Shown here piece after piece: positions 1-34,763 of a DNA stretch of 34,763 nucleotides. A model generated the notes under the pieces. That model worked only from the letters and a program-made list of their open reading frames with translations, was not told where the DNA came from and did no database searches. Source of the stretch: Candidatus Polarisedimenticolia bacterium (GTDB lineage: Bacteria > Acidobacteriota > Polarisedimenticolia > Gp22-AA2 > AA152); the NCBI GenBank assembly GCA_035764505.1, contig DASTZC010000115.1, positions 1 through 34,763 on the forward strand, given 5' to 3'. How positions within the stretch are numbered: position 1 is the first letter of the stretch; the number at the start of each line of letters is the position of its first letter. The translations under genes and the position numbers were made by a program.

Positions 1-2
1 GA

Positions 3-137
3 ACCATGCATGACTCTGAGGTCCGGCCGGCGGACCCGATCGCGGCCGTGCCCAAGCTTCCCGACATCCGGAAGATCGACGCGCTCGAGGACTGGCTGCG
101 CGCCTGCCAGTCGGAGACGGAGCGGGAGAGCTCCTAG
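3..137 (+). CDS. C-terminal fragment of an unrecognised protein
   Basis: An open frame runs from the left edge to a TAG at 135-137. It encodes about 44 residues, ending DALEDWLRACQSETERESS. An ATG lies at 6-8, but no ribosome binding site can be judged there because the window begins. It is most likely the 3' end of a gene that starts upstream. The segment is charged and probably helical. No family is recognised. Confidence 0.4.
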   Translation, partial: TMHDSEVRPADPIAAVPKLPDIRKIDALEDWLRACQSETERESS

Positions 138-144
138 CCTCCCG

Positions 145-288
145 TCATCCGGCGCGACGCAGGATCTTCCGCGCCTTCACCCCCCGACCCCGCCGCACCG
201 CGCGCGGCGAAATCTTGACGGGAGGCCGCTCCGGCGAGGTCCCGGCGCACTCCCGGGAGATCCGGTGTATCAGTTCCTTCTTGGTCAT
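145..288 (-). CDS. Possible small basic protein (47 aa)
   Basis: A minus-strand frame starts at an ATG at 288 with GGAG about 6 nt upstream and ends at a TGA at 145-147. The product begins MTKKELIHRIS and is rich in Lys and Arg, with third positions mostly G or C like the neighbouring genes. The opening resembles the first helix of HU/IHF proteins, and the later VKIS followed by basic residues is faintly similar to the HU region after its helices. It is about half the HU length, so it could be a shortened HU-like protein, an unrelated small protein, or chance. No function is assigned. Confidence 0.3.
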   Translation of the reverse strand: MTKKELIHRISRECAGTSPERPPVKISPRAVRRGRGVKARKILRRAG

Positions 289-437
289 GGCCGCTCCATC
301 CCCCGCCGAGGCGGCGGAGCGGGCGGCGCTTCCGTCCATGGGCGTCCCGGGGCGCCGCCGCGCTGCGAATATGGTCGGCGGTCGGATCGGGATCAAGGCA
401 ATCTCCTCCGATTACACAAACGTTGGGAGCTCGTGAG

Positions 438-1283
438 ATGAACCTTTCCCCGCTCCGGCGCACGCCGCGCCTTTTCCGTGTCGCAGCCCTGCTCGCAACC
501 TTGACGGCGCTCGGCGCCGCGGCCACCCCGGCGCTGGCGCAGCAGCCGATCACCGGAGACTTCCGCCTGCTGCAGCTGAACAATTTCATCGAGGACGCCG
601 GCCTGATTCGCTCCACCTGGCTGGAGGCACGGGGCGATTACGCCGACTGGGGCGACGGCGGCAAGGACAAGCAGCTCACCGCGGTCGCGGCCTTCGCGTT
701 CGCCGAGCGCTTCGAGGTCGGCGGGAGCTTCGGCTACCTGGACCGCTCGCGCACGGAGGACCAGGTCCTGTTCGGCGAGGAGCTGGGCGGCGATTTCAGC
801 AACAACGGCTTCGGCGATTCCAACCTCTTCGGGAAATTCCAGATCGCCGGGGGCGAGAAGCCCTGGGCCGCGGGATTGGTGGTGAAGCTGGCGACCGGGG
901 ACGAGAGTGAGGGGCTGGGCTCGGGGGCCGCCGACTACGAGTTGTTCGTAGCCAACCGCCGCACGCGCGAGAAGCGCGTCTTCTCGTGGAACGGGGGCGT
1001 GCGCTTCAACGGCGATCCCGAGGTCTCGGGGACGGGATCGGGCGATACTTCCTTTTTCGTCGGAGGCGGATGGATCTTCCGGCTCTCCTACTCCTGGTCC
1101 TTCCTCGCGGAAGGGCGCGTCGAGACGAAGCGCTACGAGGGCGACGATACCGCCGCCATCGTGACCCCGAGCTTCGATTACCGGCCCACCGAGAACATCG
1201 CGCTGCGCCTCGGAATCGGGCTCGGCTTCACGGACGGAGCACCGGACCAGACCTACACCTTCGGCTTCGTCTTCCACCTCTGA
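438..1283 (+). CDS. Outer-membrane beta-barrel protein (MetA-pathway transporter-like)
   Basis: The protein has 281 residues. Residues 1-35 form a Sec signal peptide ending around PALA-QQ. The rest alternates short aromatic/glycine-rich strands and polar turns, such as RFEVGGSFGYLDR, FFVGGGWIFRLSYSWSF and IALRLGIGLGF. It ends in TFGFVFHL, an aromatic-rich terminal strand of the kind the BAM machinery recognises. The pattern resembles the putative phenol-degradation MetA/transporter family (PF13557), whose substrate is generally unknown. The ATG at 438 is chosen because GGGAG lies 8 nt upstream and the signal peptide starts there; an in-frame TTG at 423 lies before that site. It probably acts in the outer membrane. 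The substrate cannot be read from the sequence. Confidence 0.75.
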   Translation: MNLSPLRRTPRLFRVAALLATLTALGAAATPALAQQPITGDFRLLQLNNFIEDAGLIRSTWLEARGDYADWGDGGKDKQLTAVAAFAFAERFEVGGSFGYLDRSRTEDQVLFGEELGGDFSNNGFGDSNLFGKFQIAGGEKPWAAGLVVKLATGDESEGLGSGAADYELFVANRRTREKRVFSWNGGVRFNGDPEVSGTGSGDTSFFVGGGWIFRLSYSWSFLAEGRVETKRYEGDDTAAIVTPSFDYRPTENIALRLGIGLGFTDGAPDQTYTFGFVFHL

Positions 1284-1354
1284 TCACCCGCGGCCGCGCC
1301 GGCGCCGCACGCCGCGGCGCCGGCGGTCTCTTTCATTCCTCCACGGAGTCGACC

Positions 1355-2182
1355 ATGAGATCGGCAGGCCTCTTCATGCTTCTCACCGTCGCCGCGCTGA
1401 CGCTGGCGCCCGCGGCCGATTCGGAGCGCGGCAATCCCGCGGAAGTGCTCGATGCGCCGGGCGGCCGCCCGGTCGCCATCCTTCTGTCGGGAGCGCAGCC
1501 GCGCGTTCTCGAGCAACGCGAGGGTTACGTGCGAATCGCGCTGGAGGGCTGGGTGCGTGCCTCGGGCGCGGCGGAAACAGCACCAACCGCGCCCGCCGGC
1601 GGCCACGTGGTCCCCGACAGTACCCAGACAGTCGGCACCGGCGCGATCGCCGGCAGCATCGTGGTGACGCTCTCGGGAGGCGAGGTGCGCAAGGGCGCCG
1701 GCGCGAGGCTGGCGCTGCTCGGTAAGGTGGCCGAGCTCGAAGCGGCGCGCCGTGAGCTGGCCGCCGCCTACCAGCCGGAGGCGCACCGAATCCAGGAGGA
1801 GATTGCCAGCGTCGAGGCCAGGCGACGCGCCGCTCTCAACAGCACCGACAATCTGGGGCAGGCAACGCAGAGCCTGGATCGCGCCAAGCGCGACCTGGCG
1901 GCGAGACAGAAGGAGCTCGCGGCGCTGCAGGCGACCTACGAAGGGCGCGAGGGAGTCCTGGTGGAGCGGTATGCGCAGCAGGAGGTCCACGCCGGCGAGG
2001 ACGGGAGCTTCCGGTTTGCCGGGGTCGCCCCGGGCGAGTATCGTCTCTGGGCGATCTATACCGTGAACGAGGCGACCGATTACCGCTGGTACCTGCCGGT
2101 CCGGGTGGCGCCGGGAACCGACGCGGCCATGGATCTCGCCTCACGCAAGCCGAATGAGGATCCCTTCCTGACGATTCCCTGA
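1355..2182 (+). CDS. Exported protein with SH3-like domain, coiled coil and carboxypeptidase-regulatory-like domain
   Basis: The protein has 275 residues, with a signal peptide at about 1-22. Residues about 28-70 look like a bacterial SH3 domain (AEVLDAPGGRPVAILLSG, then GYVRIALEGWVRA). Residues about 130-200 are rich in Glu, Arg, Ala and Leu and predicted to form a coiled coil. The C-terminal part contains FRFAGVAPGEYRLWAIY, the signature of a carboxypeptidase regulatory-like beta-sandwich. The ATG at 1355 has GGAG upstream in ccacGGAGtcgacc. It follows the beta-barrel gene by 71 nt and may be co-transcribed. It is probably a periplasmic or surface structural protein; no enzymatic motif is seen. 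Confidence 0.75.
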   Translation: MRSAGLFMLLTVAALTLAPAADSERGNPAEVLDAPGGRPVAILLSGAQPRVLEQREGYVRIALEGWVRASGAAETAPTAPAGGHVVPDSTQTVGTGAIAGSIVVTLSGGEVRKGAGARLALLGKVAELEAARRELAAAYQPEAHRIQEEIASVEARRRAALNSTDNLGQATQSLDRAKRDLAARQKELAALQATYEGREGVLVERYAQQEVHAGEDGSFRFAGVAPGEYRLWAIYTVNEATDYRWYLPVRVAPGTDAAMDLASRKPNEDPFLTIP

Positions 2183-2195
2183 CGCTGGCCGGGCG

Positions 2196-2223
2196 TTGCC
2201 GCGGCGGCGCCAAGACCTATATT
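2196..2223 (+). promoter_or_regulatory. Putative sigma-70 promoter for the lipocalin-like gene
   Basis: TTGCCG at 2196-2201 and TATATT at 2218-2223 are separated by 16 nt, giving a leader of about 40 nt before the ATG at 2270. The same layout recurs upstream of the FecR, TPR and mreB genes in this window. Confidence 0.55.
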
Positions 2224-2269
2224 GACCGGGTCCGGACAGGGCGGGCCCGGGCCATGGGGATTTGCGAAG

Positions 2270-2701
2270 ATGATGAGCATGTCGTTGAAGGTCTCTGCGG
2301 CGCTGATTGCCTTCCTTGCCGGGATGCCGGCAGGGGCCGTGCCGCCCGTCCAGAGCCGTCCCGCCACTGGAATCGAGGGGGTCTGGAAGCTGGAGAAGAT
2401 CGTCTATCCGGCCGGATCGGTCGATACCCAGGGAGGGTTCATTTTCCTGGAAGGACACTACAGTACTACGGTCAACTATTCGCAGCAGGGGACCCAGACC
2501 AACATCTCCCAGTTCGGAACCTATTCCTTCGAAGGGAACCGCCTGGTTCTCGCCCCGACCGTACAGGTGTCGACGCGCGCCCAGGTGGTCGTCTACGATC
2601 CCGAGCCTCCCTTCTCTCTCGAGATCACGCTCACCGGGGACGAGATGCGCGGCGTGGCACCGAAGGATGGAACCACATTCGTCTTTCGGAGGGTGCGTTG
2701 A
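2270..2701 (+). CDS. Secreted lipocalin-like protein
   Basis: The protein has 143 residues with a signal peptide at about 1-22. The mature part starts with IEGVWKLEKIVYPAG and continues with alternating strands (GHYSTTVNYSQQ, ISQFGTYSFEGNRLVLAP, FSLEITLTGDEMRGVAP), ending TTFVFRRVR. This is the usual layout of lipocalin-like domains, in which GxW near the N-terminus opens the barrel. Ligand and role are unknown. The ATG at 2270 is chosen because the hydrophobic signal starts there; two further ATGs at 2273 and 2279 are possible. The stop overlaps the start of the next small gene. Confidence 0.7.
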   Translation: MMSMSLKVSAALIAFLAGMPAGAVPPVQSRPATGIEGVWKLEKIVYPAGSVDTQGGFIFLEGHYSTTVNYSQQGTQTNISQFGTYSFEGNRLVLAPTVQVSTRAQVVVYDPEPPFSLEITLTGDEMRGVAPKDGTTFVFRRVR

Positions 2702-2994
2702 GCTCGGTCGATTTCGAGGAGTTCGAAGAGAAGCTGCAAGGGCTCTCGCGCCAGAGCGGCCTCTCCCTGAAGGAACTGCCGGTGCTGCTGGGGGACATCG
2801 CGGGCGTGCTGATGCAGGAGGCGAGGACGACCATGTTCGAGGATCGCGAGGACGTCGCTTTCGACGCCCGCTCCATCCGGGAGGAGCTCCTGCGGATGGG
2901 CCACGACTCGCGCGAGCTCGGCCTGCGCGAGGTCAGGCTGCTGCTCGATTTCTTCATGGAGCAGCTGGTCGACCCCCGCTCCGCCCGCAACTGA
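2698..2994 (+). CDS. Small acidic helical protein of unknown function
   Basis: The protein has 98 residues and begins at a TTG at 2698 that overlaps the upstream TGA in a TTGA junction. A strong GGAGG about 7 nt upstream supports this start and translational coupling to the lipocalin-like gene. The sequence is rich in Glu, Leu and Arg (FEEFEEKLQGLSRQ, ELPVLLGDIAGVLMQEAR, LREVRLLLDFFMEQL) and should be all-helical. There is no signal peptide or membrane segment, so it is probably cytoplasmic. No family is recognised. It ends 6 nt from the stop of the convergent mutS2 gene. Confidence 0.6.
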   Translation: MSSVDFEEFEEKLQGLSRQSGLSLKELPVLLGDIAGVLMQEARTTMFEDREDVAFDARSIREELLRMGHDSRELGLREVRLLLDFFMEQLVDPRSARN

Positions 2995-3000
2995 AAAAAC

Positions 3001-5427
3001 CTAGAGCCGCAGGCGCACCACCGTAGCGCCCCTTCCGCCTTCCTTCTCGCCAGCCTCCGCGAACCCGTCCACCTGAGGATGCTCCGCCAGGAAGCGATGG
3101 ATCGCCGTGCGCAGCCGTCCGGTGCCGTGGCCGTGGATCACCCGCAGGGGACTGACTCCTTCCAAGGAGGCGTCGTCCAGGTACTTGTCGAGCAGGTCGA
3201 GCGCCTCCTCGACCGTCTTGCCGATGAGTTGGATCTCGCGTGCCGGCGCCGATTCCTGCGCGCGCGACAGCCGGACGCCGGCGGGCAGGGTGGTGCCGCG
3301 CCCGGGCGCGGCGGCGGGGCGCTCGATCTCCTCGCGCCGCAGCTTCAGAATCGTCGATCCCGAACGCACGACGACGCGATCGCCGTCCAGCCGCTCGATC
3401 GTCCCCATAAGGTTGAGCCCCGGCACGCGCACCGCCTCTCCGGGCGACAGCGCGGCGGGCGAGGCCGGCGCGGGTCGCGCGCGGGCCGGCAGGAGGTCCC
3501 CGGGCAGCGCCGCACGCTCGGCCTCGAATGCCTGTTTCTCGCGGCGCTCCATCTCGCGCCGCAGGCGTCGCTCGCTCTCTTTGTCGATCATCTCCCCCAG
3601 GGCGCTCTCCCATTCCCGCCGCATCCGCTGTGAGGCTTCGGAAAGGAGTTGTTCGAAGCGGGCTTCGCGCTGCTCTCCGAGACGCTTCTCGCGCTCGGCG
3701 CGCTCCGATTCGGCGCGCTCCGCCTGCGCCAGGGCCAGCTCGGCCGCCTGCCGCTTGCTCCTCAGGTCCTCCTGCAGGACCTGAATCGAGCGCAGGTAGC
3801 CGTCCAGCGCCTCGCGCTGCTGCGGGAGCAGGGAGCGCGCCTGGCCGACGATCTCCTCGGACAGTCCCAGCCGCTGGGCCATGTCCAGCCCGCCGCTGCG
3901 GCCCGGGGCACCGGCGCGCAGGCGGTACAGCGGGCGCAGGGAGCTTTCATCGAACTCCATGCAGGCATTCGACACGCCCGGCGTCGTGGCGGCGTAGGCC
4001 TTGATCCCCTGATGGTGCGTGGTGGCAATGACGAAGGCGCCGCGGCGCCGGAAGAAGTCGATGATGGCGACGCCGAGCGCCGCCCCCTCCTCAGGGTCGG
4101 TCCCGCTTCCGGCTTCGTCCAGGAGGACCAGGGCGGGCGGCGCCACCTCCCGCGACATCGTGGTGATGTTGGCCATGCGTGCCGAGAAGGTGCTCAGGCT
4201 GTCGGAGATCGACTGGTGATCGCCGATGTCGATCAGGATCCGCCGGAACACCGGCAGGCGCACCTCGCGGGCGGGGACCTTCAAGCCGCACTGCGCCATG
4301 GCCGCCAGAAGTCCCACCGTCTTCAGCGCCACCGTCTTTCCCCCGGTATTCGGCCCGCTCACCACCAGCACCGGCTCGCGGGAGTCCAGGGTCAGCTCGA
4401 GCGGGATGACGCCGCGATCCGTCCCGCGCAGCGCCTGCTCCAGCAGCGGGTGCCGGGCCCCCGACAGCAGGAGGGAGGGAGAGACGGCCGCGGCATCCTC
4501 GATGAGATCGGGATCAGCCCCGTCCATCTCCTCCGCCAGCACGGCACGTGCCTGCAGGAGGTCGATCTCGGCGATCCGGGAGATCAGGTCGCGAAGCTCC
4601 GCGGCGCGGCCGCGCAGCAGATCGCTGAACTCGAGCAGGAGGCGATGGATCTCGACCTCTTCCTGCTCCTTCAGCCGGACCAGCTCGTTGTTGAGCGGCA
4701 CGGTGCTGAGCGGCTCCATGTAGACGGTGGAACCGCTCGAGGAAAGAGCGTGCACGATCCCTTCCACCCATCCCTGCGCGTCGATGCGCACCGGCAGCAC
4801 GTGACGGTTGTTGCGCAGCGCCACGAAGTCGTCCTGCAGCGCGCGGGCGATGTCGTGCCGCGAAGCGATTGCCTTGAGCTCGGCCTCCAGGCGCAGCGAC
4901 AGCGAGGCGATCTGCCGGCGGATGCGCTGCAGGTCGGTGCTGCAGCGGTCTTCCAGCTGGCCCGCCGGGGTAATCTTGCCGTCCAGGAAGCGCACCAGGT
5001 TTCCGAGATCGGGGAGACCGCGCCCGAGCTCCTTGAGGTCGGAGTAGGTGGAGCGCATCAGGAGGGCGCGCGTTTCGAGCGAGCTCTTGACCTGGGCTAC
5101 CAGGGTATGGATTTCGGCCCCGGCCAGGGTGGACCCTTCCACCGTCAGGCGATCCAGGCTGGGGCGAATGTCGGCGCCGAAGGAGAGGGGGAGGTTTCCG
5201 TCGAGGCGGCGGAATAGCGCCATCTGGGAGGTGGCGCTCTGGAGCCTGCGGACTTGCGTGAAGCCCGACTCCGGCGCCACGGCCAGGGCCACTTCCCGCC
5301 CGTAGGGGGTGCGGCAGCGCCCTTCGAGAATCCTGCGAATCTCAGGAAACTCGAGGGCTGCGAGGGTCAATTCGGAAGCTGCCGGGATCTCTACCAAATG
5401 TTGTGTTTTTTCTTGACAGTCCACCAA
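3001..5427 (-). CDS. mutS2: Endonuclease MutS2 (MutS family ATPase with Smr domain)
   Basis: The protein has up to 808 residues, normal for MutS2. It lacks the MutS mismatch-recognition domain and starts directly with the clamp region (LAALEFPEIRRIL near residue 23). The ATPase core has Walker A GPNTGGKT at 358-365 and Walker B LVLLDEAGSGTDP at 433-445. A charged coiled coil occupies about 530-640. The C-terminal Smr domain has HGHGTG, but the LDLR motif that usually opens it reads IQLIG here, so nuclease activity is uncertain. MutS2 proteins act on branched DNA to limit recombination and on collided ribosomes. The start is uncertain: TTG at 5427, GTG at 5424 and internal TTGs all lack a good ribosome binding site, and the family match begins only near residue 20. 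Confidence 0.92.
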   Translation of the reverse strand: MVDCQEKTQHLVEIPAASELTLAALEFPEIRRILEGRCRTPYGREVALAVAPESGFTQVRRLQSATSQMALFRRLDGNLPLSFGADIRPSLDRLTVEGSTLAGAEIHTLVAQVKSSLETRALLMRSTYSDLKELGRGLPDLGNLVRFLDGKITPAGQLEDRCSTDLQRIRRQIASLSLRLEAELKAIASRHDIARALQDDFVALRNNRHVLPVRIDAQGWVEGIVHALSSSGSTVYMEPLSTVPLNNELVRLKEQEEVEIHRLLLEFSDLLRGRAAELRDLISRIAEIDLLQARAVLAEEMDGADPDLIEDAAAVSPSLLLSGARHPLLEQALRGTDRGVIPLELTLDSREPVLVVSGPNTGGKTVALKTVGLLAAMAQCGLKVPAREVRLPVFRRILIDIGDHQSISDSLSTFSARMANITTMSREVAPPALVLLDEAGSGTDPEEGAALGVAIIDFFRRRGAFVIATTHHQGIKAYAATTPGVSNACMEFDESSLRPLYRLRAGAPGRSGGLDMAQRLGLSEEIVGQARSLLPQQREALDGYLRSIQVLQEDLRSKRQAAELALAQAERAESERAEREKRLGEQREARFEQLLSEASQRMRREWESALGEMIDKESERRLRREMERREKQAFEAERAALPGDLLPARARPAPASPAALSPGEAVRVPGLNLMGTIERLDGDRVVVRSGSTILKLRREEIERPAAAPGRGTTLPAGVRLSRAQESAPAREIQLIGKTVEEALDLLDKYLDDASLEGVSPLRVIHGHGTGRLRTAIHRFLAEHPQVDGFAEAGEKEGGRGATVVRLRL

Positions 5428-5439
5428 TTCTTGTATAAA
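5413..5439 (+). promoter_or_regulatory. Near-consensus sigma-70 promoter with no gene directly after it
   Basis: TTGACA at 5413-5418 and TATAAA at 5434-5439 are separated by 15 nt, slightly short, or 16 if the -10 is shifted by one. It lies over the 5' end of mutS2 and points away from it. The nearest plus-strand gene starts 430 nt later and has its own candidate promoter, so this one may drive an untranslated RNA. Confidence 0.5.
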
Positions 5440-5748
5440 TTCCCGCGCGATTCAGTCGGTTCCCGCCCGTGCCCTCCTCGCGGGATTCGCCGAAAATGGA
5501 GGTCAGGTGACCGGAAGCAAGTCCGGAAGCGAGCCGCCCAGCGCGGGCGCACCTGCCCCTCGGAGCCTTGTTCGGTCGACATTCCCGGAACTGCCCAACC
5601 CGCCCCACACCGTATCTGCGCCCCAGGGTTTCCAGCCACCGGTCCGTATCCCGCGTCCGGCCGGAAGTGGCAAGCTTCCGGTCTCCAGCTAGGACCCCCG
5701 CGCCTGAGTCGATATGGGCAGTTCCGGGATCTCAGTTCCCGGTTCGCT
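5440..5748 (+). ncRNA. Candidate structured RNA or long leader (unassigned)
   Basis: This stretch has no convincing gene. A perfect 15-bp inverted repeat pairs 5583-5597 with 5715-5729 (TCCCGGAACTGCCCA and its complement), enclosing 117 nt. Inside is a stable hairpin, CCGGAAG at 5661-5667 with CTTCCGG at 5675-5681 and a 7-nt loop. CCGGAAGC is directly repeated at 5511-5518 and 5523-5530. With the upstream promoter this could be a small RNA. I do not recognise tmRNA, RNase P or SRP RNA landmarks; a 6S-like fold is possible but not shown. No U-rich terminator is seen, so the ends are approximate. Confidence 0.3.
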
Positions 5749-5777
5749 TTGCCGCGCAGCGGATGCGTCACTATAAT
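5749..5777 (+). promoter_or_regulatory. Putative promoter for the exported protein at 5870
   Basis: TTGCCG at 5749-5754 and a perfect TATAAT at 5772-5777 are separated by 17 nt. Transcription would start near 5784, giving a leader of about 85 nt. Confidence 0.55.
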
Positions 5778-5869
5778 GAGCGGCGCAGCCCACCATCGTT
5801 TCCGTGATCAGGACGTGCCGAATATAGCACAGGCGCCGGGTCGCGCGACGGTGGGGATGAGGAGTCCCG

Positions 5870-6652
5870 GTGAGCATAAGAGCCGCCCAGCGCCCCTACC
5901 GCATCGTCCCCGTTTTAATCGGATTGCTGACACTTCTGCTCTCGGCGCGCCCGGGGATTGCCGACGGCCAGGAACCCCCGCCGGCCGAGGAAAAGGCGCC
6001 GGCGCGGACCGCGCCTCAAACGGCCCCGGCAGCATCGCCCGCCGCGGAGCCCGTGGATCCCTCCAAGCAGGGAACCTTGACCTTGAAGCTGGACGGAAAC
6101 CGGCAGTTCTGCGTCGTGCAGAACGAGCTCGAGTTCTCGGATGCAGCGCGCCAGAAGCCCCGCCAGCAGCGCAACTCTCCTCTGATCACCACCATGGGGT
6201 ACAAGTACCAGATCTCGGTCAGCCGGCGCGGCACTTCGGGCGTCACCAAGCTGTTCGAATCGCCCACCATTCGCACGACCTATTACGAGAAGCCCAAGCC
6301 CACCGAGACGACGCCGCAGCCTCGTCTCCCGACCGAGAAGGACAAGAAGGAGGCGGGGCGTCCTTTTGGGGCCGCCAAGAAGATCCCGCGCTGGATCCCG
6401 GACAGTGCCTGCACGACGCTGAAGCCGGAGTACTCCTTCCCGCTCCTCGAGGGGCGCTACGATGTCTATCTCGGCTTCGATCTCCTCACTCCCAACGGCC
6501 ACTGGGTCCCGCTGCAGAGCGATTTCATCGTGGATTTGACGATCGAGAAAGGGAAGGAGGCGAAAGTGCAGGGGAAAGTGGATTACTCCGCAGGGGAGCG
6601 CGTCGTCACCCTGGGCGTTCCCGCCAAGAAAGCCTCCTCGGGAAGCCGCTGA
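5870..6652 (+). CDS. Exported protein of unknown function
   Basis: The protein has 260 residues and starts at GTG 5870, with GAGGAG about 6 nt upstream. Residues about 10-32 form a signal peptide or anchor (IVPVLIGLLTLLLSARPGIA). It is followed by a Pro/Ala-rich linker at about 35-65. A C-terminal domain begins near GTLTLKLDGNRQFCVVQ and contains YKYQISVSRRGTSGV and EGRYDVYLGFDLLTPNGHW, suggesting a beta-sandwich. I do not recognise the family. It lies 32 nt upstream of the TMTC-like glycosyltransferase and may be co-transcribed, so a link to envelope glycosylation is possible but unproven. Confidence 0.65.
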   Translation: MSIRAAQRPYRIVPVLIGLLTLLLSARPGIADGQEPPPAEEKAPARTAPQTAPAASPAAEPVDPSKQGTLTLKLDGNRQFCVVQNELEFSDAARQKPRQQRNSPLITTMGYKYQISVSRRGTSGVTKLFESPTIRTTYYEKPKPTETTPQPRLPTEKDKKEAGRPFGAAKKIPRWIPDSACTTLKPEYSFPLLEGRYDVYLGFDLLTPNGHWVPLQSDFIVDLTIEKGKEAKVQGKVDYSAGERVVTLGVPAKKASSGSR

Positions 6653-6684
6653 GCGACCTCCGTCGCGCCGGCGCATAGCGCCCC

Positions 6685-8835
6685 TTGAATCCGCTGCGTC
6701 GCTCCCTCGACCCGCGATTCTCCGTCTCCGCCGCCGTCTTCCTCCTCGCAGCGCTCGTTTACGGCATCACCCTGCGCAACGGCTTTGTCTTCGACGATCG
6801 TGCCGCGGTGCAGGACAACCCCGCCGTGCAGTCGCTCGATGGGATCCCCCGGCTGCTGCTTTCTCCCTACTGGTCGGGTGAGGGGCTCTCCAACCGGCTG
6901 TACCGTCCCGCCACGATGATCTCCTTCGTGTTGAACCGGGCCCTGCTGGGCAGCGCACCGGCAGGGTTCCATCTGATCAACCTCATGCTTCACGGGCTGA
7001 TTGCCGCCCTGCTGTTCCGCCTGCTCGACACCCAGTTCGGAAGCGTCCCTCTCGCCCTGACGGGCGCGGCCCTTTTCGCGGTCCATCCGCTTCTCTCCGA
7101 GGCCGTCTCCGGCGTGGTCGGCCGGGCCGAGCTGCTGTCGGCTTTCTGCCTGCTCGGCGCGCTGCACCTGGATCGGGACCGGGCCGCCGGGTCCCGGGCG
7201 GTCGTCCCCCTCGTGGGAATGCTGTTCCTTCTCGCCCTCCTGTCGAAGGAGAACGCGCTGGCCTTCCCGTTGATCCTCCTTCTCACGGACGGCGTCCTGG
7301 GAAGGCCTCCCGGCATCTCCGCCCGCAGGCGATGGATGGAAATCGCGCTCCTGGGTGGCGTGGCGGCCGTCTACCTGGCGCTGCGGTGGGCGGCGCTCGG
7401 AAGCCTCATGGAGACCGGCGCGATCCCGGAGATCGACAATCCGGCGGCCCATCTGCCGGCGCTGCAGCGGATCGCCACGGCGTTCGCGATGGTGCCGCGC
7501 TATCTGGGTCTGTTCCTGTTCCCCGCGAAGCTCTCCGCCGATTACTCGGCCGTGCAGATTGTTCCCGCCTCCGGGCCCTCCGACCCCGCGGCGCTCGGGG
7601 GGCTGGCCCTGGTCCTCGGGTTGGTGATTCTCGCGGTGCGCGGGCGACGCCGCTTCCCGGCTCTGACCTGGGGGATCGGATTCGCGGGATGTGCCTTCGC
7701 GCTGGTCTCGAATCTCGCCTTCCCGATCGGGACCCTGTTCGCCGAGCGGCTGATGTACCTGCCGGCGATCGGGCTGTGCGCCGCGTGCGGCGCCCTGGCG
7801 GCGCTCCTGCACGCCAAGCGGCCGCGTACGACGCGCGCCACCGTCGGCGTGATCCTGGTGCTGCTGGCGGGGAGGACCTGGGCCAGGAACCGGGAATGGA
7901 AGGATGATTTCACCCTGTTCCGCGCGGCAGAGCGGGTCTCGCCGAGAAGCTCCAAGGTGCAGTACAACCTGGGCAACGCCTACCGCCGGCGTGGGGAGAT
8001 CGGCCTGGCCATCGGCCATTACCGCAGATGTCTCGAGCTGTTTCCGCGCTACGTCCCGGCACGGCGCAACCTGGCAGTGGCGCTCACGGACACCGGCTCT
8101 TCAAATGAGGCGGTCGAGATCTTGCGCAGGCTGGTGGCGGAAGAGCCGAAACGAGCCTCCCTCTACAACAACCTGGGCAATGCTTATCTGGCCTTGGGCC
8201 GGCTTCCGGAGGCCGAGACGGCGTACCGCACGGCGGTTTCGCTGGATCCCGCCTCGGCCGATGCCCACAACAATCTGGCGGTGATCCATCAAGGGCGTGG
8301 CGATCTGCCGGCGGCCGAAGAGGAGCTGCTCGAGGCGGTGCGTCTTTCGCCGGATTCGGCGCGCTTCCGGATCGCCCTTGGCGATCTCTTCCTGAAGGAG
8401 CAGCGGCCGCAGGAGGCACGGGGGGCATTCGCGGAAGCCGTCGAGCGGGCACCGGATTCGGCCGAGGCGGAGCGCGGTCTTGGAGAGTCCCTGCTCCGCC
8501 TGAGCCGGAGCCGCGAGGCGGAAGCGGTGCTGCAGCGCTCCTTGAAGCTGAACCCGCGACAGTGGGAGGCGACGGCGTTGCTCGGATACCTGCATCAGCA
8601 GCAGGGAGAGGATCAGGAGGCGGAGCGTTATTACCTGAGCTCGCTCGCCGTCCGTCCCGGACAACCAGAGCTGCGGCAGAACCTGGGGGTGATCTACATG
8701 CGCCGCCCGGATGGCAAATCGAAGGCGATCGAGCAGTTCCGCCGATGTCTGGAGCTGAACCCGCCCGAGCCGATCGCCTCGGCGGTACGCCGGATGCTCT
8801 CGGATCTGGAGGGCAGTCGGGAAAATCAGCGCTGA
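6685..8835 (+). CDS. TMTC-like GT-C glycosyltransferase with C-terminal TPR repeats
   Basis: The protein has 716 residues. The N-terminal half is a multi-pass membrane region with features of eukaryotic TMTC O-mannosyltransferases: NGFVFDDRAAVQDNP in the first periplasmic loop, where DD is the expected catalytic/metal pair of GT-C enzymes, then RLYRPATM, FAVHPLLSEAVSGVVGRAELL and FAERLMYLPAIGL. From about residue 420 to the end there are some eight TPR units (YNLGNAYRRRGEIGLAIGHYRRCLELFP, YNNLGNAYLALGRLPEAETAYRTA). The family transfers sugars from lipid-linked donors to proteins; acceptor and sugar are unknown here. The start is TTG 6685 with a poor ribosome binding site, but the membrane region begins within 15 residues, so a much later start is unlikely. 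Confidence 0.82.
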   Translation: MNPLRRSLDPRFSVSAAVFLLAALVYGITLRNGFVFDDRAAVQDNPAVQSLDGIPRLLLSPYWSGEGLSNRLYRPATMISFVLNRALLGSAPAGFHLINLMLHGLIAALLFRLLDTQFGSVPLALTGAALFAVHPLLSEAVSGVVGRAELLSAFCLLGALHLDRDRAAGSRAVVPLVGMLFLLALLSKENALAFPLILLLTDGVLGRPPGISARRRWMEIALLGGVAAVYLALRWAALGSLMETGAIPEIDNPAAHLPALQRIATAFAMVPRYLGLFLFPAKLSADYSAVQIVPASGPSDPAALGGLALVLGLVILAVRGRRRFPALTWGIGFAGCAFALVSNLAFPIGTLFAERLMYLPAIGLCAACGALAALLHAKRPRTTRATVGVILVLLAGRTWARNREWKDDFTLFRAAERVSPRSSKVQYNLGNAYRRRGEIGLAIGHYRRCLELFPRYVPARRNLAVALTDTGSSNEAVEILRRLVAEEPKRASLYNNLGNAYLALGRLPEAETAYRTAVSLDPASADAHNNLAVIHQGRGDLPAAEEELLEAVRLSPDSARFRIALGDLFLKEQRPQEARGAFAEAVERAPDSAEAERGLGESLLRLSRSREAEAVLQRSLKLNPRQWEATALLGYLHQQQGEDQEAERYYLSSLAVRPGQPELRQNLGVIYMRRPDGKSKAIEQFRRCLELNPPEPIASAVRRMLSDLEGSRENQR

Positions 8836-8858
8836 GAAGAGTGGGGAGGGAGAATCGT

Positions 8859-8892
8859 GGGTCCGGGAGAAGGCGAGGCTCCTCCCGGACCC
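8859..8892. terminator. Hairpin between convergent genes
   Basis: A perfect 11-bp inverted repeat, GGGTCCGGGAG at 8859-8869 and CTCCCGGACCC at 8882-8892 with a 12-nt loop, lies between the TMTC-like gene and the convergent selenoprotein gene. No T-run follows on either side, so it may need Rho or act as an RNA end-protecting structure. Confidence 0.5.
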
Positions 8893-8899
8893 GCGAGAT

Positions 8900-9895
8900 T
8901 CAAGGCGTCTTGGAGGCCGAGGGAGAAGGCTTGGCAGCCAGCTCCGCTTCGATCTGCCGCTTCATCCCCTCGAAGGATCGATCGTTCACCTTCTTGCCGT
9001 TGATGTAGAGGCTGGGGGTCCCAGTGACCTGGGCGTCGGCGCCGTGTTTCATGTCCTCGGCGATGATCTTCTCCAGCTCGGGATCCTTCTGGTCCTTCTC
9101 GAATTTCGCCACGTTGAGCCCGATCTCCTTGGCGAACTCGCTGAAGCGGAAGTTTCCCTGCGGGTCTTTCATCGTCGCCTGGTTCTTGAAGATCAGATCG
9201 TGCATCTCCCAGAACTTCCCCTGGCGCTGGGCCGCGAGGGAGGCGAGCGCCGCGGGCTTGGCGTTGGAATGGAACGAGAGCGGATACTGCTTGAAAACCA
9301 GCTTGACCTGCTTCGGGAAGGCCCCGAGCACCTGCTCGAGGGTAGGCAAAAGCCTAGCGCAGTAGGGTCACTGGTAGTCGGAGAACTCGACGATCGTCAC
9401 CGGGGCCGATTTCGGTCCCTTGTAGGGATCGCCTGTGGTGTCGATGCTGAAAACCTGGTTCGGGTCGGCCGCCGGGGGAGCCGGCGGGGGAGTGGCCGCC
9501 TTCGCCAGCGCGGCCTGGAGATTCGCCTTGGCCACCGCGGCGCTCTTCCCGTCCTTGAAATCCTGGATGACGCCTTTCGCCAGCGACAGGCTGCGACTGC
9601 ACCCCGGGTCCTTGACGCGGCACTCCGCCAACGTCATACCGCAATTGCAGTTGCACCGCGTCTCGTTGAGGATTTGGGTGGCGGCGGCGATCTGCTCAGG
9701 CGTCAGGCCTGAAAAATCCAGCCCGCTCATCTGGGCGGGTTGCGTCGGCTGAGTCGGCGCAGCGGGCGCAGCAGGCGTGGGTGCTGTCGCTTGGGCCAGC
9801 AGGCCGCTTCCGCAGGCCGCCGCCAGCGACAAGACGAGAATGGCCGCCGGCGCGCGCCGTCGCGCGAGCGGATGATTCGGGGCGAGTCGAGTCAT
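8900..9895 (-). CDS. DsbA-like thiol oxidoreductase, predicted selenoprotein (Sec176, UPYC active site)
   Basis: Read through the TGA at 9370-9368, this is one 331-residue periplasmic protein. Residues 1-36 are a signal sequence; a lipobox-like AAAC at 25-28 makes a lipoprotein possible. Residues 81-99 form a Cys cluster, CNCNCG then C92 and C99. A Pro/Ala linker follows, then a thioredoxin-fold domain that begins APVTIVEFSDYQ-U176-PYC179, where relatives have CPYC. The fold continues on the far side of the TGA with FKQYPLSFHSNA, the helical insert and the cis-Pro motif VTGTPSLYING. A SECIS-like hairpin lies at 9322-9342. The start is ATG 9895, with AAGGAG 9 nt upstream. The family shuttles disulfides in the periplasm. 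The true stop at 8902-8900 is also TGA. A nonsense mutation or base error remains possible. Confidence 0.85.
9322..9342 (-). promoter_or_regulatory. Putative bacterial SECIS hairpin
   Basis: In the mRNA, counted from the base after UGA, nt 26-28 (CCC) pair with 44-46 (GGG), U29 is bulged, nt 30-34 (CGAGC) pair with 39-43 (GCUCG), and the loop 35-38 is AGGU. The loop begins 34 nt after the UGA, inside the roughly 16-37 nt spacing reported for bacterial SECIS elements. A 5'-side bulged U and a GGU-containing loop are also hallmarks of the E. coli fdhF element. A second small hairpin, UAGGC-UUUU-GCCUA at 9343-9356, lies immediately before it and lacks the loop G. Confidence 0.65.
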
Positions 9896-9956
9896 GGAGA
9901 ATCGCTCCTTGGCAAAGGTCGAGCCGAGACCGTGGAGATGAAAAGCAAACCCAGCG

Positions 9957-9984
9957 ATTATAGGCCGGAGAGGCCGTATGTCAA
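9957..9984 (-). promoter_or_regulatory. Consensus sigma-70 promoter of the selenoprotein gene
   Basis: On the minus strand, TTGACA (9984-9979) and TATAAT (9962-9957) are separated by 16 nt. Both hexamers match the consensus perfectly, and the leader to the ATG at 9895 is about 55 nt. This argues that the gene is actively expressed and not decaying. Confidence 0.75.
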
Positions 9985-10077
9985 TGGGCCGCTGCCGTGC
10001 CGCGGCCTATCTGGGAGCCTTCCAGACGCCGTGCTATACTCACCGGACATCCAGGAATCGAACCGGGAGAACCCATC

Positions 10078-10647
10078 GTGCAGCACTCGAAGCGACGCCT
10101 TTCGCGTCTTGCGCCCCTTCTGATCGCCCTCGTGGGGGCCGCCTCGCCGGGGCTGTCGATGCCCGAGCCGCAGGAAGCACCGGACGTGCCGCCGCTCGTG
10201 AGCTCGCCCTGGCGGAGCTGGCATTACAACGCGACCCCCGAGCAGGTGCGTTCCGCTTTCGAGTCGCTGTTCAAAGAAGACGGCCTCAGCGTCAAGGAGC
10301 AGGACCGCAAAGCGGGTACCTTCACCACCGATATGGCCGAGTTCAACGACAAGAAATTCGGCGTGGAGCTCTCGATCCCGCCCCCCAAGGCGGGTCCGAA
10401 ATACCCCTACTTCCAGACCAACGACATGCGCTCCGGACGCTTCGGAATCGAAGCCAAGATCTACCCCGCCGCAGGGGCCGAGGTCCGCGTCGACATCCGG
10501 GCCCTCCTGGAGATCCGCGGCATGGACCAGAAAGCGAAGACGATGCGCTGGATTCCGCGCTACTCCAACGGGGCGGTCGAGCAGCAGTACTTCACCCGTC
10601 TGTCGTTGCGCCTGCTGGAGTCCGCCGGCCAATCGGCGCAGCGCTGA
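10078..10647 (+). CDS. BamC-like exported protein
   Basis: The protein has 189 residues and starts at GTG 10078, with GGGAG about 8 nt upstream. A signal peptide covers about residues 1-28. The mature part contains SWHYNATPEQVRSAFESLFKEDGLSVKEQDRKAGTFTTD, which resembles the helix-grip repeat of BamC/NlpB, the accessory lipoprotein of the outer-membrane protein assembly complex. No clear lipobox is visible (GLSMPEPQ), so anchoring is uncertain. A TATACT at 10035-10040 may be its -10 element, but no good -35 is seen. It diverges from the selenoprotein gene and is followed after 4 nt by the DUF1015 gene. Confidence 0.5.
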   Translation: MQHSKRRLSRLAPLLIALVGAASPGLSMPEPQEAPDVPPLVSSPWRSWHYNATPEQVRSAFESLFKEDGLSVKEQDRKAGTFTTDMAEFNDKKFGVELSIPPPKAGPKYPYFQTNDMRSGRFGIEAKIYPAAGAEVRVDIRALLEIRGMDQKAKTMRWIPRYSNGAVEQQYFTRLSLRLLESAGQSAQR

Positions 10648-10651
10648 TCTT

Positions 10652-11920
10652 ATGGCACGGGTCGTCCCGTTCCCGGCGCTGCGCTTCGCATCGCGGCTCG
10701 CCGCCGAGATGGATCGCCTCGCGGCGCCCCCCTACGACGTCATCTCCGAGACCGACCGCGCCTCCTACGAGGCACTCCATCCCAAGAACATCGTCCGGCT
10801 GATTCTTCCCGGGGAGGCGGGCCGGACGGAGGACGGGTCCTTTTATTCCGGCGCCGCGGCCTTACTGCGCCAGTGGAGGACGGAGGGGACCCTGGTGCAG
10901 GATCCCGCTCCCGCTTTCTATCCCTATCGACAGACCTTTCGAGGTCCCGACGGATCGGTGGCTTCACGCACCGGATTTCTCGGTGCGCTCGAGCTGCCGG
11001 CGCCGGAGGCTCGCGGTGCGTCGGTCCTGCCCCATGAGAAGACCCTCGAGGCGCCGCGGCGCGACCGGACCCGGCTGATCGCCGCCTGCCGTGCCAATCT
11101 GAGCCCGATCTTCCTGCTGCATCCCGACTCCCGCGGCGAAGCGGGAGCCTGTCTCGAAGAAGCGACGACGCCGGGTCCTTTGATTTCTTTCACCGACCGG
11201 GGAGAGGTGCGGCACGAGCTCTGGGTGGTGCCTGAGGGTCCGCTCACCGGGCGCCTTTCCCGCGCGCTGGATTCCGAGTGGACCCTCATCGCGGACGGAC
11301 ATCACCGCTACGAATCGGCCGTGGCGGTGCGCGACAGCCTCCCGGATGAGAAGGGGGCCGGCTTCGTGCTGGCCTTCTTCTGCAGCCTGAAGGATCGCGG
11401 CTTCCGCATCTTCCCCATCCACCGGCTGCTGAAGGCGGCGCCGGCCGGGATCGGCGCCGAGCCGTTGCAGCAGATCCTGGGCCGCCGCCACCCGGTCGAG
11501 ATCCCGCCCGATTCCGCCGGACCCCGGGAGCTTCGCGAGGCGCTCGGGGCGGCGGGGGAGAGAAGCTTCGGCGTCGTGCCGCGCGGCGGCGCTCCGTTCC
11601 TCTTGAAGGTGAAACCGCAGGCGGAAGCGGAGGACGGGTCCGCGGGCGATCTGGACACCGTGGTGCTGGAGCGCCAGGTCCTGTCGGCCGCTCTCGGAGT
11701 AAGCCCCGCCGACATCGCCGCCGGAGCGCTTGGCTTCACCCCCGACGCCGCGGAAGCCTTCCGCCAGGTCCGCTCGGGCGAAGCCTGGGCAGCCTTCCTG
11801 CTCAATCCGCTGCGCACCGAAGCTGTGGTGCGCGCCGCGCAGTCGGGCATTCGCCTGCCGCAGAAGAGCACCTACTTCTATCCCAAGGTTTTCACCGGCC
11901 TGGTCATCCGTCCGTTTTGA
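10652..11920 (+). CDS. DUF1015 family protein
   Basis: The protein has 422 residues, the usual family length, and begins MARVVPFPALRF with the typical N-terminal signature DRLAAPPYDVISE and HPKNIVRLILP. The other hallmark, LIADGHHRYESAVAVRD, is present near residue 213. It has no signal peptide and is probably cytoplasmic. The family is widespread in bacteria and archaea; I assign no reaction. It starts 4 nt after the stop of the BamC-like gene, so the two are likely co-transcribed even though their predicted locations differ. Confidence 0.88.
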   Translation: MARVVPFPALRFASRLAAEMDRLAAPPYDVISETDRASYEALHPKNIVRLILPGEAGRTEDGSFYSGAAALLRQWRTEGTLVQDPAPAFYPYRQTFRGPDGSVASRTGFLGALELPAPEARGASVLPHEKTLEAPRRDRTRLIAACRANLSPIFLLHPDSRGEAGACLEEATTPGPLISFTDRGEVRHELWVVPEGPLTGRLSRALDSEWTLIADGHHRYESAVAVRDSLPDEKGAGFVLAFFCSLKDRGFRIFPIHRLLKAAPAGIGAEPLQQILGRRHPVEIPPDSAGPRELREALGAAGERSFGVVPRGGAPFLLKVKPQAEAEDGSAGDLDTVVLERQVLSAALGVSPADIAAGALGFTPDAAEAFRQVRSGEAWAAFLLNPLRTEAVVRAAQSGIRLPQKSTYFYPKVFTGLVIRPF

Positions 11921-12080
11921 GGGGCCGGCCTGCTCGTTTGAAATCCACATGCATCGAGGCCTCTGACCGCCCGGATTGCAGAGTGCGTAGAAAGGGCGCG
12001 TAACCCACGCGGTACGCAAGCGAGGCAAGGTCGCAAGCCGCGATGGATCGGTGGGCGAAGGGTGCGGTATTTCGGTAACG
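11921..12080. other. Intergenic gap between convergent genes, nothing identified
   Basis: This lies between the stops of the DUF1015 gene and the convergent cysteine desulfurase-like gene. I find no tRNA, clear terminator or gene in it. Confidence 0.5.
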
Positions 12081-13244
12081 CTAGGGGCGACGGGGGGTGA
12101 GAGGGGAGAGGGCGCGAAGGCGGGTGGCTACTTCCACCAGCGCGGCCGCCGCCTGATCCGCCATCGAGTCGGCTTCGCCGGCTCCAAAGCAAAAATCGAG
12201 CGCGCCGCGCGCCAGCACCGGCTCGATGCCGATCGCCTCGAGGACGTGGGAGGCTTTTCCGGCGCCGCGGGTACAGGCCGATCCGCTGCCGGCGGCAATG
12301 CCGGCATCATCGAGCAGACCGAGCGCGGCTTCCCCCTCCACGTAGCGCAGGCAGAGGCTCAGGTGTCCCGGGAGCCGCTCTTTTCGATCCCCGGTGGCGA
12401 CATAGTCCTCGAGTTCCTGCTCGAGACGCGAGCGCATCCTGGCCTCGAGATCGCGGCGGCGCCTCACCTTCTCGGCTGATTCCGCGCGGGCCCACCGCGC
12501 CGCCTCGCCGAAGCCGACGGCGAGCGCGACGCTCGGAGTGCCGGAGCGCAGCCCTCCTTCCTGGGTTCCCCCTTCCAGCTGCGGCTTGAGGCGCACTCCC
12601 TCGCGCACCACGAGCGCGCCGATTCCCTTGGGTCCGTGGAACAGATGCGCTGCGAGCGACAGGAGATCCGGCTGGATCTCGGACCAGAGACCGGGGAACA
12701 ATCCGGCGGTCAGCGTCGCATCGGTGTGCAGCAAGGCGCCGGCGGAGCGGGACAGGCGGCGGATCTCCACAAGCGGCTGCATCGTTCCTATCTCGCCGTT
12801 GGCGTGCATCACCGACACCAGTGCGGGCGGTGAGCCCAGCAGGCCTTCGAGGTGATCGAGATCGACCCTGCCCCGCGGATCGACCCGGAGCAATTCCACC
12901 CGGGCCCCTTCTTCGATCAAGCTCTGCGCCGCGTGCAGCACCGAGAGATGCTCGATCGCCGACACGACCAGGCGCGCGGAGCGCCGCCCCTTGGCCCGGA
13001 AAACACCGCGCAGGGCGAGATGGTTGGCCTCGGTCGCGGAGCTGGTGAAGACCACCTCTTCCGGCAGACAGCCCACCAGTTGAGACACTTCCTCCCGCGC
13101 CTTCTCCAGCGCCGCGCGCGCCACTCTGCCGCGGGAATGAGGCGATCGAGGGTCGCCGAACTCCTCACCGAGAAAGGGGAGCATCGCCGGCAGGATGCGC
13201 GGATCGGGAAGAGTGGTCGTGGCATTGTCCAGGTAGATCGACAC
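12081..13244 (-). CDS. Cysteine desulfurase-like protein lacking the PLP lysine (probable pseudoenzyme)
   Basis: The protein has 387 residues and starts at GTG 13244, with GAGGAG about 7 nt upstream; the frame remains open further upstream but is not family-like. The class V aminotransferase fold is clear: YLDNATTT at the N-terminus, FTSSATEANHLA, EH before SVL, RSGT, and the mobile loop SGSACTRG with its Cys. Compared with E. coli IscS, however, N155 is Gly (HANGEIG), Q183 is Leu (DATL), S203 is Ala and the PLP-binding K206 is Leu (AAHLFHGPKG, codon CTG). The substrate-binding Arg of the IRFSLG motif is Asp (LDFCFG). H104 and H205 are kept. Desulfurase activity by the usual mechanism looks impossible. 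A structural, sulfur-carrying or regulatory role is conceivable. Confidence 0.85.
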   Translation of the reverse strand: MSIYLDNATTTLPDPRILPAMLPFLGEEFGDPRSPHSRGRVARAALEKAREEVSQLVGCLPEEVVFTSSATEANHLALRGVFRAKGRRSARLVVSAIEHLSVLHAAQSLIEEGARVELLRVDPRGRVDLDHLEGLLGSPPALVSVMHANGEIGTMQPLVEIRRLSRSAGALLHTDATLTAGLFPGLWSEIQPDLLSLAAHLFHGPKGIGALVVREGVRLKPQLEGGTQEGGLRSGTPSVALAVGFGEAARWARAESAEKVRRRRDLEARMRSRLEQELEDYVATGDRKERLPGHLSLCLRYVEGEAALGLLDDAGIAAGSGSACTRGAGKASHVLEAIGIEPVLARGALDFCFGAGEADSMADQAAAALVEVATRLRALSPLTPRRP

Positions 13245-13314
13245 GCGGTCTCCTCGCGAGGGCCGGATCCCGCGGGGCTCGCGGGAAAAACGAGGTTCAA
13301 GGATAACACCGGCA

Positions 13315-13343
13315 TTGACGCCAAGGAGCGGGATCGGTATATG
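13315..13343 (+). promoter_or_regulatory. Putative promoter of the beta-propeller gene
   Basis: TTGACG at 13315-13320 and TATATG at 13338-13343 are separated by 17 nt. The predicted transcript would begin close to 13350, leaving a leader of about 25 nt before the ATG at 13375. Confidence 0.55.
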
Positions 13344-13374
13344 AAGGGAAACGATCCGCCGAGAGGGGCGTTGG

Positions 13375-15891
13375 ATGCGGATTCCGGCTTTTCGAGGCTG
13401 CTTTAGAGGTGCGGCGGCCCTCGCCATCGGCATTGCGGCAGCCGGTCCGGCAGCCGCGGCTACCGACCTTCCCCTCGGACAGGTTCCGACGCTCGTCGTC
13501 TTCACGCCCATCTCCGTGGAAACCGATCCTGCCGACGGTACCTCCTGGATCGCCGATCAATACCTGTCCCGCCTGGTCCAGGCGCTGCCCGACGGGTCGC
13601 CGATCAAATCGTTGCCGGCCGCCGCATTCGGCGGCGGCCGGATCGCCGGCGTCACCCTCGAGCCGGGGGCATCCGGCTGCCTGTGGGTGAGCGATCCCGA
13701 CGCGCAGCGGCTCGTGCGCCTCACCCGCGGGGGCCTGCCCGCCGGAGAGTTGTCGGTCGGAGCGCTGGGGATCACCAATCCCGCCGATCTGGCTTACGAC
13801 GCGCGCGACGGGACGCTGTTCGTCGCCGATTCCACCGCCCGATCGGTGTTCAACATCCAGCCCGTGGACAGCGATGCCAACGGGCTTCCTGATCAGGCGC
13901 AGCTTCTGGATCTCTTCAGCACGATCCCGCTCGGCTCCGACAACCCGATGGGCCTTGCGCTCGACCCTGCGGCCGGCCATCTCTATCTCTCAGATCCGGC
14001 GCTGGACCGGGTCTTCGATCTGGATCTCTCCGGTGCGCTGCAGGGCTCCTTCGATACCGGCAGCGTGGGCGGCACGTCGATCACCGGGCTGTCCTGGGAC
14101 GCGGCGGCGGGGACCCTGGTGGCCGCCGATGCCGCCCGCAAGATCCTGCGCCTCTCTCCGGGCGGGTCGCTGCTGGGGCTGCGGAACAGCGCGCCTTTCG
14201 GAACCCTCTCGCCGCAGGGCATCGCCTGGGACCCCGCGACCTCGACGCTGCTCGCGGTCTCCGGAGAGCGCAAGCTCATCCGCTTCCGCCCGGAGCCGGC
14301 GGGGGCACCCGCCTCCATCGGCGGCATCGACCTGATGCGTCAGGAATGGACGACTCCTTTCACTTCGATTGCCCCGGCCGGCATCGCGGTGGTGTCCGGG
14401 AGCTCGGATCGCTACGTGCTGGACAGCATCCAGGACCGCGTCTTTCGCGTGAGCCCGCAGGGGAATTCGCTGGGCTTCTTCGACACGGGCCCCGCCGGGG
14501 CCGCCTCCCCCACGGGGATCGCCGCCGGTCCGACGGGCGATTTCTATCTGACCGACAATGTCGCGCGCCGCGTCGTCCGGGTCACGGCCGCAGGAGCGGG
14601 ACTCGGCAGCTTCTCGACCTCGCCGTTCAAGCACAAGCCCCAGGGAGAGCCGCCGTGCAACGACCCGCGCGGGATCACCTACGACCCCGCGTCGGATCAT
14701 CTCTTCGTCGCCGATTTCCAGGAGGCGAGGGTCTTCGAGATCACCCTCACCGGCTCCTTCGTGGCCGCTTTCAGCACTCTGCCGGCGGCGCCCTATCCGA
14801 CGGACCTGGCCCTGGATCCCGCTGCCGGCCGCCTCACCGTGAGCGACAGCAGCGGCACTTACGCCGAGTTCACCCGCAGCGGAGCCTTCCTGCGCAAGTA
14901 CGCGGGGGTGCCCGCCACCGTCGACCTCTCCGGATCCACGGGCGTGTCGGTTGATCCCGACTCGCAGGTCCGCGTCCTGAGTGATCCTTCGCGGCAGGTG
15001 GTTTACTTCGTGTCGCCTTCGGGATCCACCCTGGGGCAGATCTCGCTTCAACCCTATGGGCTGGCCAGCCCGACGGGGGCGGCCTGGCTGGCTTCTGAAT
15101 CGCGCCTGTTCGCGGTGGACGGGGCGAGCCTTCGTCTCTACTCGATCACCCCCGGCCCGGATCAGGTGTTCGGAAACGCCGATGACGTGTCGGCCTGGAC
15201 TTCCGTGGCCGCCTACGGCAGCTCCGACCCGGAAGGGGTGGTGCTGAACCGGGCGGCGGGCAAGGTCGGATGGGCCGATCAGAGCCTGGGAAGACTGTTC
15301 TGGCTGACGACTTCCTTGCTCTACTCGGGATTTGTCGACCTGGCCCCTGCGGGAGCATCCACGCCGCGGGGAGCCGACCAGGACCCGACGAGCGGCTTCC
15401 TGTTCGCCAGCGATCCGGTCTCCGGCCTGGTGATCGCCGATGCCAGCGGCGCCGCAACGCAGGCCATGGCCTGGGAGCCCCTTGGAATTGCCGATCCGTG
15501 GGGAATCGGGCTGAGCCCCGCGGAAGAATCGGCGCTGGTGATCGATCGCTCGGGGCCGGCGCTGAAGAGCGTCGATCTGGGGTCTTTCTTCGCTCCGGAG
15601 GTGCAGGCGCTCCAGGTGTTGGAGCCCGCCGAAATCAGCTGGCAGACCCGACCCGTCTTCCAGGGCTACCAGCTGTTCCGAGGCTCGCTGCTGCTGCTGC
15701 CGACCGGCTCGTTGGGGGGCTGCTTCTGGACCGGCTCCTATCCTCCCGCCTCCGACCCCGAAACACCTTCCCAGGGGGATGGCTGGTTCTACCTGGTGGC
15801 CGGGAAGAATGCGGGAGGGGTGGGAGATCTGGGCCGGAAAGGAGATGGAACTCCCCGATCCCTCGATGCGGTCTCGCCTCTTTGTCCATGA
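13375..15891 (+). CDS. Secreted NHL/beta-propeller repeat protein
   Basis: The protein has 838 residues with a signal peptide at about 1-28 (GAAALAIGIAAAGPAAAA). From there to about residue 740 it consists of repeated four-stranded blade-like units containing variants of GLALDPAAGHLYLSDPALDRVFDLD, IAWDPATSTLLAVSGERKLIRF and ITYDPASDHLFVADFQEARVFEI, typical of NHL-type or SMP-30-like propellers. The last ~85 residues look like a fibronectin III-type cap ending GWFYLVAGKNAGGVGDLGRKGDGTPR, a C-terminal style common in secreted proteins of this sort of organism. The ATG at 13375 has GAGAGGGG about 7 nt upstream. It is probably extracellular or periplasmic; the ligand is unknown. Confidence 0.8.
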   Translation: MRIPAFRGCFRGAAALAIGIAAAGPAAAATDLPLGQVPTLVVFTPISVETDPADGTSWIADQYLSRLVQALPDGSPIKSLPAAAFGGGRIAGVTLEPGASGCLWVSDPDAQRLVRLTRGGLPAGELSVGALGITNPADLAYDARDGTLFVADSTARSVFNIQPVDSDANGLPDQAQLLDLFSTIPLGSDNPMGLALDPAAGHLYLSDPALDRVFDLDLSGALQGSFDTGSVGGTSITGLSWDAAAGTLVAADAARKILRLSPGGSLLGLRNSAPFGTLSPQGIAWDPATSTLLAVSGERKLIRFRPEPAGAPASIGGIDLMRQEWTTPFTSIAPAGIAVVSGSSDRYVLDSIQDRVFRVSPQGNSLGFFDTGPAGAASPTGIAAGPTGDFYLTDNVARRVVRVTAAGAGLGSFSTSPFKHKPQGEPPCNDPRGITYDPASDHLFVADFQEARVFEITLTGSFVAAFSTLPAAPYPTDLALDPAAGRLTVSDSSGTYAEFTRSGAFLRKYAGVPATVDLSGSTGVSVDPDSQVRVLSDPSRQVVYFVSPSGSTLGQISLQPYGLASPTGAAWLASESRLFAVDGASLRLYSITPGPDQVFGNADDVSAWTSVAAYGSSDPEGVVLNRAAGKVGWADQSLGRLFWLTTSLLYSGFVDLAPAGASTPRGADQDPTSGFLFASDPVSGLVIADASGAATQAMAWEPLGIADPWGIGLSPAEESALVIDRSGPALKSVDLGSFFAPEVQALQVLEPAEISWQTRPVFQGYQLFRGSLLLLPTGSLGGCFWTGSYPPASDPETPSQGDGWFYLVAGKNAGGVGDLGRKGDGTPRSLDAVSPLCP

Positions 15892-15971
15892 TCCCTACAG
15901 AAAGTGAGAAAAAAACGGACAGTTCCACGTTGACAAGCAACGATTTCACGGTACCTAGACAAATGAAGTCT

Positions 15972-16001
15972 GTCCAGCCTGGACGGAGAGGGGGCCGTCC
16001 A
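15972..16001 (+). promoter_or_regulatory. Overlapping alternative hairpins upstream of 16112
   Basis: GTCCA-GCC-TGGAC (15972-15984) and TGGACGG-8 nt-CCGTCCA (15980-16001) share the TGGAC arm and cannot form together. They lie about 110 nt before the next start codon. A TTGACA occurs at 15930-15935, but without a good -10 at the right distance. The rest of the 220-nt gap shows nothing clear. Confidence 0.25.
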
Positions 16002-16111
16002 GCCATGTTTGCTCGTCCGGACCCGATTCACCAATTCTCCTGATCGCGCCGCTGGATACGTTTTCCCCTGTTCCGGGGCGCCCTTCAGAAAACGATGGCG
16101 TGGGAGGCACC

Positions 16112-16645
16112 ATGACGAGAAAGCCCTGCAAGGCCTGGCTCGCATTGTTCGTTCTCGCGATTGCCGTGGCCCCGGTCTGCGCGGCGGGTTCCGGCAAGGA
16201 GCCGGGAGCGAAAGGGAAGCCCGCTCCGGCGATGGAGGTCGAGCCGTCACCGCCGCTCGCCCTGGATGTGAAGATGGTGAAGCTGCAGAAGAACTCCAAC
16301 GGCGGCGTCGCCTCCCTGAATCTCGATGCCCTGGCTTCGGTCGAGCTGAAGGAAGTGACGGTGACGGTGACGCTGCCGCCGAACGTCAGCTTCGCCGACG
16401 GCAGCCACGTCTTCACCCAGACCGTCGATCTCTCGGCCGGACAGGACCTCAAGATTCCCAAGGACCTGCTGGTGGCCAAGGACGGCAAGTACATCGTCAG
16501 CGTCGAAGCGGCAGGCACGACGACCAAGGGAAAGGCGGTCCGTCGCGGACTTTCTTACAGACTTCTGGTGGGTGCGCAGGACACGCTGCCTCCCGTCAAG
16601 GACGGCGCGATCGAGTACCAGGGCGTCTCCGACGGAGGCAACTGA
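16112..16645 (+). CDS. Small secreted protein of unknown function
   Basis: The protein has 177 residues and starts at ATG 16112, with GGGAGG about 5 nt upstream. A signal peptide occupies about 1-26 (AWLALFVLAIAVAPVCAA). After a Lys/Pro-rich linker, the main domain (LALDVKMVKLQKNSNGG, LKEVTVTVTLPPNVSFADG, GKYIVSVEAAGTT) reads as a single immunoglobulin-like beta-sandwich. It lies 3 nt before the metallopeptidase-like gene and is probably in the same transcript, so it may be a partner, chaperone or pro-domain-like companion of that protein. No family is recognised. Confidence 0.65.
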   Translation: MTRKPCKAWLALFVLAIAVAPVCAAGSGKEPGAKGKPAPAMEVEPSPPLALDVKMVKLQKNSNGGVASLNLDALASVELKEVTVTVTLPPNVSFADGSHVFTQTVDLSAGQDLKIPKDLLVAKDGKYIVSVEAAGTTTKGKAVRRGLSYRLLVGAQDTLPPVKDGAIEYQGVSDGGN

Positions 16646-16648
16646 GTC

Positions 16649-18961
16649 ATGGGCCTCCGCAGAGCAGTCATCCTCCTGGCATTGATGGTGGCGGGAGCCG
16701 TTCCCGTCTTCGCCAACTGGACGGCGAGCGGCACCTTCCGCTACGTCGACCGTGAATTCGACCAGAGTGGTTTCACCGGCGTGGAGCCTTCGCTCCCGAT
16801 CCGCTTCGCCACCGTGCAGGTGCGCGATGCCAACGCCAACGGAGGCAACGCGCTGTTGGCGACCGGTTCCACCGACGCCAGCGGCAATTTCAGCATTGCC
16901 GTGAACGACTCGAAGACCCGCACGGTACTGGTGCGGATCCTGACGAACTCCACCGCGATCGCGACGCTGTTCCTGAAGGTGGAGAACATCATCATCCCCA
17001 AGAACCCCTATGCCGTCTCGAGCGCCAATGTCCCGAACCACAGTCCCAGTACCAACGTGAACTTCGGCACCATCACGGCGGCGATCGGCGCGGGTGGCGA
17101 GGCGTTCAACCTTTACGACGTTGCGCTGCGCTCGGTGGACTACATCGCCGCGCTGAACGGCGCGCGGCCCGGCTCGACCAACCTCCTGACCCTGGAATGG
17201 GAGCCGAATGCGGGTGCGACGACGTCGACCTATGACCCCGCCAACAAGCGGATCCGCGTCGGCGACGTTTCGGGCTACAACGATACGGTCGTTCTGCACG
17301 AAACCGGCCATTACGCCTACCATCTGAACTCCGGCAACGACAATCCCGGCGGTGTGCACCACCTCACCGACTGCAACCAGGACATCCGCCTGGCCTACGA
17401 CGAAGGACGCGCCACCTGGTTCGGTCAGTCGGTAAGGCGGTTCTACGGCCTGTCGAGGCCCGATCTCTACGTCAAGACCACCGGCGCGCCGGGACCGGGC
17501 AACCTCGATTTCTACTTCAACGTGGAGAGCGAGACGCCCTACTACTGCGACGGCGGCGCCAGCGAGGTTTCGGTCTACGCGGCACTATGGGACATCAACG
17601 ACGGCGCCGGCACGGCCGACGGCTCGCCGGGCGTGGACGACGACACCCTGTCGCGCCCGGATGCCGACAACTGGGACGTCGACAAGAACTACGTGATCAC
17701 GGCCACGAACCGCAGCATCGAGGACTTCTGGGACGGCTGGTTCACGCGCGGCAAGGGCTTCAAATCTTCCATGGAAGCGACCTTCGACCTGACGAACATC
17801 GAGTTCTTCCAGGACGCGAGCGAGCCGAACGACACCTCCGGGACGGCCATGCCCAACGCAGGCAACGGCTCCCCGGTCCATCTGACCTATTTCTCCGACT
17901 CGAACGGGGACGGCATCGGCTCCGCCGACAACGACTTCTTTTCTTTCAATGCCTCGGCCGGGAACCCCTACACCATCGAGACGCTGAACTCGTGGGGGGA
18001 CGCGAATACCTCTCTCGAGCTGCTCGCCTCGAACGGAAGCACGGTCCTCGCCACGGGCTCGACCTTGATTAACTACACCCCGTCCAGCAGCGGGACCCTC
18101 TACGTGCGCTCCTTCCATGCCGCGGATTTCGGCATCTACGGCTCCTATGATCTCAAGATCAGCGGCAACGCCGTGGCGGACAACGACGGAGACACCTACA
18201 ACAACCTGGTCGACTGCAACGACAATGATCCCTCGATCCACCCCGGAGCGACTGAGATTTGTGACGGGATCGACCAGAACTGCGACGGGGTGCGCGATGA
18301 GGGGTTCCCCAACGCCGACGGTGACGGCTGGGCCGCCTGCGGCGGCGACTGCAACGACAGCAACGCCGCGATCAATCCCGGCGCGACCGAGGTCTGCAAC
18401 GGGGTGGACGACAATTGCGCCGGCGGGATCGATGAAGGCTTCGACGGCGACGGCGACGGCTACACCAGCTGCGGCGGCGACTGCAACAACGCCAACGCCG
18501 CGATCCACCCGGGTGCGACCGAGGTCTGCAATGGGGTGGACGATAATTGCGCCGGCGGGATCGACGAAGGGTTCGACCTCGACGGCGACGGGTTCACGAC
18601 CTGCGGCGGCGATTGCAACGACGCCAATCCGGCGGTGCGGCCGAACGCGACCGAGAACTGCACCAACGGCATCGACGACAACTGCAACAATCTGACCGAT
18701 GGCCAGGAGCCCAGCTGCCAGGTCGACACCGTCGTGATTACCAAGGCGGAGTGGAAGACCGCCGGGAAGAAGCTGACCATCTGGGCCACCAGCACCGCCG
18801 CTCCGAGCGCCACGCTCACGGTGGTGGGCTTCGGGACCATGACTTACGATTCGGTCAACAACCGGTACACCCTGACGAGAAACAACGTGGGCAATCCGGG
18901 CACCGTCACGGTGACTTCGAGCCAGGGAGGTTCCGACACCGAGCCGGTCACCGTCCTCTAG
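16649..18961 (+). CDS. Secreted metallopeptidase-like protein with PPC domain and MopE-type repeats
   Basis: The protein has 770 residues with a signal peptide at about 1-23. Residues 217-221 are HETGH, the zinc-binding HExxH motif, and E252 in DEGRATWF is a plausible third ligand, as in gluzincins. Residues about 420-500 resemble the bacterial pre-peptidase C-terminal (PPC) domain. Residues 523-690 hold four MopE-type repeats, each with DxDGDG, CGGDCND and CNGVDDNCAGGIDEGF elements. These are paired-Cys, Asp-rich putative metal-binding units. The C-terminal ~75 residues look like an immunoglobulin-like domain. Substrate specificity is unknown, and proteolysis is inferred from the motif only. 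A strong terminator follows. Confidence 0.78.
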   Translation: MGLRRAVILLALMVAGAVPVFANWTASGTFRYVDREFDQSGFTGVEPSLPIRFATVQVRDANANGGNALLATGSTDASGNFSIAVNDSKTRTVLVRILTNSTAIATLFLKVENIIIPKNPYAVSSANVPNHSPSTNVNFGTITAAIGAGGEAFNLYDVALRSVDYIAALNGARPGSTNLLTLEWEPNAGATTSTYDPANKRIRVGDVSGYNDTVVLHETGHYAYHLNSGNDNPGGVHHLTDCNQDIRLAYDEGRATWFGQSVRRFYGLSRPDLYVKTTGAPGPGNLDFYFNVESETPYYCDGGASEVSVYAALWDINDGAGTADGSPGVDDDTLSRPDADNWDVDKNYVITATNRSIEDFWDGWFTRGKGFKSSMEATFDLTNIEFFQDASEPNDTSGTAMPNAGNGSPVHLTYFSDSNGDGIGSADNDFFSFNASAGNPYTIETLNSWGDANTSLELLASNGSTVLATGSTLINYTPSSSGTLYVRSFHAADFGIYGSYDLKISGNAVADNDGDTYNNLVDCNDNDPSIHPGATEICDGIDQNCDGVRDEGFPNADGDGWAACGGDCNDSNAAINPGATEVCNGVDDNCAGGIDEGFDGDGDGYTSCGGDCNNANAAIHPGATEVCNGVDDNCAGGIDEGFDLDGDGFTTCGGDCNDANPAVRPNATENCTNGIDDNCNNLTDGQEPSCQVDTVVITKAEWKTAGKKLTIWATSTAAPSATLTVVGFGTMTYDSVNNRYTLTRNNVGNPGTVTVTSSQGGSDTEPVTVL
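18215..18718 (+). repeat. Tandem MopE-type coding repeats (four units of about 130 nt)
   Basis: Four in-frame repeats lie in the 3' part of the metallopeptidase-like gene. The second and third are nearly identical at the protein level (GATEVCNGVDDNCAGGIDEGF in both), pointing to recent duplication. The first and fourth are more diverged. Confidence 0.85.
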
Positions 18962-18987
18962 GGCGGATCAATCGCCGTAAGAATCAA

Positions 18988-19032
18988 AGCCCCCGCTCCG
19001 GATTGTCTCCGGGGCGGGGGCTCTTGTTTTTT
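18988..19032 (+). terminator. Strong intrinsic terminator
   Basis: A 15-bp stem (AGCCCCCGCTCCGGA at 18988-19002 with its complement at 19008-19022, one G-U pair) is followed after 4 nt by TTTTTT at 19027-19032. It ends the plus-strand unit and may also stop minus-strand transcripts of the TPR gene. Confidence 0.92.
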
Positions 19033-19041
19033 CGGGAGGAA

Positions 19042-19521
19042 TCAGGCCTGGACGAGAGGCTGGGCCTCCTGCCGCAGGAGGCTGCCCAGGAGCCGGTTCA
19101 GAGGATTGCCGCGCGACAGGAAAGGAAGGACCGGCCGGCGGCGCAGACCGAGATGGCGCAGGTCGCCGAGGATGCCGCGGTGCGAAGGATGCAGCTGCAA
19201 TCCGCGCAGGAGCATCGGATAGGCGCGGTCCCGACGTCCCATGCGCAGGTGCACCCGCGCCAGATTGTGGAAGAGATCGGGATTGTAGAACTCGACCGCC
19301 ACGGCGCTCTCGCACAGCTCGAGCGCGGTCTGCGACTTGGTGGACACCATGGCCAGGCAAAGGCCGTAAAAAGAGAGATACTTCGGCGGAGGCGCAATCT
19401 TCTCGACCTTCTTGGCCAGCTCGATGGCGGCTTCGAAGTAGGCCAGCCCCGAGAGGAAGTCCCCCTTGCTGACGGATCCCACTCCCTTGGCGAAGCTCTT
19501 TTCGGCGACGACGTTGCTCAT
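19042..19521 (-). CDS. TPR-repeat protein
   Basis: The protein has 159 residues and starts at ATG 19521, with GAGGAG about 5 nt upstream. It contains about three tetratricopeptide units (AKGVGSVSKGDFLSGLAYFEAAIELAKK, YLSFYGLCLAMVSTKSQTALELCESAV, PDLFHNLARVHLRMGRRDRAYPMLLRGLQLHP) and a basic tail. It has no signal peptide, so a cytoplasmic scaffold role is likely. Partners are unknown. It has its own promoter and is not clearly linked to ppiD, which lies upstream on the same strand. Confidence 0.75.
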   Translation of the reverse strand: MSNVVAEKSFAKGVGSVSKGDFLSGLAYFEAAIELAKKVEKIAPPPKYLSFYGLCLAMVSTKSQTALELCESAVAVEFYNPDLFHNLARVHLRMGRRDRAYPMLLRGLQLHPSHRGILGDLRHLGLRRRPVLPFLSRGNPLNRLLGSLLRQEAQPLVQA

Positions 19522-19572
19522 GCTCTCCTCACCCCCCGGCGTTGTCGGTGATGCGCGTGCGGATCTTTGTCG

Positions 19573-19600
19573 AATATAGGCCCGCCGGGAAGCGGGTCAA
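19573..19600 (-). promoter_or_regulatory. Putative promoter of the TPR gene
   Basis: On the minus strand, TTGACC (19600-19595) and TATATT (19578-19573) are separated by 16 nt, followed by a leader of about 45 nt. Confidence 0.6.
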
Positions 19601-19642
19601 TCACGACTCCGTAAGACGGGAGGGAGGATTGCCTCGCGGGCG

Positions 19643-21541
19643 TCAGGTCTTGTCGATCTGCTCGATCATCGCGGTGTTGATCTCGGTGCGGTGCCGGGCG
19701 CGCAGCTGCGCGAGGTAGGCACGGAAGAGCTGGTCGCGGCGCGCCCCGAGCAGGCTGTTGCGCAGGGTCTCCTTCTGCGTGTCGAAGCCCTGCATCGGAT
19801 CGGGTCGATCCGTCAGCCGCGCGAAGGCGACGGAGCCGTTGGGAAGGGAAAGGGGCGCGGGGGCCGCCCCCGGCGCCAGCGCGAACAACGTGTCGAGAGT
19901 GGAGGCATCGCCGCCCAACTCTCCCGCGGGGCCGCTTCTCGGGACCGCGCCGGTGTTCTTGATTTGCACCTTGAGCTTTTTGGCGAGCGCCGCGAGATCG
20001 CCCCCGCCGCCCGCCAGCTTGCGCGCCGACTCCACCCGCGCACTGCGCTGGATGTCCTCACGGACCCTGTCCCGCACGCTGGCGAGCGGCAGGGGAGCGG
20101 GCGGAGCGGCCTCGAGGTACTGCACCACCGCGATTCCGAGCGAGGTGCGCGTCGGGGCGCTCGACTCCCCGGGCTTGAGGGCGAAGAGCGCGGCCGAGAG
20201 CGCCGGCTGCGGGCCCAGCTCCGGAAAGGGCTCTCCCGCGTGCAGCGCCTTGAAGTCGCGGGGCTCGGCGCCGGCGGAGCTCGCCGCCTTGCCGAAATCG
20301 CCCGACGAAAGCGCGGCCGAAAAGCCTTCGGCGCGGCGCTGTGCCTCGGCGGCCACGCGGCCCTGCTTGAGGGCCTCGAGAATCTGAGGGCGCGCCTCCT
20401 CGAGGGTCAGCTCATGCGCAGGCTGTTGGTCGGTGAGCTTGATCACGTGAAAGCCGAAGGGAGTGCGCACCGGCTCCGACAGATCTCCCACCTTCATCGA
20501 CCAGGCTGCCTCGGCGAACTCGCGCACCATCTGATCGCGCGTGAAATAGCCGACGTCTCCCCCGGTGGCGGCGGTGGAATCCTCGGAGACCTCTTTCGCC
20601 ACCTTGACGAAATCCTCGCCCTGCCGCAGCCGGGAGAGCGCCTTGCGGATGCGCGCTTCCGCCGACTTCACGGCGTCGGCCGGGGCGTCGCTGGCCACCT
20701 TCACCAGGACGTGGCTGGCGCGACGCTTCTCGGGAACGGTGTAGAGCGACTTCTGGTCCTGCAGATACTGGGAGCGCACCTCGGATTCAGGGACGTCGAT
20801 CCCCTTGGCAATCTCCTTGAAGGAGAACAGCGCGACCTTCCCGGAGCGTCCCTCGCCCCCGGAGTAATCGGCCAGGTGCGCCTTGTAATAAACCTCGATC
20901 TCGGCGTCCGAGGGAGCCGCGGCGGAGAGGCGCGAGGCGTCCAGGATCAGGTATTCGAAGGTCGCCTTCTCATTCTGCCGCCGGAACACTTCCTTCAGCT
21001 CCGCCTCGGTGACCGCTGCCGAATCCTCGACCAGAGAGCGCAGCTTGTTCACCAGCAGCTGCCGCCGTACCGAAGACTCGAAATTCTCGAACATCACCGG
21101 GTTGGAGCGATACAGCTTCTCGTAGCGCTCGCGCCCCACGAAAGCGCCGTTCTGCTGGAAGGAAGGATCCTTCATGACGGCCTCGGCCACTTCCTGCCCC
21201 GTCACGCTCAGTCCGGCACGGCCCGCCTCTTTTTCCAGCAGGTCTCCGTCGATGAGCCGGTTGACGGCCGTAAGCCCTATCCTCAGGTAGGCGCGCTGGG
21301 AGTCGTACTGCGCCCCCAGCAGCTGGCGGTAGGTCGAATCGAGATTCCTCGCCTCGTCCTGGAATCTCTGGACGGAGATCACCTCGCCGTCCACCCGGGC
21401 GGCCCAGTCGGTGCGGTTGGCATCCTTCGTCCCGCTGACCAGGGCGCCGATGCCGTAGACGAACCCCAGAACGAAGGAGGCGATCACGATCCAGAGCACC
21501 CACTTGAGGTGCTTGAACTTCTCCCGAAAGACATTGAGCAT
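19643..21541 (-). CDS. ppiD: PpiD-type periplasmic peptidyl-prolyl isomerase/chaperone
   Basis: The protein has 632 residues. It has one N-terminal membrane anchor at about 12-33 (LKWVLWIVIASFVLGFVYGIGALV), a SurA/PpiD-type helical chaperone domain to about 240, and a parvulin rotamase domain at about 275-375. The rotamase carries RRASHVLVKV, GGDVGYFTRDQMVREFAEAAW and TPFGFHVIKL. A second, degenerate parvulin-like region (FPELGPQPALSAALFALKPGESSAPTRTSLGIAVVQYLE) follows, as in E. coli PpiD. It is inner-membrane anchored with its bulk in the periplasm, where it assists proteins leaving the Sec translocon. The ATG at 21541 has GGGGAG about 6 nt upstream. Confidence 0.88.
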   Translation of the reverse strand: MLNVFREKFKHLKWVLWIVIASFVLGFVYGIGALVSGTKDANRTDWAARVDGEVISVQRFQDEARNLDSTYRQLLGAQYDSQRAYLRIGLTAVNRLIDGDLLEKEAGRAGLSVTGQEVAEAVMKDPSFQQNGAFVGRERYEKLYRSNPVMFENFESSVRRQLLVNKLRSLVEDSAAVTEAELKEVFRRQNEKATFEYLILDASRLSAAAPSDAEIEVYYKAHLADYSGGEGRSGKVALFSFKEIAKGIDVPESEVRSQYLQDQKSLYTVPEKRRASHVLVKVASDAPADAVKSAEARIRKALSRLRQGEDFVKVAKEVSEDSTAATGGDVGYFTRDQMVREFAEAAWSMKVGDLSEPVRTPFGFHVIKLTDQQPAHELTLEEARPQILEALKQGRVAAEAQRRAEGFSAALSSGDFGKAASSAGAEPRDFKALHAGEPFPELGPQPALSAALFALKPGESSAPTRTSLGIAVVQYLEAAPPAPLPLASVRDRVREDIQRSARVESARKLAGGGGDLAALAKKLKVQIKNTGAVPRSGPAGELGGDASTLDTLFALAPGAAPAPLSLPNGSVAFARLTDRPDPMQGFDTQKETLRNSLLGARRDQLFRAYLAQLRARHRTEINTAMIEQIDKT

Positions 21542-21618
21542 GCCGACTCCCCGCGAGCCGGATCCGGAATCGGACCCAGCCGACCGTTTCCCGCCTCGTT
21601 AACCGGTTGGAACCGTGC

Positions 21619-21648
21619 ATTCTAGCGGAATCGTGCTCGCCGGATCAA
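21619..21648 (-). promoter_or_regulatory. Possible ppiD promoter
   Basis: On the minus strand, TTGATC (21648-21643) and TAGAAT (21624-21619) are separated by 18 nt. This is weaker than the other promoters in the window. Confidence 0.35.
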
Positions 21649-21681
21649 GACGGACCGGCGGGCCGGGCGGCGGGCTTCTCC

Positions 21682-21701
21682 TTTTGTTTCAAAGCGGTTG
21701 C
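21682..21701 (+). repeat. Copy 1 of a 20-nt element shared with the mreB leader
   Basis: This 20-nt stretch matches 24729-24748 at 17 of 20 positions, with consensus TTTTGTTTCRAASCGGTTRC. It runs into the -35 of the FecR-gene promoter. Confidence 0.35.
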
Positions 21702-21725
21702 CCTGCGGGACTTTCTTCCTATATT
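21698..21725 (+). promoter_or_regulatory. Putative promoter of the FecR-diguanylate cyclase pair
   Basis: TTGCCC at 21698-21703 and TATATT at 21720-21725 are separated by 16 nt, as in the promoter at 2196. A leader of about 80 nt follows. Confidence 0.55.
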
Positions 21726-21811
21726 TGACCCGGTGGCGGGACCGGACCGTCTCCGGAGATCCCGCTCGTGAGCCTCGTGTCCGTTTTACGCACGAAAAGG
21801 GGCGCTCGCCG

Positions 21812-23275
21812 ATGACAACCGGCCGACAGGCGGCACAGGGAAACATCCTGCTGGACTGGTTCACGGTCTCCTATCGGAGCATCGTGCTCGCCCTCGTTTT
21901 CCTGGTCGGCGCGGGGGGCGCGGTGTTCCTCTACTTCTACCTCAAGGCCGCCACGGGCGACACTCCGGAGGGAGCGGCCCTGCAGGAGCTGACCCGGGCC
22001 GAGCGATTGTTCTCGGAAGCCGAGTCGGCGGCGCACGGCGAGCAGGCCGCGCCGGTGATCAACCAGGCGGGACGCCTTCTCGAGTCGGCGCGCCGCACCT
22101 TCCGCGATCATGAGTTCGAGGAGAGCCGGGGGCTGTCGGTACAGTCCCAGGGCTTCTCGCGCAAGATTCTGGACAGCTCGACCGCCGAGAGCAGCTTCAC
22201 CGCCAAGATCTACCGCTTCGAAGGGGACGTGAAGATAAAGCGGGTGAAGCAGTTCGTGTGGGAGACCATCACCGGGAACCTGGCCCTCAAGGTGGGGGAC
22301 CAGATCAAGACCTCCTCCAGCGGCAGCGCGCAGATCGTCTATTTCGACGGCACCATCACCACCCTGAAGCCCGGCTCGCTCCTGGAGATCCGCGAGCTGT
22401 TCGAGGACCCCGCCACCAAGGTGCGCAAGGTCCGTGAGCGTCTGAACTTCGGCGGTGTGCACGCCGCCACCCAGGGCGGCAATGCGCAAGGCTCCTTCCA
22501 CGAGGTCTCCACCGAGACGACGATTGCCCGCACCCAGGACCGGGCGCAGATGTCGATGGAGTTCGACGCGGCCGCACGGACGACGCGCACGTCGGTGGAG
22601 AGCGGCGAGGCCGAAGTCTCCACCGGGGGCAGCTCGGTGAAGCTTGCCTCCCTCGAAAGCGTGACGGTGCCTGCCGAAGGGAAGCTTTCGCCCAAGGAGA
22701 ACATCCTTTCCTCGCCCTCGCTGGTGGAGCCGATCGACCAGCGCGTCTTCATGTTCGTGCCCGGCAAGGAGTCCAGCACGACCTTGAAGTGGGATCGGGT
22801 CGCGGCCGCCTCGGCCTATCGCCTGCAGATCTCCCAGCAGCCGCTGTTCGGGCTGCTGCTGCTCAACAAGCCCGACATCACATCCACCTCGGTCGTGCTT
22901 CCCGATCTGGCGGGGGGCAGCTACTACTGGCGCGTGGCGGCACGCGACGGAGCTGGCAACGAAGGGGCCTTCTCGGAGATCCGCAAGTTCCGCGTCGGCT
23001 CGGAGCGCGAGCGTGGTCCCGAGGACCGGGTGCCGCCGGCGCTGCAGCTGGTGGATTTCATGCCCAGCGGCGCTCTGGTGATCATTCGCGGCCGCACCGA
23101 GGCCGCCGCCAGCGTGGCCATCGACGGACAGATGGTCGACGTCGAGGACGACGGCGCCTTCACGGCGGTGGTGAAGATGAAGCACGACGGGCCCAACACG
23201 CTGGAAATCGTCGCCCAGGACACGGCCGGCAACGAAACGCGCCTCAAGAAGAACGTCTACGTGGAGACTTTCTGA
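21812..23275 (+). CDS. Membrane-anchored FecR-domain protein
   Basis: The protein has 487 residues. A single membrane segment lies at about 21-43 (SIVLALVFLVGAGGAVFLYFYLKA), followed by a helical Ala/Glu-rich stretch. A FecR-type domain occupies about 130-220 (GDVKIKRVKQFVWETITGNLALKVGDQIKTSSSGSAQIVYFDGT) and is followed by two beta-sandwich regions (LKWDRVAAASAYRLQIS...GGSYYWRVAARDGAG and a final Big-like segment). The bulk should be periplasmic. ATG 21812 is preferred over the upstream in-frame start because it has AAAGGGG upstream and the membrane segment follows soon after. Its stop overlaps the next start by 1 nt (TGATG), so it is probably translated together with the diguanylate cyclase and may relay an envelope signal to it. 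Confidence 0.75.
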   Translation: MTTGRQAAQGNILLDWFTVSYRSIVLALVFLVGAGGAVFLYFYLKAATGDTPEGAALQELTRAERLFSEAESAAHGEQAAPVINQAGRLLESARRTFRDHEFEESRGLSVQSQGFSRKILDSSTAESSFTAKIYRFEGDVKIKRVKQFVWETITGNLALKVGDQIKTSSSGSAQIVYFDGTITTLKPGSLLEIRELFEDPATKVRKVRERLNFGGVHAATQGGNAQGSFHEVSTETTIARTQDRAQMSMEFDAAARTTRTSVESGEAEVSTGGSSVKLASLESVTVPAEGKLSPKENILSSPSLVEPIDQRVFMFVPGKESSTTLKWDRVAAASAYRLQISQQPLFGLLLLNKPDITSTSVVLPDLAGGSYYWRVAARDGAGNEGAFSEIRKFRVGSERERGPEDRVPPALQLVDFMPSGALVIIRGRTEAAASVAIDGQMVDVEDDGAFTAVVKMKHDGPNTLEIVAQDTAGNETRLKKNVYVETF

Positions 23276-24681
23276 TGGCGGCGGCGCCGGAAATCCTGCT
23301 GCTGCTGGACGAGGAGAGCAACTCGCGCGACATGGTGACTTCCGGCGGCGGCGCGACGGCGCGCCTGCGCGTGCTGCGCTGGGACCGGGTGCGCGGAGAA
23401 GACCTGGCGAGCCCCGAGCTGCGCGCCGTGGTCTTCGAGGACGGGGCCTCCCCCGATCGACGGCGGCGCGCGGCTTTGCTGAAGGAGGTACCCGACCATG
23501 TCGCGCGGGTCTCGCTGGCGCCTCAGGGGAGCCGCGGCGCCGCGCGGCGCGCCACGGCGTCGGACCTGCGCCTCGCCCCGCCCGTGGATCTCGGCACCCT
23601 GTCACGCCTGGTGTCGCTGCAGCGCCGGTGCTTCGACCTGGAGGAGGCGTCGCGGCGGTCGCGGCGGGTGGCCGGGCAGCTCTCACGGCAGATCAATACG
23701 GCGGCGGAAGTGCTGCGCGCCTGCAATGCGGAAGCGGAGCCTCGTCGGATCGCCGAGGCGGCGATCGCCCTCGTCCACCGGCACTGCCCGGCCGAGGCCT
23801 GGTCGGTGCTCCTCCTCGACGCGGAGAAGAGCTGCCTGATCATCGAGGCGGCGGATGGACCGGGAATGGTGAACTGGCTGGGACGCCGGGTGGGTGTGGG
23901 CGAGGGAGTCGCCGGCAGGGCGCTGCGCTCCCGCCAGCCTCTGGCACTGCCGCGCGGTCCGGCGGGTAGTCCCGAGATTCCCGCGGAGCTGGCCTGGAGC
24001 CAAATCCTCGCCGTTCCGCTCCTGAGCCGGGGAAAGGCGATCGGAGTTGCCGAGCTGATGCGTGCCGCCTCCGGCAACCCGTTCCGCCGGCGCGACGCGC
24101 GCGTCGTGTCGCTGCTGCTCGAGCCGATGGCGGTGGCCCTCGAGAACAATCAGCTGCTGCGGGTCTCGCAGGAGCTGTCGGTCACCGACGATTTGACGAA
24201 GCTCTACAACTCGCGCTACCTGAATGCTTCGCTGTCGCGCGAGGTCCAGAGGGCCCGCCGCTATCGCTCCCAGGTGTCGCTGATCTTCCTGGACCTGGAC
24301 GGCTTCAAGAACGTGAACGACCAGCACGGCCACCTGGCGGGGAGCCGGGCGCTGGTCGAGGTCGGGGCGGTGATCCGCCACATGGTCCGCGAGATCGACA
24401 TCGTCTGCCGCTTCGGCGGGGACGAGTTCACGGTGATCCTCCCGCAAACCGGCTCCGAAGGGGCGCGCGTCATCGCCGAAAGGATCCGCCAGCGCCTGGA
24501 GGAGACGATTTTCCTGGAGACCTTCTCGCTCGCGGTGCGCATCACGGCGAGTTTCGGAGTCGCCACCTTCCCGGATCACGCTCTGTCCGAGAAGTCCTTG
24601 ATTCAAAAGGCGGACGAGGCGATGTACCGGGTCAAGGGCCATGGCAAGAACGCCGTCGCTGAGGCACTGACGGAAGTTTGA
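23275..24681 (+). CDS. GAF-GGDEF diguanylate cyclase
   Basis: The protein has 468 residues. Residues 1-110 form a degenerate receiver-like region (EILLLLDEESNSRDMV, LRAVVFEDG). A GAF domain lies at about 155-295 (AWSVLLLDAEKSCLIIEAADGPG, LAVPLLSRGKAIGVAELM). The C-terminal GGDEF domain is catalytically intact: DDLTKLYNSRYL, LDLDGFKNVNDQHGH and RFGGDEF, with GGDEF at 381-385. An inhibitory site, REID at 372-375, lies exactly five residues before it, so feedback inhibition by c-di-GMP is expected. It makes c-di-GMP from two GTP in the cytoplasm. It is coupled to the FecR-domain membrane protein and lies 87 nt upstream of mreB; its stop codon is embedded in the mreB -35 box. Confidence 0.9.
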   Translation: MAAAPEILLLLDEESNSRDMVTSGGGATARLRVLRWDRVRGEDLASPELRAVVFEDGASPDRRRRAALLKEVPDHVARVSLAPQGSRGAARRATASDLRLAPPVDLGTLSRLVSLQRRCFDLEEASRRSRRVAGQLSRQINTAAEVLRACNAEAEPRRIAEAAIALVHRHCPAEAWSVLLLDAEKSCLIIEAADGPGMVNWLGRRVGVGEGVAGRALRSRQPLALPRGPAGSPEIPAELAWSQILAVPLLSRGKAIGVAELMRAASGNPFRRRDARVVSLLLEPMAVALENNQLLRVSQELSVTDDLTKLYNSRYLNASLSREVQRARRYRSQVSLIFLDLDGFKNVNDQHGHLAGSRALVEVGAVIRHMVREIDIVCRFGGDEFTVILPQTGSEGARVIAERIRQRLEETIFLETFSLAVRITASFGVATFPDHALSEKSLIQKADEAMYRVKGHGKNAVAEALTEV

Positions 24682-24706
24682 CAAGGAATGTCCGGGAACC
24701 TATATT
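24678..24706 (+). promoter_or_regulatory. Promoter of the mre/rod cluster
   Basis: A perfect TTGACA at 24678-24683, overlapping the stop codon of the cyclase gene, and TATATT at 24701-24706 are separated by 17 nt. The leader to mreB is about 57 nt and holds the shared 20-nt element. Confidence 0.7.
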
Positions 24707-24728
24707 GAGTCGGTCGCGGGGCAAGCGG

Positions 24729-24748
24729 TTTTGTTTCGAACCGGTTAC
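24729..24748 (+). repeat. Copy 2 of the shared 20-nt element, in the mreB leader
   Basis: This matches 21682-21701 at 17 of 20 positions. It contains the palindrome AACCGGTT at 24739-24746 and lies just downstream of the predicted mreB transcription start, a position suited to an operator or an RNA-level site. Confidence 0.35.
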
Positions 24749-24768
24749 GGAATAGAGGGCGACCAGCT

Positions 24769-25818
<1,050 letters not shown>

Positions 25819-25863
25819 CGTCCCCTGACACGCCGCGCTCCCCGCCGGGACACGCTTCCGACC

Positions 25864-26715
25864 ATGGCGATGAACAAATCCTTCCCGGAGCGCAGGCCCT
25901 TTCTCCTGCTCATACTCATTCTGGCGTCGCTTCTGGTCCTCATGTCCCATCAGGTGCGCAGCACGCGCGGCAACACCCTGCTGGAAGACGGGCTGCTCAA
26001 CGTCTCGGCGCCGCTGGTGAAGGGAACCACCGGCGGGGTGGGCCTGGTGTCGGGGCTGTGGAAGGGTTACGTCGACCTGCGCGGCGCACGCCAGGAGAAC
26101 CAGCGCCTGCGCCAGGAGGTGGAAGCGGCCGAGGAGGAGGGGCGCCGCGGCGAGGAATACCGCCGCGAAAACCTCAGGCTGCGCGACCTGCTGGAGCTGA
26201 AGCGCGACGTGACCATTCCGTCGCTGGCCGCCGAGGTGATCGCCTTCGGCAACACCTCCCAGGCACGCATTGCCATCCTCAACCGCGGCTCCGCCGACGG
26301 CGTGCGGCGCGATCTCCCGGTCATCAGCCGGCGCGGCGTGGTGGGGCGGGTCATCGCCGTGGGGCGAGGCACCTCGAAAGTGCAGCTGCTGATCGATCCG
26401 AACAGCGGCGTGGCCGGGGTCCTGCAGCGCAGCCGGGGCCAGGGCATGGTTGTGGGTCTGGGCGACGCCGGCTGTAGGATGGAATATGTCTCCGACCTGG
26501 AGGACGTGGCGGTCGGAGACGTGGTGGTCACCTCCGGGCTGGATCGCATCTACCCGAAGGGAATCGTGATCGGCGTGGTCTCCTCGGTGGAGGCCGGGGA
26601 CCAGCTGACCAAGCACATCCTCATCCGTCCGGAGGTCGACTTCACTCACCTCGAGGAAGTGCTGGTCCTGAAGGAGGCCCCGGAGGCTGCGGAAGCGGAG
26701 ACCCCGGCGCCGTGA
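25864..26715 (+). CDS. mreC: Rod shape-determining protein MreC
   Basis: The protein has 283 residues. An N-terminal membrane segment (FLLLILILASLLVLMSHQV) is followed by a coiled coil at about 75-115 (ARQENQRLRQEVEAAEEEGRRGEEYRRENLRLRDLLEL) and the MreC beta-domains. These contain VVGRVIAVGRGTSKVQLLIDPNSGVAGVLQRSRGQGMVVG and GDVVVTSGLDRIYPKGIVIG. It is a periplasmic scaffold that activates PBP2-RodA. The TGA overlaps the GTG start of mreD (GTGA), implying coupled translation. Confidence 0.95.
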   Translation: MAMNKSFPERRPFLLLILILASLLVLMSHQVRSTRGNTLLEDGLLNVSAPLVKGTTGGVGLVSGLWKGYVDLRGARQENQRLRQEVEAAEEEGRRGEEYRRENLRLRDLLELKRDVTIPSLAAEVIAFGNTSQARIAILNRGSADGVRRDLPVISRRGVVGRVIAVGRGTSKVQLLIDPNSGVAGVLQRSRGQGMVVGLGDAGCRMEYVSDLEDVAVGDVVVTSGLDRIYPKGIVIGVVSSVEAGDQLTKHILIRPEVDFTHLEEVLVLKEAPEAAEAETPAP

Positions 26716-27182
26716 CGCCGGTATGGAAAGGCGCCCTGGCGCTCCTGCTGGCGGCACTGGGCCAGAGCCTCTTGTCGCGCTACCTCCCGTCGGTCGGCAA
26801 GAGCGTGGATCTGTATACCGTTCTGGTCCTCTATTACGCGGTGTCGCGCCGGCGCGTGGCGGTCATGGTGATGGGGACCTCGGCAGGATTGGTGGAGGAC
26901 CTGCTCTCCCACACGATGCTGGGAGTGAACGCCTTCAAGAAGACGCTGGTCGGCTACCTGATGGGAGCGCTCGGCTCCTTTTTCATGCTGAACCAGTCGC
27001 TTCCGCGCTTCGGAATCCTCTTCCTGGCCACTCTGCTCGAGGCCCTGACCGAGTTCGGGCTGGTGCTGGTCCTCGGGCGCAACCCGTCCCCGCCCGCGGC
27101 CGGCGACCTGATCCGCCTCGGGCTGGGCAACGGGCTCGCGGGAATTTTCCTTTTCTGGATCGCTTCGAAGCTGGAGAGATAG
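26712..27182 (+). CDS. mreD: Rod shape-determining membrane protein MreD
   Basis: The protein has 156 residues and starts at GTG 26712, overlapping the mreC stop by 4 nt. It has about five hydrophobic segments, including ALALLLAALGQSLLSRYL, VLVLYYAVSRRRVAVMVMGTSAGLVEDLL and FLATLLEALTEFGLVLVLG. Its position between mreC and mrdA is decisive, because MreD is poorly conserved in sequence. It is an inner-membrane partner of MreC. Its TAG directly abuts the next start codon. Confidence 0.9.
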   Translation: MTPVWKGALALLLAALGQSLLSRYLPSVGKSVDLYTVLVLYYAVSRRRVAVMVMGTSAGLVEDLLSHTMLGVNAFKKTLVGYLMGALGSFFMLNQSLPRFGILFLATLLEALTEFGLVLVLGRNPSPPAAGDLIRLGLGNGLAGIFLFWIASKLER

Positions 27183-29066
27183 TTGACCTGGGATTATCGC
27201 AGCAGCAAGGACTTCAAGGACTATTACGAAGAGCGCCGCCTGCAGCGGCGCATCGGCTTCGTGTTCGTGTTCCTGTCGGGAATCTTTCTCGCTTTCCTCT
27301 TCAAGCTCTGGTACCTGCAGGTGGTCAACGGGGAGAGCTACCGGCGCCTGGCGGACAACAACCGCCTGCGCCAGGTGGTGGAGAACCCCCTGCGCGGGCT
27401 GCTCCTGGATCGCGAGGGACGTCCCATCGTGCGCAACCGCATCGCCTTCAACGTGCTGCTCGACCGCGAGAAGATCAAGCAGCTGGACCAGACCGTCGCG
27501 ACCCTGTCGCGCGTCCTGGACCTGCCCGAGTCGACGGTGCGCCAGCGCATCGCCCGCTACCGCAACCGTCCCGTGTTCGAGCCGGTCATCGTCAAGGAGG
27601 ACGTGGACATGGCGGAAGCCGCCTATCTCGAGTCCCGCCGCCTCGAGCTGCCCGAGATCTCCGTAGCCATCGAGCCGAAGCGCAGCTACGAGGACGGGCA
27701 CCTTGCCGCCCACGCGCTTGGGTATGTCGGCGAGATCTCCGAATCGCAGCTGGGGAAACCACGCTATGCCGGCTACCAGCTGGGCGACGTGATCGGCAAG
27801 GCGGGAGTGGAGGTGGCCTACGACGGCGATCTCGCCGGGGAGAAGGGGTGGAAGCAGGTGATCGTGAACAGCCTGGGCCGCGAGATGCGCGAGCTGCCGG
27901 TGGGCAAGCGGCCGGTGCAGGGCAACGCGCTGCGGCTGACCATCGATCTCGACCTGCAGCGCGAGCTGGAGGCGGCCTTCGAGGACAAGATGGGCTCGGC
28001 GGTGTTCCTCGACCCTTACAGTGGCGAGGTGCTGGCGATCATCAGCAAGCCCTCCTACGATCCGAACGTGTTCGCGCGGCGCTTCTCGGCGGAGGAGTGG
28101 AAGGGTCTGATGGACTCCGAGACCCATCCGCTGCAGAACCGCGCCATCCAGAGCAAGTTCGCTCCCGGCTCCGTCTTCAAGATCGTGATGTCGATCGCGG
28201 CGCTCGAGTCGGGCAAGGCCTCCCCGGCGCGCACCGATTTCTGCCCCGGCTACGCCTACATCTACGGCCGGAAGTTCCTGTGCCACCAGGAAGGCGGGCA
28301 CGGCACCCTGGCGATGGTGGAGGCCATCAAGCGCTCCTGCAACGTCTACTTCTACCACCTCGGCAAGGACATGGGGATCGAGATCATCTCCGAGTGGGCC
28401 CACAAGCTGGGATTCGGGCAGCGCACCGGCATCGACCTGATGCACGAGGAGGCCGGCACCGTCCCGGACGACGCCTGGAAGCGGCGCACGCGCAACGAGC
28501 CCTGGTACCCGGGCGAGACGATCTCTGTATCGATCGGGCAGGGAGCCGTGGAGGTGACGCCGCTGCAGATGGCGGTGTTCGCCTCGCTCATCGGCAACGG
28601 CGGAACGCAGTACCGTCCCCACCTGCTGCTGCGACGCGAGATTCGCGGCGGCGTGGAGGAGGAGGCGCACGCCCCCGAGGTGGTGTCGAAGGTGGAGATC
28701 AAGCCCTCCACCCTCAAGGTGGTCAAGGAGGCGATGTGGGAGGTGGTGAACCAGGGCGGGACCGGCACGAAGGCCGCGATCCCCGGCAGGGACGTGTGCG
28801 GCAAGACCGGGACGGCCCAGGTCGTCAAGGCCAGCGCCGGCGTCAAGAGCGAGAAGCTCGCCGAGTCGATCCGGGACAATGCCTGGTTCGTCGGCTTCGC
28901 GCCGCGCGACAACCCGCGCATCGCCTTCGCGGTGTTCGTCGAGCGCGGCGGGCACGGCGGCGAGGCGGCCGCGCCCATCGCCCAGCGGGTCATGCTGAAA
29001 TTCTTCGACAAGCTGGATCACCCGTCGGAGGAGACGCGCATTGCTCGAGCGCCGCAGCATCCATAG
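27183..29066 (+). CDS. mrdA: Penicillin-binding protein 2, elongation transpeptidase
   Basis: The protein has 627 residues and starts at TTG 27183, immediately after the mreD stop, with GGAGAG about 5 nt upstream. A membrane anchor lies at about 25-45. The dimerisation/pedestal region contains NPLRGLLLDREGRPIVRN and DVIGKAGVEVAYDGDL. The transpeptidase domain has all three motifs: S330-x-x-K333 (SVFK), S385-C-N387 and KTG at 541-543. It cross-links peptidoglycan during cell elongation as the partner of RodA, and is the target of mecillinam in other bacteria. It overlaps rodA by 26 nt. Confidence 0.96.
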   Translation: MTWDYRSSKDFKDYYEERRLQRRIGFVFVFLSGIFLAFLFKLWYLQVVNGESYRRLADNNRLRQVVENPLRGLLLDREGRPIVRNRIAFNVLLDREKIKQLDQTVATLSRVLDLPESTVRQRIARYRNRPVFEPVIVKEDVDMAEAAYLESRRLELPEISVAIEPKRSYEDGHLAAHALGYVGEISESQLGKPRYAGYQLGDVIGKAGVEVAYDGDLAGEKGWKQVIVNSLGREMRELPVGKRPVQGNALRLTIDLDLQRELEAAFEDKMGSAVFLDPYSGEVLAIISKPSYDPNVFARRFSAEEWKGLMDSETHPLQNRAIQSKFAPGSVFKIVMSIAALESGKASPARTDFCPGYAYIYGRKFLCHQEGGHGTLAMVEAIKRSCNVYFYHLGKDMGIEIISEWAHKLGFGQRTGIDLMHEEAGTVPDDAWKRRTRNEPWYPGETISVSIGQGAVEVTPLQMAVFASLIGNGGTQYRPHLLLRREIRGGVEEEAHAPEVVSKVEIKPSTLKVVKEAMWEVVNQGGTGTKAAIPGRDVCGKTGTAQVVKASAGVKSEKLAESIRDNAWFVGFAPRDNPRIAFAVFVERGGHGGEAAAPIAQRVMLKFFDKLDHPSEETRIARAPQHP

Positions 29067-30132
29067 CCTCGACTGGCTGCTGGCGCTGGCGGTGCTGGCG
29101 CTGTGCGCCGTGAGCCTGGGGATGGTCTACTCAGCCACCCTCGGCGGACCCCTCTCGCCGCTCGCCAAGAAGCAGCTGATCTACGTGGCGCTCGGGCTGG
29201 CCGCGATGATCATCACCCTCGCGGTGGACTATCACACGCTGGCCTCGGTCAGCTATCTGTTCTACGCCGCCAGCCTGGTCCTGCTGGTCTACCTGCTGTT
29301 CTTCGGGCGGGCCATCGCCAACACCCGTGGATGGCTCGAGCTGGGGCCGGTCAACTTCCAGCCCGCCGAGATGACCAAGATCACCACGCTGCTGGCGCTG
29401 TCGAGCTACCTGAGCCGGAACCGATCCTCATCCCTGACGCCGGGCAACATGGGGGCGATCCTGCTGATCGTGGGCCTCCCGGTGGTGTTGATCGCGCGGC
29501 AGCCCGATCTCGGGACGGCGCTCACCTTCATGCCGCTGGTGGTGGTGGCCGTATTCCTGGGCGGGATCCGGATCCGCACCATCCTGATCCTGGTGATGAT
29601 TCCCATCCTGGCGCTGCCGCTGCTCTGGACGCACTACCTGCAGGACTACCAGAAGGAGCGCGTCCTGACCTTCCTGGATCCGGCACGCGACCCGAAAGGG
29701 GCCGGATACCAGGTGCTGCAGTCGCGCATTGCGGTGGGCTCGGGGGGGCTGATCGGCAAGGGCTTCCTCGAAGGGACCCAGGGGCAGCTCAAGTTCCTGC
29801 CGGCGCAGCATACCGACTTCATCTTCGCGCTGCTCGCCGAAGAGCGGGGATTCCTGGGCAGTTTGGTTGTGCTGTCTTTGTACTTCATTGTAATCTACCG
29901 CTGCATCGCCATCGCCCGCGCGGCGCGCGACCTCCTCGGGGTTTACCTGGCCATGGGAATGATGGCGCTGTTCGCCTGCCAGGTCCTCATCAACATCGGG
30001 GTCGTGCTGGGGCTCATGCCGACGACCGGCGTCCCTCTTCCCCTGATGAGCTACGGGGGATCCTCGATGATCACCACGCTGGCCGGATTCGGCCTCGTGC
30101 TGAACGTCTGGATGCGGCGCCTGGTCAACTGA
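29041..30132 (+). CDS. rodA: RodA peptidoglycan glycosyltransferase (SEDS family)
   Basis: The protein has 363 residues and about ten membrane segments. The start is TTG 29041, inside the end of mrdA, with GGAGGAG about 8 nt upstream. SEDS signatures are present: GRAIANTRGWLELGPVNFQPAEMTK, GSGGLIGKGFLEGTQGQLKFLPAQHTDFIFA and TGVPLPLMSYGGSSM. D259 in HTDF corresponds to the essential Asp of the family (D262 in E. coli RodA). It polymerises lipid II into glycan strands with PBP2 in the elongasome. Confidence 0.96.
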   Translation: MLERRSIHSLDWLLALAVLALCAVSLGMVYSATLGGPLSPLAKKQLIYVALGLAAMIITLAVDYHTLASVSYLFYAASLVLLVYLLFFGRAIANTRGWLELGPVNFQPAEMTKITTLLALSSYLSRNRSSSLTPGNMGAILLIVGLPVVLIARQPDLGTALTFMPLVVVAVFLGGIRIRTILILVMIPILALPLLWTHYLQDYQKERVLTFLDPARDPKGAGYQVLQSRIAVGSGGLIGKGFLEGTQGQLKFLPAQHTDFIFALLAEERGFLGSLVVLSLYFIVIYRCIAIARAARDLLGVYLAMGMMALFACQVLINIGVVLGLMPTTGVPLPLMSYGGSSMITTLAGFGLVLNVWMRRLVN

Positions 30133-30181
30133 CGCCTCGCATAGCCGTCGCGCCTGCCCATCCCCCCGGGGAGCCACCGCC

Positions 30182-32791
30182 ATGGGTCCGCATTCCGAAG
30201 CTCTCGAAGCCATCCTGCCGCGCGTGCAGAAGCCGGCGCGCTACATCGGCGGAGAGTGGAACTCCGTCGTCAAGGACCCTGCCCGCGTCGATCTGCGCAT
30301 GGCGCTCGCCTTTCCAGACACCTACGAGCTGGGGATGTCCCACCTGGGCCTGCGTATCCTCTACAGCCTGCTCAACGCGCGCCCCGAGATCTGGGCGGAG
30401 CGCGTCTTCTGCCCCTGGCTCGACATGGAGGCTCAGCTGCGCGCTTCGGGCATCCCGCTCGTCACCCTGGAGAGCGGCACGCCGCTGCGCGATTTCACGG
30501 TGGTCGGGTTCTCGCTGCAATACGAGCTGAACTACACCAACATCCTCACCATGCTGGATCTCGGCGGCATCCCGCTGCGCTGTGCCGATCGCGCCGAGCG
30601 GGACCCGCTGGTGATCGGCGGCGGGTCGATGGCCTTCAACCCGGAGCCTCTGGCCGATTTCTTCGATTGCATTCTGATCGGGGACGGCGAGGAGCTGATC
30701 CTCGATTTCCTGCGGACGCTCGGGAAGCTGCGCCGCGCGGGAGCGTCGCGGCGTGAGACGCTCGCCGAGCTGGCCAAGGTCGAGGGTGTCTACGTGCCGG
30801 CCCTGTATCCTGCCGCACGCGACGCCGGCTCCGGCTTCCTGCTCCCGCAGCCGGTTGACGGGCTGCCGTTCCCGGTGAAGCGCCGCATCCTTTACGACAT
30901 CGACCGCTATCCCTTTCCCGAGGACGTGGTGGTCCCGTTCAACGAGATCGTGCACGACCGGGTGTCGGTCGAGATCATGCGGGGCTGCACCGTGGGCTGC
31001 CGCTTCTGCCAGGCCGGAATCATCTACCGTCCGGTGCGCGAGCGCTCGCCCGAGTCAATCAAGGCGGTACTGGAGAAGAGCCTGCGGCGCACCGGGTTCG
31101 ACGAGGTGTCGCTGACGTCGCTCAACTCCGGGGAATATGGATCGGTCGCCGGATTGATCACCGACCTGATGGACGACTTCCAGGAGAGCCGCACCTCGCT
31201 GTCTCTCTCGTCGCTGCGTCCCTCGAGCCTGAACGAGCGCATCGCGGAGCAGATCCGCCGGGTGCGCAAGACCGGCTTCACCATGGCGCCGGAGGCGGGC
31301 ACGCAGCGCCTGCGCGACGTGATCAACAAGGGGACGAGCGAGAAGGACATCCTGTTCGGGGCGGAGAACGCCTTCCGCCAGGGATGGGAGATGCTGAAGC
31401 TCTACTTCATGATCGGGCTGCCCACCGAGACCGACGAGGACGTGCAAGGGATCCTGGATCTGGCCCACAAGATCCTGCAGCTGGGCCGGCGCCACGCGCG
31501 CCGCGCCGCCCGGATCACCGTTTCCGCCTCCTCCTTCATTCCCAAGCCCCACACGCCGTTCCAGTGGCTGCCGATGGAGCGCATGGAAGCGCTGCGCGAG
31601 AAGCAGGCGCGCATCCGCGCCGGGTTGCGCAACCCCGGCATCCAGTTCAAGTGGCACGACGTGGAAATCTCCTGGCTCGAGGGGATCTTTGCCAAGGGAG
31701 ACCGCACCTTGGGCCGGACGCTGCTGCGCGCGTGGGAACGCGGCTGCCGGTACGACGGGTGGACCGAGCAGTTCCGCTATCGCGACTGGGTCGCGGCCCT
31801 GGAGGAGACCGACGTGGACGTCGAGGCGATCCTGCACCGCCGCCTGGCGGTGGGCTCGCGCCATCCCTGGGATCACATCGATTCAGGCGTCTCGGAGCGC
31901 TACCTGGCGAAGGAGCTCGAGCTGAGCCTGACCTCGGTGCCGACCGACACCTGCGGCATCGACAAGTGCTACGGCTGCGGCTCGTTCGCGCGGCAGTGCC
32001 TGTCGGGAGAGCTGGTCCCCGGCAAGCTCGGCGAGCACGCCGAGGTCGAGCCACCGCGGCCACTGCCTCCTCCGCTTCCGCCGGCGCCGCGCTACCGCTA
32101 CCGCGCGCGGTACCACAAGCAGGGGAAGATGCGCTACCTGTCGCACCTGGAGCTTTCGCGCACCATGATGCGGGCCTTCCGTCGGGCGGACATTCCGATG
32201 GCTTACACGGAAGGGTTCCACCCCATGCCGCGCCTCGCCTTCGCTTCGGCGCTGGCCGTCGGTGTCGAGTCGCTGGGTGACTACCTCGACTTCGAGACCA
32301 CGCGCGAGCTCGATCCGGAGGCGATGCGGAGCGCCGCCAACGCCTCTCTTCCGGGCGGGATCGGTCTCGACTCGATCGCGCCCGTCAGCCCGGGCGCCGA
32401 GACCCTGGGGGAGCTGGTCAATGCGGCACGCTATGCCGTTCGCCTGGAGCGAAGCCTGGGAGACGAGGCGCTGGAACCGGACCTGGCCGCCCGCCTCGCC
32501 GGCGCGACCGAGCTCAAGGTGATGCGCGAGCGCAAGGGACGCACCGAGGAGCTGGATGTGCTGCCCTCCATCCATCGTCTCGCGGTGCGCGACAGCGCGA
32601 CGCTCGAGATGATCCTCAAGGTCGGGGGATCGGGAACCGCCCGGCCGGATGACGTCGTGCACGCGCTGTTCGGCCGCGACGCCGCGGCGCGCATCGTCCG
32701 GGAGGATCTCCTGGTGCTGCGCCAGGGCGAGGCCGAATCCCCGCTCTCCGAGCGCCACCGGGAGCGGCCCCTCCCTCCGCCCCCCGCCTGA
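30182..32791 (+). CDS. B12-binding-type radical SAM protein fused to DUF2344
   Basis: The protein has 869 residues. The N-terminal ~200 residues resemble the cobalamin-binding-like region of TIGR03960 proteins (LAFPDTYELGMSHLGLRILY...FSLQYELNYTNILTMLDLGGIPL). The radical SAM core has C269, C273 and C276 (RGCTVGCRFC), which bind the 4Fe-4S cluster that cleaves S-adenosylmethionine. The C-terminal ~230 residues form a TIGR03936/DUF2344 domain (KMRYLSHLELSRTMMRAFRRADIPMAYTEGFHPMPRLAFASAL). A Cys-rich linker (CGIDKCYGCGSFARQC) lies between them. The ATG at 30182 has GGGGAG upstream. The fused pair and its place next to RNase G genes are common in bacteria. The modified substrate, possibly RNA, is unknown. 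Confidence 0.9.
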   Translation: MGPHSEALEAILPRVQKPARYIGGEWNSVVKDPARVDLRMALAFPDTYELGMSHLGLRILYSLLNARPEIWAERVFCPWLDMEAQLRASGIPLVTLESGTPLRDFTVVGFSLQYELNYTNILTMLDLGGIPLRCADRAERDPLVIGGGSMAFNPEPLADFFDCILIGDGEELILDFLRTLGKLRRAGASRRETLAELAKVEGVYVPALYPAARDAGSGFLLPQPVDGLPFPVKRRILYDIDRYPFPEDVVVPFNEIVHDRVSVEIMRGCTVGCRFCQAGIIYRPVRERSPESIKAVLEKSLRRTGFDEVSLTSLNSGEYGSVAGLITDLMDDFQESRTSLSLSSLRPSSLNERIAEQIRRVRKTGFTMAPEAGTQRLRDVINKGTSEKDILFGAENAFRQGWEMLKLYFMIGLPTETDEDVQGILDLAHKILQLGRRHARRAARITVSASSFIPKPHTPFQWLPMERMEALREKQARIRAGLRNPGIQFKWHDVEISWLEGIFAKGDRTLGRTLLRAWERGCRYDGWTEQFRYRDWVAALEETDVDVEAILHRRLAVGSRHPWDHIDSGVSERYLAKELELSLTSVPTDTCGIDKCYGCGSFARQCLSGELVPGKLGEHAEVEPPRPLPPPLPPAPRYRYRARYHKQGKMRYLSHLELSRTMMRAFRRADIPMAYTEGFHPMPRLAFASALAVGVESLGDYLDFETTRELDPEAMRSAANASLPGGIGLDSIAPVSPGAETLGELVNAARYAVRLERSLGDEALEPDLAARLAGATELKVMRERKGRTEELDVLPSIHRLAVRDSATLEMILKVGGSGTARPDDVVHALFGRDAAARIVREDLLVLRQGEAESPLSERHRERPLPPPPA

Positions 32792-32814
32792 GGACTGCAT
32801 CGGGAAGCCTCGCC

Positions 32815-34287
32815 GTGATCAGGGAATTAATTCTCAGCGCCAATCGCCATGAGACGAGGGCGGCGCTGATGGAAGATGGGGTCCCTGCCGAAATCTTCAT
32901 CGAGCGGGAGAGCCGCGCCCCCCTGCTCGGCAACATCTACCTGGGACGGGTGACCTCCGTCCTGCCCGGCATGCAGTCGGCCTTCGTCGACCTCGGGACC
33001 GACCGCGACGCCTTCCTCTACGTCACCGATTTGATCCCTCCCGATTCCGCGTCACCCGAGATGCGGCCGAGGGCCGCTCGCGATCGTGGTCCGGCCATCG
33101 AGACCTTTGTCCGTCCGGACCAGAAGCTCCTGGTGCAGGTCGTGCGTGAGCCGCTGGGCACCAAGGGGGCGCGAGCCACGACGCATCTCTCCCTGCCGGG
33201 GCGCGCCCTGGTCCTGCTGCCGCACGGCTCCGGCCGATCGGTGTCGCGGCGCGTCGGCTCGGAGGAGGAGAAGCAGAGGCTGCAGCGGCTGGCGGAGGAG
33301 ATCCCGGGGGAGGAGGGCTTCATCGTGCGGACGGCGGCGGAAGGGTGCCCGCCGGAAGCGCTGCGGAGAGAGGCCGACACGCTGCGACGCCGCTGGAAGG
33401 CGATCGAGGCGCGCGCCGGGGAGGCTTCCGCCCCGGCCTGCCTGCATCTCGAGGCCGAGCTTTCCGTCCGCCTGCTGCGCGATCTGCTGACCGAATCGAT
33501 TCACCGGGTTGTCGTCGATGGAGAGGCGGCCCTGGATCGCTGCCGCGAGTATGCGGCGGAGTTTCTGCCGCTGCTGGCGCACCGCCTGGAGCGCTATCAG
33601 GGTCCGGCGGATGCGTTCGAGGCCCTCGGAATCGATCGGGAGATCCGCCGGGCCCTGCGGCGGCGGGTCGCATTGCCGTCAGGAGGCACCCTGATCATCC
33701 ACCCCACCGAGGCCCTGGTCGCCATCGACGTGAACACCGCGAGGTTCATCGGCTCCAGCGGCTTCGAGCAGACGGCGCTGGAGACCAATTGTGAGGCGGT
33801 GCGCGAGATCGTGCGGCAGATCCGCCTGCGCGATCTGGGAGGCATCCTGGTGGTGGACTTCATCGACATGCAGGAGGAGGCGAACCGCGAGCGAGTGACG
33901 CGCGAGCTGGAGGAGGCCCTCAAGGCGGATCGGGCCCGCAGCCGGATGCTGGGGGTGAGCGAGTTCGGCCTGGTGCAGATCACGCGGCAGCGGATCCGGC
34001 GCGGTCTGGACGGCGTGCTGCGGACCTCCTGCCCGACCTGCCGCGGCGCCGGCCGGCTGCGCACGGCCGAGACCCTGCGCCTGCAGCTGCAGCGCGAGCT
34101 GCGACGCAGCGGCCTGATCGAAGCCGGCACCTCGTGGCGGGTGCTGGCCCATCCCGACCTGATCGCCGAGATCCGGGCTCACTGGGAGGATTTCCTGGAG
34201 GAAGCGCGTCTGCCCTCGGGAACTCAGCTGAGGCTGGAAACGGTGCCGGGCGTCCATCCCGAGCACTACGAGGTGCGCGGGGACTAG
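32815..34287 (+). CDS. rng: Ribonuclease E/G family endoribonuclease
   Basis: The protein has 490 residues, the RNase G size without the long RNase E scaffold tail. It starts at GTG 32815 and opens MIRELILSANRHETRAAL. An S1 RNA-binding domain follows (GNIYLGRVTSVLPGMQSAFVDLGTDRDAFLYVTDL), with a linker insertion. The catalytic Asp pair is D305 (AIDVNT) and D348 (VVDFIDM), with the same spacing as D303 and D346 of E. coli RNase E. C406 and C409 (CPTC) form the zinc link that dimerises subunits. It processes rRNA and decays mRNA in the cytoplasm. Its TAG shares the palindrome CTAG with the stop of the convergent gene. Confidence 0.95.
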   Translation: MIRELILSANRHETRAALMEDGVPAEIFIERESRAPLLGNIYLGRVTSVLPGMQSAFVDLGTDRDAFLYVTDLIPPDSASPEMRPRAARDRGPAIETFVRPDQKLLVQVVREPLGTKGARATTHLSLPGRALVLLPHGSGRSVSRRVGSEEEKQRLQRLAEEIPGEEGFIVRTAAEGCPPEALRREADTLRRRWKAIEARAGEASAPACLHLEAELSVRLLRDLLTESIHRVVVDGEAALDRCREYAAEFLPLLAHRLERYQGPADAFEALGIDREIRRALRRRVALPSGGTLIIHPTEALVAIDVNTARFIGSSGFEQTALETNCEAVREIVRQIRLRDLGGILVVDFIDMQEEANRERVTRELEEALKADRARSRMLGVSEFGLVQITRQRIRRGLDGVLRTSCPTCRGAGRLRTAETLRLQLQRELRRSGLIEAGTSWRVLAHPDLIAEIRAHWEDFLEEARLPSGTQLRLETVPGVHPEHYEVRGD

Positions 34288-34763
34288 GCCGATTCGGTGG
34301 AGCGCGCCTGCAGGCGTTGGGAGCGCCGGCGTGAAGCTTCCTCCACGCGCCGCCGATCCTCGTCGCTCTGCAATTGCAGCGGCGGCGCCGGCGTCGGATG
34401 TCCCTTGCCGTCCACCGCCACCAGGGTCACATAGGCGGTGGTGGTGCGCCGGCGCTCGCCGGTCAGGATCTCCTCCGATTCCACCAGGACCTCCACCTCC
34501 ATCGACGACTGGAAGACGGCGTTCAGCCGCGCTTCGATCACCACGATGCTGCCGAGGCGGATGGGATGGTGGAAGACCAGGGAATCGACCGAGGCGGTGA
34601 CGATGGGGTTGCGCGCGTGCCGCAGGCCGACCACCGCGGCAGCCTTGTCGATGAGCGCCATGACGCGGCCGCCGAAGATGTTCCCGTGGGGATTGGTGTC
34701 CTCGGGATTGACGATCTCGGTCATCGTGACGCGCGAGGCGGAGGCGGGCTTCGGGTCGCGGCT
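34284..34763 (-). CDS. Acyl-CoA thioesterase (hotdog fold), 5' end missing
   Basis: The frame enters from the right edge, reading SRDPKPASASRVTMTEIVNPEDTN, and ends at TAG 34284-34286. The stretch ASRVTMTEIV is family-like, so the true start lies beyond the window and the internal Met is not the start. The family motif HGNIFGGRVMALIDKAAAV is present; its Asp is the expected catalytic residue. Later come the strand VTASVDSLVFHHPIRLGSIVVIEARL and the helix-proximal TTAYVTLVAVDGKG. The C-terminal tail is charged and helical. It hydrolyses acyl-CoA to free acid and CoA; chain length is unknown. It probably plays no part in the neighbouring shape cluster. Confidence 0.88.
   Translation of the reverse strand, partial: SRDPKPASASRVTMTEIVNPEDTNPHGNIFGGRVMALIDKAAAVVGLRHARNPIVTASVDSLVFHHPIRLGSIVVIEARLNAVFQSSMEVEVLVESEEILTGERRRTTTAYVTLVAVDGKGHPTPAPPLQLQSDEDRRRVEEASRRRSQRLQARSTESA

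Follow-up and report, generated by a model that had tools for sequence, protein, structure and literature searches.

A predicted selenocysteine-containing DsbA-like oxidoreductase joined to a CcmH-like five-cysteine domain in Acidobacteriota

Results

A single gene interrupted by one TGA

The window (the whole stretch of DNA analysed, 34,763 nucleotides) contains on its minus strand a frame that opens with the ATG at 9895, meets a lone in-frame TGA at 9370-9368 and thereafter stays open until the TGA at 8902-8900 (Table 1). The first-pass annotation had taken what look like two genes to be one, and so they are: both lie in the same frame, split by that codon and nothing else. Around the TGA the read-through product is VEFSDYQ-U-PYCARLLPTLEQVL...VTGTPSLYINGKK, and the whole chain comprises a probable signal peptide, a five-Cys domain, a Pro/Ala linker and a DsbA-like domain. 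The downstream part is intact, as had been noted, the cis-Pro motif included. The upstream promoter, also correctly described as consensus, agrees with the sigma-70 hexamers at all 12 positions, and a promoter pair of the TTGACT/TATAA type occupies the equivalent place in the three nearest genomes; that it is kept there despite differing spacers leads us to expect that the gene is transcribed alone. Judged from the sequence, export of the mature protein to the periplasm via the putative signal peptide is probable.

Table 1. Features of the selenoprotein locus and other genes of the window
Feature	Position	Strand	Basis or remark
Membrane protein with TPR repeats, convergent	6685..8835	+	adjacent, order-wide, to the orthologue, whether Sec or Cys
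Whole CDS, 331 codons, predicted Sec at 176	8900..9895	-	final stop TGA 8902-8900
DsbA-like thioredoxin-fold domain	8945..9436	-	Pfam Thioredoxin_4 6e-26 over the read-through protein
cis-Pro motif VTGTPSLY	9005..9028	-	translation, alignment
Second hairpin, presumed SelB site, type B bacterial SECIS: CCUCGAGC-AGGU-GCUCGGGG	9322..9341	-	fold, covariation
Apical loop AGGU, 34 nt between loop and Sec codon	9330..9333	-	AGGU/AGUU/GGGU in 17/17 type B sequences
First hairpin UAGGC-UUUU-GCCUA, covarying	9343..9356	-	fold, covariation
Active-site motif U-P-Y-C	9359..9370	-	translation, alignment
Predicted Sec codon TGA (U176)	9368..9370	-	frame reading, orthologue alignment
CcmH-like five-Cys domain, residues 56-132	9500..9730	-	structure, profile comparison
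Cys cluster CNCNCGMTLAECRVKDPGC: C81, C83, C85, C92, C99	9599..9655	-	all five invariant in 20-row alignment A8
Probable signal peptide, residues 1-36, ...LLAQA	9788..9895	-	sequence reading
Shine-Dalgarno-like AAGGAG, 9 nt 5' of ATG	9905..9910	-	sequence reading
Sigma-70-type promoter TTGACA-N16-TATAAT	9957..9984	-	consensus match 12/12
Unnamed divergent gene	9997..10647	+	kept at the locus in G001, G002, G003
DUF1015 protein	10652..11920	+	kept at the locus in G001, G002, G003
Aminotransferase class V / cysteine desulfurase-like protein	12081-13511	-	Pfam 2e-58
SurA/PpiD-like periplasmic peptidyl-prolyl isomerase	19643-21541	-	SurA_N, Rotamase domains

Elsewhere in the window, the cysteine desulfurase-like gene lies 2.2 kb from the selenoprotein gene, and a link with selenium delivery is possible. 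The peptidyl-prolyl isomerase gene lies further along on the same strand.

A DsbA-like domain with TGA or Cys at one codon

All the hallmarks of a DsbA-like protein – UxxC, a cis-Pro loop and a thioredoxin fold with a helical insert – are present in the C-terminal domain. Besides Thioredoxin_4, Pfam returns DSBA at 2e-20; with C scored at the Sec position, the bit scores stand at 92 for PF13462 (cut-off 23.2) and 73.7 for PF01323 (cut-off 25.6). The predicted fold (pLDDT 91.7) finds its best PDB matches in 3gyk, BdbD, DsbA and ScsC.

The codon at position 176 is TGA in the congeneric genomes G001 and G002, TGC in the sister genus (G003) and TGT or TGC in the order-level orthologues (G004-G011). 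The proteins of the three TGA-bearing genomes are only about 70% identical, and the identical TGA in two genomes besides the window's makes sequencing error unlikely. The collected homologous loci amount to 264 distinct sites: 46 with TGA, 215 with Cys and three with neither. Wherever the DsbA domain of a relative carries a TGA at its active-site motif it is on this same codon, and the comparison revealed no TGA elsewhere in the DsbA domain of the collected loci; the alignments also hold a few other stops, most of them expected at chain ends. The proposal that the TGA takes the place of the leading Cys in a DsbA-like CPYC is thus borne out, and the comparison of homologues suggested with it yields Cys or TGA exactly at 176, with no random stops elsewhere.

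The TPR protein, the unnamed gene and the DUF1015 gene flank the Sec genes of the window's genome (G000), G001 and G002 and likewise the Cys counterpart in G003; the TPR gene in addition adjoins the order-level Cys orthologues, where gene order is partly conserved. These shared neighbours mark the Sec and Cys genes as true orthologues. In pairs with the window gene dN/dS is 0.18-0.24 3' of the TGA as against 0.14-0.21 5' of it, rough values given that synonymous sites are near saturation; purifying selection that persists beyond the TGA argues that the downstream part is still translated. The viral contigs searched contained no relative.

Selenocysteine machinery

The 4.46 Mb assembly encodes tRNA-Sec (73.8 bits; SeC(tca) according to ARAGORN), selA (543 bits), selB (336 bits) and selD (366 bits), so that the search for the Sec machinery proposed at the outset found every component. 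The selD gene carries an in-frame Sec TGA of its own at the usual active-site place (GGUAAK). These matches are not generic, since control genomes exceed the cut-off in some cases only.

Two SECIS layouts

Two hairpins follow the UGA. The first was weighed as a SelB site but rejected, its loop being without G and its energy only about -6.8 kcal/mol; nor is it intact in all members (it is broken in L159 and L168, for instance). The second begins 26 nt after the TGA and in isolation folds at -13.4 kcal/mol, a stability equalled by none of 200 shuffles. Over the whole 61 nt the stability is unremarkable (z -0.58), and fold energies of the 61-nt stretch alone fail to tell Sec genes apart from those with Cys (z mostly -0.5 to -2.7); the support for a SECIS element accordingly comes from covariation and not from energy.

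Among the TGA sites there are two layouts: type A in 29 and type B in 17, the window included. In type A (AGGGUCG-GUC-CGACCCU) the GGUCC loop follows the UGA at a distance of 18 nt, and the encoded peptide is forced to be RVGPT; in type B (CUCGAGC-AGGU-GCUCGAG) the distance from UGA to loop is 34 nt, and a smaller hairpin comes first. The type A hairpin, expected in the window gene from its paralogue, is absent there. At least six of seven pairs of one or other hairpin type are present at 46/46 TGA sites and at 17/215 Cys sites, a contrast partly built in because the hairpins were defined on Sec sequences. The bacterial SECIS model calls for G in the first two loop positions, a spacing of 16-37 nt and an MFE of -7.5 kcal/mol or lower (PMC13188914); both layouts satisfy it, the window hairpin by virtue of its AGGU loop, its 34 nt and the energy given above. 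Only one selB in the window's genome reaches the cut-off, and one SelB therefore probably serves both layouts.

In the 17 type B sequences 94% of cells are paired and five pairs are changed on both sides, a degree of pairing reached in 0 of 500 shuffles (slid registers give 33-45%). RNAalifold, unprompted, returns exactly the same structure, and the covariation persists once the window's genus is removed. The SECIS-like hairpin described earlier therefore stands as regards its AGGU loop, its distance from the TGA and its covariation; the supposedly bulged U is in fact paired (U-A in 14/17, U-G in 3/17). A covariance model (R1) built from 14 type B sequences outside the window's genus scores the window at 65.2 bits, G001 at 70 and G002 at 67, compared with 22-31 bits for the order-level Cys orthologues and a maximum of 24 bits in the rest of the window's genome (a Cys paralogue at C157), part of any such similarity being owed to protein conservation, since the hairpins fall within the reading frame. 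In the sister genus, the Cys gene (L025:1891-1956, G003) scores 53.8 bits and keeps most pairs. This is most simply read as a recent change from Sec to Cys that has left a decaying, fossil SECIS; a gain of Sec from Cys in the window's genus could also have given rise to it.

Type A Sec genes almost invariably encode RVGPT behind UPFC, whereas Cys relatives vary there (alignments A2/A7). The type A codons after the UGA spell the hairpin, and the RNA element hence seems to dictate protein sequence.

Layouts follow clades

A FastTree phylogeny of 114 DsbA domains separates the type B sites from the type A sites completely, each type in a clade of its own, and the split has 100% local support. The tree, in which many forks are weak, needs 16 changes between Sec and Cys, at least eight of them forced by well-supported branches. 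The confinement of each layout to its clade implies that SECIS layout is inherited with the clade, while Sec itself has been gained or lost repeatedly.

The relatives vary in architecture. The window's genome holds a second Sec-DsbA gene of a membrane-anchored type with a type A SECIS (L052 = G000:C26:5001-5585, minus). In L062:1452-2885 (G017:C15) and L106:2002-4200 (a Lake Baikal Myxococcales MAG) a CcmH-like domain precedes two DsbA domains, each with UPFC and a type A SECIS, from which two Sec per chain are predicted. What to the eye resembles a SurA-type N-terminal chaperone region precedes the DsbA domain in L068, L069, L070 and L071 (Sec) and in L061 (G000:C157, Cys), which would make a further Sec-DsbA fusion, to a foldase-like part. 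The Desulfobacterota-type proteins L154, L155, L158, L194 and L195 are type B Sec-DsbA proteins without the CcmH-like domain, and their N-terminal repeats read like a beta-propeller blade (VDIAVSPDGQRAFVLTxxGEVxIY).

The five-cysteine domain

The five Cys residues of the N-terminal cluster had been correctly placed in the first-pass annotation. It judged the combination with this cluster unusual, but the cluster is not confined to this gene: a CcmH-like domain of this kind is common to the Cys orthologues and to ResA-like proteins of the phylum. Pfam and NCBIfam offer no family for it, and PF03918 (CcmH) does not match the window domain, one relative reaching 14.7 bits against a cut-off of 25. 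The predicted model (pLDDT 95.4) was compared with solved structures by VIA-align, whose top two rows are both CcmH – 2hl7 at Z 9.0 (2.2 A over 72/77 residues) and 2kw0 at Z 7.5 – with the next unrelated row at Z 5.7; a Z below about 13 may reflect a common helical-bundle arrangement and counts only together with the hhalign profile match. This match, against 14 CcmH proteins of related genomes, is 94.4% (DsbA control 0.8%). Foldseek with the N-terminal domain alone gave no match at E <= 0.001, and the likeness to CcmH is for this reason drawn from VIA-align, hhalign and sequence. The CxCGC motif is also present in the related genomes' own CcmH proteins. L213 (G000:C281) and its relatives have CDCGC...C.CG in place of the usual CcmH LRCxxC motif (alignment A9).

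The domain is present in 48 of the 396 genomes of the phylum searched. Outside the class it is mostly C-terminal on ResA-like proteins with WATWC(P/G)PC, and the three fusions scanned have ResA scores of 2e-27, 6e-26 and 9e-24. The loci L256 (G000:C287:27712-27912), L253 and L259 further show it alone in small secreted proteins, together with a SEC-C motif, and in three tandem copies (L259). Within the window no ccm genes lie near the selenoprotein gene; a CcmH proper is encoded elsewhere in the genome, at C281.

Discussion

The joined frame, the complete machinery, the exchange of Sec and Cys at one codon, the covarying SECIS and the two domains are there in the sequence, and together they make it highly probable that UGA 9370-9368 is decoded as Sec at a DsbA active site. 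That the TGA might be a real stop, in a pseudogene or split gene, or an error for TGC or TGT, is a thought invited by the two open frames that the window formally displays and by a draft assembly of 288 contigs. Against it, the same codon recurs in two other genomes amid conserved surroundings, purifying selection goes on downstream, the Sec machinery is complete and a SECIS hairpin accompanies 46/46 TGA sites; at the level of sequence we regard this reading as refuted, and its residual probability as negligible. Ordinary suppression, with UGA read as Trp, Cys or Gly, has nothing to recommend it beyond the UGA itself and is very improbable: TGA ends genes here, the window gene among them, a dedicated tRNA-Sec is present together with SelA, SelB and SelD, and the covarying hairpin conforms to the model published for bacterial SECIS elements (PMC13188914).

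The purpose to which the selenoprotein is put is a matter of more delicate judgement. We propose, tentatively and with the expectation that it may well prove mistaken, a Sec-based enzyme of cytochrome c maturation or thiol relay, in which a Sec-DsbA and a five-Cys CcmH-like domain are united in one secreted chain. Apocytochrome c is classically reduced by ResA/CcmG in partnership with CcmH, and fusion of the five-Cys domain to two classes of thioredoxin fold, taken with this partnership, suggests an exchange of electrons. Redox pairing of the two domains we rate at about an even chance. That the client is cytochrome c is doubtful; apocytochrome c handling is simply the most specific guess. A strong contender, if somewhat short of an even chance, is that the protein oxidises or isomerises secreted proteins in general, as a DsbA-type enzyme, and that the CcmH-like domain is a dimerisation or docking module only, much as the N-terminal part of ScsC serves trimer formation. 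The nearest folds are indeed DsbA, BdbD and ScsC, the gene lies outside any ccm operon, the relative L037 has the CcmH-like domain without the Cys of the cluster, and in the Desulfobacterota relatives the N-terminal part is of quite another kind. Yet all five Cys are invariant in A8, and the appearance of the domain on two thioredoxin-fold classes, one of them ResA-like, suggests a redox role. We think it rather unlikely that the domain binds metal, be it Zn, Cu, an Fe-S cluster or the like, and that the Sec-DsbA keeps it or a client reduced. CxCxC-x6-C-x6-C is also plausible as a metal site, the second-best fold match other than CcmH is a designed zinc protein, and relatives of the ScsC type act in copper tolerance; the resemblance to CcmH and the partner folds nevertheless favour thiol exchange, and no metal gene adjoins.

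In the explanation that we favour overall, whatever the client, the gene would be monocistronic and its product an exported selenoprotein. SelB and Sec-tRNA(Sec) would bind the AGGU-loop hairpin 34 nt downstream, and the UGA would be read as Sec. The mature protein would consist of the CcmH-like domain with its five invariant Cys, a Pro-rich linker and the Sec (UPYC) DsbA-like domain, and would most likely act as a periplasmic thiol-disulfide oxidoreductase, with electrons moving between the Sec/Cys pair on one side and the Cys cluster and a client protein on the other. Sec176 would attack a disulfide or accept from a thiol, Cys179 would resolve, and the flexible linker would let the five-Cys domain give or receive electrons, an oxidising and a reducing direction both being compatible with the sequence. 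Like the insertion of Sec in the cell, the periplasmic location, the transfer between domains and the client are what we infer. If the tentative proposal of a Sec-based relay is correct, an exchange otherwise conducted by two proteins, a thioredoxin-fold reductase and CcmH, would take place within one molecule with Sec as nucleophile, and the CcmH-like domain would be a new and recurrent redox module of Acidobacteriota.

Ordinary annotation would call the window gene as two broken genes. Its recognition adds a well-supported candidate to the selenoproteins of a phylum whose selenoproteome has received little attention in the literature searched. The locus also amounts to a natural experiment, one genus having Sec and its sister genus Cys together with a decaying SECIS amid conserved neighbours, and the same genomes hold two sister DsbA clades with two SECIS layouts. 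The CcmH-like fusion provides a concrete hypothesis for what Sec-DsbA proteins do, and the domain, shared by Sec-DsbA and ResA-like proteins, may constitute an undescribed periplasmic redox module.

Comparison with known systems

As the first-pass annotation stated, Sec-containing DsbA-like proteins have been reported elsewhere, and the reports go back to 2005: nine UxxC sequences from the Sargasso Sea (PMC1088965, 2005), four in bacterial genomes (PMC1794560, 2006), DsbA 1/2/3 in the GOS survey of 2008 (PMC2398784) and DsbA-like form 1, with one Sec, in an inventory and review of 2026 (PMC13188914). To call the protein a new selenoprotein was thus too strong, since UxxC DsbA-like proteins are a listed family. 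What looks new is the CcmH-like fusion, the two SECIS layouts that track clades, the tandem double-Sec relatives and the decayed SECIS in a Cys orthologue. The open literature searched (subscription papers and bioRxiv lay outside the search) contained no description of a CcmH-DsbA fusion; nor did it describe tandem double-Sec forms or clade-bound layouts, which is weak evidence. The best NCBIfam match is NF041057, the Rcas_1661 thioredoxin-like (seleno)lipoprotein ('DsbG-like', UxxC), at 1.9e-24 over the DsbA domain; the window protein scores 86.6 bits, below the equivalog cut-off of 190, and so does not belong to that family.

BdbD (3eu3), ScsC (7rgv) and 3gyk of S. pomeroyi resemble the C-terminal domain in their DsbA-like fold; they are, however, Cys enzymes, and their N-terminal parts are unrelated to that of the window protein. 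CcmH (PF03918), of system I cytochrome c maturation, resembles the N-terminal domain in fold (2hl7, 2kw0), but has LRCxxC where the window domain has CxCxC and two more Cys; unlike CcmH, the window domain is without a C-terminal membrane helix and is followed by the linker and DsbA. The ResA/TlpA-like proteins L241, L245, L247 and L252 share the five-Cys domain, fused to a thioredoxin-fold reductase of periplasmic type, but differ in their thioredoxin class (WATWCPPC), in a reversed domain order and in having Cys for Sec. Finally, the known UxxC selenoproteins (PF01323) agree with the window protein in having Sec for the leading Cys of CxxC, in a SECIS just downstream and in being scattered among Cys homologues. 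That family is described by its DsbA domain alone, with one Sec; here a CcmH-like N-terminal domain is added, and among the relatives there are chains with two Sec-DsbA domains.

Follow-up and report, generated by a model that had tools for sequence, protein, structure and literature searches.

A bacterial clade of IscS-like proteins without the PLP lysine, and a putative non-catalytic partner of IscU-type scaffolds in Polarisedimenticolia

A gene in the genome of a Candidatus Polarisedimenticolia bacterium, located in a stretch of 34,763 nucleotides (the window), encodes a protein with the fold and the cysteine loop of IscS, in which the PLP lysine is replaced by leucine. The loss of catalysis is well supported, and we consider it nearly certain that this is not a conventional PLP-lysine desulfurase. 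The protein belongs to a clade of Lys-less IscS proteins that spans at least two bacterial phyla, and we give an even chance to the possibility that it serves an IscU-like scaffold as a non-catalytic partner with its Cys loop, and not as an enzyme.

The gene, located on the minus strand, encodes a product of 387 amino acids, of the aminotransferase class V fold, IscS/NifS type, as recognized from both profiles and the predicted structure (an AlphaFold2 model, mean pLDDT 84), which matches human NFS1 (Z 49), E. coli IscS (Z 48) and Archaeoglobus fulgidus IscS (Z 47.5). The scores of the protein against the NCBIfam NifS/IscS equivalogs fall below the curated cut-offs: 354.6 versus 530.75 for TIGR03402, 292.7 versus 548 for NF010611, and 278.7 versus 643.2 for TIGR02006. 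Its residues were mapped by alignment with E. coli IscS and with the canonical IscS of its own genome, and the features of the window are as follows.

10652..11920, plus strand: DUF1015 gene, convergent neighbor kept throughout the order (profile; context only)
12081..13244, minus strand: Lys-less IscS/NifS-like protein, GTG start (NifS/IscS family profiles, Aminotran_5, structure match)
13250..13255, minus strand: ribosome-binding site GAGGAG, 5 nt upstream of GTG (read from sequence)
13244-13242, minus strand: start codon GTG (read from sequence)
12795..12797, minus strand: Gly150, replacing Asn155 (alignment)
12711..12713, minus strand: Leu178, replacing Gln183 (alignment)
12642..12644, minus strand: Leu201 (codon CTG), replacing the PLP/Schiff-base lysine, K206 of E. 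coli IscS (alignment)
12351..12353, minus strand: Cys298, without variation in the order; the canonical IscS of these genomes has Ser here
12255..12290, minus strand: Cys loop GSGSACTRGAGK, including Cys324 and the clade-specific Lys330 (alignment)
12273-12275, minus strand: Cys324, equivalent to the catalytic Cys328 of E. coli IscS, invariant in 57 of 57 compared sequences
12195..12197, minus strand: Asp350, replacing the substrate-carboxylate-binding Arg of the RFSLG motif (alignment)

The alignment bears out all the substitutions that an earlier note had read from this DNA, of the PLP lysine by Leu, N155 by Gly, Q183 by Leu, S203 by Ala (Ala198 in the window protein) and the substrate Arg by Asp, as well as its claims of an intact frame, ribosome-binding site and Cys loop; the strand, which it left unstated, is the minus strand. 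H104, D180, H205, and T243 (E. coli IscS numbering) are retained. Residues 323-328 of the Cys loop are modeled with low confidence, which is compatible with a flexible loop. With this set of residues, the protein would be expected to lack desulfurase activity. A specific tie between Cys298 and the loss of the lysine was considered and dropped, as Lys-containing relatives (L088, L094, and L168, for example) have Cys298 too.

A profile search covered 396 genomes of the window's phylum and samples of two further groups, reached via named Chloroflexota and haloarchaeal records. It yielded many further Lys-less proteins, and a tree was built without the active-site columns. All bacterial Lys-less proteins, those of the Chloroflexota group as well as those of the window's phylum, form one clade (SH-aLRT 100), and the close homologues of the window protein all lack the lysine. 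The archaeal Lys-less proteins, among them the crystallized A. fulgidus protein (L198 and its neighbor match 4eb5 chains A and C, respectively, almost perfectly), form a second, separate clade in the best tree, with a single origin of the bacterial and the archaeal proteins not rejected (AU p 0.437). The residue in the position of the lysine varies by group, being Leu or His in the window's order, Gln (with one Pro) in the cousins linked to iscU, and Asp in Archaea, while Gln183 is lost in all three groups. One protein of the Chloroflexota group (L163:1492-2658), branching near the window's order, has Gln for the lysine with N155, Q183, and H205 still present, and by its residues looks like an intermediate. 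Another, an archaeal iscU-linked IscS (L197:2075-3238), has Thr for the lysine, Asp for H104 and His for Q183, with the substrate Arg retained, possibly representing another loss of catalysis. We found no description of the bacterial Lys-less clade in the open literature searched, and its novelty is provisional. The principle of a Lys-less IscS is already known from Archaea, and this precedent (A. fulgidus IscS), along with the large size of the family, was absent from the earlier note.

The gene context of the cousins connects this clade to IscU. In most bacterial members outside the window's order, the Lys-less gene immediately precedes iscU on the same strand, with spacing from a 10-bp overlap to 9 bp (42 bp in one case), and the archaeal Lys-less genes are likewise directly upstream of iscU. 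Of the 24 iscU-linked genomes of the window's phylum, 17 encode a single NifU_N protein, namely the product of the gene after the Lys-less one; SufB/D was undetected in 17, and 12 combine both features. These are draft genomes, most of them at least 90% complete, which limits the calls of absence. The second IscS was read in 11 of these genomes; its Lys, Arg, and Cys are all present, and no iscU is found in the fetched stretch around it. Judging from this gene content, these cells appear to keep the sulfur donor apart from the scaffold partner. The IscU proteins paired with Lys-less proteins are extended at the C terminus, and the extension closes with a CP(Y/F)C motif, as in ECPYCEG (L089-L093, L096, L098, L099, L108-L116, L118-L121, L123, L124). 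The two-gene IscS-IscU layout of the cousins is shared with the MIS (MisSU) minimal system (Garcia et al., as cited in PMC12442378 and PMC12192291), whose MisS is described as a cysteine desulfurase; in the available parts of these two sources no Lys-less MisS was found. Unlike the misS-misU pair, the window gene is solo.

The best precedent for the window protein is A. fulgidus IscS2 (PDB 4eb5, 4eb7, 4hvk, 4r5f), which has no desulfurase activity because the lysine is replaced by Asp, and which gives a Cys ligand to the cluster of IscU (PMC7585200). The two share the IscS fold (Z 47.5, 39% identity in the structural alignment), the loss of the PLP lysine, Gln183 and the substrate Arg, and the retention of the Cys loop, along with a short C-terminal tail. 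They differ in the replacement of the lysine (Asp versus Leu), in the location of the gene (directly upstream of iscU in A. fulgidus only), and in belonging to separate clades (single origin AU p 0.44). Methanosarcina acetivorans IscS1, proposed to act like A. fulgidus IscS, is similar to the window protein in being a Lys-less paralogue beside live IscS paralogues in one genome (PMC7585200), but it is archaeal and encoded with IscU1, and the likeness is by description, not by sequence. The canonical IscS, NifS, and NFS1 proteins resemble the window protein in fold, in the Cys loop and in a large part of the PLP pocket, but possess the Schiff-base lysine and the substrate-binding residues that it is missing.

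The explanation we prefer is that the window protein would be a catalytically dead IscS, from a bacterial Lys-less family partnering the Fe-S scaffold IscU, in which the IscS fold and the flexible Cys loop would be kept for docking on an IscU-type scaffold. Cys324 would be offered to the scaffold to bind the cluster, as its counterpart does in A. fulgidus IscS, or else to accept a persulfide, and the sulfur would be supplied by separate live desulfurases or as sulfide. The docking on IscU and the ligation of the cluster by Cys324 are both inferred. A non-catalytic role in Fe-S assembly is probable, because the protein is kept in all sampled genomes of the order and because its cousins are co-encoded with IscU, and the comparative evidence points to scaffold partnership as the ancestral role. 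The roles put forward in the earlier note, those of a persulfide carrier, a regulator or a dimer partner of a true desulfurase, are conjectural. As the gene is no longer beside iscU in its own order, the identity of the partner is the weakest step, and we give IscU an even chance of being that partner.

The window's own branch is a derived one, solo, away from iscU and convergent to the DUF1015 gene: no iscU is found near the Lys-less gene in the order. An operon with the DUF1015 gene was considered and rejected, the two genes being convergent, and a search of the DUF1015 literature returned nothing useful. The DUF1015 gene is part of a conserved block adjoining the Lys-less gene in the order (window 9044-11920), together with two small uncharacterized ORFs. 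Two loci of the Chloroflexota group, L163 and L164, branch next to the window's order (SH-aLRT 91-92), and as they also have no iscU within 1.5 kb, the detachment from iscU may predate the order. A long stem branch leads to the window's group, and in the IscU-contact helices, delimited with the help of the E. coli complex (PMC2854127), the order shows lower conservation than the iscU-linked cousins (0.68 versus 0.83 and 0.59 versus 0.82). The short C-terminal tail was dropped as an argument against IscU binding, as A. fulgidus IscS, crystallized with IscU, is equally short. The solo position across the order and in L163 and L164, the long stem, the less conserved helices and the conserved convergent neighbor would all fit a branch that, after leaving the iscU operon, acquired a new role without IscU; it might form a heterodimer with the live IscS, regulate it, or carry thiols in a different pathway. 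We nevertheless consider such repurposing unlikely, if deserving of attention, as the branch has kept its Cys loop and the C-terminal LSP(L) motif, and a shared operon or a covarying partner was not found.

As the earlier note had proposed to check, live-looking desulfurases are encoded elsewhere in the same genome: a Lys-containing IscS followed by an IscU-type gene and a gene for an A-type protein (L002; A-type identity assigned by eye), a Lys-containing NifS-like protein adjoining mnmA (L003), and a SufS alongside a SufU-type gene and two SufB/D genes. The NifS-like protein (L003:1441-2613) has an unusual SSGKLGGACGSG motif where SAHKxxGPKG is expected. The gene for a second IscU (L207 / L251:5330-5725) is not part of an isc operon; its neighbors are complex I-type (Oxidored_q6, Fer4), methyltransferase and MoaA-like genes. 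Cys37 is missing from every IscU found in the order, SufU apart, and from both paralogues where a genome has two (L056:2379-2864, L207:1486-1881, L204-L214, L219, L222, L223). The position is occupied by His, Thr, Ser, Gly, Lys or Glu, with C63 and C106 kept. Such a pattern of residues could reflect a changed function of the ISC route in the order, or a ligand coming from another protein, and as these cells have SUF, the ISC route may be secondary. The Cys37-less IscU proteins are counted against IscU as the partner, along with the solo gene, the presence of SUF and the less conserved contact helices. A tentative scenario, somewhat short of an even chance, is that in several bacterial families without SUF the only IscU of the cell works with a dead IscS, with sulfur provided by a solo desulfurase or as sulfide, and that in the window's order the dead IscS then became detached and was kept for a changed role, in cells whose IscU proteins are without Cys37.

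A further alternative is that PLP or a similar ligand is still held in the pocket, with no Schiff base, for residual or different chemistry, or that Lys330 takes the cofactor. The order shows no variation at H104, D180, H205, and T243, the residues that hold PLP in IscS, nor at Lys330 (window 12255-12257), located just past the Cys loop, where canonical IscS has Glu. Lys330 is the only invariant candidate lysine in the order: Lys206 of the GPKG motif was rejected as a substitute, being Gln or Pro in 7 of the 11 order members. The Lys330 position is Lys or Arg in all iscU-linked cousins, but it is Arg in 4 of 25 cousins and Gln in Archaea, which makes it unlikely as a substitute PLP lysine, and thus the takeover of the cofactor by another lysine, which the earlier note had named as a way to be proven wrong, finds no convincing candidate. 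With Q183, N155, and the substrate Arg also lost, and with the A. fulgidus analogue reported inactive (PMC7585200), we regard retained or altered pocket chemistry as improbable.

Conservation within the order shows that the protein is maintained. A Lys-less orthologue is present in 12 of the 12 sampled genomes, with Leu in 11 and His in one (G001), and each of the relatives of the same genus, family, and order (G001-G011) encodes an orthologue that retains the loop Cys. The reading frame is unbroken in the order members, the stops flagged in three matches being natural C-terminal terminators. Pairwise dN/dS values in the order are 0.13-0.27, similar to the 0.10-0.31 of the canonical IscS encoded by these genomes. 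They are rough, as dS is near saturation in several pairs; the least saturated pair, G004-G010, gives a dN/dS of 0.22 at a dS of 0.63. Across 11 order members 88 columns are invariant, and the conservation of the Cys loop exceeds the protein average (0.79 versus 0.69). Amino-acid identity, compared between the same two genomes, is 63% for the Lys-less protein versus 76% for the canonical IscS. Purifying selection thus acts on the protein, which nevertheless evolves faster than its canonical counterpart. A read error or a chance loss is rejected because all 12 sampled genomes of the order have the Lys-less orthologue; the earlier note had argued against a read error from the codon. Its proposal of a pseudoenzyme under selection stands, given the clade-wide loss of the lysine, the intact frames, dN/dS of about 0.13-0.27 with no sign of relaxation, and the Lys-containing desulfurases of the same genome. 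A functionless decaying remnant or a sequencing or assembly artefact, which the loss of several active-site residues and the divergence above that of canonical IscS might suggest, is exceedingly improbable, with a sequencing error or pseudogene ruled out by the 12 orthologues and dN/dS well under 1, with the lysine lost in an intact frame across the order members and with the 88 invariant columns.

Fe-S assembly is usually pictured as driven by its desulfurase. We now have a large bacterial clade in which the IscS body and the cysteine are kept and the catalytic residues are dropped. One practical consequence is a warning for annotation, as Lys-less members (L108:5244-6422, L039:5992-7176, and L188:2013-3164) pass the curated cut-off of NF002806, “IscS subfamily cysteine desulfurase,” and are thus probably labeled, wrongly, as active cysteine desulfurases. 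In many genomes, the only IscU found is encoded together with the dead IscS as its partner. This makes it testable whether IscS can do its non-catalytic job by itself, be it docking on IscU, providing a ligand or relaying persulfide; the question was raised by A. fulgidus and is so far known from Archaea.
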